Virus record (IMG/VR): IMGVR_UViG_3300041809_000490
Coordinates: 1-41,745 of that record
From: a virus
Length of the DNA stretch: 41,745 nucleotides
Direction: 5' to 3' (one strand)
The translations under genes and the position numbers were made by a program. Every line of letters starts with the position of its first letter. The first letter of the stretch is position 1. Below, one piece after another: positions 1 through 41,745 of the stretch. The notes below the pieces were generated by a model that worked only from the letters and a program-made list of their open reading frames with translations, was not told where the DNA came from and ran no database searches.

Positions 1-26
1 TCAAAAAACCCTCCCCGTTTAGTTAT

Positions 27-275
27 ATGCGACAGACGACCACACAACGCGGCTATGGGACTCGCCACCAGCGTGAGCGCAAGGCTTGGAAGCCACTGGT
101 CGAACGCGGCGAAGTCTGCTGTGCCAGATGCGGAAGACCAATCCTTCCGGGCTCCCGCTGGCATCTCGGTCATGACCATCTGAATGGCGGATACGTTGGC
201 CCCGAACACGCTCGTTGCAACCTCAGAGACCGAAACCGCCGTCATCGACGCCCCAAGAGAGCCAGAGTTTGGTGA
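27..275 (+). CDS. HNH endonuclease, small, terminase-adjacent
   Basis: An 82-residue basic protein that looks like the small HNH nucleases often found beside the terminase of tailed phages, where they assist cleavage of concatemeric DNA during packaging. Visible motifs are a CARC zinc knuckle (C32, C35), the H-D-H core LGHDH (H49-D50-H51) and the closing HARCN (H61, C64, N65). The metal-binding scheme C..C-HDH-H..CN is complete, so it is probably active. No clear ribosome-binding site precedes the ATG. The 3' end overlaps the terminase gene by 92 bases in another frame. HNH assignment is firm from motifs; the packaging role is inferred from position. Confidence 0.8.
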   Translation: MRQTTTQRGYGTRHQRERKAWKPLVERGEVCCARCGRPILPGSRWHLGHDHLNGGYVGPEHARCNLRDRNRRHRRPKRARVW

Positions 276-1722
276 TCGCAGGCCGCGCATCTGCTGGATT
301 CCCGAGCACGACTACTCGATAGGCCCACGCGCGGTCGCGTTCTGCAAAGAAGTCGGACTCACGCTCGATGACTGGCAAGAGGCGATCCTCAGTGCCAGCT
401 TGAACGAAGCCGGGGATCAATGGGCCGCGCGAGAGGTTGGCGTTGTCCTTCCGAGGCAGAATGGCAAGAACGAGATCCTGCTCGCCCGCCAGCTCGTGGG
501 TCTCTACCTGCTCAACGAGCGGCTGATCGTCCACTCGGCCCACCAATGGGATACGAGCATGGAGGCCTTTAGCCGCCTGCGGGATGTCATCGAAGACTCC
601 CCCAAACTGATGGCGTCGGTCGCTCGTAAAGGGATCTCGACCTCGCACGGCTCCGAGGGCATCACGCTCGAGAACGGGCAGCGGATTCGCTTTCGCACCC
701 GAACTGGCGGCGGCGGTCGAGGCTTCACGATCGACTGCTTCATGTTCGATGAGAGCATGTATCTGGCCGAGATGTTCTATGCGGCCCTGCGACCAACCCT
801 TCTCGCAAGACCGAACACGCAAATCTGGCTGGTGGGTTCAGCGGTGGACAAGGAGGTCCACGAACACGGGGTGGTTCTCGCAAGGATGCGCGAGGCTGGT
901 ATCTCCCAAGCGGAGGAAACCCTCTACTTCGAGTACTCGATGGAGGGGGACAACCCGGACCTCGTTCCCGACCATCTCCTCGAAGACCCGATCGAACTCC
1001 GAAAGGCGAACCCGGCGCTGGACAGACGGATCGACCTGAAGAACCTGCTCTCGGCCAAGCGCTCGATGTCGGCCCGTGGCTTCAAGGTCGAGTGCGGCGG
1101 CATCGGAGATTGGCCGCGCACGGACGGTCTCGAGGGTGTGGTCATAACCCCCGAAGCATGGGAAGGGTGCCTTGATCCAGATTCGACGGTCCCGGGGCGC
1201 GTGTGCTTCGCCGTGGACAGCGACCCGATCGGTGCCCGGAGTGCGATCTGCATGGCGGGCTTCCGCGCAGACGGGCTGGCGCATGTGGCTGTGGTGGAGT
1301 CCCGCAAGGGCACGGGCTGGCTCGTTGAGAAACTCGCGGAGCTCGTGGCGGAGCACAAACCCGTCTCAGTCGTGCTGGACGGAATGAGCGGAGCGTTCGC
1401 CGAGGCGCCGGCGCTCACCGAAGCCCTGGAAAACAGAGGGCTCCTCGCCTACCTGAAGGAGCCCGAAGTCACGGTCCTAGGCTCTCGGGAGCACGGGCAG
1501 GCCTGCGGCATGTTCCTCAATGCCGTGCAGGAGAGGACCCTTCGCCATATCGGCCAGCCCGAGGTCGATGAGGCCCTCCGCGGCGCGGCCAAGAGCAACA
1601 TGACCGACGCCTGGAAATGGAGCCGCAAAGACTCCACGGTCAACATCACCCCCCTCGTGGGTTGCACCCTTGCTCACTGGGCGATCCAGACCGCAGACTT
1701 CGGGGAACCTCACGTCTATTAG
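184..1722 (+). CDS. terL: Terminase large subunit
   Basis: DNA-packaging motor, 512 residues from the ATG at 184. The N-terminal ATPase shows a Walker A of the type common in actinophages (PRQNGKN, residues 90-96), a Walker B (CFMFDE, 185-190) and a coupling motif (WLVGSA, 215-220). The C-terminal RNase H-like nuclease shows acidic candidates in FAVDSD (D345), VVLDG (D399) and the SRKDST block (D483). The motor docks on the portal, moves DNA into the prohead and cuts it. The start overlaps the HNH gene by 92 bases; a later start is possible because the first 35 residues look non-conserved. No small subunit gene is recognisable in the window. Confidence 0.95.
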   Translation: MADTLAPNTLVATSETETAVIDAPREPEFGDRRPRICWIPEHDYSIGPRAVAFCKEVGLTLDDWQEAILSASLNEAGDQWAAREVGVVLPRQNGKNEILLARQLVGLYLLNERLIVHSAHQWDTSMEAFSRLRDVIEDSPKLMASVARKGISTSHGSEGITLENGQRIRFRTRTGGGGRGFTIDCFMFDESMYLAEMFYAALRPTLLARPNTQIWLVGSAVDKEVHEHGVVLARMREAGISQAEETLYFEYSMEGDNPDLVPDHLLEDPIELRKANPALDRRIDLKNLLSAKRSMSARGFKVECGGIGDWPRTDGLEGVVITPEAWEGCLDPDSTVPGRVCFAVDSDPIGARSAICMAGFRADGLAHVAVVESRKGTGWLVEKLAELVAEHKPVSVVLDGMSGAFAEAPALTEALENRGLLAYLKEPEVTVLGSREHGQACGMFLNAVQERTLRHIGQPEVDEALRGAAKSNMTDAWKWSRKDSTVNITPLVGCTLAHWAIQTADFGEPHVY

Positions 1723-1730
1723 GGTTTGAG

Positions 1731-1752
1731 CTGTGCTCGACATCGAGCGCAG
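1731..1752. other. Hairpin just after terminase stop
   Basis: A nine-pair stem CTGTGCTCG / CGAGCGCAG (one G-T pair) with loop ACAT begins nine bases after the terminase stop. There is no T-run after it, so it is not a classical intrinsic terminator; it may stabilise the 3' end of the upstream message. The rest of 1753-1849 shows nothing coding that I can support. Confidence 0.4.
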
Positions 1753-1849
1753 TAGACGTAACCCCTCTGCTTTGGCTTGCAACCCATCAACCAGCAGCGT
1801 GGCCTTATATGCAGCCGTCGCCACACCCTCTTTGACAGCGATCCTTGAT

Positions 1850-1865
1850 ATGAGCTATCGCTCAT
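1850..1865. other. Perfect inverted repeat ATGAGC-TATC-GCTCAT
   Basis: Six-base arms around a four-base loop, covering the stop codon of the reverse-strand gene that ends at 1862. It lies where a terminator of that gene would be, but there is no T-tract on either strand. Confidence 0.4.
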
Positions 1866-2179
1866 GGGGTCCTTTCGTTAGGCTGCAAAGGCTTCGTGAG
1901 TTCGCGTTCGTCTTCTAAACGATCCCTTAGACTGCGAAATCTGTCGTAGCTGAGTTTTCCTCGAAGGACTTCCCCCCGCACGCGGTTGTAGAAGTTCGCC
2001 TCGGGCCGTCCGCTGGCTCGCCGCGCTAGGTCGAAGTACGTCGTGATGGGTGTCTGGCAGCAAAGTTCCCACCAGTCACTCAGTTCAAACTCGTGGGCCA
2101 AGTAGTTCACTAGGCCACGCGCGCCGCCAGGAGGCATCTGTCTCTCTGGAGGAATGTAGCTGCGGTCCTTTTCGACCAT
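1862..2179 (-). CDS. Reverse-strand hypothetical protein (105 aa), moron-like
   Basis: A 105-residue protein encoded against the direction of all neighbouring late genes, between terminase and portal. I do not recognise the family. The composition is protein-like: an aromatic patch (ELSDWWELCC), then a basic/acidic helical C-terminal half, with no signal peptide, membrane segment or zinc motif. A GGAGG lies 14 bases before the ATG (longer than ideal), inside what would be the portal leader. Its ATG is complementary to an ATG on the plus strand at 2178, which is probably not the real portal start. A single reverse gene in a late operon fits a moron carrying its own expression signals, but I see no clear promoter. 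Confidence 0.55.
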   Translation of the reverse strand: MVEKDRSYIPPERQMPPGGARGLVNYLAHEFELSDWWELCCQTPITTYFDLARRASGRPEANFYNRVRGEVLRGKLSYDRFRSLRDRLEDERELTKPLQPNERTP

Positions 2180-2219
2180 GGCTGGAGTCTACGCCTCCAA
2201 GCCCCCTAGAGGAGGCCCC

Positions 2220-3563
2220 GTGTTCGAGAAAAGCCCGATCGGAGCGCTCAAACGTCTCGGCGCCCTCAGGGAGCTGGAAAAGCGCGGAGCCAACCCCTAC
2301 CTCGAATGGGGCACAACGGCACCGCCGCCTCCGGGAAGCGTTGGAGGAACGGTCGGCGGGATCTCGGTCACGACCGAATCCGCCACCCAGATCGCGGCGG
2401 TCTACGGCTGCGTTAGCCTCCTAGCCGACTCGGTTGCATCGCTCCCCCTCAGAGCGCTGGATAAGCCGGCCAACCAGATCGACGCCAAGGAGATCGACCT
2501 ACCACCGCTCCTCGAGAATCCCTACGAGCTGATCTCCCCCACCGACTGGTGGGTGGGCTTCATCTGGGCGCTGGCGCTCAGGGGCAACTACTTCGGCCAG
2601 ATCGTGGAACGGGACGGCCTCGGTTACCCGACTCAGATCATGCCTGTGAACCCGGATATCGTGCGCCCGCAGGTCGAAGCCAATGGCGAAGTCCACTGGC
2701 TCTATGCGGGCAAAGAGATCCCGGACGATGACGTGTTCCATGTCCGCTACCAGTCGATGCCCGGACACCTGCTGGGCCTGAACCCGATTCAGGTCATGCG
2801 CTACAGCTTCGGACTGGGCCATGCACTCGACATCCACGCCGAGAAATTCTTCGAGAACTCCTCAGCTCCCGCTGGCGTGATCCAGACCAAGCGGGAACTG
2901 AACGAGGACTCCGCGAACAAAATGAAAGCTTCCTGGGACTCCAAATTCCAGGGCCTGACCAACTCGTCCAAAGTGGCGATCTTGGACAATGAGTCCGAAT
3001 TCAAGCCGATCTCCCTCAACGCAGCGGACCAGCAGCTCCTCGAAAGCCGCAAATACTCCGCAGAGGAAATCTCAGGCATCGTCTTTCGCATCCCACCCCA
3101 CATGGTGGGCCTGAACGAACGCTCCACATCTTTCGGCAGAGGCATTGAGCAGCAGGAGCGCGGCTTCGTAGCCAACACCCTCTCCGGCTACCTGTGCAGG
3201 GGCGAACGCGCCATGACGGCCCTGCTCCCGGAGGGCAAGTACGCGAACTTTGACGTGAGTCACCGCATCAGGGGCTCAGAACTCGAACGCGCTCAGACCG
3301 CGTCCTTCCTCATGCTCGCCGGAGTCTTCACGCCCAACGAGTCCCGCGGGCGGTTCTTCGACATGCCCGCACTGCCGGACGGCGATGAGCTGTCGCTGCC
3401 ACAAAACACGGAATTGCTCGAACAGGCCCTCGAGGCCCTCAAGAAATCCGAAAAGGAAAAGGAAGAACCGGACCAGCCGCCTCAGATGGTCATGCCCGGA
3501 ATGCCACCGCCTGCCACCAACGGCAAAGGCAAGAAGCAGAACGTCCCAGTCCCGACCAAGTAG
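2220..3563 (+). CDS. Portal protein (HK97-like)
   Basis: Forms the dodecameric DNA channel at one vertex and binds the terminase. I place the start at GTG 2220 because AGAGGAGG (2208-2215) sits five bases upstream; an in-frame ATG at 2178 has no such site and would collide with the reverse gene. This gives 447 residues, normal for HK97/phi-type portals. Typical features are the early TAVYGCVSLLADSVASLPL-like helix (here QIAAVYGCVSLLADSVASL), the WWVGFIWALALRGN segment, the ILDNESEFKPIS beta region and the EEISGIVFRIPPHMVGL stretch. The C-terminus is Pro/Met/Lys-rich and likely disordered. The protease gene follows directly. Confidence 0.92.
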   Translation: MFEKSPIGALKRLGALRELEKRGANPYLEWGTTAPPPPGSVGGTVGGISVTTESATQIAAVYGCVSLLADSVASLPLRALDKPANQIDAKEIDLPPLLENPYELISPTDWWVGFIWALALRGNYFGQIVERDGLGYPTQIMPVNPDIVRPQVEANGEVHWLYAGKEIPDDDVFHVRYQSMPGHLLGLNPIQVMRYSFGLGHALDIHAEKFFENSSAPAGVIQTKRELNEDSANKMKASWDSKFQGLTNSSKVAILDNESEFKPISLNAADQQLLESRKYSAEEISGIVFRIPPHMVGLNERSTSFGRGIEQQERGFVANTLSGYLCRGERAMTALLPEGKYANFDVSHRIRGSELERAQTASFLMLAGVFTPNESRGRFFDMPALPDGDELSLPQNTELLEQALEALKKSEKEKEEPDQPPQMVMPGMPPPATNGKGKKQNVPVPTK

Positions 3564-3569
3564 GTGCCC

Positions 3570-4742
3570 ATGACTGACGAGAGCGAGCCGCGGCGAGACT
3601 TCAGCCAAGCCGAACGGGACAAGATGGCCAAAGCCGGAACGGCGCTTCCAGATGGCTCATTCCCGATAGCCAATGTCTCAGACCTCAAAAACGCCATCTC
3701 GGCCTACGGGCGAGCGGGCAACAAAGCCGCAGCGAAGGCTCATATCATCAAGCGGGCCAAGGCCCTCGGACGCTCTGACCTCATCCCGGAAGAGTGGCGG
3801 GCCTTCGAACCCGGAGAGCCTGACGCGGACAACATGGGCGGCCCAGACGACGGAGACTCGGACACCTGCTCAACCTGCGGCGGAAGCGGGGAAACGGATA
3901 TGGGCCAATGCCCGGACTGTCAGGGCTCGGGGTCTCCCAAAGGCGAAAGCATGATGGGTGGGCCAACGGAAGGAAACAGCGCCATAGACGACGCAGAACG
4001 GCGCGCTAACGCCCCGGACCGGCTCAGAGGCACAATCGAGCGCCGCAGCTTCTCCACGGATGGAGCGGAGATCAGAAGCACCGCAGACGGCGGATTGAGG
4101 TTCTCGGGCTACGCAAGCACCACAGAAACTCCCTACACAGTCGGTGGCTTCGAGGAGACCTTCGCCAAGGGAGCCTTCAAGCGCTGCCTGAACAGCGAAC
4201 CGGATGTCTGCTTCCTGGTCAACCACGAGGGCCTGCCGCTGGCCCGCACGACCTCGGGGACGCTGACACTAACCGAAGACTCCAGAGGGCTGAAGGTGGA
4301 CGCCGATCTGGACCCGAGCGACCCGGATGTGCAGGCGATCCTGCCGAAGATGAAGCGGGGTGACCTGACCGAAATGAGTTTCGCCTTCAAGGCCACCGAT
4401 GATGAGTGGTCTGACCGCGACACCAAACGACTCGTTCGCAGCGCAACGATCCACAAAGGCGACGTATCCGTAGTAACCCGAGGGGCAAATGGGGCAACCT
4501 ACGGCTCCATCAGAGCGCTGGTGGAGGACTTCGAGCAGCGGGCAGGCAAACAGAACTCCAAGAAGGACCGCACTGAAATCGAGGAGGCCATCGAGAAACT
4601 CAAAGGCCTGCTGGCCAAGGAAGAAACGCAGGCTGAGGCTGAGGTTCAGGCTCAGACAGAAGGCGAACTGAAAATCAGCGTCCTTCGCTCAGAGCTGGAC
4701 GTGGCAAGAGCCAAGCGGGCGCGACTCGGGAGGACGGCATGA
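3570..4742 (+). CDS. HK97-family prohead protease with DnaJ-like zinc motif
   Basis: Maturation protease (peptidase U35 type) that trims capsid proteins inside the prohead. ATG 3570 is preferred over GTG 3564 because AGTAGGTG precedes it. The protein has 390 residues in three parts: an N-terminal helical domain (about 10-75), a cysteine pair block CSTCGGSG...CPDCQGSG (C100, C103, C114, C117) resembling the DnaJ zinc finger, and the protease domain (about 150-320). Catalytic candidates are H219 in LVNHEG and S270 in LTEMSFAF, with an acidic/basic patch at KGDVSVVTRG. The C-terminus is a charged coiled coil, possibly the scaffold. The zinc block is unusual for this family. Confidence 0.9.
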   Translation: MTDESEPRRDFSQAERDKMAKAGTALPDGSFPIANVSDLKNAISAYGRAGNKAAAKAHIIKRAKALGRSDLIPEEWRAFEPGEPDADNMGGPDDGDSDTCSTCGGSGETDMGQCPDCQGSGSPKGESMMGGPTEGNSAIDDAERRANAPDRLRGTIERRSFSTDGAEIRSTADGGLRFSGYASTTETPYTVGGFEETFAKGAFKRCLNSEPDVCFLVNHEGLPLARTTSGTLTLTEDSRGLKVDADLDPSDPDVQAILPKMKRGDLTEMSFAFKATDDEWSDRDTKRLVRSATIHKGDVSVVTRGANGATYGSIRALVEDFEQRAGKQNSKKDRTEIEEAIEKLKGLLAKEETQAEAEVQAQTEGELKISVLRSELDVARAKRARLGRTA

Positions 4743-5917
4743 CTGAGCTGATGGAGGCACCTGAGCTCATGGAGGACCGGGGCATCGAAACGGCTGAGAT
4801 GGACGCCAAACGCACCCTCTCAGAGCCGCTTATCTACCGGGTCTCAGAGCGCCGCTCCTACTTCAAAGACCTCTGGATGCGCCGCCAAGACGATCCGGAG
4901 GCCCGCGAGCGCCTCGAAACTCACGGGCGCCAGATGGCCGACCTTCCGAAAGAGAGCCGCGAGTTCGAACTGGACGGCCTTGAATACGAGCGACGGGTCA
5001 ACCCGAACCTCGAAACGGGTCACGGCTCCGAATTCGCACCTCCGCTCTGGATGAACCAGGAGTTCGCCACCGGCAGGCGCACCGGCACCATCCTGCAAAG
5101 GTTGGTCCCGACATTCGACCTTCCCAAAGGCGTCTCATCGGTCAACCTGCCCCGAATCACGACTGGCACCGAGGTCGTTCCCCAGGTCCCGGGAACTGCG
5201 GTCAGCGAAACCGAACAGACGACGAAAACGGTCACCTCACAGGCAGTCGTGTTCGCCGGCATGTCCGACTGGAGCATCCAAGCGCTCGAGCAGTCCCCCG
5301 CCGGCGCACACCTCGACTGGGCGATCTTCAAGGACCTGACCGAATCCTGCGACGAGCACGTCGAGCGGGCAATGATCGGCGGAACGGGCGAAAACTACCA
5401 GTTCTACGGGCTCTACAACATCTCCGAAATCGGGGAAGTGACCTACACGGCCAAAGAACCGACCGGCACCGCGATGGTCCCCTACATCGGCCAGACGATC
5501 GCTCAGGTGGGCATCAAACGCAAACGGCCACCGGAAGCCCTGCTGATGAGCACTCCGCGAGCGGCATGGATCTGCACCTCCGAGGACAACGCCAACCGTC
5601 CCCTCTCGATCGAAGACTACCCGGGCTCGGACTTCCCCCGCTTCGGCTTCGCAGGCTACGGGGTCTACCTCGATGATGCCGTGCAGAACGTCTACGGCTC
5701 CAAAGCAGAACAGGACACGATCATCGCCTGCCGACCCAAGGACATGATCATGCTCGACACCCCAAGCCTCACGATGGTGGCCGAAGACGTGCTCTCGGGG
5801 ACGATGGAAGTCCGCTTCCAGCTCCACCGCACCGTCGCGGCCCTGCTCGGCAGATACCCCTCGGGGATCGCAAAGCTCGTGGGCACCGGCATGGTGCCGG
5901 TCTCGGGGTTCCACTGA
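4739..5917 (+). CDS. Major capsid protein 1 (HK97 fold)
   Basis: Shell subunit of the icosahedral head, 392 residues, overlapping the protease stop by four bases and preceded by GGGAGG. About 75 N-terminal charged residues form a short delta-like region. The mature-like domain begins near YERRVNPNLETGHGSEF and continues with APPLWMNQEF, a long E-loop segment rich in Val/Thr (TEVVPQVPGT) and the A-domain/P-domain helices. The C-terminal block with FQLHRTVAALLGRYPSG is the usual HK97-type ending. It is clearly homologous to a second capsid gene at 6747, sharing the ERR-NP-ETGHG-EF-PPLW block and the TEV-PQ segment. Which one builds hexamers cannot be told from sequence. Confidence 0.9.
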   Translation: MTELMEAPELMEDRGIETAEMDAKRTLSEPLIYRVSERRSYFKDLWMRRQDDPEARERLETHGRQMADLPKESREFELDGLEYERRVNPNLETGHGSEFAPPLWMNQEFATGRRTGTILQRLVPTFDLPKGVSSVNLPRITTGTEVVPQVPGTAVSETEQTTKTVTSQAVVFAGMSDWSIQALEQSPAGAHLDWAIFKDLTESCDEHVERAMIGGTGENYQFYGLYNISEIGEVTYTAKEPTGTAMVPYIGQTIAQVGIKRKRPPEALLMSTPRAAWICTSEDNANRPLSIEDYPGSDFPRFGFAGYGVYLDDAVQNVYGSKAEQDTIIACRPKDMIMLDTPSLTMVAEDVLSGTMEVRFQLHRTVAALLGRYPSGIAKLVGTGMVPVSGFH

Positions 5918-6222
5918 TGCCCGTCGTAGGCAACAAAACCAACGTCCTCGGGGAACAGAACCCGGGCAAAGTCAAAGTTAAACACTCGGGCTCGACGGTC
6001 GTCATCAAAGAAAACCTCAACCGCCTGGGTCTCGAAATCGTCAATGGGGGTGCCAACACGGTCTACCTCTACCCCGGCAAAACGGCGGTGGAAGAAGAAG
6101 GCATCACCCTGGCGGCCAACGGGGGGAGCTGGAACGGCCTGATCGGGAACATGCTCTGGACCGGAGAAATCACCGGCATCGCGGCCACGGCCGAAACGAC
6201 CATTCAGGTGGTGGAGGTCTGA
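5917..6222 (+). CDS. Small beta-rich head protein (possible capsid decoration)
   Basis: A 101-residue protein starting at the TGATG overlap with capsid protein 1. It is rich in beta-prone segments: VVIKENLNRLGLEIVN, NTVYLYPG, EEGITLAANG, then LWTGEITGI and TTIQVVEV. This pattern (N-R-x3-L-x-I-x-N, then V-x-L, GI-L, and a final G-x-I-x-A-I) recurs in small structural proteins beside phage capsid genes. It could decorate the shell or be the base of a head fibre. Function is inferred from size, fold propensity and position only. Confidence 0.6.
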   Translation: MPVVGNKTNVLGEQNPGKVKVKHSGSTVVIKENLNRLGLEIVNGGANTVYLYPGKTAVEEEGITLAANGGSWNGLIGNMLWTGEITGIAATAETTIQVVEV

Positions 6223-6662
6223 TGGCTGTTAGAAACCCCGGTGGCACTCCGGGCAATGAATCCGTCACGACCGCCATGCTGGCGACCGGAGCGGTCACAG
6301 AACGCACCATCGCGGCGGCGAACGTCACAGCGCCGAAGCTCAACGCTCCTAACCAGCCAGCAACACCAGCAGGAGAAAACGAAATCGCGGGGGCCTTCAA
6401 CAGTGCGATACGTTGCAGCATCACGGTCTTGACGGGCAACAACTCCGAAACCAAATTCAAAATCAAACATCTGCTGAACAACACGAGAATCGCTTGTGTG
6501 ACGGCGCTGAAGATGACGACCAAAGTCGCCACGGAACCCTACCTCGAAGCCGCCGGAGCCGGGAACTACACCTGGAAAATCCTCAGTGCCACAGAAGTCG
6601 AAGTCATCTTCGGGACAGCGCCCGGGGCGGCGGCTGAAGTTCTCATCATGATTCTTGGTTAG
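6222..6662 (+). CDS. Head-module fibre-like protein with C-terminal domain shared with the 23097 tail fibre
   Basis: A 146-residue protein overlapping the previous stop by one base. The N-terminal third is Ala/Thr/Pro-rich with repeated VTTAMLATGAV / TERTIAAANV phrases, as in fibre shafts. The C-terminal 75 residues, starting at TKFKIKHLLNNT and ending LIMILG, match the last 75 residues of the fibre at 23097-24377 (TSYKIKHSLETQ to VTIVG), sharing KIKH, the central GAG and the terminal beta strand. The domain is probably a small beta sandwich used at a fibre tip. A head fibre or decoration role is inferred. Confidence 0.6.
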   Translation: MAVRNPGGTPGNESVTTAMLATGAVTERTIAAANVTAPKLNAPNQPATPAGENEIAGAFNSAIRCSITVLTGNNSETKFKIKHLLNNTRIACVTALKMTTKVATEPYLEAAGAGNYTWKILSATEVEVIFGTAPGAAAEVLIMILG

Positions 6663-6746
6663 TAGCACCACCGCGTTGGACCCCGCTCTCTGAGCCGGAC
6701 ACCGCCCGGAATCAACAGAAACCAACCCGACCGGGAGGTCGAACCC

Positions 6747-8441
6747 ATGTCAGAGACAGCCACACCGACGCTCCTGGAGGACCTCCGGGACAAACGATCA
6801 ACCCTCGCGGGCGAACTCGACACCCTCATTGACGAGCGCGAGTCAGCCATCGCGGAGATCGAGGCGCGCACCGCGGATGCGGATGAGGAGCAGCGCACAG
6901 CAGACCAGCAGGCCGCTGACGACTTCAACAGCGCCGTCAAAGCCCTCGAGGCCGACATCGCACCCCTTGACCAGCGCATCGAGCACCAGGAAGACAAAGA
7001 GAAGCGGAGGACGAACGCAAACCGAAGCCCGGTCGTGGAGATCACCCACGAACCGTCGGTCTACCGCAAGGACAACGCCTCACAGCTGTCCTACTACAAG
7101 GACCTCCTCTGCACGCACTCAGAACTCCGCCACCTGGCACCCCGCGGAGCGGCCGACCGCATCGAGTCCCACCGCAAAGAGTCAGAACTGCGTGGGGAGA
7201 AGCGCGAAGCCGAGAACCAGCACAAGGCGGAAGGGAAGATCGAGCAGGCCGAGAAAGAGTTCCGCGCATCCTTCACCGGTCTCTCCGGAAGCCTCAACGA
7301 GAACCCCTTCGAGCGTCGTGCCAATCCCTCCAGGGAAACAGGCCACGGCGGCGAATTCGTCCCCCCGTTGTGGCTGGTGGAGGATGACTTCATCCCGGCA
7401 CTCCGTGCCGCGAGGGTCATCGCCCCGCTGTGCCGCAACCTGCCGGTCCCTCCGGGGACGGACACGATCAAACTCCCGAAGATCAAGCTCGGCACGGAAG
7501 TAGCGCCGCAGCTCGCGGATAACGCCGGGGTTGCCTCGAGGGACGTCGAAACCGAATACGTCGAAGCGGCTGTGAAGACGTTGGCGGGCCAGGAGGACGT
7601 GGCCATTCAGCTGATCGAGCAGTCGCCGGGACAGGTGTTCGACCGGGTGGTGCAGGAAGACCTCCTGATGGACTACCACCTGAAGCTCGACCGCGAAGTC
7701 TCCTTCGGGCAGGGCACGAACTACACGACCCTGAACGCGGGGACGATCCGCGGACTGTTTCCCGGAACGGAATGGGGCGCAGGTTTCCGCACATCGGCAA
7801 AGACGCTGGAAGAATTCCCGAGCATCTGGCTCATGGGTCTGAACGCCAACTGGTCGCACATCGCCAAGGAACGGTTCGACGTGCAGAACGTCCACCATGT
7901 CATCAACCCGGCGTTCTCGAGCTGCCTCGCCTCGCTGACGGATGGAGCCAAAAGCGAAGCCGGACGTTTGTTCATCAACGCCTCGGATTTCCCGAACTAC
8001 AACATCTCGGGCGAGATGGCGGCAAACACGGTCGCTGAGGGACACTTCCTTCAGACTCCGCTCGGACCGAACATCTACCACTCGGCCAACATCCCACCGA
8101 TCCTGCCGCAGGCCAAAACAGAAAAGGGCGAACAGAAATCCATCCTGTTCGCGGCCAACAAAGAACCGAACAAACTCACCACCTCGGGCACGGAAGCCTA
8201 CAGCTATGGCCTCACGGCCAAGTTCGATGACATCTGGTTCTTCGAGTCGGACCTGAGGACGCGAGTCCTGCCTGAGGTCCTGTCAGGAACGCTCCAGATC
8301 CGCTTCCAGGTCTACGCCTACATCAGCCTCTTGGTGCGGTATGGGCCGAGCCTCCAATTCTGCGGTGGCAAATCATGGAAAGTCGCCGGCGGATTCGCGG
8401 AAGCACCCGTCGAACCGGCACTCGCCGAATACAAGTTCTAA
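6747..8441 (+). CDS. Major capsid protein 2 (HK97 fold, long delta domain)
   Basis: Second capsid protein, 564 residues, preceded by GGGAGG. About 190 N-terminal residues are a charged coiled coil (delta/scaffold-like), much longer than in capsid protein 1. The body begins at FERRANPSRETGHGGEF, followed by VPPLWLVEDDF and TEVAPQLADN, each aligning with the corresponding blocks of the 4739 protein. It then carries an insertion-rich A domain and ends with LSGTLQIRFQVYAYISL, matching LSGTMEVRFQLHRTVAA of the paralogue. Both copies are intact, so neither is a pseudogene. In phages with two shell proteins one often forms the vertices; that role here is speculation. Confidence 0.88.
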   Translation: MSETATPTLLEDLRDKRSTLAGELDTLIDERESAIAEIEARTADADEEQRTADQQAADDFNSAVKALEADIAPLDQRIEHQEDKEKRRTNANRSPVVEITHEPSVYRKDNASQLSYYKDLLCTHSELRHLAPRGAADRIESHRKESELRGEKREAENQHKAEGKIEQAEKEFRASFTGLSGSLNENPFERRANPSRETGHGGEFVPPLWLVEDDFIPALRAARVIAPLCRNLPVPPGTDTIKLPKIKLGTEVAPQLADNAGVASRDVETEYVEAAVKTLAGQEDVAIQLIEQSPGQVFDRVVQEDLLMDYHLKLDREVSFGQGTNYTTLNAGTIRGLFPGTEWGAGFRTSAKTLEEFPSIWLMGLNANWSHIAKERFDVQNVHHVINPAFSSCLASLTDGAKSEAGRLFINASDFPNYNISGEMAANTVAEGHFLQTPLGPNIYHSANIPPILPQAKTEKGEQKSILFAANKEPNKLTTSGTEAYSYGLTAKFDDIWFFESDLRTRVLPEVLSGTLQIRFQVYAYISLLVRYGPSLQFCGGKSWKVAGGFAEAPVEPALAEYKF

Positions 8442-8468
8442 CCAACCTCCCGAAAGGAGAACAGAGCC

Positions 8469-9149
8469 ATGTCAGATCTCGTATCGGGCAGGTACATGCA
8501 GCAGAACCCGCAGTGGGGGTTCACCGGACAGACCGCCAACGCCTATCAGTCGGACCTTCCCTGCGTTTGCACCTTGGCGCAGAACGGCAACCCGGCTGTC
8601 GGCGCAACCGGCGCGGCGCTGGTCACGAAAGAAGCCATCTTCCAGCCCGTCTTCTTGGGAGAAGGCTACGTCATCAACGAAATCGGGATCGGGGTCACCT
8701 CCGAAGCGGTGGAAACGACGGCCCATGCGTGGGTTGCCGTCTACCAGGGCGTCGGTGTCAAGGAAGGCGAAGAACTCAAGTCATCGCTGGTGGGCCAGAG
8801 CAAAGACAAAACGGGCTCGGCCTTCGAACCGGGGGCGGAAGGCCCGACGCAGTTCTTCGCTCTGGAAAGCCCGATCGTGGTGTCGCAGTCAAATGCGCCC
8901 CATGGTTATGTCTACGTCGCGGTCTACCTCTCGGCGTCCGGCAAAATCGGCAAATTCCTGACCGTGACGACGAATGCCACCAAAGTCCAGAACTACAAAG
9001 CCTCCTCGGGGCTGAAAGTCTACCCCTGGATTGCCAACCAGCCCCTGATGGCATTCAAGAGCAAACCGACCACGGATGAAGGAACGGCCGAAGCCAAAAT
9101 CAAGGAAATCGTGGACGTGACCGTCGCACCGGTCCTTTGGATCAAGTAG
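8469..9149 (+). CDS. Structural hypothetical protein after capsid 2
   Basis: A 226-residue protein with a strong site AAAGGAGAAC before its ATG. It is beta-rich, with segments such as YVINEIGIGVTS, HAWVAVYQGVGV and GYVYVAVYLSASG that look like a jelly-roll or fibre-head domain, and a Lys/Ala-rich C-terminus ending APVLWIK. I do not recognise a named family. Its position parallels the small proteins after capsid protein 1, so it may be a decoration or head-fibre component. Confidence 0.7.
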   Translation: MSDLVSGRYMQQNPQWGFTGQTANAYQSDLPCVCTLAQNGNPAVGATGAALVTKEAIFQPVFLGEGYVINEIGIGVTSEAVETTAHAWVAVYQGVGVKEGEELKSSLVGQSKDKTGSAFEPGAEGPTQFFALESPIVVSQSNAPHGYVYVAVYLSASGKIGKFLTVTTNATKVQNYKASSGLKVYPWIANQPLMAFKSKPTTDEGTAEAKIKEIVDVTVAPVLWIK

Positions 9150-9415
9150 AGCGCCAGACCCACGGCCAAGCGGGCTACTGCAAGGCCTGCGAGCAATGGA
9201 TGCCGGAGGGACCTGACATATGCCTGGGATGGATTCCCGGTGTCTCCCAAGCCTGCTGTGGGCATGGGAAGAGGGTGCCCTTCGTGCATCTGGCCTTTCA
9301 GAGTGACGCCCCGGCCGAAAGCCCCCATGTCATCATCGCGGGAGAAGATGCAACGACGTTCTTCGAGCTCGTCAAACGGGGTGAACACGTTGGAGACTAC
9401 GACCCTCGAGGATGA
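9137..9415 (+). CDS. Small cysteine-rich protein with ACCGHG motif
   Basis: A 92-residue protein starting at TTG 9137, overlapping the previous gene by 13 bases. It contains YCKAC, then C-LGWIPGVSQACCGHG, then VPFVHL and VIIAGEDA. The GV-x-ACCGHG signature followed by a hydrophobic strand and an I-x-G-x-A element recurs in small proteins of actinobacterial phages. The Cys/His set suggests zinc binding; function unknown. The weak start codon and absence of a clear ribosome site mean the true start could be further in. Confidence 0.6.
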   Translation: MDQVERQTHGQAGYCKACEQWMPEGPDICLGWIPGVSQACCGHGKRVPFVHLAFQSDAPAESPHVIIAGEDATTFFELVKRGEHVGDYDPRG

Positions 9416-9416
9416 C

Positions 9417-9536
9417 ATGGAGCGGGTAGTCCCCGAGAAGCCACACCCCAAAGGACCCAAGCGATGGTGTGAGCACGGGTTCCACCCCGATAGATGCCTC
9501 TCTTGTCAGGAGGAGCGCGAATGGCTGGCTCCCTAA
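9417..9536 (+). CDS. Very small CEHG/CxxC protein
   Basis: A 39-residue candidate, ATG 9417 with GAGGA upstream, one base after the 9137 gene stop. The C-terminal half carries RWCEHGFHPDRCLSC, a compact Cys4/His2 arrangement that could bind zinc. It overlaps the next gene by 16 bases. An in-frame TTG at 9390 is an alternative start. Plausible, but short enough to be uncertain. Confidence 0.45.
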   Translation: MERVVPEKPHPKGPKRWCEHGFHPDRCLSCQEEREWLAP

Positions 9537-9883
9537 CGCTGGGCGGAATGGCCGACGGCCTCCTGATCGGCAACATAGACATCGGACCCCTGACCATCGC
9601 GGGCAAACGGGCGATCGGAGAGGTGCTGGAAGTCACCCTCGAAGCCAACGTGGACTACGTGGTCAAGGTCCCAAGCGAAGCTGTGGCCTACGCCCTGACC
9701 TTCACCTTCAACACCACCGGAGCGGCAACCGAAGTCAAAGTCGGCTCCAACCTCGTGACCACGGCCAACGGGATGCCACTGGCAGCTCAGGGCTTCTTCG
9801 CGGCACCGCTGCTGTCGAGCATCACCGAAGTCAAGTTCAAGGCGGTGAGCCCTCCGAGCGCTTTCCAGCTGGTCTTCGTATGA
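9521..9883 (+). CDS. Beta-rich structural hypothetical protein
   Basis: A 120-residue protein; ATG 9521 is chosen because AGGAGGAG lies just upstream. It consists almost entirely of alternating beta-prone stretches (VLEVTLEANVDYVVKV, YALTFTFNTTG, TEVKVGSNLV, SSITEVKFKAVS) with no charged coil, signal or Cys. This looks like a decoration or fibre-base sandwich domain. It overlaps the tailspike by ATGA, so the two may work together. Confidence 0.65.
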   Translation: MAGSLTLGGMADGLLIGNIDIGPLTIAGKRAIGEVLEVTLEANVDYVVKVPSEAVAYALTFTFNTTGAATEVKVGSNLVTTANGMPLAAQGFFAAPLLSSITEVKFKAVSPPSAFQLVFV

Positions 9884-12183
9884 CCTTCGACAAGCATAAG
9901 AACTTCGCCATAGGCCAGGTTCTTACGCCCCCCTCACCGGCCACCTCAGGCACCTCTCTGACCCTCGAAACCGGTCAGGGTGCCCTGATGCCCGAAGCCC
10001 CCTTCAACGCCGTCTGCTGGCCCCCAAACGAAAAGCCGCTCTCGACCAACGCGGAGGTCGTGCGGGTCACGCACATCGCCACAGACATGCTGACGATCGA
10101 ACGCAAACAGGAGGGCTCGACAGCCCAGTCGATCGCAAGGAACTATCAGTTCTCGGACGCGATCACGGCCAAAGACATAACGGCCATCGAGGAACTGGTC
10201 AACGCAGCTCAGCTTGTTGTCAACGTCAAGGAATTCGGAGCCACGGGCAACGGCTCGACAGACGACACGAAAGCCATCGAAGAAGCGATTGCCTCGATCC
10301 AATTGCTCGCGGGCACCGTCTACTTTCCGCGCGGCACCTACCTGATCAAAAAAACGCTGTCGATCGCGGGCGGCACGAGACTGGTCGGTGCGGGCTGGGG
10401 GTCGAAGATCATCGCGGGGTCCGGGATCGGCTCAGAAAAACCGATGATTCAGATGGAAAGAGGTCCCTCACCGTTCCTGCCGGGCCGCGACGGAGGCGGC
10501 TCCCCGCCGAAACCTGGCGAAGGCGGTGATGTCGGCATCGGGATCGAACACCTCACCATCGACGGTGGTGGCGTCAGCAACGGACGCTGGGGCATCCTCT
10601 TCTGCCCGAACACCCCGGAATACCCCGTCACCGTACGCGGCTGTGTCATCAACGACTGCAACATCCAGAACTGCCATATCGGCATCCGCCACGTCAACGA
10701 CCAGGGCCTGAAGGTCCACAGCACGTACCTCCAGTTCAACGATATCGGTGCCTACGCGACCGACAACTCGCAGCTCGCGTCCTACGACTTTTGCCAGTTC
10801 CGCAACAACAACACGGTCGGGACACTCCTTGAGTCAAGCTCAACTTACGGCGCGGGACAGACCGATGTCATCTACGGATTCCTGTTCACCCGATGCAGTT
10901 GGGAAAACAACGTCGGCAAGGCCATCATCCTCGACGGCGCTGAGGAGACGACGTTCAACGCCTGCAAGTGGGAGGCCAACGAAGGCGACTACCTGACCCA
11001 GCAGCAGATCAACGGCATCGACCACCCGAGCGAACCATGCGGCGGGATGATACTGATAAACCCGATATTTGAGGGCACGGAAGCGGGCCACTTCCAGCTC
11101 AAGACGACAGCGGGATCGGGCCTGCTGATAATCGGCGGTCGCTTCCGCGCCAGCTCAGGCGAAGGTGTGAGCTTCTGGGCGGGCGACTCGGTGCTCACCA
11201 TCGGGGCGCTCATCGAATCGACCATCACCGATCCCGGCCACGTCCACCACGCGCTGGGAGGAGCGCCCACCGCACAGGAATTCCGGGAAAAAGAAGGAAC
11301 GCTCCTCTACAAGACCCTGACGCTCGAACACTCTCCGCTGTCTTACTGGCGGATGGACAAAACCACGAGCGCTGAAGACCTCGGTTCCGTCAAACTCAAC
11401 GGCACGCTCCACGGCTCAATCCCTTTGCAGGGCGGCGCTCTGCGGCCTGGTGCCGACTTCGACCCGGCCAACAAGTTCACGAAGAACAACGCCAACTACT
11501 TCTCGCTTGAAGCCAACGCGGGTCTGAACCTGACGAAAGCGCTCACGGTCGAGGCGTGGATCTACCCAACCGTGGCGGCAGAAAATGGCGTGGGCGCCAC
11601 GATCTTCGAGAAGACGGTCGGCGGCAACACGCACACGGCTTACGCGCTCTGCAACGACGAAGGCAAAATTCGAGGGGAGCTGGTCAAGGAAGGCACCCCC
11701 AACTACGCCATCGCCGTCAAACAGATGTCGCTAAACGTCTGGCACCACGTAGCGATGACATACGACGGCACCACGCTCCGCGTCTACGAAGATGCGGTGG
11801 AAGTTGCCAAAGCGACAGTTGCTGAACCGATCCACGGAGGCTCCGGCGAATCCATCATTGGGGCAGCGCAGCCGGGAGCGCCCGAACGATACAACCCCTT
11901 CGGCGGGGGTATTGACGAGGTCGCCGTCTTCGGCACGGCGCTCTCCGCGACTGTGATCCGCGAAAAACACGAAGCGGGCCTAGGCTTGCTGGAACCCGCG
12001 ACCGAAGTCCTGCCAGCTGTCTACATTCCCTATCCAGCTGGCTACAGCCCTGAAGAAATCACCGAACCGGCGGCTTTCGCAGCAGGTACTCATGGCTTCA
12101 ACACCGAAGCCGAAGCGAAAGCGATGCGGGAAGATCTGGCCAAAGTCATCGCCGCCGGCAAAGTATTGGCGCTGTGGAAATAG
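9880..12183 (+). CDS. Tailspike-like protein: pectate-lyase beta-helix plus LamG domain
   Basis: A 767-residue receptor-binding or depolymerase-type protein. An N-terminal adaptor (about 1-110, with the fibre phrase MLTIERKQEGSTAQSI) leads into a pectate lyase 3-type beta-helix. That helix is opened by VKEFGATGNGSTDDTKAI and VYFPRGTYLI, with parallel-helix turns to about residue 450. A concanavalin-like LamG domain follows (about 485-710), recognisable from SYWRMD, LTVEAWIYP, WHHVAMTYDGTTLRVYEDA and GGIDEVAVFGTALS. Such proteins bind or cleave surface polysaccharide; no catalytic residues can be assigned by eye. The ATG overlaps the upstream stop. Its place between capsid and connector genes is unusual for a tailspike. 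Confidence 0.85.
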   Translation: MTFDKHKNFAIGQVLTPPSPATSGTSLTLETGQGALMPEAPFNAVCWPPNEKPLSTNAEVVRVTHIATDMLTIERKQEGSTAQSIARNYQFSDAITAKDITAIEELVNAAQLVVNVKEFGATGNGSTDDTKAIEEAIASIQLLAGTVYFPRGTYLIKKTLSIAGGTRLVGAGWGSKIIAGSGIGSEKPMIQMERGPSPFLPGRDGGGSPPKPGEGGDVGIGIEHLTIDGGGVSNGRWGILFCPNTPEYPVTVRGCVINDCNIQNCHIGIRHVNDQGLKVHSTYLQFNDIGAYATDNSQLASYDFCQFRNNNTVGTLLESSSTYGAGQTDVIYGFLFTRCSWENNVGKAIILDGAEETTFNACKWEANEGDYLTQQQINGIDHPSEPCGGMILINPIFEGTEAGHFQLKTTAGSGLLIIGGRFRASSGEGVSFWAGDSVLTIGALIESTITDPGHVHHALGGAPTAQEFREKEGTLLYKTLTLEHSPLSYWRMDKTTSAEDLGSVKLNGTLHGSIPLQGGALRPGADFDPANKFTKNNANYFSLEANAGLNLTKALTVEAWIYPTVAAENGVGATIFEKTVGGNTHTAYALCNDEGKIRGELVKEGTPNYAIAVKQMSLNVWHHVAMTYDGTTLRVYEDAVEVAKATVAEPIHGGSGESIIGAAQPGAPERYNPFGGGIDEVAVFGTALSATVIREKHEAGLGLLEPATEVLPAVYIPYPAGYSPEEITEPAAFAAGTHGFNTEAEAKAMREDLAKVIAAGKVLALWK

Positions 12184-13143
12184 ATGTTCGGAGGCGTCTA
12201 CTTCGGACAGAGCTACTTCGGAGGCGCTGGGGCCGAAGAACTGATCGGCCCGATGTTCCCGGGCTTGGTCAGACCCTCAGAGCAGACGGGGCTATCGACT
12301 CCGGCGAGCATTATGGGACTGTCCAGTCCAGGAATGGAGTTCGCCGTGACCGAATACGTGACCGTACTGACAACCAGCCAAACTTGGAACAAGCCTGCGG
12401 CGACTGCGGCATTCATAGTCGTCGCAATCGGTGGTGGTGGAGGAGGAGGATCGGGTTGTCACAAGGAACCCGGAAGAACTGGTGCTGGCGGTGGCGGTGG
12501 CGGCGGTGGTGCGGTTAGCTTTGCTTTCCTTCCCGCATCAGCTCTTCCCTCTGAGGTAACGGTCACCGTAGGTAAAGGCGGCACCGGGGCTAAAGGCCCT
12601 TCTACCGAGGAAATAAACGGAACGAACGGAGAAGCGGGAGGAGCATCATCGTTTGGCTCTCTGCTCATCGCTAATGGAGGCGGTGGAGGGGAAGGAGCAC
12701 CCACTGACGACGCTGGACCCGGGGGAGCCGGAGGACTCGGTATGTTCTCAGGCGGCATAGGCGGTGCTGGTGAGCGCGACGAATCAGGACTGATTGGTGC
12801 GATTGCGGTTGCGGCCGGTGGTGGAGGCGGAGGTGGAGGCGTAGAACCATCGCAAGTACACGTTGGCGGTAACGGCGGCATATCGGCTTCCGGCTCGGCA
12901 ACTGCCGCTCTTGGCGGCGGCGCAAACACACAAGGGGAAAACGCAGTTAGCGCAAGCCTGTCACAAGCGGGCGGTGGAGGCGGCGGGGGAGGCGGCTCCG
13001 AAACCAAAGCTGGCGGAAGCGGCGGTAATGGCGCTGCTTCAGGAGGAGGCGGAGGCGGAGGGGGTGCTACAAGCGCTCTAGGCGAATCGTCAGGCAACGG
13101 TGGCAACGGCGGTGCTGGAGCCGTAATCATCTTTTCAACATGA
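12184..13143 (+). CDS. Glycine-rich adhesin-like fibre protein
   Basis: A 319-residue protein beginning with FGGVYFGQSYFGG, an N-terminal motif also seen in actinophage minor tail proteins, followed directly after the tailspike stop. From about residue 80 the protein is dominated by runs of glycine separated by short loops (for example GGGGGGGSG, GGNGG, GGAGG) and ends with GGAGAVIIFST. This matches glycine-rich domains that pack as polyglycine-II helices in tip adhesins such as T-even gp38. The loops between Gly runs would carry receptor specificity. The Gly-rich DNA also opens long meaningless frames on the other strand. Confidence 0.8.
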   Translation: MFGGVYFGQSYFGGAGAEELIGPMFPGLVRPSEQTGLSTPASIMGLSSPGMEFAVTEYVTVLTTSQTWNKPAATAAFIVVAIGGGGGGGSGCHKEPGRTGAGGGGGGGGAVSFAFLPASALPSEVTVTVGKGGTGAKGPSTEEINGTNGEAGGASSFGSLLIANGGGGGEGAPTDDAGPGGAGGLGMFSGGIGGAGERDESGLIGAIAVAAGGGGGGGGVEPSQVHVGGNGGISASGSATAALGGGANTQGENAVSASLSQAGGGGGGGGGSETKAGGSGGNGAASGGGGGGGGATSALGESSGNGGNGGAGAVIIFST

Positions 13144-13186
13144 CCCGACTCGTCGCTACCCGGCTGCATACCCGTCGATATGAAAT

Positions 13187-14161
13187 ATGGCGTCCCAGCT
13201 GATGCCTGACTTCACGATCAAGGAAGGCGAGACGCTCCCGGTCTTCACCGACACCCTGACCTACTCCAACGGCAAACCCGCCGAACCGGAATCGGTCGAA
13301 TTTCAGATGCGGGCTCCGACTGCTACCGAAGCGCTGACCCTGAGCGGCACCTCGTCGGTCGTGACTAAAGCCGAAGGCAAGGTCGCCTTCGCCGCGTCGG
13401 GAGCGGACACCAAAGGCAAGGCTGGCAACTACATCGCCAACTGGAAGGCCAAAATTGAAGGCAAACCGATGACCTTCCCCACCACGGGCTATCTGTGGGT
13501 GGAAGTCCAGCCCAGCCTCGGGGTCAAGGCCGAAGCACAGCTCGTGGGACTCCCCGAAGTCCACGAACATCTCCAGATCCCCGCCAACGACCGCATCCAC
13601 GACGGGACGCTCGAGCGCTACATCAAGGCCTGCAAACCCCTCATCGAAAACCTCACCGGCCCGATAGCCATTCAGGTCCACGACGAGTGGTACGAAGGTG
13701 GCCATACGACTCTAGGACTGCGCCACAAGCCGAGCTATGGTTATGGGACCAACCCCTACCTGTTCCTCATGGCTGTCTCGGAGTACAGAGGACCCATCGA
13801 GTACAACCTGAGCGTCGTCGGAACCCCCACGCAGGGCTCTGTCTACTCAACGATGGCGAACAACGAACTCGGCTACATCGCCCGCAGGACGTCAGGGGGC
13901 GGCACCTACACCTTCTGGAGAGACCCCCACCACCCCCAGCAGAGCATCCATGTCGTCTACGCGGCCGGACAGGAAACGGTGCCGGAAAACGTAGCCTTCG
14001 CCGCCCTGGAGACCATCCGCTGGTGGTACCAGACACCAGAGGCCGTCGGCAAGGGAAGCCTCACAAGAGCCGATGAGGAACCAATCCGCCCGATGGTCGC
14101 CCTTCCATATCACGTCATAGCCATGCTGGAGCCCATGAGACGCCATCCGAGCTTCGCCTGA
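13187..14161 (+). CDS. Head-tail connector (gp6-like) with N-terminal Ig/BppU-like domain
   Basis: A 324-residue protein. Residues 1-110 form an Ig-like, BppU N-terminal style domain (DFTIKEGETLPVF, AGNYIANWKAKIEG). Residues about 115-324 contain the adaptor signature LVGLPEVHEHLQIPANDR followed by IHDGTLERYIKACKPLIENLTG, typical of HK97 gp6-like connectors that seat beneath the portal. No good ribosome site precedes ATG 13187 or the in-frame ATG 13202, so the start is uncertain. The combination of an Ig-like domain with a connector in one chain is uncommon. Confidence 0.7.
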   Translation: MASQLMPDFTIKEGETLPVFTDTLTYSNGKPAEPESVEFQMRAPTATEALTLSGTSSVVTKAEGKVAFAASGADTKGKAGNYIANWKAKIEGKPMTFPTTGYLWVEVQPSLGVKAEAQLVGLPEVHEHLQIPANDRIHDGTLERYIKACKPLIENLTGPIAIQVHDEWYEGGHTTLGLRHKPSYGYGTNPYLFLMAVSEYRGPIEYNLSVVGTPTQGSVYSTMANNELGYIARRTSGGGTYTFWRDPHHPQQSIHVVYAAGQETVPENVAFAALETIRWWYQTPEAVGKGSLTRADEEPIRPMVALPYHVIAMLEPMRRHPSFA

Positions 14162-14622
14162 TGCAGTTGTTGATCTCAGCCGACGACACCGGGAAACGGG
14201 CTGCAAAGCGCTTCGAACGCCTCGAGAAGAACATGGGCGACACCCGACCGATGTTCGAGGAGATCGCAGCGCTCGTAGCCGAGAAGGGCAAGGCGCGATT
14301 TCGCTCGGTGAAGCTCCAGCCCTCCACGATCGAATGGAAGGCCAAGTACGGTCAGTCCTCTGAACCCCTGGTCGAATCAGGGCGGATGCGCGACGAACTC
14401 ACGACCGCCAAAGGGATCAAGATGATCTCCTCAACGGAACTGAGGTTCGGCTCGAGCTCGCCGGCCACTGGAGAGGGACGCGGACGGGCCATCCCTGCCG
14501 CCAAGGCCGCCCTGATCGAGAAAGGCACCAAACACCAGAAGAAACACCTGATCCTCAGGCCCACCCCAACGACCCGGGTGGCGATAGCCGAGCTCGTCAA
14601 AGAGAAACTGTTCAAGGAGTAG
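14161..14622 (+). CDS. Tail completion / virion morphogenesis protein (Mu gpG-like)
   Basis: A 153-residue protein overlapping the connector stop (TGATG). The sequence FEEIAALVAEKGKARF, followed by WKAKYGQSSEPLVESGRMRDELT and the IPAAKAALIEKGT segment, follows the Mu gpG / phage virion morphogenesis pattern. The product acts at the head-tail interface or during tail completion. Position between connector and tail terminator supports this. Confidence 0.75.
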   Translation: MQLLISADDTGKRAAKRFERLEKNMGDTRPMFEEIAALVAEKGKARFRSVKLQPSTIEWKAKYGQSSEPLVESGRMRDELTTAKGIKMISSTELRFGSSSPATGEGRGRAIPAAKAALIEKGTKHQKKHLILRPTPTTRVAIAELVKEKLFKE

Positions 14623-14625
14623 CCC

Positions 14626-15306
14626 GTGACCGAATCGCTCTTTGGCCCCATCTACGCCACATGGGACATCGAGCAGGCGGTCACCGAAAAACTGCGGCTC
14701 TGGATTCCCGAATACCTCGCCGAGATCGAGCGCAAACGGGGACTGCACAAGCGCGTGATCCCGAGACCGCCGGCGCCCGAGAGCATCCACGGAGGGCTTG
14801 ACGCCGAAACGTGGGACCAGGCCGACTGCCCCGAGGTCATCGTGATCGTTGACCCCTTTGGAGAGCCCGAGCGCGAGGCAAGCGTCGGCATGATCCAGCC
14901 CTACGAAGTCCGGGTGGTCGCCAACGTCGTGGGACAGGGCTCAGAACTGGCGGAAAAGCCCGAGGATGAAGCTAGAGCGGTGGCGAGCTACTACGGCGCC
15001 GCCGTGATGGGTGTCCTGACCCAGAACGGGGAACTCAAAGGAATCCCGACGCAAGAGGACTCCCTGGTGATGATGCAGTCACCGGGGCTGACCTTCCCCG
15101 ATCCGAGCCTGCGGCAGGTCATACAGGCCACAACCATCTTCCACGCATGGGCCGAGATCGTGAACGCCAATGAAGGGCCGGTCCAAGACGAACCAAAGGA
15201 ATCGCCCCAGTACGGCGGCGAACCAGAAGCCGAATGGAAACCAGAACCGACCGTCAGCAAGACGACCGAGACCATCAAAGCCGTGAAGATCAGTGAACCG
15301 ACCTAA
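14626..15306 (+). CDS. Tail terminator-like protein
   Basis: A 226-residue protein with GTG start and AAGGAG upstream. The order VTEKLRLWIPEYLAEIERK, then CPEVIVIVDP, GMIQPYEVRVVANVVG and ASYYGAAVMGVLTQ resembles tail terminator or neck proteins that cap the tail after tube polymerisation. The last 50 residues are Glu/Pro/Thr-rich and probably flexible. Assignment rests on gene order (immediately before sheath and tube) and on the mixed alpha/beta pattern. Confidence 0.6.
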   Translation: MTESLFGPIYATWDIEQAVTEKLRLWIPEYLAEIERKRGLHKRVIPRPPAPESIHGGLDAETWDQADCPEVIVIVDPFGEPEREASVGMIQPYEVRVVANVVGQGSELAEKPEDEARAVASYYGAAVMGVLTQNGELKGIPTQEDSLVMMQSPGLTFPDPSLRQVIQATTIFHAWAEIVNANEGPVQDEPKESPQYGGEPEAEWKPEPTVSKTTETIKAVKISEPT

Positions 15307-15318
15307 AGGAGGCCCGCG

Positions 15319-15432
15319 ATGACGAGCGCTGAAGTGGCGGCTGTGCCAAAGATGCTCGTGACGGTCACCGACGATGACGGCAACGTGCTCTACAAGACTT
15401 GGACCGAGCGGCAGACGCCCGTGCGGAAGTGA
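15319..15432 (+). CDS. Very small protein (37 aa) before sheath
   Basis: ATG 15319 is preceded by AAAGGAGG, one of the strongest ribosome sites in the window. The 37-residue product contains a beta hairpin-like phrase MLVTVTDDDGNVLYKTW. Small genes of this kind commonly precede the sheath in contractile-tail phages. Function unknown. Its stop is overlapped by an ATG that opens the broken frame described next. Confidence 0.65.
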   Translation: MTSAEVAAVPKMLVTVTDDDGNVLYKTWTERQTPVRK

Positions 15433-15594
15433 TGGGCGAGGTTATCGGCATAGCTGGGACTGCGTGACGCTCTACTTCAACGAGACCGAAAGGCCCTTCA
15501 CAAGTCCCTGTGGGGTGCCGATCCGTTGGACTATCGGGAGAAATGGCTGGCGCTGAGGAAGCGACTCAAAGTAGAGGCGGAGGCTCCCGCGTGA
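15432..15594 (+). pseudogene. Frameshifted small gene (needs +1 shift)
   Basis: Starting at ATG 15432 (overlapping the previous stop) the reading MGEVIGIAGT stops after 11 residues at 15465-15467. The +1 frame continues, from just after a TAG at 15451, with a coherent charged helical sequence (RDALLQRDRKALHKSL, then DPLDYREKWLALRKRLKVEA) to a stop at 15592-15594, but has no start codon of its own. Removing one G from the GGG in ATAGCTGGGACT joins the two into about 53 residues. This may be decay after the adjacent endonuclease inserted, a sequencing error, or a programmed +1 shift. Confidence 0.45.
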
Positions 15595-16069
15595 GGTAGT
15601 GCATGGCACGCTCCAATCCCTTCGCAGAGTCGCCAAAGACCCCGAGGGCAGTGTTGCACCGAAAGCAGAGTAGACCACGGATAACGCCAGTCTCGTGGCA
15701 GTGGTCCGGGGCCAACCCTTTGCGACCGTTGCCAAAGGTCGGACGCACAAGAGCGCAGATGGCACAGCGACCCTCCTGAGAGGCATAGAGCGCCATGTAT
15801 TGCTCGACGGTCAGGTTGATCCCTTTGGACTTCCAGCTTGTTTCTGCTGTGCGCTCAGGGTGGTTGGCGTAGTAGCGACTCATTCGACTCCGGTCCTGTT
15901 TGGCTTCACGAGCCTTTTTACGGGCTGGCGTGAGGCGATGGTAGTAGCGGTTTCCCCGAGCGCGGTTGCTACAGCGCTTGGAGCAGTAGAGCTTGGTCTG
16001 GCCGTAGGAACTGTCGGCCACCACGGCGACGTTGGTGCATTTCGGATTAGCGCAGGGACGTATCGGCAT
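15566..16069 (-). CDS. Recombination endonuclease VII-type (HNH/His-Me finger) nuclease
   Basis: A 167-residue free-standing nuclease on the reverse strand, between tail terminator and sheath. The N-terminal half has a Cys pair set (C6, C11, C29, C33) like a zinc ribbon. The C-terminal half shows the endonuclease VII core: RCAICALV (C102, C105), LAPDHCHETG (D122, H123, H125), then RGLLCFRCNTALGVFGDS (C135, C138, N139). This family includes T4 gp49, but small free-standing copies in phages usually behave like homing nucleases. The upstream -10 lies so close to the ATG that the message would be leaderless. Confidence 0.88.
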   Translation of the reverse strand: MPIRPCANPKCTNVAVVADSSYGQTKLYCSKRCSNRARGNRYYHRLTPARKKAREAKQDRSRMSRYYANHPERTAETSWKSKGINLTVEQYMALYASQEGRCAICALVRPTFGNGRKGLAPDHCHETGVIRGLLCFRCNTALGVFGDSAKGLERAMHYLTREPPPLL

Positions 16070-16075
16070 TGCTAC

Positions 16076-16081
16076 ATTCTA
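16076..16081 (-). promoter_or_regulatory. -10 element for the endonuclease VII gene
   Basis: On the reverse strand TAGAAT ends six bases before the ATG at 16069, so transcription would begin at or next to the start codon. No good -35 is visible. The same hexamer occurs before the lysis cassette. Confidence 0.45.
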
Positions 16082-16103
16082 CACCTAGTTTAGGAGGTCA
16101 GCG

Positions 16104-17582
16104 ATGACCAAACTCGGAGTTGAAGTATTGACATCGGAGACCCCGCAGTCTGCGGGCACCTCTCAGTTCACGGGCCAGCTGTTCGCCACGGTGGCGGCAG
16201 AGTATGGCCCGGAAACCACGACTCTCGTTCGCTCTCTCAACGAATTCGTGCAGCTCTACGGCCCGAGGGAAGCCACGACGCTCAAAGGCTACGACGCGGT
16301 GAACGCCTTCTTTGCTCTCGGTGGCCAGCGCTGCTATGTCTCCCGCTGCCTCGGCGCCTCAATCGCGGCGGCCAAAGTCGAACTGGAAACCACGAGCACC
16401 GCCAAAACGCTCGTCCTTACCGCGAAGTACAAGGGCGCCTACGGCAACAAAATCAAATACGCGGTGATCGAAGCGGAATCCAAAACGCAGCTGGTCATCT
16501 ACAACCCCGAAGGCGAAATCCTGACCAAATCGCCGCTGTTCTCCAAAGCCTCGGAACTGCTCGAATGGGGCAAAGAAGCGGCGAACGAAGTCTACGTTCT
16601 CATCACCGAAGGCTCAGGCTACTCATCGGGCAAAGCCGAACTGGTCAAAAAAGTCACGCAGACGACGCTCTCCGGTGGGGTCAACCCGACGACGAACAAA
16701 GCCGAAACGGTCAAAGCGATCGAACTCCCGGCCAAGGCTCTCGGCCCGGGACAGATGCTCTGCACGGTCCCCACAACCCAGTTTGAATCCGGCGTGTGGA
16801 CGGCGATGGCAGAACAGGCGCTGAAAACCAATCGCTTCGCCCTCGCGGACATGAAAAAGTCCGAAGAAGCCTCCAAGACGGTGGCCGAACTCAAGACCGA
16901 AAAAGAAACGGCCACCTTCTCAACGCTGCTGGGTCAGTACATCGCGTTCTTCTCCACAGCGGTCAAAGCCACGGGCCTAACTCTTGGGACCGAACGCACG
17001 ATCGCAGCGAGTGGAGTGGCGGCGGGGCTCATGGCCAAAGTCGCCTCGGGTGGAAACGACAACCGCGCGCCCGCAGGCCCGCGCTGGCCAATCTCCCCGT
17101 TCGTCATTAGTCTGGTCAACACGTACACCGAAGAACAGCAGAACGAACTCAACACGGCGGGCATCAACAACATTTCAGAACGCCACGGCATCCTGTGCCT
17201 GTTCGGAGACGTGACGGCGACCCCGCAGACCAAAGACCTGATCTTCTACCAGTACAGCTCCAGCCGCGAGCGCATGAGGCTCGTGGCAGAAGCCGAAGAA
17301 ATCGCGGAACGCTTCCTGTTCGCAACCCTCGACGGACGCCACCAGAAACGGGCCAAGTTCCAAGGCGAACTCCAGGCCCTCATCAAAGCTCATTGGGAAG
17401 TGGACGCCCTTTACGGCGAAACGGCAACGGAAGCAGGCAAGGTCATCGTGGCCGAACCCGTCAACACCCCGACGACCGAACAGGCCGGCGAACTCAACGC
17501 CGAAATGATCGTCCGCATCTCGCCCGTCGCATACGCGGTCAAAATCTTGATCGTGGCTACACCAATCACCGAAACTGCATGA
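16104..17582 (+). CDS. Contractile tail sheath protein
   Basis: A 492-residue sheath subunit, with AGGAGGT upstream. N-terminal landmarks of the family are present: GQLFATVAAEYGPETTTLVRSLNEF, the YGPREATTLKGYDAV block, and FFALGGQRCYVSRCLG. The C-terminal conserved domain includes RLVAEAEEIAERFLFATLDG, KFQGELQALIKAHWEVDALYG and a final MIVRISPVAYAVKILI strand that augments neighbouring subunits. Extended sheath surrounds the tube and contracts on host binding. This gene fixes the phage as a myovirus. Confidence 0.95.
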   Translation: MTKLGVEVLTSETPQSAGTSQFTGQLFATVAAEYGPETTTLVRSLNEFVQLYGPREATTLKGYDAVNAFFALGGQRCYVSRCLGASIAAAKVELETTSTAKTLVLTAKYKGAYGNKIKYAVIEAESKTQLVIYNPEGEILTKSPLFSKASELLEWGKEAANEVYVLITEGSGYSSGKAELVKKVTQTTLSGGVNPTTNKAETVKAIELPAKALGPGQMLCTVPTTQFESGVWTAMAEQALKTNRFALADMKKSEEASKTVAELKTEKETATFSTLLGQYIAFFSTAVKATGLTLGTERTIAASGVAAGLMAKVASGGNDNRAPAGPRWPISPFVISLVNTYTEEQQNELNTAGINNISERHGILCLFGDVTATPQTKDLIFYQYSSSRERMRLVAEAEEIAERFLFATLDGRHQKRAKFQGELQALIKAHWEVDALYGETATEAGKVIVAEPVNTPTTEQAGELNAEMIVRISPVAYAVKILIVATPITETA

Positions 17583-17602
17583 AAGCCTAAGGAGCTGACG
17601 AA

Positions 17603-18040
17603 GTGGCGAACTATAGGAGTGACCAGTTCTCAATCGGCGTCACGGTCCTCGGTCTACCCGGCGGCCTCCAGACGGACAACGTGGCCTGGGATGCCTTGGA
17701 GGGCGGCGACAACACCGTCGAGGGAGTGCAGTACCTCCCCGGGGGCATGAAGCCGATGCTCCAGCTCGGAGGCATCCCCAAGCGCTCGAACATGACCGTC
17801 AAACGAATCTGGTCGGACACCCTCATAGCGCTTTACAAGGCCCTGGACGCCTACGCTGGCCAGCTCGAAATGAAGATCACGGTCACGACCCTGAACACCA
17901 AACGCGAAGCTGTCCCGGGCGCTGAAGTGTTCTCCTACACCGGCATCCTCGGAACCGTCACAAGGCCGAACTACTCCTCAGAAACCCCCGAGAAGGCATG
18001 GCTCCAGCTCGAGGTTCTACCGAGCGGCGAAATCGGCTAA
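17603..18040 (+). CDS. Tail tube protein
   Basis: A 145-residue protein with GTG start and AAGGAG upstream, directly after the sheath. The beta-barrel pattern (FSIGVTVLGLPGG, NTVEGVQYLPGGMKP, MTVKRIWSDTLIALYKAL, LEMKITVTTLN, then LQLEVLPSGE) is typical of short contractile-tail tube proteins. Six subunits per ring stack to form the inner tube on which sheath assembles. Gene order sheath, tube, chaperone, tape measure is standard. Confidence 0.88.
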   Translation: MANYRSDQFSIGVTVLGLPGGLQTDNVAWDALEGGDNTVEGVQYLPGGMKPMLQLGGIPKRSNMTVKRIWSDTLIALYKALDAYAGQLEMKITVTTLNTKREAVPGAEVFSYTGILGTVTRPNYSSETPEKAWLQLEVLPSGEIG

Positions 18041-18070
18041 CCGAAGCACAACCGAAAGGCAGGGCAGTCC

Positions 18071-18562
18071 GTGTCGTCCCCCAGTCTCCAAAGCAGGGTT
18101 CAGGCAGCGAAATCCCACAAAGAAGCTGGTCAGATCGTTCGGGTTCCCATCCCCGGCTACCAGGACAAACTGATCGGGGTCTACACCCTCAGGGACTGGC
18201 GCACCCGCGCAGAGCTGAAGCTCAAGCAGGCTGAGATCGCAGAACAGAACCACCCCGGCGATGAGGGACGTGTGGAGCGCCTGTGGGACTCTGCGGCTGA
18301 GTATCTGCTCTCGTCCTCCAAGAGCACCGAAGCGGTGGACGGCGATGAGAAGGCTGATCTCGAGCTCCCCCTCGGGATCGGACTGGCGGCATGGCTCGGT
18401 GGCGACATGGAACACGTCGACACCGACAAGGCTGCGCTCAACCTCATCATGCCCGAGGGCGATGAACTGATCGAGCACATGGGAGCGGTCCTCAACGCGC
18501 AGAACAACGGAAGCGCAGAGGTGGACGACACACTAGCGGGGGAATCCAAGGCGGTCAGCTAG
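18071..18562 (+). CDS. Tail assembly chaperone, short form
   Basis: A 163-residue acidic, helical protein with GTG start, between tube and tape measure. Tail assembly chaperones coat the tape measure during tail initiation. A run of five G (18538-18542) lies shortly before the stop, in the phase needed for a -1 shift (GCG GGG GAA read as GGG then GGA). The frame -1 extension is described in the next entry. Confidence 0.82.
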   Translation: MSSPSLQSRVQAAKSHKEAGQIVRVPIPGYQDKLIGVYTLRDWRTRAELKLKQAEIAEQNHPGDEGRVERLWDSAAEYLLSSSKSTEAVDGDEKADLELPLGIGLAAWLGGDMEHVDTDKAALNLIMPEGDELIEHMGAVLNAQNNGSAEVDDTLAGESKAVS

Positions 18563-18714
18563 ACCCGGGAACGGTCAGGCTGGCCGCTTTTTGCTGTTCC
18601 ATGGGCCTCGGAGACCTCGCCTGGAGGCTGTATGAGGACCCCGATCCGGCCACGAAGGTCTACGTGTCCTCGGTGCTGGCTGTCATGGCGCGAGAAGCGA
18701 AGGGAGCACAATGA
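18071..18714 (+). CDS. Tail assembly chaperone, -1 frameshift product
   Basis: If ribosomes slip back one base on GGG at 18539-18541, translation continues GIQGGQLDPGTVRLAAF... for 57 more residues to the TGA at 18712, giving about 214 residues. The -1 frame has no own good start, carries a protein-like stretch (MGLGDLAWRLYEDPDP, then VYVSSVLAVMAREA) and ends overlapping the tape measure ATG. This is the classical gpG/gpGT arrangement of tailed phages. Evidence is positional and sequence-based; slippage itself is not shown. Confidence 0.75.
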
Positions 18715-20201
18715 GCGTCACCACCGAGGAGCTCCGCGTCAAGCTGATCGATGCGAAGAAAGCCGAGACAGAACTGCGGGGAGTCCGCAAAGAGCTTGAA
18801 GGCACCACCGGAGCAACCACCAAGGCGGGCAAAGAGTCCGAGAAGGCCGCGAAAGGCCACCATGTCCTGTCGGGGGCCCTCGGAAGCCTCGGGACAACTC
18901 TGAAGTACGCCGGGGGCTTCGTGGGTCTCTACGGGCTCGCCGAGGGCGCTAAAGGGGTTGTGCAGGGAGGCCTGGAGGCAGAAGAACAGCACAAGCTACT
19001 GGCAAACGCCCTCACGGCCACCGGACAGGCGGGCGCCGGCGCTTACGGACGGATCAACAAAGCCATCCAGCAGAGCTCCACCCATGGCGGCTTCTCCAAA
19101 GTTGAAGAGACCGAAGGCGTCGCACAGCTCACGCGGGAGACCAAGAGCTACACGGTGGCCCTGAAAGAGAACCAGGCCGTCGTAACCCTCTCCCGGGGCC
19201 TGCACCAGGGCTACGCGCAGACTCTCACGCAGGTCCAGAGGCTCGAGACCGGAACCCCCGGGAGACTGACCAAGCTCATCGGCCCCTACGTGGCCGTGAA
19301 GTACTACGTCGACCAGCTCACAGCCTCCCAGAAGAAGCGCTTCCCTGCCATGGTCAAGGAAGCCGAACTCAAAGACAAGGAAGCAACAGCCACTCAGCTC
19401 AACCAGAAGATCCAGGAACGCTACGGAACCGCAGTGGTGGCCTACAACAGCTCGACTCAAGGAGCGTTGACGAACACCAAGAACACGGTCAAAGAAGCCG
19501 AGGAGGAGCTGGGCGAAAAGCTGGCTCCGACCATCAAAGAAGTAGCCGTGGGGTTCTCGGAAGTTGTGCGGGAAATGATGAAAGGCGAAGGCGTCTGGAA
19601 AACGGTGGGCACCGTGGCGAAGACCTTCTATGAAGCCCTCAAGGGGGTCTGGACCTACCTTGAAAAAAACAAGCTGGCGCTCCAGGGCTTTGAGGGGCTC
19701 TTGGGAGTCCTTGCCACGGCTTGGGGCACTGAGAAGGTGGTCAAATTCGGAACTGCCCTGAAGGATCTGAAGCTCGTGAGTCTCGTGCAGGGCCTTACGC
19801 CGGCGATGGCAGCGTTCGCCCCGGAGCTTCTGGCCGTGGGCGCAGCGGTCGCGCTGGTCTACGAGGGTGTCAAGCACGCCAAGGAAATCCGCGAATTCTT
19901 CGGCCTCGGAGGAACCAAGTACGTCAAACCCGGCTCACTTCCAGCGAGGAAAGCCAAAGCCGAACAGGAAGTGGACGCCTACGACATCGTCCACCACATC
20001 AAACTGCCCACGCCTGTGCCCGGTGGGATCAACTCGGCTCTCGCGGGCGTGACGGGTGGCACTGGGGCTGGCACGACCAAAATCGAGCTACACGTTGATT
20101 CGAAGAAGGTCGCGGAGGCAATGCTCCACAACTACAACTCACGGCGTCTACTCGCGGAATCGGTCACAAAGCACAGTCTCGGACGGCAGGCCCTGAGCTA
20201 A
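18711..20201 (+). CDS. Tape measure protein
   Basis: A 496-residue protein that sets tail length and is ejected into the host. Features are an N-terminal helical region (TTEELRVKLIDAKKAETELRG), a hydrophobic Gly/Ala stretch (YAGGFVGLYGLAEGAKGVV, about 63-85), long amphipathic helices, and a second hydrophobic patch (MAAFAPELLAVGAAVALVY, about 365-385). The family rule of thumb of roughly 1.5 angstrom per residue predicts a short tail of about 75 nm. It overlaps the chaperone frameshift product by ATGA. Confidence 0.88.
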   Translation: MSVTTEELRVKLIDAKKAETELRGVRKELEGTTGATTKAGKESEKAAKGHHVLSGALGSLGTTLKYAGGFVGLYGLAEGAKGVVQGGLEAEEQHKLLANALTATGQAGAGAYGRINKAIQQSSTHGGFSKVEETEGVAQLTRETKSYTVALKENQAVVTLSRGLHQGYAQTLTQVQRLETGTPGRLTKLIGPYVAVKYYVDQLTASQKKRFPAMVKEAELKDKEATATQLNQKIQERYGTAVVAYNSSTQGALTNTKNTVKEAEEELGEKLAPTIKEVAVGFSEVVREMMKGEGVWKTVGTVAKTFYEALKGVWTYLEKNKLALQGFEGLLGVLATAWGTEKVVKFGTALKDLKLVSLVQGLTPAMAAFAPELLAVGAAVALVYEGVKHAKEIREFFGLGGTKYVKPGSLPARKAKAEQEVDAYDIVHHIKLPTPVPGGINSALAGVTGGTGAGTTKIELHVDSKKVAEAMLHNYNSRRLLAESVTKHSLGRQALS

Positions 20202-21067
20202 TGACCATCCCCGGAACCAAATCCTGGGGCGCTGGCCCGGTCACGAAGAAAGCACCACTTTCGGCGGCGCAGGCCAAAAAGGCAGCGGTCACCAAAGCCC
20301 AAGCCTCATGGCCGGCCAAGCAGACCAAATCCGAACAGGAAGTCGGGTTCTTCGGCCACGTCCAGGCGACCGGGGAGGGCAGGCTCGTCACGGTCCTCGC
20401 AGGCGAGGGCGCTCCCACCGTCACCGACGGCTGGGTCAAGGTCGCCAAGGTCCCGAGGTTCCAGCGGGTGGCCTACACGGTGCCGGAAGGTTGGGAACCC
20501 ATCACCATGACCGTCCCCGTCCTGTTCGATGCGATGGTCAGGACCAAAGAACGCAAAGACCTCGAGGAGGACATCCTCAACCTCGAATGGCTGGCGGGAA
20601 GGACTCCGAACCCCACCGGAGGGGAAGTCAAGGGCGAACCCCCGTTCGTGGAAGCCTTCACGGTCAACGCCACGGGAAGCCCGATCCCCCTGATTCCGCG
20701 CCAGTACCAGACGGTCGCAGGCAAATCGCAACAGTGGTACATGACCGGCATCGCCTTCGGAGAAGCCATCAGGGACGCCGGAGGGGCGCGGCTGCGCCAG
20801 AAGGCGACGATCACCCTTCTGGAAATCTTCTCGACCCCCACGGCCCTTCAGCGCAACCGGAAACTGCGCGAAGAAGTCAAGGGCAAATACGACATCGTGA
20901 CCTCGACCTCGACGGCGAACACGATCAAAATCATCGCCAAGGAACTCGGAGTGCCGGCGGCGTGGCAGGCGATCAGAGCTGCGAACAAGATCCCCGCGGA
21001 ACGAGTGCTGAAACCCGGGACCAAGATCAAAGTCCCCCTCACCGTGTTCAGGCAGGTGCCTAGGTGA
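20201..21067 (+). CDS. Baseplate/tail protein with C-terminal LysM-like domain
   Basis: A 288-residue protein starting at the tape-measure stop (TAATG). The C-terminal 60 residues (YDIVTSTSTANTIKIIAKELG, then WQAIRAANKI, then VLKPGTKIKVPL) form a LysM-type fold, as in XkdP and T4 gp53-like baseplate proteins that sit between tube end and hub. The preceding domain contains MTVPVLFDAM and IPLIPRQYQTV, beta-rich. LysM probably binds peptidoglycan or serves as an assembly module. Confidence 0.72.
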   Translation: MTIPGTKSWGAGPVTKKAPLSAAQAKKAAVTKAQASWPAKQTKSEQEVGFFGHVQATGEGRLVTVLAGEGAPTVTDGWVKVAKVPRFQRVAYTVPEGWEPITMTVPVLFDAMVRTKERKDLEEDILNLEWLAGRTPNPTGGEVKGEPPFVEAFTVNATGSPIPLIPRQYQTVAGKSQQWYMTGIAFGEAIRDAGGARLRQKATITLLEIFSTPTALQRNRKLREEVKGKYDIVTSTSTANTIKIIAKELGVPAAWQAIRAANKIPAERVLKPGTKIKVPLTVFRQVPR

Positions 21068-23100
21068 GCGAAGAACCCAAGGGACAGGTTCCCGAAGCAG
21101 GGCCGATCACAGCCTTCCTCGCCAAGAAGATCGCAGGCACCGCGGCCAAGAAGGAAGAAGTCCAGCAGGTCCAGATGGCGGAAGCCATCGGGGAGATCGA
21201 ACTGGAGACCCAGATCCTCGGGGCATCCTTCATCAAGGTCCATGTGATCGACCCCGAACTGATCTTCCTGAATCAGGGCTGGCTCCAAATGAAGGAAGGG
21301 CTGCTCGAACCGATCGAAGTCGAATTCCCCGAAAAGTCGAAGTGGCTCTGGATCTTGTGCGCGATCGAACCCTCGACCGACGTGACGAGCGCCAACCTCG
21401 AACTGACCTTCGAGTCCAAGGTCGTCTCCACGATGCGGGAATTCTGGACCCCTCCGAAGCAGGCCCCACCGGGCACCCAGACCCGAGCGGAGTTTGTCCG
21501 CGACCTCCTCATCGAAGCCAAGGTGCACTACAAGATCGGGGAACTGAAGGTCGTCCAGCCGCTCGCAGAAGAAGAAAAGGGCGAATCGGGAGCCACTCAG
21601 GTCAAAGCGGCCTTGGAAGAGCAGCGAGCTGAACAGGCCACCGAAAAGACGCCCGGGGTCAGCTCGGGCACAAACATCAAGATCAAGGGCATAGCTCCGA
21701 CCAAGCAGCAGCAGGCCGACATCAACACGGCCCTCGGGGTGGCCCACAAACTCAAAGCCCCACCGCTGGCGGTCGAAGCCCTGTTCTGTGCCGGGATCGG
21801 GGAGTCGGACTTCAAACGCGAATCCTCGAACGCCTCGGGCCACAACGGGATCTGGCAATCCTCCACCATTCCGGGCTCAGAGGTCGAACTCCAGGCCACC
21901 TACTTCCTGAAGGGCGGGGAATCCTTCCAGGCCGGCGGAGCGATCAAGCTGGCGAACGAAGGAAAGGCGCCGGGGGAGATCGCCACTCTCGTTGAGGCAT
22001 CGGGGGAACCCGCGTCCTTCTACGAAGCCTACCGCTCAGAAGCCAAGGCAATCATCCAAGCCGGAGGCGGGACAGCGGCAACAGAAACCGGGGCGGCTGA
22101 ATCCGATGTGGCGCAGCTGACCCGAGGCACCGCATCCAACCCGGACGAAGACACCTTCGAATGCATCACCCGCCTCGCGCAGCAGGTCAACTGGTTCGCC
22201 TTCACATCGGCGACCTTCGGGAAACCCGAGATCGTCTACTACATCACGGGTCCCCAGCTGGCCAAACAGCACCCGGCGGCCTACGTTGACATCCAGGAAA
22301 ACTACTGCATCAACCGGGAAACGGGCGTCAAGCAGGAAGGCGTGGTCCTCAGCCCCACCACCGGGACGATCGACAACACGACCTTCGAATACCGCAAAAC
22401 CCACAAGGTCAAAACGAGGGTTCAGCGGAGATCCAAAGCCGCCAAGCCCTCCACCCCCTCGGAGATACGCCTGGAGCTCGTCTGCGGGATAGCGGACTAC
22501 CGAGCAGGGGATGTGTTCGTGATCCGGGGCTTCGGACCCTTCAACGGCAGATGGATCGTCTCGGACGCCACCAGGAACTGCCTCAAAGACACGTTCACGA
22601 AATTCATCCTCGAGCCTCCCATCGAACCGCTGCCCGAGCCGCTGGCGACAGAAAAAGGCGCGGAACTCACGGGCCAGTCGGGCAAAGGCGAAGGCGCAGC
22701 GCTCCAGGCTGAAAGGGCTCTCAGCGAAACGAGCAAGTACCGCTACTCGGAGGAATCAAACCGGAGCAACAACGGGACGCTGTTCGGACCGGAACCGCGG
22801 ACGATGGACTGCTCGTCCTTCTTCACGCTCTGCTACAAGGCCGCGAACCTCCCAGATCCCAACGGCCTGAACTACAACCCGATCGGCACCACCGAAACCC
22901 TGATCCGGCACATGAAAAAGACCTCAACACCCAAACCCGGCGATGCCTGCCTGTTCGGCTCGAGCGAAACCTCAACGGTTCACGTCCAGATATACATAGG
23001 CGGCGGCAAAGCGATCTCGGAGGGTGTCCCCGGCAAGGGACCGGAAGCGGTCACCGCCAACGCCGGCCCTGCCACCTTCCTCGGGTACTACGAACCATGA
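21064..23100 (+). CDS. Baseplate hub with two lytic domains (lysozyme-like and NlpC/P60)
   Basis: A 678-residue, GTG-started protein (GTGA overlap). The front half and a later block (EIRLELVCGIADYRAGDVFVIRG) match XkdQ-like hub proteins. Between them, about residues 236-330, lies a lysozyme/transglycosylase-like segment (EALFCAGIGESDF, SGHNGIWQSS, GEIATLVEASGEPASFYEAY). The C-terminus is an NlpC/P60 peptidase with C583 in MDCSSFF and H640 in STVHVQIYIGGG. The combination would cut both glycan and peptide bonds of peptidoglycan during injection. Domain boundaries are approximate. Confidence 0.8.
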   Translation: MSEEPKGQVPEAGPITAFLAKKIAGTAAKKEEVQQVQMAEAIGEIELETQILGASFIKVHVIDPELIFLNQGWLQMKEGLLEPIEVEFPEKSKWLWILCAIEPSTDVTSANLELTFESKVVSTMREFWTPPKQAPPGTQTRAEFVRDLLIEAKVHYKIGELKVVQPLAEEEKGESGATQVKAALEEQRAEQATEKTPGVSSGTNIKIKGIAPTKQQQADINTALGVAHKLKAPPLAVEALFCAGIGESDFKRESSNASGHNGIWQSSTIPGSEVELQATYFLKGGESFQAGGAIKLANEGKAPGEIATLVEASGEPASFYEAYRSEAKAIIQAGGGTAATETGAAESDVAQLTRGTASNPDEDTFECITRLAQQVNWFAFTSATFGKPEIVYYITGPQLAKQHPAAYVDIQENYCINRETGVKQEGVVLSPTTGTIDNTTFEYRKTHKVKTRVQRRSKAAKPSTPSEIRLELVCGIADYRAGDVFVIRGFGPFNGRWIVSDATRNCLKDTFTKFILEPPIEPLPEPLATEKGAELTGQSGKGEGAALQAERALSETSKYRYSEESNRSNNGTLFGPEPRTMDCSSFFTLCYKAANLPDPNGLNYNPIGTTETLIRHMKKTSTPKPGDACLFGSSETSTVHVQIYIGGGKAISEGVPGKGPEAVTANAGPATFLGYYEP

Positions 23101-24377
23101 GCGGCAACTACGTCACCGAACTCATCCGGGGCCGAGGCGAAGTCGTAGAACAGCGTCCGCTGCTCCGCGGCTACATCTCGGCGTTCGTGGGAACCTCCCC
23201 GGGCAAACAGATCACGGCCCCCAGCGCGTTCCCGATCCCGGGACAGGAACACAACCTAGCATGGGTCGTGACGCCCGAATACTCCACGGTCCGACCGCTC
23301 GGTCCCTGCCAGTGGACGGCCGAACACGGCTCACGGCTTCCCAAACAGTTCGCCAAATGCGTTGTCTCGATGGATAGCGAAGGCATCCCCACGATCATCT
23401 GGTGGGAAGGCGAACAGAAAGAATCGAGCGGGGGCGGCGGGGAAGAATACAAAGCGGGCGAAGGGCTTGAAGAATCCGGCTCCAAACCCGTCACCTTCAA
23501 AGCCAAGCTGGGCGAAGGGCTTGAATTCCTCACCGGCAAAATCCAAGTGGCCGTAGGCGCGGGCTTGGAACTGGCCGCAGGGAAACTCCTCATCAAAGCC
23601 AAAGGCGTCACGGACGCCATGCTCAAAGAAACCTACGCGATCCTTGGCGGTCGTGCAGGTGGACAGACGCTCTACGGAGGCACGGCACCCGGGGAAAGCC
23701 TCATGCTGGGTCCCAATCCGGAAGCGGTTTATCTTACCCTCAACGGCGTAGAAGGAAAGCTCGTCGTAACGCCCGGGCTGACGCTCGAAGTCGAAATCAT
23801 CCAGGCGCTCGTCAGCCTTCAGGTGGAAGGCGAAATGGTAATAGCCTTTCTTCGCCTCAAAGGGACTGGTGCCGCCGAACCGATCCTCGAAAACACCGCC
23901 GAAAACTTCCACTTCAAAAACGCGCCGGTCCTCATCGACAAGGAACTGACGGTCGAAGAACTGCTTACGGCCAAAAAAGGCTTGACCGTGGTGGGCACCC
24001 TGACGCTGCCCTCGGAATCCCTGACGGAAGCGGCGATCAAAAAAGAAGCGGTCTCGGCTCCCAAGGCTCTGATAGCCACAACCCCCACTCCGGGGGTCGA
24101 AGAAAAAGTCGTCCCCGGTACCGCAGGCGTGGCTCGCAAGATCACCGCAGCGATCACGGGCAAAACGGGCGTGACCAGCTACAAAATCAAACACTCGCTC
24201 GAAACCCAAGCGGTGCAGGTGTCGGTCCAAGAAGCGACCAGCAAAAAACCAGGGGTCTACACGGCCGTAGGTGCTGGCTTCGTTGTCACGGCTTGGGAAG
24301 CGACAAGCGCCTCCGAAATCAAAATCACGACCACGCTGGCAGCCGGTAAAGAAATCTTCGTCACGATCGTGGGTTAG
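23097..24377 (+). CDS. Tail fibre / baseplate spike-associated protein
   Basis: A 426-residue protein overlapping the hub by ATGA. After an N-terminal 110-residue domain, three phrases of the form GEGLE / GEGLEFLTGK / GAGLELAAGK (about 118-165) make a short beta repeat, followed by beta-rich shaft sequence. The last 75 residues (TSYKIKHSLETQ to VTIVG) are shared with the head-module protein at 6222-6662. The architecture is that of a fibre or receptor-binding protein; the receptor is unknown. Confidence 0.65.
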   Translation: MSGNYVTELIRGRGEVVEQRPLLRGYISAFVGTSPGKQITAPSAFPIPGQEHNLAWVVTPEYSTVRPLGPCQWTAEHGSRLPKQFAKCVVSMDSEGIPTIIWWEGEQKESSGGGGEEYKAGEGLEESGSKPVTFKAKLGEGLEFLTGKIQVAVGAGLELAAGKLLIKAKGVTDAMLKETYAILGGRAGGQTLYGGTAPGESLMLGPNPEAVYLTLNGVEGKLVVTPGLTLEVEIIQALVSLQVEGEMVIAFLRLKGTGAAEPILENTAENFHFKNAPVLIDKELTVEELLTAKKGLTVVGTLTLPSESLTEAAIKKEAVSAPKALIATTPTPGVEEKVVPGTAGVARKITAAITGKTGVTSYKIKHSLETQAVQVSVQEATSKKPGVYTAVGAGFVVTAWEATSASEIKITTTLAAGKEIFVTIVG

Positions 24378-24384
24378 GACAGTC

Positions 24385-24561
24385 ATGGCAACCGTCACAA
24401 TCACCATTCCCGAAGCCGATGTAGCCGCCGTCACCAAAGCGGTCAAAGCACGATCGCCGAGTTCCCCGACGGCAAAGGCCGCGCTCATCACCATTGTTCA
24501 GCGCTGGGTTGTTGAAGAACAGCGCCGCGAAACGACGATCACGCCGCCGGAACTCACCTAG
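24385..24561 (+). CDS. Small hypothetical protein (58 aa)
   Basis: ATG 24385 with AGGAC upstream, eight bases after the fibre stop. Sequence MATVTITIPEADVAAVTKAV resembles small phage proteins found near baseplate genes, one beta strand followed by a helix ending in an EEQRRE cluster. Function unknown. Confidence 0.6.
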   Translation: MATVTITIPEADVAAVTKAVKARSPSSPTAKAALITIVQRWVVEEQRRETTITPPELT

Positions 24562-24576
24562 CACCGGAGACGCTAA

Positions 24577-24891
24577 ATGGAAGCCACCGCCGAGCATTTT
24601 CCCCCGATCTTCGAATTCAACACCCACGGAGTCGCCAAGACCGTGGAACAGGGAAGCCCCAATGACATTCTGGCCTGCACCTACAGGCTCTGCCTCTGCG
24701 AAGAAGGCACCCGCGAGGAACTCCCGGAATTCGGAATCCCCCAGACGATCTTCCAGACGGTCCCGATAGACCTCAAGGAAGTGGAAGAAGCGATCAGCTT
24801 CTGGGAACCGCGCGCCGAGCCGGAACTCACCGAACTGGCCCTCGAAGCCGCCAACCAGGGCGCACGAACGATCAACGTCGAAGTGGGGTGA
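24577..24891 (+). CDS. Baseplate wedge gp25-like protein
   Basis: A 104-residue protein with the short gp25/IraD-like fold: an N-terminal FPPIFEFNTHGVAKTVEQGS, then LACTYRLCLCEEGTREELPEFG and the Pro-led helix VPIDLKEVEEAISFWEPR. gp25 homologues initiate sheath assembly on the baseplate wedge. It stands one base before the baseplate J gene, the usual order in contractile systems. Confidence 0.8.
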   Translation: MEATAEHFPPIFEFNTHGVAKTVEQGSPNDILACTYRLCLCEEGTREELPEFGIPQTIFQTVPIDLKEVEEAISFWEPRAEPELTELALEAANQGARTINVEVG

Positions 24892-24892
24892 C

Positions 24893-26326
24893 ATGGCCGG
24901 ATTCGTAGAAGTCCCGATCACCACCAGCGAAGCGGAACTGGTCGAACAAGCCCTAGCCAAGCTCAAAGAAGTCCTCGAAGCCAAGGGCGTCGTTGGCTAC
25001 GAACCCAACCCGGCAGACCTCGAGGTCATCCTGATCGAAGTCCTCGCCACCTTCGGCGTCAATGCCGCAGTGGTGGCATCGACGGTCCTCACGGCGGTCT
25101 TCGAGCAGTTCGGCCTGCAGTTCCTCAAACTGGAATTCAACGAAGGCGTCGCAGCCACCGGCACGACCAAATGGACGATCATCCCGGCGGCAAGCGTCAG
25201 GCACATCCCCGCCGGCACGGCCATCGAAGCGGGAGGCTTCGCCTTCACGGTCGAAACGGAAACCGAAGTCCCGGAAAACGCGACCGAAGTCAGCCTGCAA
25301 GTGGTCGCTGTCGAACGCGGGAGCGAATACAACAAAGTCTCTGGCGTGGCCCAGCAGATCAATCCACTGACCTACGTCTCCGAAGTCCAGTTCGTCGGGG
25401 AAACCTCCCAAGGCGCGGAAGAAGAATCGGCGGAAGAATACCGCACCCGTCTGGTCGCGGCCATCCAGCTCCAGGCCCCGCGGCCCATCACCGCCGAAAA
25501 CTACGGCGCATTTGCTTTGCAGGTGCCCAGCTCCGTGATGCCCGCAGGCGTCAAGGTCAAACGGGCCACCTCGATAGACGGCTACGCCACGGGGACGGTG
25601 GAACATGAAGCCACCGTGACCTCTGGCTCAACGGAACTCAAAGAAATCGTCTCGGAAACCGGATTGACCGTGGGCACGGAAGTCATCGGCACGGGCATCC
25701 CCCTAGGGACCTATCTGGTGTCGAAAACCAAATCCGAAGAATGGAAAATGTCGGCCAAAGGCACCAGTACCCCGGGGAAAAAAGCCGTCAAATTCGTCGG
25801 CACCTACTCGAACGAACGCTACACCACGACCTTCGTGACCAAGGGCGGGGAAACATACGCCGCATACAAACTGACCTCGGAAGCCCTGACGGACCTCGAA
25901 AACTGGATCAAAGAACACCGCGAGCTCAACTTCAAAAGCCCGGTGGAAAACGCCTCCCAGAACAAAATGGAAGTCAAAGCCAAGGTCCATGTCCTTCCCG
26001 AATACACGGCGGCCACCGTCAAAGCCAACGTTGAAACGGCGGTCAAAAAGCTCATCAACCCGGAAACCTGGGGCAATCCCACCGCCTCGACCTCGGGATC
26101 GAACCAGTGGCTGAACTACGTCAACGGCGTCAAACTCTACGGAGTGCTCCGCTATAACGTCGTCCTCGGGGCGATCGAGGCGGTGCCCGGAGTGGCCTAT
26201 GTCTTTGCAGAAGCAGCGGGCCTTGAAATCGGCCTCGAAGGCGGCACCAAAGGAACGGCAGACCTCCAGCTCGTCGGACCCGCACCGCTTCCCGAAGTCG
26301 CTGTGATCTCGGTGACGACCGAATGA
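24893..26326 (+). CDS. Baseplate J protein (wedge, gp6/gp47-like)
   Basis: A 477-residue wedge protein. Recognisable parts are the helical N-terminus ending FEQFGLQFLKLEFNEGV, the beta region RHIPAGTAIEAGGFAF, the link GAEEESAEEYRTRLVAAIQL, and a C-terminal domain (MEVKAKVHVLPEYTAATV, AIEAVPGVAYVF). Between about residues 235 and 302 it carries an extra module (ATVTSGSTELKEIVSETG, VGTEVIGTGIPLGTYLVS) of a repeat type more often seen in fibres. J protein links tube, wedge and sheath. Confidence 0.88.
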   Translation: MAGFVEVPITTSEAELVEQALAKLKEVLEAKGVVGYEPNPADLEVILIEVLATFGVNAAVVASTVLTAVFEQFGLQFLKLEFNEGVAATGTTKWTIIPAASVRHIPAGTAIEAGGFAFTVETETEVPENATEVSLQVVAVERGSEYNKVSGVAQQINPLTYVSEVQFVGETSQGAEEESAEEYRTRLVAAIQLQAPRPITAENYGAFALQVPSSVMPAGVKVKRATSIDGYATGTVEHEATVTSGSTELKEIVSETGLTVGTEVIGTGIPLGTYLVSKTKSEEWKMSAKGTSTPGKKAVKFVGTYSNERYTTTFVTKGGETYAAYKLTSEALTDLENWIKEHRELNFKSPVENASQNKMEVKAKVHVLPEYTAATVKANVETAVKKLINPETWGNPTASTSGSNQWLNYVNGVKLYGVLRYNVVLGAIEAVPGVAYVFAEAAGLEIGLEGGTKGTADLQLVGPAPLPEVAVISVTTE

Positions 26327-26934
26327 GCACCATCGCCGAACGGCTCATCAAACGGATGGGCACCTGGAACACCGGGGAAAAGGTCGGAGGAAAGACGGAC
26401 CTCGAACGCTACCTCGAAGCCGCGGCGAAGCCGATGGAAGCGGTCAGGGAAGTGGCAGAAGAAACCGGGGAACCGGGACACGCGGGCTATGTGCCGGGGT
26501 ACGGGGTGATCTTCAACCCCACCACCTGCCCCGCCAAGTGGCTGCCGTTCCTCGGCCAGTTCGTGGGCGTAGAAGTGCCCAAAATGGCCACCGAAGCCGA
26601 AGCCCGGACGCTCCTCAAAGAAGAGCCGGGGCTGGAACGCGGCACCCTCAAAGCCCTTGAAGGCGCGATCCGCAAAGTCATCGGTAACACCGAACCTTTC
26701 ACGATCCAAGAACGCACCGCCCTCAACGGCTCCGAAGCGGCCTATCACTTCAACGTGATCGTCAAACCGGGCAAAGCCTCAACCGAACTGAAAGAAGCCA
26801 TCGAACGGGTCAAGCCCGGTGGGCTCCAGTTCTCCCTCATCGAAGTGGCCAACGCATGGATCGAGGGAACCAAACAGTGGGGCGAAGTGGCAGCAGGCAA
26901 AAAATGGTCCACCATCAAAGAAGGTGAATACTGA
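26323..26934 (+). CDS. Tail protein I-like baseplate protein
   Basis: A 203-residue protein overlapping J by four bases. Motifs CPAKWLPFLGQFVGVEVP, then EARTLLKEEPGLERGTLKAL, IQERTALNGSEAAYHFNVIV, and the C-terminal VKPGGLQFSLIEV follow the P2 gpI / Mu gp48 pattern of proteins that connect the wedge to the fibres. It is followed directly by a fibre gene. Confidence 0.82.
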   Translation: MSTIAERLIKRMGTWNTGEKVGGKTDLERYLEAAAKPMEAVREVAEETGEPGHAGYVPGYGVIFNPTTCPAKWLPFLGQFVGVEVPKMATEAEARTLLKEEPGLERGTLKALEGAIRKVIGNTEPFTIQERTALNGSEAAYHFNVIVKPGKASTELKEAIERVKPGGLQFSLIEVANAWIEGTKQWGEVAAGKKWSTIKEGEY

Positions 26935-27740
26935 TGCCAGAAAACGAAACCGCTGCACCAGCCAAACTCCCGTATCCCTCTAGCACGGGGGAAGTCAAAC
27001 TGGGTGCCACGGACTTCAAAGAACTGGCGGAAAAGGCCAACACGTTCCTCAAAGAACACACGCTGATCTATAAAGCCCGGGCGGCGAGCTACAACGCGGA
27101 ATCCGGGGAACTGGGCTTCCAGGAATCCAACGGCAAAACGGTCACGCTCCCCTCGGCCGCCACGGCTAACCAGATCATCGGCGTCTTCTCAAACGTAGCC
27201 GAAACCAAAATCACAACAGCAGGCGGGGCCAAAATCTATGGCGGCGGTTGGATCGGGGAAACCACGATCATCCTGAGCACGTACGAGTCAGTGATCCTCC
27301 AGTCCAATGGCACGAACTGGCTGGTGGTCTCATTGCCAGCCGTCGCCGTGTGCCTCACCGCAGCCGTCACGGTCTCAACAACGACCGGGGTTGCCTACAA
27401 GCCGACCGGGGCAGAAATGGAAGGTGGCTCGGTTGTCAAGCATGGCAGCTGGACGGCCGGGACCAACGGCTTCGTGGTTCCTCAGCCGGGCGTCTACAGC
27501 GTTACGACGGGAGCGGAGGCCAGCGGAGCCCTCAAAGGACTGGTGTGCGGGACCACGGTCGGCGGTACGCTCACCTTGCCTAGCATGGTCTCAGCGTCCG
27601 GCACAGAAATGCAGGCTGTCGTCGCAACGAACATCGCCATCGCCACAGCGGGCAACGAAATCGGCGTGGAGGTCCAGCAGTCAAGCGGCAGCGGCCAGTC
27701 AGTCCGTGCCGACCTCCAGATCGTCCGTCTCGGAAGCTAG
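26934..27740 (+). CDS. Tail fibre with C1q-like tip
   Basis: A 268-residue protein at a TGATG overlap with protein I. The N-terminal part (SSTGEVKLGATDFKELAEKA) would attach to the baseplate. A central beta region (ITTAGGAKIYGGGWIGETT) is followed by a C-terminal jelly-roll of C1q/TNF type: TGVAYKPTGAEMEGGSV, FVVPQPGVYSVTTGAEASG, MQAVVATNIAIATAGNEIGV, and the closing VRADLQIVRLG. Such domains form trimeric receptor-binding tips. Last gene of the tail module; its stop overlaps a convergent reverse gene. Confidence 0.78.
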   Translation: MPENETAAPAKLPYPSSTGEVKLGATDFKELAEKANTFLKEHTLIYKARAASYNAESGELGFQESNGKTVTLPSAATANQIIGVFSNVAETKITTAGGAKIYGGGWIGETTIILSTYESVILQSNGTNWLVVSLPAVAVCLTAAVTVSTTTGVAYKPTGAEMEGGSVVKHGSWTAGTNGFVVPQPGVYSVTTGAEASGALKGLVCGTTVGGTLTLPSMVSASGTEMQAVVATNIAIATAGNEIGVEVQQSSGSGQSVRADLQIVRLGS

Positions 27741-27892
27741 CTCACGTAGATGTAGTGGACCGCGACCGGGCGAGCACCCAGCTCTTCTTCCGCATAGCGC
27801 ACGACGGGCCATGAGAGAAACGCGGCAATGAGCAGGCCAGCCAGGGCGACGTTCAGAGAGACGAGAATCAGGTTGGTAGTCTTGCGGCTCAT
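27737..27892 (-). CDS. Small single-pass membrane protein (51 aa), reverse strand
   Basis: On the reverse strand AGGAGGTCCCG leads to ATG 27892. The 51-residue product starts MSRKTTN, has one strong membrane segment (LILVSLNVALAGLLIAAFL) and a C-terminal charged tail with EEELGARP. N-in topology is expected from the basic start. Its stop overlaps the stop of the plus-strand fibre by four bases. The upstream reverse gene ends immediately before its ribosome site, so the two form a small operon. It might be a superinfection exclusion, holin-like or regulatory protein; nothing decides between these. Confidence 0.7.
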   Translation of the reverse strand: MSRKTTNLILVSLNVALAGLLIAAFLSWPVVRYAEEELGARPVAVHYIYVS

Positions 27893-27901
27893 CGGGACCT
27901 C

Positions 27902-28081
27902 CTAGGTTGGGTCTCGGTCTGGGCCGGGGCGTTGGATGGCGTCGCCGGCCCTTTCTTCTTCCTCACAGCGTACACGCTCGGCTTCGGCTTCGTCAACGGC
28001 CTGCTTCGCTCGCTGTAAGGGCGTCAGGGGAGGCTGATTGGCTTCTCGGGCTACGGGTCGGTTGGTCATGGAGGGGAGCAT
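27902..28081 (-). CDS. Small charged helical protein, reverse strand
   Basis: About 59 residues from ATG 28081 (a TTG at 28105 would add eight). The core PLTPLQRAKQAVDEAEAERV is followed by an acidic/arginine-rich helix RCEEEERAGDA and a Pro/Asp tail. The TAG stop is adjacent to the AGGAGG of the downstream 51-residue membrane protein, which argues for co-translation. Family unknown; start uncertain because no strong ribosome site is seen. Confidence 0.5.
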   Translation of the reverse strand: MLPSMTNRPVAREANQPPLTPLQRAKQAVDEAEAERVRCEEEERAGDAIQRPGPDRDPT

Positions 28082-28122
28082 CGGCCATCCGAGGCGTCCA
28101 TGCAATCGTCTATTCGTCCACC

Positions 28123-28150
28123 TTGATCACGCAGCTACTGGCCTTAGAAT
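28123..28150 (+). promoter_or_regulatory. Candidate promoter of the lysis module
   Basis: TTGATC (28123-28128), a 16-base spacer and TAGAAT (28145-28150), followed seven bases later by AAGGAG of the next gene. The -10 matches those at 32283 and, on the reverse strand, 16076-16081. It stands in the only divergent gap of the late region. Confidence 0.5.
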
Positions 28151-28167
28151 CGGTGTAAGGAGTTCTC

Positions 28168-28614
28168 ATGGCCGATGACCACCCCAAGCTCGGCGAACGG
28201 ATCGCCCGCATCGAGGCGGCTGTGGAGGCCTACAGATCGCTGGAGGAGGAACTCCAGCATCAGTTGGACCGGCGCATCATATCCACCGAGACTCTCCAGG
28301 ACGAGAAGCTTCACGGACTCAGAGCAGAGCATCAGGCGGCCATCGCAGCCTCCAAAGAAGCTGTCACGAAGGTGGAGCAGGTCACCGACCGGCGCTTTGA
28401 GAACACGGCGGTGCAAGCCGAGAAACGAGAGGGCCTGATGGGAAACCGCATCGATGGCCTCGATCAGCGGCTGCAAGCCGTTGAGCGCGAAGGCTCGGGC
28501 AACCTGGGCGAGCGCAGGGGGCAGACCGAACTGAAGGCATCGACCGTGGCGTGGATCGGAGCGCTCGCCGGCCTCGGAGTCCTGATCGTCTATCTCGTGC
28601 AGGCGCACCCATGA
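28168..28614 (+). CDS. Coiled-coil protein with C-terminal membrane segment
   Basis: A 148-residue protein with TAAGGAG upstream. Residues 5-120 are a continuous charged coiled coil (for example IEAAVEAYRSLEEELQHQL), and the last 25 residues form one transmembrane helix (VAWIGALAGLGVLIVYLV). The layout resembles XhlA-type proteins that partner a holin. It opens the lysis cassette and overlaps the next membrane protein by ATGA. Confidence 0.65.
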   Translation: MADDHPKLGERIARIEAAVEAYRSLEEELQHQLDRRIISTETLQDEKLHGLRAEHQAAIAASKEAVTKVEQVTDRRFENTAVQAEKREGLMGNRIDGLDQRLQAVEREGSGNLGERRGQTELKASTVAWIGALAGLGVLIVYLVQAHP

Positions 28615-28955
28615 TCGCCTTCTTCACGGACCACTTCTCGCAGTTCTTCTTCTTCCCGGTTCACGAAGTCTGGTATCGCGGAGCAGTCTGGGGCAACGTG
28701 GTAGCCGTGATCCCGCTCGCCATCCTCGGCGCAGTGGCGTTCTTCTGGCATCGAGCCGAGACCAAAGCCCTACACGAGACCCACGACGCCCACCTGAAAC
28801 TGATCCTCAAAGCCCTCGACCCAGAAGCCGACTCGGAATCCACACTCGATCTGATCGCCGACAAGGTCAATGAGGAGACGCCGGGAGGCATCAAGGCTGT
28901 TCTGGATGTGATCGAGGGCAAACCGAAGCCAACCACGGCTGAGGGATCGGAGTGA
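28611..28955 (+). CDS. Membrane protein of lysis cassette (114 aa)
   Basis: ATG 28611 overlaps the upstream stop. The N-terminus FFTDHFSQFFFFPVHEVWYR is aromatic, followed by one membrane helix (VVAVIPLAILGAVAFFW) and a soluble tail beginning KALHETHDAHLKLIL with LDP and TPGGIKAVLDVIEG. Proteins of this pattern recur in lysis regions of actinobacterial phages; a holin or holin-accessory role is possible but not shown. Confidence 0.6.
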   Translation: MIAFFTDHFSQFFFFPVHEVWYRGAVWGNVVAVIPLAILGAVAFFWHRAETKALHETHDAHLKLILKALDPEADSESTLDLIADKVNEETPGGIKAVLDVIEGKPKPTTAEGSE

Positions 28956-28956
28956 T

Positions 28957-29178
28957 GTGGCCGATGGCTCTGGCAAGGACCGCGAGCGCCGCTCTGCGAT
29001 CCCTTACGAGAAGGCAATCCAGCAGCGCGACGAGGCAAGAGCCGAACGCGACCGCTGCTTCGACGCCCTCCGAGGGCTGGTCCAGATCATCTTCGAGTCT
29101 CCCCGCTCCGTCCACTATCACGCTGCCGAAGAACGAGCCTGGGATCTGGCGATAGAGATTGTCAGGCGCGGGGAATAG
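28957..29178 (+). CDS. Small soluble hypothetical protein (73 aa)
   Basis: GTG 28957 with GGAG four bases beyond the usual spacing, two bases after the previous stop. Charged helix (AIQQRDEARAERDRCFDAL) and an aromatic middle (IIFESPRSVHYHAAEERAW). No signal, membrane or metal motif. Between membrane protein and endolysin; function unknown. Confidence 0.55.
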   Translation: MADGSGKDRERRSAIPYEKAIQQRDEARAERDRCFDALRGLVQIIFESPRSVHYHAAEERAWDLAIEIVRRGE

Positions 29179-29185
29179 GAGATCC

Positions 29186-29983
29186 ATGCGACTACTTCCG
29201 GCACTGATCTGCTTGGCGTTCATGGGCTGCGGCGGAAAACCTGCGCCGAAAACCGTGCCGATACCGCCGATCCCTCGGTTCGTTGAGCCTCAGTCGAGCT
29301 ACACGCCGGAAGGGGCCAGGCCTCAGGCACCCCCAAAGCTCGTGACCCTCGTCCCCGGCGAGAAGACCATCGACACCCAAGGGCTGCATCTCATCGAGGG
29401 CTTCGAGGGCTTCTCGAGCTGCCCCTATCAGGATGTGACCGGGGTCTGGACGATCGGCTACGGAGAAGCCTACGTGAGCGCCGGAACGCCCTGCGAGAGC
29501 CGCGCCACCGCCGAGGCGAAGCTGCGCTACCAGGTCGTGCGGAACTACGAGTGGGCCGTGCACGCCGTTAGCAGAACCTTCGGACAGCACGCCGTCGATG
29601 CCCTGGATAGCTTCGCCTACAACCTCGGCGCGGGGATCTTCTACGGCACCCTGAGAGCAGACCTCGCCCGCCATGCCTACTTCGCAGCAGGCCAGATCAT
29701 GCTTCAGTACGACCGCGCGGGCGGACAGGTGCTTCCGGGACTCGCAGAACGCCGGCGCATCGAGGTCAGGCTCCTCAGAACGCCAGACCCTTCGCCACCC
29801 AAACCGCTCACCCCCGCTCAACGCAAAGCCATCGAGCACCAGATCAACGAGCTGCGAGTGGACATCCGCAAGCACGCCTGCACCACGAAGCCCTATTACG
29901 GGCGAGGTCGTTACCACGCCCTCTGCAAACACTGGATCGCAGAGGGCAACGCAGACCACAAGATCCTCAACGAAAGGAGTTGA
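29186..29983 (+). CDS. GH24 endolysin with N-terminal signal
   Basis: A 265-residue muramidase cutting the glycan backbone of peptidoglycan. The GH24 (T4 lysozyme) signature E-x8-D-x5-T is exact: E74, D83, T89 in EGFEGF...YQD...TIGYGE. Residues 1-15 (MRLLPALICLAFMGC) are a hydrophobic export signal; the Cys at 15 after FMG is a weak lipobox, so the enzyme may be a lipoprotein or Sec-exported. A Pro-rich linker (16-60) precedes the catalytic domain. About 75 C-terminal residues with three Cys (HACTTKPYYGRG, ALCKHW) may bind the wall. Start chosen at ATG 29186 because AGGAG precedes it. Confidence 0.85.
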   Translation: MRLLPALICLAFMGCGGKPAPKTVPIPPIPRFVEPQSSYTPEGARPQAPPKLVTLVPGEKTIDTQGLHLIEGFEGFSSCPYQDVTGVWTIGYGEAYVSAGTPCESRATAEAKLRYQVVRNYEWAVHAVSRTFGQHAVDALDSFAYNLGAGIFYGTLRADLARHAYFAAGQIMLQYDRAGGQVLPGLAERRRIEVRLLRTPDPSPPKPLTPAQRKAIEHQINELRVDIRKHACTTKPYYGRGRYHALCKHWIAEGNADHKILNERS

Positions 29984-29988
29984 CGCTC

Positions 29989-30192
29989 ATGGTGTCAACG
30001 CTGCAAGCCAACATCATCAGCCTCATCACGGCCGCTGCCGCGATAGCCGTCGGCTTCGGGTTCTTCGGGGAAACGACCGAGCAGGTCGTGATCTCCGTTG
30101 CAGGCGTTGTCGTCGGTGCGCTGTTCTCGGTGCTCAACGAGATCAAAGGCAAAACCCTCGTGGACGCCGGGCGCGTGAAGGACGTCAAGTAG
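29989..30192 (+). CDS. Holin
   Basis: A 67-residue protein with AAAGGAG before ATG 29989 (a TTG at 29980 is less likely). Two membrane helices, NIISLITAAAAIAVGFGFF and VVISVAGVVVGALFSVL, are separated by a short loop (GETTEQ), and the C-terminus is basic (KGKTLVDAGRVKDVK). This is the layout of class II-type holins. Six bases downstream of the endolysin, which fits the canonical lysis pair. It would form the membrane lesion that times lysis. Confidence 0.78.
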   Translation: MVSTLQANIISLITAAAAIAVGFGFFGETTEQVVISVAGVVVGALFSVLNEIKGKTLVDAGRVKDVK

Positions 30193-30903
30193 ATGGGTGC
30201 CTACAAGCTCGGCAGACTCCCGGCAACACGGCCCGGAGCGCTGTCGGATCTCTCAACCTACGCGAGCGGGAAGTTGCCGACTCCTCCGAGGACGGTGGAA
30301 GTCCCCAAGGCGGCCTACCCGATCGACGGGAACGACCAGTATGGTGACTGCACGATGGCCGGCGTGGCACACCTGATCTCGGGATGGGACGCGGAGCTCC
30401 ACGAGAACGATCCGATCCCCTCAGAAGAAGCAGTCATCACGGAGTACTTCGACCTGACAGGCGGCGAAGACACGGGCCTGAACGAGGCTGAAGTCCTGAA
30501 GACCTGGATGACGCATGGCCTGTTCGGCGAGAAGATCGCGGCCTACGCTCCGGTCAACCCGAAGCACCTGCTGGAACTCCACCAAGCCGTGGCCTTCTAC
30601 GGGGGATGCTACCTGGGTATAGAATGTCCTGCCAGTGCCCAAGAACAGTTCGCAGCCGGAGAACCGTGGACCTACGAGGGATCAGAAATCGAGGGAGGAC
30701 ACTGCGTCGTGGCACTCGGTTATGGTCCCAACGGCGGCCTACATTGCGCTACTTGGGGGGGGATCGCAGTTCTGGAGGCGTCGTTCCTCGCCCACTACCT
30801 CGACGAGGCGTACGTGGTCCTATCCCACCAGCTCGTCGAGGCCAAGAAGGACTCCCTCGGAATAGACCTCAAAACGCTCGAAGCTGATCTCCGGAAGGTC
30901 TAG
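30193..30903 (+). CDS. C1-like (papain-fold) cysteine peptidase-like protein
   Basis: A 236-residue protein. The C1-peptidase pattern is visible: C53 in NDQYGDCTMAGVAH, H170 in EIEGGHCVVALGYG, and a Trp in CATWGG (W188) after the His, in the place of the usual Asn/Trp element. Proteins of this type occur in actinobacteria and their phages, often annotated only as hypothetical. Lacking a signal peptide, it would act in the cytoplasm or be packaged. Its location after the holin suggests host takeover or virion cargo rather than lysis. Whether it is active is unknown. Confidence 0.72.
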   Translation: MGAYKLGRLPATRPGALSDLSTYASGKLPTPPRTVEVPKAAYPIDGNDQYGDCTMAGVAHLISGWDAELHENDPIPSEEAVITEYFDLTGGEDTGLNEAEVLKTWMTHGLFGEKIAAYAPVNPKHLLELHQAVAFYGGCYLGIECPASAQEQFAAGEPWTYEGSEIEGGHCVVALGYGPNGGLHCATWGGIAVLEASFLAHYLDEAYVVLSHQLVEAKKDSLGIDLKTLEADLRKV

Positions 30904-31455
30904 ATGCTCGTCACCAACCTCCCAAGCACGACGTGGTGGGCCTTTCCCGAAGATCAGGTAGCGGGCAAGGAAGCGTTTCTAGGCCAATGGAAGGACCCGG
31001 TGGAGTCCTGGATCAGAGCCTACGCCTTCACGCAGCGAGAGCTTGCCAACGCCCTCCTGCAAGCCGCCTCAGAAAAGACCCCGCAGCACATCGCCGCGGA
31101 CCGCTCCCAGACCGTCGAGAATAAGGAGCAGCTGACGCTGCTGAAGGAGTGCGCCGAACACCCCTTCATCGACGTGACGATCCTGACCAGCACCGAAGGC
31201 ACGGACTACATCGCCCACTCCAAGACGACCGTCGGCTCTGACGGCCGCTACTGGATGGGAAGCTGGAACTTCTCTGAGTCGGCTTCCAGGCAGGTCAATC
31301 ACGCCATTCAGGGAGCCTCAGCACCGATCCGGGATGCCGTGATAGCCCAGTTCCAGACCGACGTGAAGTGGGCTTGGCTCCATGAGAAGGGATTTCAGAT
31401 TACGGGCACCCCGCCACCCGGCGTGACCCTTGGGGAAGTCGAAGGAAAGGCTTGA
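30904..31455 (+). CDS. PLD-like domain protein (single HKD-type motif)
   Basis: A 183-residue protein, GGAAGGT before ATG. The sequence IAHSKTTVGSDGRYWMGSWNFSESASRQ matches the core of phospholipase D/Nuc-type enzymes: H105, K107, D113 and GSWN (119-122). H-x-K-x5-D is one residue longer than the usual H-x-K-x4-D. A single motif would act as a dimer, as in bacterial Nuc. Nucleic acid is the likely substrate. Last gene before the terminator, with a promoter overlapping its stop. Confidence 0.65.
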   Translation: MLVTNLPSTTWWAFPEDQVAGKEAFLGQWKDPVESWIRAYAFTQRELANALLQAASEKTPQHIAADRSQTVENKEQLTLLKECAEHPFIDVTILTSTEGTDYIAHSKTTVGSDGRYWMGSWNFSESASRQVNHAIQGASAPIRDAVIAQFQTDVKWAWLHEKGFQITGTPPPGVTLGEVEGKA

Positions 31456-31481
31456 CAGCACTCGCAGCCATCGGCTAGATT
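31452..31481 (+). promoter_or_regulatory. Promoter TTGACA-N18-TAGATT
   Basis: A perfect -35 (31452-31457) and TAGATT (31476-31481), 18 bases apart, overlapping the stop of the PLD-like gene. The predicted start lies near 31488, only about 15 bases before the terminator stem. Confidence 0.6.
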
Positions 31482-31502
31482 TCAGCTTCCCCTCGTATCA
31501 GC

Positions 31503-31542
31503 GCGCCTCCACTCGGTCTCCTCCGGTGGGGGCGCTTTTTTT
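31503..31542 (+). terminator. Rho-independent terminator of late genes
   Basis: Ten-base stem GCGCCTCCAC / GTGGGGGCGC (one G-T pair) with a 13-base loop followed by seven T. It closes the long rightward late region and stands 24 bases after the promoter noted above. Confidence 0.9.
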
Positions 31543-31585
31543 GGGCGTCTAGGTCCTGAAAGAACTCTCGCCGGTCCTGTAGAAA

Positions 31586-31972
31586 CTATTTGCGACAAGC
31601 AATACATTCCCGGCGACCATCGCGTTTCCAGTAGGTATTGACTTCATCGAAGGGATGGCCGCGTATGCAATGACTCTTGCGGGCGTTGATTGCAGTGAGC
31701 GCATCCGAGCGCATCACGTTCTCGCGTTGCGTTACGACGCGCATGTGTGCCGGATTGACGCAGCCTTTGTTCTGGCAGAGATGATCGATAACGAGGCCGG
31801 ATGGGATCGGCCCAACCAGTAGTTCGTAGGCAAAGCGGTGGGCCAATCGTGGCGACTCGCCAGCAACCGCTCCAAACTGGCCGTACCCATTCTGGGCGCG
31901 ATAGGCAGTCCACTCCCAACAGCGCTCGCCCTTCGCCACCTTCCGCCAGAAGCGCTCCTCAGCTGTAGCCAT
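31586..31972 (-). CDS. HNH homing-type endonuclease
   Basis: A 128-residue free-standing HNH nuclease on the reverse strand. It has the HNH_3-type layout: RFWRKVAKGERCWEW, GYGQF, LAHRFAYELLVGPIPSGLVIDH (D63-H64), CQNKGCVNPAHMRVVTQREN (C66, C71, N73, H76). A C-terminal CIRGHPFDEVN...C..C element (SHCIRGHPFDE, ECIACRK) looks like the second zinc knuckle often found in this family. It sits just past the late terminator. The upstream promoter places transcription start at the ATG. Confidence 0.9.
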   Translation of the reverse strand: MATAEERFWRKVAKGERCWEWTAYRAQNGYGQFGAVAGESPRLAHRFAYELLVGPIPSGLVIDHLCQNKGCVNPAHMRVVTQRENVMRSDALTAINARKSHCIRGHPFDEVNTYWKRDGRRECIACRK

Positions 31973-31978
31973 GACTTA

Positions 31979-32007
31979 AGTATATTGGACGGGCGGCCTA
32001 TTGTCCA
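31979..32007 (-). promoter_or_regulatory. Reverse promoter TGGACA-N17-TATACT for HNH gene
   Basis: Read on the reverse strand: TGGACA (32007-32002), 17 bases, TATACT (31984-31979). Start of transcription would fall about 31972, which is the A of the ATG, so the message is probably leaderless. Confidence 0.6.
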
Positions 32008-32085
32008 CCGTCCATCCGTCCACTCGACTTGATATACGCGCCCCCATGGTCGATGGTGGTTGAGCCGGGGCCGTCTTTAGTCCCT

Positions 32086-32099
32086 CCTGGAGCGGCTCC
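32086..32099. other. Hairpin upstream of early gene
   Basis: A perfect GGAGC-G-GCTCC inverted repeat inside a longer GAGCCG...CGGCTC pairing (about 32061-32098), in the leader of the 45-residue gene. Could be an operator or a leader structure. I see no gene in 32008-32124. Confidence 0.35.
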
Positions 32100-32124
32100 G
32101 GCACATCTAACGATTGGAGCCACC

Positions 32125-32262
32125 ATGAAGACCGTAGAAGTGTCCCCAGCCATTCTTGCGATGGGAAACGCCGTGCGCTGCCGCTGGATCAGGCGGGAGA
32201 TCGCACGCCTCGAAGCCGAACTGCGGGAACTGGAACCCCGAGTTTGCGGAAACAGGGGTTGA
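32125..32262 (+). CDS. Small helical protein (45 aa)
   Basis: ATG 32125 with GGAG in ATTGGAGCC upstream. 45 residues, mostly one amphipathic basic/acidic helix (CRWIRREIARLEAELREL). Its last codons overlap the -35 of the next promoter. First gene of the early region after the reverse HNH gene. Function unknown. Confidence 0.55.
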   Translation: MKTVEVSPAILAMGNAVRCRWIRREIARLEAELRELEPRVCGNRG

Positions 32263-32288
32263 CTTGCCGCCGCGACCTCTGCTAGAAC
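32259..32288 (+). promoter_or_regulatory. Promoter TTGACT-N18-TAGAAC
   Basis: Near-consensus -35 (32259-32264) and -10 (32283-32288) with the same 18-base spacing as the 31452 promoter. Transcription would start about 32295, leaving a leader of only about six bases before ATG 32301. Confidence 0.6.
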
Positions 32289-32300
32289 CAGACCTACCCA

Positions 32301-32480
32301 ATGGCAACCAGCCCCGCTAAACAGTCCTATACGATCGCCGAGGCCGCCGAGTACCTGGGTGTCTCGATTCAGTCGCTGCGCCGGTGGACCGACGAAGGCA
32401 AGCTCGAGTGCTGGCGCACGCCGGGAGATCAACGCCGCTTCTCGGTTGAGACGCTGGACAAGCTGAGGCAGGCGGCATGA
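32301..32480 (+). CDS. Excisionase/MerR-type HTH DNA-binding protein
   Basis: A 59-residue winged-helix protein. The motif YTIAEAAEYLGVSIQSLRRW is followed by the wing phrase CWRTPGDQRRF, the standard helix-turn-helix-17/excisionase pattern. Likely transcription regulator or recombination directionality factor; with no integrase visible, an early-gene regulator is more likely. It has its own promoter and nearly leaderless start and overlaps the next gene by ATGA. Confidence 0.85.
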   Translation: MATSPAKQSYTIAEAAEYLGVSIQSLRRWTDEGKLECWRTPGDQRRFSVETLDKLRQAA

Positions 32481-32728
32481 GGTCCCCCGCTCAGCGCGTG
32501 GACGATGCGATCGTCTGCTACATGCTTGATCCGAAGTACGTCGTCATCAACGAATGGCAAGGTCAATACGGAATCCCCTGCCAATTGGCGCGGCTCCTTG
32601 AGACTTACGGGCCGGAGGATGTCGTGTCGCTCTCCGTGCACGAGGAACCCGACTGGAGCTGGTGGGAGCCGCGATACGACCTCCCCTATCGTCGCCAGCA
32701 AGCCCGCGAGCGGGAGTTCGGGCTGTGA
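32477..32728 (+). CDS. Hypothetical protein (83 aa)
   Basis: ATG 32477 overlaps the HTH gene stop. 83 residues with VDDAIVCYMLDPKYVVINEWQ and a Trp-rich acidic stretch (EEPDWSWWEPRYDLPY). No recognised family. Tight coupling up and down suggests a real early gene. Confidence 0.6.
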   Translation: MRSPAQRVDDAIVCYMLDPKYVVINEWQGQYGIPCQLARLLETYGPEDVVSLSVHEEPDWSWWEPRYDLPYRRQQAREREFGL

Positions 32729-32925
32729 GTACCCCGACCTTCATCTTCTGTATCACCCTCGGAGCGATTGGATTCGTCTGCTTCGTCCTAGCCTGCCTGA
32801 TCGCCTTCTGCCGCGCTGCTGCCCTCGGTGATGAGATAGCCGCTGAACAGGCTCGCCAGCACCGGAGGGAATGTGAGCGCGTCCCGAGGTTTCCGCAGGG
32901 TCGGTTGAGAGGAAGTGCGCGATGA
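32725..32925 (+). CDS. Small single-pass membrane protein (66 aa)
   Basis: GTG 32725 in a GTGA overlap. An N-terminal membrane segment (IFCITLGAIGFVCFVLACLI) is followed by a basic cytoplasmic tail with AAEQARQHRRECERV. Unknown role; possibly host takeover. Confidence 0.55.
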   Translation: MSTPTFIFCITLGAIGFVCFVLACLIAFCRAAALGDEIAAEQARQHRRECERVPRFPQGRLRGSAR

Positions 32926-33134
32926 CGCGCACGGATCGCCGGCGCAAGAGGCGTTCCATCCGGGCATGGCTCAGGACATGGCGAGAGCTGGACTCGATCT
33001 CTCATCGCCAGATCGCCTCTGAACTGCGACCGCGCTCCGGGCTGGTCCACGCCTCAGGAGACCACGGACTTTCAATGACAACAAGCCCGAGCACCGTCTC
33101 TCACACGGCCTCGGGCGCGACCGAAAGGCTGTGA
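32922..33134 (+). CDS. Small basic hypothetical protein (70 aa)
   Basis: ATGA-coupled at 32922 and GTGA-coupled to the next gene. Very arginine-rich N-terminus (RTDRRRKRRSIRAWLRTW). C-terminal half is Ser/Thr-rich and low in structure. Gene coupling supports it; composition leaves doubt. Confidence 0.4.
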   Translation: MTRTDRRRKRRSIRAWLRTWRELDSISHRQIASELRPRSGLVHASGDHGLSMTTSPSTVSHTASGATERL

Positions 33135-33406
33135 ACCTTCCGATGTTCCGGATTGTAGATCGAGACGAATATCGCCAGATCATCAAGTGCGCGAAGGACT
33201 ACAGCGAGGCCATGAACGTGGCCGTCGATGCGCTCATTGGAATTGCCTCCTACGGCGATGACGTGAGCAAGGCAGAGGCAAGGTCGGCCATGCGCGCGAT
33301 CGAGAAGGTTCTGAGCGAGGCGGGGTATGAGGCGAGGCCGACAGCGCCCATGACACCGCCCGAACACCTGCGGCTGATGAACGCGACGCTTGAGGGGAGC
33401 AACTGA
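33131..33406 (+). CDS. Hypothetical protein (91 aa)
   Basis: GTG 33131 (or ATG 33143, MFRIVDRDEY). Helical protein: YRQIIKCAKDYSEAMNVAVDAL and EARSAMRAIEKVLSEAGYEA. No family recognised. Coupled by stop-start overlap to both neighbours. Confidence 0.6.
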   Translation: MNLPMFRIVDRDEYRQIIKCAKDYSEAMNVAVDALIGIASYGDDVSKAEARSAMRAIEKVLSEAGYEARPTAPMTPPEHLRLMNATLEGSN

Positions 33407-33573
33407 TGACCCTCTCACCACAAGAGGAAGTAGAACGGATGCACGCCCTGCGCGAACAACATGAACGCGAGCTGGATGCACTCGACGCCCGTGACCTTCA
33501 GAGCCAGAAGTGGGAGCGCCAGCTTGAGTTGACCGAGTTCGTGACGGCTCAGCAGAGGAAGGAGAGGCGATGA
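33406..33573 (+). CDS. Small coiled-coil protein (55 aa)
   Basis: ATG 33406 overlaps the previous stop (TGATG). 55 residues, almost entirely charged helix (EVERMHALREQHERELDAL). The last codons carry AAGGAGAGG, the ribosome site of the next gene. Function unknown. Confidence 0.6.
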   Translation: MTLSPQEEVERMHALREQHERELDALDARDLQSQKWERQLELTEFVTAQQRKERR

Positions 33574-34520
33574 GCGAGGAGGCTGTAATCGACGCTGAGG
33601 CCGTGGAGATCGGGACGGAGCTTGCCCCGGTCGCGCCCCCGGCAGCGTTGTTCAAGACCGACGACCCGGCTGAGGTTCTCGCGCGAGCCACTGCCGCGGC
33701 TGATGCGCTCAAGGGCGTCCTTGACCGACAGGGGCTCACGAGCTCGATCAGCGGCCGGAAGTTCGTCAAGGTCGAGGGCTGGACCACGCTCGCGGCGATG
33801 ATGGGCGTCTCAGCGGTCTGCACAGAGACCGAGACGCTCACCGATGGATTCCGCGCGACGGTCGAGGCGCGGATGCCTGACGGGCGCGTGGTGGGCTCAG
33901 CCGACGCGCTCTGCACCCGCGCGGAGAAGACGTGGAGCCAGCGCGACGACTACGCGCTCCTGTCGATGGCACAGACCCGCGCGACCTCCAAGGCCCTCCG
34001 CATTCCTCTCGGCTTCGTGGTGACGCTCGCGGGCTATGAATCGACACCGGCTGACGAGATGCCAGCGCAAGCCTCACCCTCACCGCAAGGGTTACCTTTC
34101 GGCCCCGCGACGGGCGATGACATACTCAAGCAGACCCGCGCGGCGCTCGGCTTCCTGCTCGACAAGGAGCCCGCAAGCCTGGAGGTCACGGGCGTTCTGG
34201 CGAAGGTGAGCGAGGCCACAGCGGCTCCGGACTCGGGCGAGCCATACCTGCCCTACATCGCCTCCTACGCGCTCTGCATGATCGCCACGGCGGTCAAGGA
34301 ACGGCCGACGACTGAGCCGTTAGGGCAGAGCAAGGAGCAGATGGAGACAGCGATGCCGATGACGCCGCGCTCAGGGGTGCCCTGCGCTCGCTGCAACGGC
34401 AAGGGCCACATCACGCGCAACGGCGACGTGAAGGAGTGCGCCAAGTGCCTCGGGACGGGAACGGTTGAGGCACAACCGCTCACGCAACCAGCGGAGCGGA
34501 GCGGAGCTAATAATCCATGA
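33570..34520 (+). CDS. Conserved phage protein, probable recombination/ssDNA-associated, with DnaJ-like zinc motif
   Basis: A 316-residue protein. The core GRKFVKVEGWTTLAAMMGVS, EARMPDGRVVGSADALCTR, RDDYALLSMAQTRATSKALR and IPLGFVVTLAGYESTPADEMP (about 61-175) is a pattern I associate with actinobacterial phages and prophages beside recombination genes. It is often suggested to act on single-stranded DNA, but no catalytic motif proves this. The C-terminus has CARCNGKGH...CAKCLGTG (about 274-300), a DnaJ-type zinc motif. A resolvase-like gene follows nearby, consistent with a recombination module. Confidence 0.6.
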   Translation: MSEEAVIDAEAVEIGTELAPVAPPAALFKTDDPAEVLARATAAADALKGVLDRQGLTSSISGRKFVKVEGWTTLAAMMGVSAVCTETETLTDGFRATVEARMPDGRVVGSADALCTRAEKTWSQRDDYALLSMAQTRATSKALRIPLGFVVTLAGYESTPADEMPAQASPSPQGLPFGPATGDDILKQTRAALGFLLDKEPASLEVTGVLAKVSEATAAPDSGEPYLPYIASYALCMIATAVKERPTTEPLGQSKEQMETAMPMTPRSGVPCARCNGKGHITRNGDVKECAKCLGTGTVEAQPLTQPAERSGANNP

Positions 34521-34945
34521 CCAAGCAGAAAGTTGCCCGCAAGACAGAGTTCCTCATCCACTTCCCAGAGCGGACGCTGACTGTCGATGAGATTTGGCCG
34601 AACGGTGGGGCACCGGAGAATCCGAGTGCTGCGGATGTGGTGAAGGCTTTGGGGGAAGAAGCTCCCTCCGGTCGCTCTCGGGTCAGTGGATTGGAGATTC
34701 CAGCGTGGGTGATCGAAGCGGCTGCCAAGACGCTCTACGACGCAAGCCCGAGCCTTGAAACGGTAGCCGAACTAACGCCAGTGGCCCGCGCGGTCCTTGA
34801 AAGTGCCCACGCCGCGATGAACCCTCCAACCACTGAGCCGAACGCGAGCGCAAGCGAGCTCCTGAACACCCTCATCAACCGAAAGCTCATCTCAGAGATA
34901 GGCGTCTTCGGATACCACGACGGGTCTAGGGCGGTGCTTCGGTGA
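34517..34945 (+). CDS. Hypothetical protein (142 aa)
   Basis: ATGA overlap with the upstream gene. 142 residues with a basic start and TEFLIHFPERTLTVDEIWPNG, then an Ala-rich helical middle (PAWVIEAAAKTLYDASP, ELTPVARAVLESAHAA) and a C-terminal helix (ASELLNTLINRKLISEIG). The middle helix pattern is common in small actinophage proteins of unknown role. Confidence 0.6.
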   Translation: MTKQKVARKTEFLIHFPERTLTVDEIWPNGGAPENPSAADVVKALGEEAPSGRSRVSGLEIPAWVIEAAAKTLYDASPSLETVAELTPVARAVLESAHAAMNPPTTEPNASASELLNTLINRKLISEIGVFGYHDGSRAVLR

Positions 34946-35067
34946 GGGGCTGGCTCTCATGGATCGCGCGTCATCTCTGGCGTCCGAAGTGGACTGGATG
35001 GGAGTGCGACGACGGGCACTGGACCTATGGCAAAACCAACCGCAAGACAGGCCGGTGGGAGTTGTGA
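34942..35067 (+). CDS. Very small Trp-rich protein (41 aa)
   Basis: GTG 34942 in a GTGA overlap, ending in a GTGA overlap with the resolvase. 41 residues with seven tryptophans (RGWLSWIARHLWRPKW, HWTYGKTNRKTGRWEL). Too short to classify, but double coupling supports translation. Confidence 0.55.
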   Translation: MRGWLSWIARHLWRPKWTGWECDDGHWTYGKTNRKTGRWEL

Positions 35068-35393
35068 GCCCACTCGCTGAAAGACGACGTGGGGCCAATG
35101 GAGAGCGCGAGGTGGTCCACGCCCTGCGCCGTCATGGGTGGGAGTACGCGGGCCGCTCGCATGACGGCAGGCCGCAGGCTGGACGCGGCGACATCATCAA
35201 CGGGCCGGCTGGAACCTCTGTCGAGGTCAAGTTCACCCAGCGAGCAGAGCCTTGGAAGTGGTGGGAACAGGCCGAGCGGGACGCCCAAGGACTCATCCCC
35301 ATCATCGCCTTCCGTCGCTCTCGCTCGCCTTGGCTGACGATTCTGGAGCTTGAGGAGCTGCTTCCGCTTCTCGCATTGAGGGAGATGGGCTAG
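35064..35393 (+). CDS. Hjc-like Holliday junction resolvase (PD-(D/E)XK)
   Basis: A 109-residue nuclease-type protein from GTG 35064. The archaeal Hjc-like pattern is clear: RRGANGEREVVHALRRHGW with E14, then RSHDGRPQAGRGDI with D43 and SVEVKF (E54, K56), followed by WKWWEQAERD and IPIIAFRRSRSPWLTIL. The E-D-ExK set is complete. It would cleave four-way junctions during recombination or before packaging. Confidence 0.82.
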   Translation: MSPLAERRRGANGEREVVHALRRHGWEYAGRSHDGRPQAGRGDIINGPAGTSVEVKFTQRAEPWKWWEQAERDAQGLIPIIAFRRSRSPWLTILELEELLPLLALREMG

Positions 35394-35716
35394 TGGCGAC
35401 CTACGTCTTCGGCAAGCTGAGCGAGGAGAGCGCGAAAGTGGCCTACGGGCGGCTTCACGGCGAAAGGAGATGCGGCGCTGGATGCGGCGAGCTGGCGACC
35501 CAGTGGCATCACATCTTCAGCCAGAGCAAGTTTCCGGATCTAGCAGACCATCCGGACAACCTCATCGCTGTCTGCTCAGACTGCCATGAGCGGCACACCA
35601 ACGCGTCCAAACGCCTCCCCAGAGCCGCCGTAGCGCCCGCTGAGCACCTTGCGAGCACTCCGGCGATGGAGAACTACCTAGAGCGCGTTTACGGCGCTCA
35701 GGAGGCCGCAGCATGA
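35393..35716 (+). CDS. HNH-like nuclease / zinc protein
   Basis: A 107-residue protein with GTG start overlapping the resolvase stop. CGAGCG (C27, C31), WHHIFSQSKFPDLADHPDNL (H39-H40, N56) and CSDCHERH (C61, C64, H65, H68) form an HNH scheme. Such small HNH proteins may be recombination or packaging nucleases. The WHHI in place of the D-H or H-H pair still fits the family. Confidence 0.72.
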   Translation: MATYVFGKLSEESAKVAYGRLHGERRCGAGCGELATQWHHIFSQSKFPDLADHPDNLIAVCSDCHERHTNASKRLPRAAVAPAEHLASTPAMENYLERVYGAQEAAA

Positions 35717-36075
35717 CCCAATGCTCCCGAGTCCTCAACCTCGCCAAGCGCTACAACGGCATCTGCCAGAGCGAACTGCTCGGACTCTACAACGAGGCAG
35801 ATGGTGGCCCCGCTATCACCCGCCTCGCTGCCCGCATTCAGGACCTCGAGGACCAGGGCCACGTCTTCGAGCTGCTTCCCGACCGCAAAGGCACCCGCAC
35901 TTACCGATGGGTCTCGGGCCCCGACGTTGGACGAGTCCCCGGCACCACCACCCCCCCGGTGGAGAGTCCCACCCCTGGACCTGCCGAGGACTCGTCGAGC
36001 GCCGAGCCTGAGCAACTAGCCCTCCTCACTGCTCCTGTGGCGCTGAATCATTGGAAGGATTCGGAGGCGGCGTGA
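35713..36075 (+). CDS. Winged-helix protein
   Basis: A 120-residue protein, ATGA-coupled. The N-terminal 65 residues (SRVLNLAKRYNGICQSELLG, ITRLAARIQDLEDQGHVF, GTRTYRWV) form a winged-helix domain typical of small phage DNA-binding proteins. The C-terminal half is Pro/Glu/Ser-rich linker. Likely early regulator or replication accessory. Confidence 0.65.
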   Translation: MTQCSRVLNLAKRYNGICQSELLGLYNEADGGPAITRLAARIQDLEDQGHVFELLPDRKGTRTYRWVSGPDVGRVPGTTTPPVESPTPGPAEDSSSAEPEQLALLTAPVALNHWKDSEAA

Positions 36076-36433
36076 CGAATCTTCCCCGTATATGCGAAGA
36101 GGCCCCCGCGTTCCATCCGAGAGCCCCTTCACTATGCACGGTGTGTATTCCAAGGAGAATCTTAGCGGGCGTCCAGACGGAACGTCGCTCGCATCTCTCG
36201 TCGGCTAGGCGGAGAACCCCGCCGGGGTCGATCCACGGTAGCGTCGCACCGACTGACGGCGGGCTCGTGGGCGATCGGCCTAGTCGGGATATATGCCTAC
36301 CAGCCAAGATTTGCGGCTTCGCATCTCTTAAGCTGGTTAGTTCGTCAACTCGTGGCAAGGATCGGGACGGCGTCCGGGGACGCCTATCAAAGCTACGAAG
36401 CGTTCCCCCCGAGAGGGGGAGGGGGTTTAGGTT
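36076..36433. other. Gene-poor, hairpin-rich interval
   Basis: No convincing gene here: the one long plus-strand frame (reaching 36437) has an Arg/Ser-rich, unstructured translation and unbiased third positions. Several inverted repeats are present: ACCCC-GCC-GGGGT (36216-36228), CCGACT pairing with AGTCGG (36249-36254 / 36282-36287), GGCGTC-CGGG-GACGCC (36369-36384) and CCCCC-GAGA-GGGGG (36406-36419). A structured RNA, origin or regulatory leader is possible. A 24-residue ATG frame at 36134 starting MHGVYSKENLSG is the only other coding candidate. Confidence 0.45.
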
Positions 36434-36712
36434 TTGACTGAGCAAGCTCTTACGGTGGACAGCGAGCGCGACAGACGCCAGAAGGCTCGCCTCAGTGCCG
36501 AACAACAGCGCAAACAGCGCATTGAGGCAGCAAGGACCTGGTGCGCCTCGTTCCTACCCTCAGAGCACTTGGACGTAGGAGCAATGACCGCAATCCTGCT
36601 CCGCGAAGTCCACGGCCCGGGCAAGGTCACAGCAGCGATGGTCCTAGACAGAGCCCACAAAGTCTATGGCGTGAGCGCCAAGGCTCCCCCGAACCAACTC
36701 AGGTTGTTATGA
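36434..36712 (+). CDS. Hypothetical protein (92 aa)
   Basis: TTG 36434 with a G-rich tract (GGGAGGGGG) upstream. N-terminal basic/acidic helix (DRRQKARLSAEQQRKQRIEA), then SFLPSEHLDVGAMTAILLRE and a C-terminus ending APPNQLRLL. The same last residues occur in the tiny gene at 37505. Possibly DNA-associated; function unknown. Confidence 0.55.
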   Translation: MTEQALTVDSERDRRQKARLSAEQQRKQRIEAARTWCASFLPSEHLDVGAMTAILLREVHGPGKVTAAMVLDRAHKVYGVSAKAPPNQLRLL

Positions 36713-36715
36713 GCT

Positions 36716-37477
36716 ATGACTGACAAGCATTGGGGAATCGGCGTCACCCGCTACAGGACGATTGTGGCTGATCCTCCGTGGGATCACTCGGACGGGACCG
36801 GGTTCAATTATGGCTCCAAGGGCACAAAGCCCGGAAGATACGGCGAGCCGAGGACCACGCGACCAGCCTACAAGCATCTGACCGTGGAGGAGATCGCGCT
36901 CGTGCCGATCGACACCATGGCCGAACCGTCCGCTCATCTCTACCTATGGACCACGCAACGGTATCTTCGCGCAAGTTTCGATCTGATGGAATGTTGGGGC
37001 TTTTCGGTGAGTGCCACCCTGACATGGTGCAAGGCCCCGATGGGCTTCATGGGTGGGGCTTTCCGAAGTTCCACTGAGTTCGTCCAGTTTGGTCGTCGTG
37101 GCTCGCTGGCCCACAAGTCCCAGGCTCCGCAGCGGTGGTTTACATGGCCGCGGGTTGGCTGGACTCAGAGCGAACCCGAGGCAAAGCACTCGCGTAAGCC
37201 CGACGCCTTCCTCGATCTCGTGGAGCAGGTCAGCCCCGGCCCCTACTTGGAGATGTTCGCTCGTCGCGGACGGCTCGGCTGGGACTATTACGGCGATGAG
37301 AGCCTTCAGACTGCCCAGATGCCGGGAGACCATTGCGGTCATTGTGACGACAAAGGCAAGCCGGAAGGGTGCCACGATTGTGGGACCTACTCCGCGTCGA
37401 CTCTGGGCCACAGGATTCCATCGGGTCTAGCGGATGGACCTAGGGGCCCTAGAAACCGCCGCCATGCACAGCGATGA
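36716..37477 (+). CDS. MT-A70 family adenine DNA methyltransferase with zinc tail
   Basis: A 253-residue protein three bases after the previous stop. The catalytic DPPW (residues 19-22) lies in RTIVADPPWDH. Further family marks are the KHLTVEEIALVP and AHLYLWTTQRYL stretches, WGFSVSATLTWCK, and EMFARRGRLGWDYYG. MT-A70 enzymes in phages make N6-methyladenine in DNA and protect against restriction. The last 50 residues add CGHCDDKGKPEGCHDCG, a Cys4 zinc knuckle. Active-site motif intact. Confidence 0.88.
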   Translation: MTDKHWGIGVTRYRTIVADPPWDHSDGTGFNYGSKGTKPGRYGEPRTTRPAYKHLTVEEIALVPIDTMAEPSAHLYLWTTQRYLRASFDLMECWGFSVSATLTWCKAPMGFMGGAFRSSTEFVQFGRRGSLAHKSQAPQRWFTWPRVGWTQSEPEAKHSRKPDAFLDLVEQVSPGPYLEMFARRGRLGWDYYGDESLQTAQMPGDHCGHCDDKGKPEGCHDCGTYSASTLGHRIPSGLADGPRGPRNRRHAQR

Positions 37478-37504
37478 GAATCCTTGAAACCCAGAGGCCG
37501 TCTG

Positions 37505-37597
37505 ATGCCACGAGCAAACCCGAGAGCGGAGCGACTAGCGGAGCTTCATAACCCAAAGCGGTTCTCCGCTCCCCCGAACCAGTTGAGGCTTCTGTGA
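37505..37597 (+). CDS. Tiny protein (30 aa) ending APPNQLRLL
   Basis: ATG 37505 with AGAGG upstream, stop overlapping the GTG of the next gene. MPRANPRAERLAELHNPKRF is followed by the same ending as the 36434 product. An alternative 25-residue frame, ATGA-coupled to the methyltransferase (37474-37551), overlaps it; I prefer this one because of the ribosome site and the conserved ending. Confidence 0.4.
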   Translation: MPRANPRAERLAELHNPKRFSAPPNQLRLL

Positions 37598-37875
37598 AAC
37601 GGCAGAACATCGAAATGGATGAGCTACGGCACGACAGACTGACGATGGCTGATGACAGCACTTTTCAGAAGCTACAAGATGAGGCATACAAGCGGCCCAA
37701 TACGGCCATGGGGTACATGACCTTCACGTTCGACCCGCAGCGCTACGAGCCGTGGACCGTGACGTTTCATCGTCGCTTGACCGACAACGAAAGCATCATG
37801 GGGGAGACGATCGAACAGGTCGCAGAAAAGGCGCTGAAGGCTCTTAGAGCAGACGCGGTTCTTTCTGGCGGATAA
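37594..37875 (+). CDS. Hypothetical protein (93 aa)
   Basis: GTGA-coupled start at 37594. 93 residues with a helical start and a beta part (MGYMTFTFDPQRYEPWTVTF). C-terminal helix (IEQVAEKALKALRADAV). Family unknown. Confidence 0.6.
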   Translation: MKRQNIEMDELRHDRLTMADDSTFQKLQDEAYKRPNTAMGYMTFTFDPQRYEPWTVTFHRRLTDNESIMGETIEQVAEKALKALRADAVLSGG

Positions 37876-37878
37876 CTG

Positions 37879-38046
37879 ATGACCGACCACCCATCAGAGC
37901 TACCGCGTGAGCCAGAGCGGACTGCCGATGGTCGGTTCATCGTGGACCCTCAAGCAATGTCTGACCTCGTGGACTGGGCCTTGGCGCAGGACTGGCCCGA
38001 CGACCCGCTGCAGATCCGCCGCGAAGCATGGAAGCCCGATGCCTGA
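37879..38046 (+). CDS. Small hypothetical protein (55 aa)
   Basis: ATG 37879, three bases after the previous stop. Begins MTDHPSELPREPER, a phrase repeated at 38282 (MTHPSELPREGK), then an acidic Trp-containing helix (MSDLVDWALAQDWPDDPL). Its last codons overlap the next gene's ATG by eight bases. Confidence 0.55.
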   Translation: MTDHPSELPREPERTADGRFIVDPQAMSDLVDWALAQDWPDDPLQIRREAWKPDA

Positions 38047-38734
38047 CCTACCCCGTATATGGACGCTGACGGTCTGTGTGCGATGCGGCTCTCAGATGCA
38101 CCATTACATCGATGAATCCTGCGAACACGATTGGCAAACCATCAGGACCGTATTCGCTGAGCCTGTAGAGCAGTTGTTGGTACTCTACTTGACCGTCGCA
38201 ATGCTAACGCAGCGCTCTATGCCGCGAGTGGGCATGAGCCCCTCACTCGAACCGCGAAACGGAGTGGAGCCTGATAACCAAATGACCCACCCATCAGAGC
38301 TACCGCGTGAGGGGAAAGCGATGAACGATAAGAAGGAGACATATCCGGCAGGTTGGAAGCACGCCACGATCCATCTAAACCCCGCGACGGGCGAGATGCA
38401 CAGCGACGGCGATCACTCGGTGCGAGAGTGGATAGAGGCGCGGTCGGAGCCGATGGCTGACCTACCGCGTATATGGACGCTGAAAAGCCAAGCCTCATTC
38501 GCTGAGGAGCATAAGAGCGCATGGGGTGGAGACTTCATCTGGGATGGCCCTTATCTGGCCGATGATGAGCAAGTGCGGGTCGTTGATTCGCAGCCTGTAG
38601 AGCAGTTGTTGGAGTGGCTACGAGAGAATGCCTACAATGCGCTTCTTCATCAGCCGTCTTGGGTGCTACGAGACATCGACGCGCTCCTCGCCGCCCTCCG
38701 CTCCGACTCTACTCGGGAGGAGAACGATGGGTGA
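38039..38734 (+). CDS. Mosaic/possibly fused hypothetical protein
   Basis: As an uninterrupted frame this gives 231 residues, but the content suggests two diverged tandem units. Unit 1: MPDLPRIWTL, a CVRCGSQ...CEH zinc-like segment, then EPVEQLL. Unit 2: MADLPRIWTL ... QPVEQLLEWLRENAYNALL ... LRSDSTREEN. The 34 residues after the first EPVEQLL look out of frame; reading -1 from TTG 38177 gives GTLLDRRNANAALYAASG and a stop at 38272-38274 (78 residues). The downstream unit would then start at 38282 or ATG 38321 (GAGGGG upstream). Either a frameshift fused two genes or the long frame is real. The last codons carry a start-associated repeat. Confidence 0.5.
   Translation: MPDLPRIWTLTVCVRCGSQMHHYIDESCEHDWQTIRTVFAEPVEQLLVLYLTVAMLTQRSMPRVGMSPSLEPRNGVEPDNQMTHPSELPREGKAMNDKKETYPAGWKHATIHLNPATGEMHSDGDHSVREWIEARSEPMADLPRIWTLKSQASFAEEHKSAWGGDFIWDGPYLADDEQVRVVDSQPVEQLLEWLRENAYNALLHQPSWVLRDIDALLAALRSDSTREENDG
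38699..38721 (+). repeat. Start-associated repeat, copy 1
   Basis: CGCTCCGACTCTACT followed by CGGGAGGA, six bases (GAACG plus spacing) before ATG 38727. Encodes the upstream peptide end RSDSTREE and supplies the downstream ribosome site. Confidence 0.75.
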
Positions 38735-39104
38735 CGTCATCTTGACGACGCCAGAGATCAAGCGGCGGTTCTATAAGATGTATCCACTCATGGGAGGGAT
38801 GATGGCTGAGAGACCACTACGACCGCCGGATCGTATCCGCTACGGGCCGAGCGAGGTCGTGGGAGAGCGGGACTATGAGGTGGTTGATGTGCCCGGTGTC
38901 TTCTTCTTCGCGCCGCCGCGCACGCTGCCCATTCGCACCGAAACCGAGATGGACTGGAAACGCAAGCGCATCGAGGAATGGGATGAGCCGGAGGGCCTGA
39001 TTGCCTCATATACCTGGGTGCCGACTGAGGCTGAGCTATGGCAGAAGGGCGGAAATGGCTTGGTCGCTGCGGCCCGCTCCGACTCTACTGAGAGGGGAGA
39101 GTGA
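38727..39104 (+). CDS. Hypothetical protein (125 aa)
   Basis: ATG 38727 after GGGAGGAG. 125 residues: VILTTPEIKRRFYKMYPLMG, then PPDRIRYGPSEVVGERDYEV, DVPGVFFFAPPRTLP, WKRKRIEEWDEP, and the ending AARSDSTERGE that is encoded by a repeat. No family recognised. Confidence 0.6.
   Translation: MGDVILTTPEIKRRFYKMYPLMGGMMAERPLRPPDRIRYGPSEVVGERDYEVVDVPGVFFFAPPRTLPIRTETEMDWKRKRIEEWDEPEGLIASYTWVPTEAELWQKGGNGLVAAARSDSTERGE
39075..39098 (+). repeat. Start-associated repeat, copy 2
   Basis: CGCTCCGACTCTACT then GAGAGGGGA, just before ATG 39104. Encodes upstream RSDSTERG. Confidence 0.7.
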
Positions 39105-39340
39105 TGATCTTCGACGCCTTCGAACTGAGCCGTTCGGCCAAGGTTCTCAACGGCTACTACCGCCTCACGCGCTGGGCGCGACCGTCGTGGTGGAAACTCA
39201 TGCTGGAACGGCCACGACCTGGGACTGAATCTTACTGGACGGTTGTGTTCTGTCGGATGCGAGGTCATGCTGGGCACATCTACTACAGCAGCGGCTTGGA
39301 ACCCGATGACCGTTGCTCTCGATGCCTTGAGGAGTATTGA
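39104..39340 (+). CDS. Small zinc-binding-type protein (78 aa)
   Basis: ATG 39104 overlaps the previous stop (TGATG). FCRMRGHAGHIYYSSGLEPD and CSRCLEEY give a C/H/H/C/C arrangement like small zinc proteins of actinophages. N-terminus basic and aromatic (WARPSWWKLMLERP). Function unknown. Confidence 0.6.
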   Translation: MIFDAFELSRSAKVLNGYYRLTRWARPSWWKLMLERPRPGTESYWTVVFCRMRGHAGHIYYSSGLEPDDRCSRCLEEY

Positions 39341-39369
39341 GTTGAAACCCGAAGGCTGCGGCCATCAGC

Positions 39370-39385
39370 GGAGCCGGGAGGACTG
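39370..39385 (+). repeat. Partial start-associated repeat
   Basis: CGGAGCCGGGAGGACTG ends directly at ATG 39386. It shares CGGGAGGACTGATGA with copy 3 but lacks the GACTCTACT part. The gap 39341-39369 contains no supportable gene. Confidence 0.5.
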
Positions 39386-39637
39386 ATGAGCAGGGGTGGA
39401 TGCACATTCTGCATTGATGCGGGAGCGGACTTCGATTGGTGCCGCGTCTGTGGGCGTGGATTGCCCGATGCTGCGTCGGAGATGCCAGAACCTGCTCCTG
39501 CACCCATCCTCAAAGCCATCCGTAAGGCCCGCGGTCATCTAACAGGGCCAGAGGTCGTGCAGGCAACCCTCGCCACCCATCCGCCTGACTGCGATTGCGG
39601 CAAACACGGTCGGGCCGACTCTACTCGGGAGGACTGA
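39386..39637 (+). CDS. Small cysteine-rich protein (83 aa)
   Basis: ATG 39386 with GGGAGGA upstream. Cys pairs CTFC and CRVCG, then CDCGKH near the end, suggest one or two zinc sites. Middle helix ILKAIRKARGHLTGPEVVQA. Ends GRADSTRED, encoded by repeat copy 3. Confidence 0.6.
   Translation: MSRGGCTFCIDAGADFDWCRVCGRGLPDAASEMPEPAPAPILKAIRKARGHLTGPEVVQATLATHPPDCDCGKHGRADSTRED
39611..39633 (+). repeat. Start-associated repeat, copy 3
   Basis: CGGGCCGACTCTACT then CGGGAGGA, followed by CTG and ATG 39637. Encodes upstream RADSTRED. Confidence 0.75.
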
Positions 39638-39804
39638 TGAGGCTTTGGAAATGTAAACCCCCAGAGCCAGATGTGCGCTCCACTGAGGAATATCGCTTGG
39701 GTTGGGAGATTGGCCTAGCTCTCTGTCCTGACGAACGAGCTGTGCGAGCAATCCGGCAACTTGAAGCCGAACGTGACTCTACTCGACGAGAGGAGGAACG
39801 ATGA
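39637..39804 (+). CDS. Small hypothetical protein (55 aa)
   Basis: ATG 39637 (CTGATG, stop-start overlap). MRLWKCKPPEPDVRSTEEY, a helix IGLALCPDERAVRAIRQLEA, and the ending ERDSTRREEER from repeat copy 4. Unknown function. Confidence 0.55.
   Translation: MRLWKCKPPEPDVRSTEEYRLGWEIGLALCPDERAVRAIRQLEAERDSTRREEER
39772..39797 (+). repeat. Start-associated repeat, copy 4
   Basis: CGTGACTCTACTCGACG then AGAGGAGGA, four bases before ATG 39801. A diverged copy with three extra bases. Encodes DSTRREE. Confidence 0.65.
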
Positions 39805-39902
39805 AACGATGGAAGCTGTTCATTACCTTCCATGGGGGTTACAAATATCCAGGACGCCCCGTCGGTCCTTGGAAGACGCGGCAAGTCGAGGGGGAGAATT
39901 GA
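39801..39902 (+). CDS. Tiny hypothetical protein (33 aa)
   Basis: ATG 39801 with AGGAGGA upstream. MKRWKLFITFHGGYKYPG and a short basic/acidic tail. The strong ribosome site and ATGA overlap argue for translation. Confidence 0.5.
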   Translation: MKRWKLFITFHGGYKYPGRPVGPWKTRQVEGEN

Positions 39903-39903
39903 G

Positions 39904-40368
39904 ATGGACCCGATGCCGGTTTTCACGATCAAGGCCAAGGACAACTTCTCACTTGGCACTATCGCCTGGTATCGCAATCTCTGCATGGAGCATGGGCTAG
40001 TTCGTCAGGCTGGTGAGGTTGATAAGGCATACAACGAGATACGCGATTGGCGCGAGCGACACCCCGATCAAATGAAGATGCCAGATCACACCCATGTCCC
40101 GGCCCGCTCCGACTCTACTCTGATGGCTGAATCAGACCTTTACGGGGCTGGCCCGCAACCAACATACAAGGACTGGCGCGAACGCGCTCTAAAAGCCGAG
40201 CAAGCCCTAGCCCGCTTGTCTTCTGATGCAGCGGTTCATGCAGCAGCGAAGGCGATCCAAGAAGCAGAAGGCGGCGAGACGGTTGGAGAAACCCTGCGAA
40301 TCGTGGCCCGCCTAGCCCTCAAAGCCGCTCTCGATGCAGCCCAAGCAAACCCAACGGAGGAGCGATGA
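39904..40368 (+). CDS. Fused hypothetical protein with internal repeat remnant
   Basis: ATG 39904, GGGGGAG upstream, 154 residues. The first 75 residues (FTIKAKDNFSLGTIAWYRNL, then EVDKAYNEIRDWRERHPDQM, PDHTHVPARSDST) look like a complete small protein of a type common in actinophages. Then comes a second start-like MAESDLYGAGPQPTYKDWRE and a helical protein to NPTEER. The junction is repeat copy 5 lacking the ribosome site, so two genes appear fused by an 8-base loss. Confidence 0.6.
   Translation: MDPMPVFTIKAKDNFSLGTIAWYRNLCMEHGLVRQAGEVDKAYNEIRDWRERHPDQMKMPDHTHVPARSDSTLMAESDLYGAGPQPTYKDWRERALKAEQALARLSSDAAVHAAAKAIQEAEGGETVGETLRIVARLALKAALDAAQANPTEER
40105..40125 (+). repeat. Start-associated repeat, copy 5 (deleted RBS)
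   Basis: CGCTCCGACTCTACT followed directly by CTGATG. Compared with copy 3, exactly the eight bases CGGGAGGA are missing, which also joins the two reading frames. Confidence 0.7.
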
Positions 40369-40802
40369 GCGAATTGGACCAAGAAATAGCTCAGGTACTC
40401 GCCAAGCTCTCAATCTGCTCTGAGGTATCAGCAGCCAGCTTTGACTCATCTGGACGCAGCTCAGAGACGGACATCGGAGGCAATCGTCCACCAGGCGGCA
40501 TCGACCATGAGGGAGATCGAGATCGAGACTGGCGAATGAAATCAGCAGAGCACTTCCGCCGGCGCTGGCAACGAGCTCACTCAGAGCAAGCCCTCAGAGC
40601 AATTCTCAAGGATGCAGAAGCTGCGCTTGAGGCTTGGCAGCGACAGCCAGTAGACCGAGATCCAGCGCTAGCCGATCCTCAATGGAAGCGCTGGGTGGGC
40701 GAATCAAGGCTCTCGAGCAAAGAGATCGCAGCCAAATACAGCATCTCGCGCCAGTATGTCCGCCGGATCAAAGTGCTCTACACGACGGAGCTAGTTGCAT
40801 GA
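40365..40802 (+). CDS. HTH-containing hypothetical protein (145 aa)
   Basis: ATG 40365 with GGAGGAGCG upstream, ATGA-coupled. Acidic N-terminus, a basic helix (AEHFRRRWQRAHSEQALRAI) and a C-terminal HTH-like segment (LSSKEIAAKYSISRQYVRRI). Possible regulator or terminase-small-like DNA binder. Confidence 0.6.
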   Translation: MSELDQEIAQVLAKLSICSEVSAASFDSSGRSSETDIGGNRPPGGIDHEGDRDRDWRMKSAEHFRRRWQRAHSEQALRAILKDAEAALEAWQRQPVDRDPALADPQWKRWVGESRLSSKEIAAKYSISRQYVRRIKVLYTTELVA

Positions 40803-40803
40803 C

Positions 40804-41040
40804 ATGACTACTCAATCGACAGCTAAGAAGCTGCTGGTCTGGACAGTCGCTATTGGCGCTTACTTTGGTCTTCCGGCCATTGTCTTCGCCATATCGCCAC
40901 TAGGTCGCATGACTGAGGGCGTACTCGGCGACCTACTTGGCTACCGAACCGGCGGTCAAGTCTTCCTGCTGTTGCTCCTAGCTGCTTCTGTAGCCATCCT
41001 GTACCGCGTCGCTCACTGGGATTGGCTCAATCGTCCATAG
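40804..41040 (+). CDS. Two-pass membrane protein (78 aa)
   Basis: ATG 40804, just after the previous stop. Two hydrophobic helices (LLVWTVAIGAYFGLPAIVF and VFLLLLLAASVAILY) around a Gly/Arg loop. Unknown role; a late or host-interaction membrane protein. Confidence 0.6.
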   Translation: MTTQSTAKKLLVWTVAIGAYFGLPAIVFAISPLGRMTEGVLGDLLGYRTGGQVFLLLLLAASVAILYRVAHWDWLNRP

Positions 41041-41074
41041 CGCGCTGAACGAGCAATCGTGAGCGATGGTTTGC

Positions 41075-41103
41075 TTGACAAGACAACCAAGATCGTGTAA
41101 ACC
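41075..41103 (+). promoter_or_regulatory. Candidate promoter TTGACA-N17-TAAACC
   Basis: Perfect -35 (41075-41080), spacer 17, weaker -10 (41098-41103). It lies in the 137-base gap 41041-41177, which otherwise holds no gene I can support. Confidence 0.45.
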
Positions 41104-41177
41104 GAATTCTTACGCTGCACGAGTCCGCTCTAGCGACTCTGCTTGCGCCCTGATCGACCAACGCGAGGTCGTCCAAA

Positions 41178-41441
41178 TTGAAGATTCTTCTGCCGATGAA
41201 GCACGGCTCAGCCATCGTCGGGATCAATGGGAGTCTGCGCGTGATCGATGCACCCAAGGGCTGTAGGGGCTTCTCAACCGGATGCCAATGCCAAAGCTGC
41301 CGCGAGCGCGAAGCCAGAGCTCGACGCAAGGCAGAGCACCTTGACGCCCTCAAACCCAATCGCTGCTCCTGTGATCGCCCACTCAGAGACGATATGAGCT
41401 GCGGCAAGTGTGGAAAGCCGATCTCGAGGATGGCCGCATGA
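41178..41441 (+). CDS. Cysteine-rich protein (87 aa)
   Basis: TTG 41178 with GAGGT upstream (an in-frame ATG at 41196 has no such site). CQCQSC, then CSCDRPLRDDMSCGKCGK, form two zinc-ribbon-like knuckles. The N-terminus AIVGINGSLRVIDAPKG is beta-rich. Preceded by a candidate promoter. Function unknown. Confidence 0.6.
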   Translation: MKILLPMKHGSAIVGINGSLRVIDAPKGCRGFSTGCQCQSCREREARARRKAEHLDALKPNRCSCDRPLRDDMSCGKCGKPISRMAA

Positions 41442-41488
41442 GCGATCCAGTGGATTGGCCAGAGGACGATCGCATGGAATACCAATGA
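41438..41488 (+). CDS. Candidate micro-ORF (16 aa)
   Basis: ATGA-coupled at both ends; product MSDPVDWPEDDRMEYQ. Too short for confidence; may only serve translational coupling. Confidence 0.3.
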   Translation: MSDPVDWPEDDRMEYQ

Positions 41489-41682
41489 GCGACGATCAAC
41501 AGAACGATCTGACGAACAACGATCAACCGAACTGGCGTCGTAGATCAACAGGCTTGTATCTGCCAGATGGTGTGCCCGATGGTGGACAGAAGCCACCGGT
41601 CGGCTTCATTGCAGCGATGCAACCCTCATCGCATAGCAACGACAAACCACTACTCAACCCCAGAGCAGAGACCAGCGAGTAG
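41485..41682 (+). CDS. Small hypothetical protein (65 aa)
   Basis: ATG 41485 overlaps the micro-ORF stop. Polar, Asn/Asp/Gln-rich start (MSDDQQNDLTNNDQPNW), then RSTGLYLPDGVPDGG and GFIAAMQPSSHSND. Probably disordered. After it, 41683-41745 holds no complete gene. Confidence 0.5.
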   Translation: MSDDQQNDLTNNDQPNWRRRSTGLYLPDGVPDGGQKPPVGFIAAMQPSSHSNDKPLLNPRAETSE

Positions 41683-41745
41683 AGCAAGCAGCACTGAGGC
41701 TGATGGGTGGCGCCGGGTCGAAAAGTTGAGCGAGCTGCTGGTTGA

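Follow-up and report, generated by a model that had tools for sequence, protein, structure and literature searches.

Two intact and diverged major capsid proteins, A and B, were found in a single head module of a tailed phage. We propose that an old gene duplication in an actinobacterial tailed-phage lineage gave two paralogues that were both retained for one head, B as the hexon-forming major capsid protein and A as a minor component, most likely the vertex protein, and we assign this reading a probability of about 0.55. The window, i.e. the whole stretch of DNA that was analysed, is the 41,745-base IMG/VR-type virus record IMGVR_UViG_3300041809_000490, which derives from an environmental virus of bacteria. 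The following genes of the window are relevant here.

184-1722, plus strand: terminase large subunit (phrog_9, E 1.9e-64)
2178-3563, plus strand: portal protein (Pfam Phage_portal, 1.3e-71; phrog_12)
3564-4742, plus strand: head maturation protease, S78 type (Pfam Peptidase_S78, 1.3e-28; phrog_80, 8e-45)
4739-5917, plus strand: capsid protein A, 392 aa (Phage_capsid, phrog_2263, AF2/Foldseek fold match)
5917-6222, plus strand: 101-aa protein after A (homologues in loci L005, L006, L008 and L054; no family match)
6222-6662, plus strand: 146-aa protein between A and B (homologue only in the L005 phage, also L009)
6747-8441, plus strand: capsid protein B, 564 aa (phrog_2263, Phage_capsid, AF2/Foldseek fold match)
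8469-9149, plus strand: 226-aa protein after B, founder of a family marking pair-bearing loci
16104-17582, plus strand: tail sheath (phrog_23, 2e-24)

The head module is arranged in the order terminase, portal, S78 protease, A, two small proteins, B and the 226-aa protein, and is followed on the 3' side by a tail-spike-like protein and head-tail connectors. The stop codon of the protease gene overlaps the start of A. The tail sheath gene indicates that the phage has a contractile tail; directly before it lies an endonuclease VII-like gene (15566-16069, minus strand; phrog_307, E 7.5e-27), opposite in orientation to the neighbouring structural genes. A long ORF (9469-12183, 904 aa) with pectate-lyase-like and LamG domains is overlapped in a different frame by a 129-aa ORF (9494-9883). 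Because the latter resembles conserved genes of L005 (7322-7681) and L006 (13008-13367), it is probably the real gene at this position, with the spike-like gene starting further downstream. The protease contains, at about 3865-3940 and preceding its catalytic domain, a zinc-ribbon-like stretch (CxxCGGxGxxxxxxCxxCxGxG; DnaJ-type, weak match), which is also present in the L006 protease.

The first-pass annotation had described A and B as two intact, diverged HK97-fold capsid proteins of 392 and 564 residues, and this was borne out by the family matches, the intact frames of both genes and the predicted structures. Each gene starts at an ATG (4739 for A, 6747 for B) behind a strong Shine-Dalgarno-like sequence, GGGAGGA and GGGAGGT, respectively. 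Protein A matched Pfam Phage_capsid above the cut-off (2.3e-7) and the PHROG major head protein phrog_2263 (7e-13); B matched phrog_2263 at 1.5e-26 and Phage_capsid at 2.8e-5, which is 0.1 bit under the cut-off. The blocks ERR-x-NP-x2-ETGHG-x-EF-x-PPLW, TEV-x-PQ, LSGT and RFQ, said to be shared by the two, were located in both. Protein A consists of a pro-domain of about 95 aa and a core of about 297 aa, and B of a pro-domain of about 200 aa with long predicted helices and a core of about 364 aa with an enlarged A domain. An artefact or frameshift of one gene was rejected, as the frames are intact and were found again in independent contigs; an intein, an intron or a split gene was likewise rejected, as either copy spans the whole capsid family and the differences run throughout.

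Structure prediction, which had been suggested as a check on whether one protein lacks the HK97 fold, returned this fold for both. The AlphaFold2 model of A, calculated from an alignment with relatives, had a mean pLDDT of 80.6 and a pTM of 0.79 and is predicted to retain the full HK97 fold, i.e. the N-terminal extended arm, the long helix and the C-terminal strands. The model of B, obtained in the same way, was of moderate confidence (mean pLDDT 72.3, pTM 0.53) and was least certain in the N-terminal part and the enlarged A domain. HK97-type shells (HK97, D3, phiXacJX1, GTA, Mycofy1) topped the Foldseek lists against the PDB for both models, with the best matches for A to D3, phiXacJX1 and HK97 (E 1e-14 to 1e-13) and for B to phiXacJX1, D3 and HK97 (E about 1e-12; 7e-13), and the TM by target was 0.65-0.80 for many matches. 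Profiles of the A and B families searched against the PDB found HK97 gp5 and three other phage capsid/head proteins, and no T4 capsid chain; no T4 entry occurred among the best 50 fold matches of either model. By profile comparison, the sequence homology of A and B to gp23/gp24 was not above that to other HK97-fold families. Foldseek rank was unusable for identifying a vertex copy, as the HK97 pentamer chain (G) and the hexamer chains scored alike with both models. At the level of sequence families and predicted models, these results confirm A and B as intact HK97-fold major capsid proteins.

Next, the distribution of the pair was determined by scanning viral and genome contigs and counting the capsid ORFs per locus. 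One A and one B were found in at least 22 distinct loci (at least 27 contigs), besides near-duplicates and L166-L168; the search for other phages with the same pair thus yielded more than twenty other uncultured viruses. Among full records, A and B were present in 13 of 13 of the pair type (the B match of G002 being in two pieces), and a single match was obtained in each of the 12 comparison records of the single type. The window's subgroup (L005, L006, L008, L011, L013, L014, L015 and L054) has the order portal - protease - A - B, and subgroup 2 (L019, L023, L024, L055, L058, L060, L062, L064, L070, L084 and L129) has the order portal - A - protease - B. Across the pair loci, A often adjoins the portal or protease gene. 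In L017 and L018, from one metagenome, the pair is reversed, with the large copy B first and the small copy A second. An A-type gene with no visible B was observed in L016 (3172-5114, with a protease and a tape-measure-like gene after it) and in L181 (4300-5520, adjoining a terminase). Such contigs may stem from phages or satellites that use no capsid protein other than the A type, or may be incomplete, with B lying outside the sequenced part.

Every genome with the pair is a fragment from an uncultured source, and L129 comes from a metagenome-assembled Actinomycetes genome. A tblastn search of 50,697 phage records with A, B and a subgroup-2 A detected no cultured phage with the pair; the only matches were to 57 Mycobacterium phage records, at one place each. 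In class, order and phylum samples of bacterial genomes around the positive metagenome-assembled genome, adjacent copies were found in that genome only. The host of the pair lineage is probably a member of the Actinobacteria.

The two proteins were then compared with each other. The alignment of A and B showed 26% identity over nearly all of A (E 2e-28). The median length of the pro-domain (residues before the GGEF-x-PPLW block) was 92 in A, 152 in single capsid proteins and 188 in B, so that the pro-domain of A is roughly half that of B and clearly shorter than in the single proteins. The length of the A domain was 126 in A, 132 in the single proteins and 149 in B. Between A and B, the first core part (identity 0.36) and the C-terminus (0.39) were more alike than the A domain (0.24); the corresponding values among the single proteins were 0.49, 0.47 and 0.43. 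Divergence thus peaks in the A domain, mostly through change in B, whose A domain also differs from subgroup to subgroup. In HK97-fold shells the A domain lies around the capsomer axis, and its divergence fits a specialisation by capsomer type; since the change is mainly in B and varies between subgroups, it does not by itself assign either copy, including A to the vertices.

Directly before the core, A and B of the pair lineage have in common the motif E-x-R-[VAT]-N-P-[NS], and no E-x-R-x-N-P was seen there in the related single capsid proteins examined. Identity in this junction was 0.66 between A and B of the same phage and 0.60 in shuffled pairings (p 0.0007 overall); by subgroup, the excess had p values of 0.04 in subgroup 1 and 0.22 in subgroup 2, and the overall signal is partly shared ancestry of the subgroups. 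The S78 protease gene adjoins the pair, and the motif is the predicted maturation junction of both proteins; judged from the sequences, processing of both by one protease would be the simplest reading.

A maximum-likelihood tree of 67 sequences, whose root was not fixed, placed all 23 A-type copies on one side of a branch with support of 100/99. On the other side were the B copies together with single capsid proteins, those of other actinophages, and the support for B as one clade was only 68/73. The A of one phage was closest to the A of another phage and not to its own B. Path distances of A and B from the same phages were correlated (r 0.86, reached in 0 of 5000 permutations), strongly in the window's subgroup (r 0.92) and weakly in subgroup 2 (r 0.27, 417 of 5000 permutations), where some exchange is possible. 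The rate of evolution is somewhat higher in A (median distance ratio 1.2 relative to B), and close relatives gave dN/dS values of 0.14-0.16 (A) and 0.07-0.12 (B), which points to purifying selection on both. The correlated distances and the separate A clade indicate, on the evidence of the sequences, that the duplication is old and that both copies were inherited together from then on; as the root was not fixed, A may instead descend from an older sister line and have been acquired. A recent duplication is contradicted by the 26% identity and the deep matching clades.

Small beta-rich proteins had been noted after each capsid gene. This holds for the window, with proteins of 101 and 146 aa behind A and one of 226 aa behind B, but most of the lineage shares only the 226-aa family. 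The 101-aa protein is conserved in only a part of the window's subgroup. Of the 21 pair loci whose downstream sequence was long enough, 17 contained the 226-aa family, compared with 3 of 117 single loci (Fisher p 3e-15, a value that overstates independence because the loci are related). It lies directly after B in most pair loci, and two or three tandem copies occur in L005, L054 and L166. The 226-aa protein had no match in Pfam, PHROG or the PDB; a decoration or other head protein would be our guess.

Codon bias was compared as an indicator of likely amounts. In length-matched comparisons, B had the stronger bias of the two capsid genes in 18 of 22 phages (p 7e-4) and also exceeded the portal gene in 15 of 17 and the protease gene in 17 of 19, whereas A was indistinguishable from portal and protease. 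The window itself runs against this trend (A 0.414, B 0.365). The stronger bias of B and the similarity of A to portal and protease suggest that B is abundant and A scarce.

In the proposed explanation, B would still sit at the usual capsid-gene position and supply the bulk of the lattice, i.e. the hexons; its scaffolding pro-domain is long and its A domain enlarged. Protein A would have lost about half of its pro-domain and become a minor shell component, most likely as pentamers at the eleven non-portal vertices. Both proteins would co-assemble in one shell, and the single adjacent S78 protease would trim both at the E-x-R-x-N-P junction. A division of the gp23/gp24 kind explains most of the observations, since A has the shorter pro-domain and codon usage of the minor type, and a canonical B would be free to change its A domain. 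Of the three roles raised in the first-pass annotation, namely a mixed shell, a vertex protein and a capsid-size switch, the vertex role is favoured because A looks minor and derived, and the size switch found no support.

A mixed shell, in which A and B share the same capsomers or many lattice positions with no strict vertex role, would resemble the two-component encapsulins. Family 2B encapsulins, which come mostly from Actinobacteria, are mixed HK97-fold shells with irregular tiling (PMC12407261), and the junction and core common to A and B are in line with such packing; however, the identity of only 26% and the unlike lengths of pro-domain and A domain make interchangeable packing less likely, and the codon bias suggests unequal amounts. 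We regard this arrangement as unlikely. Somewhat less likely still, A could be an HK97-fold accessory head protein that is not a shell tile, acting internally, near the portal or as an assembly factor. Its codon bias like that of low-copy head proteins and its frequent position next to portal or protease would suit this role, but the predicted model has the complete fold, from the extended arm to the C-terminal strands, and the core is as conserved as that of real shell proteins.

The use of A and B in different particles, through a switch of capsid size or shape or a second particle type, appears improbable. Two complete capsid genes within one module would permit it, but with a pro-domain of about 92 residues A may not scaffold a head alone, a second portal or protease is absent from the module, and the region scanned showed no promoter-like site as a sign of separate control. 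Least probable is a redundant or decaying second gene, left by recent duplication or acquisition and having no virion function: the somewhat faster evolution of A is in its favour, but the pair is conserved over deep divergence, with dN/dS of about 0.15, intact frames and matching trees.

The closest parallel to the hexon/vertex division proposed here is T4, in which gp24 is about 20% identical to gp23 and forms pentamers, and in which the cleaved propeptide is 10 residues in gp24 and 65 in gp23 (PMC9958956). T4 has been named as the only virus whose two HK97-fold proteins have distinct structural roles (PMC12407261; PMC13185644), and our literature search for other phages with two capsid paralogues returned only T4 and its kin, and encapsulins. 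Similarly, A and B are two HK97-fold paralogues per phage that are kept in a lineage (about 20-26% identity in the two systems), the copy that appears minor and derived has the shorter propeptide, a head protease is encoded in the module, and the tail is contractile. Unlike the T4 proteins, A and B belong to the HK97 gp5 / phrog_2263 family, the relatives with a single capsid gene are actinophages from a different family, the module has an S78-type protease, and a vertex position is, for A, a proposal. As no family-level homology to the T4 pair was found, the simplest reading is that the A/B pair is a parallel case arising from a separate duplication, not a member of the T4 group.

Among cultured phages, A and B are both closest to the single capsid proteins of mycobacteriophage clusters J and Y (Courthouse, Bipper, prophiGD43A-5), which belong to the same sequence family and have the same portal - protease - capsid order. 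These phages encode a single capsid protein each, with about 25-32% identity to A or B, and have long tape-measure genes; no tail sheath is annotated in the stretch examined. Family 2B encapsulins also encode two HK97-fold shell proteins together and are frequent in Actinobacteria, and their Enc1 and Enc2 form separate groups (PMC12407261). However, these encapsulins form T=1 nanocompartments that hold cargo enzymes, they lack a portal, terminase and tail, and their shell proteins are far more alike than A and B and tile randomly; the window encodes a terminase, portal, protease and tail sheath.

In summary, we consider the chances about even that this pair represents an independent second hexon/vertex split in HK97-fold phages: a widespread, uncultured and probably Actinobacteria-infecting lineage would have a dedicated vertex protein, drawn from a family whose studied members all use one protein for both capsomers, together with a third head-protein family found almost only with the pair. 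If this is true, repeated duplication can give rise to vertex proteins, and one capsid gene per virus would be an unsafe assumption in metagenome counts.
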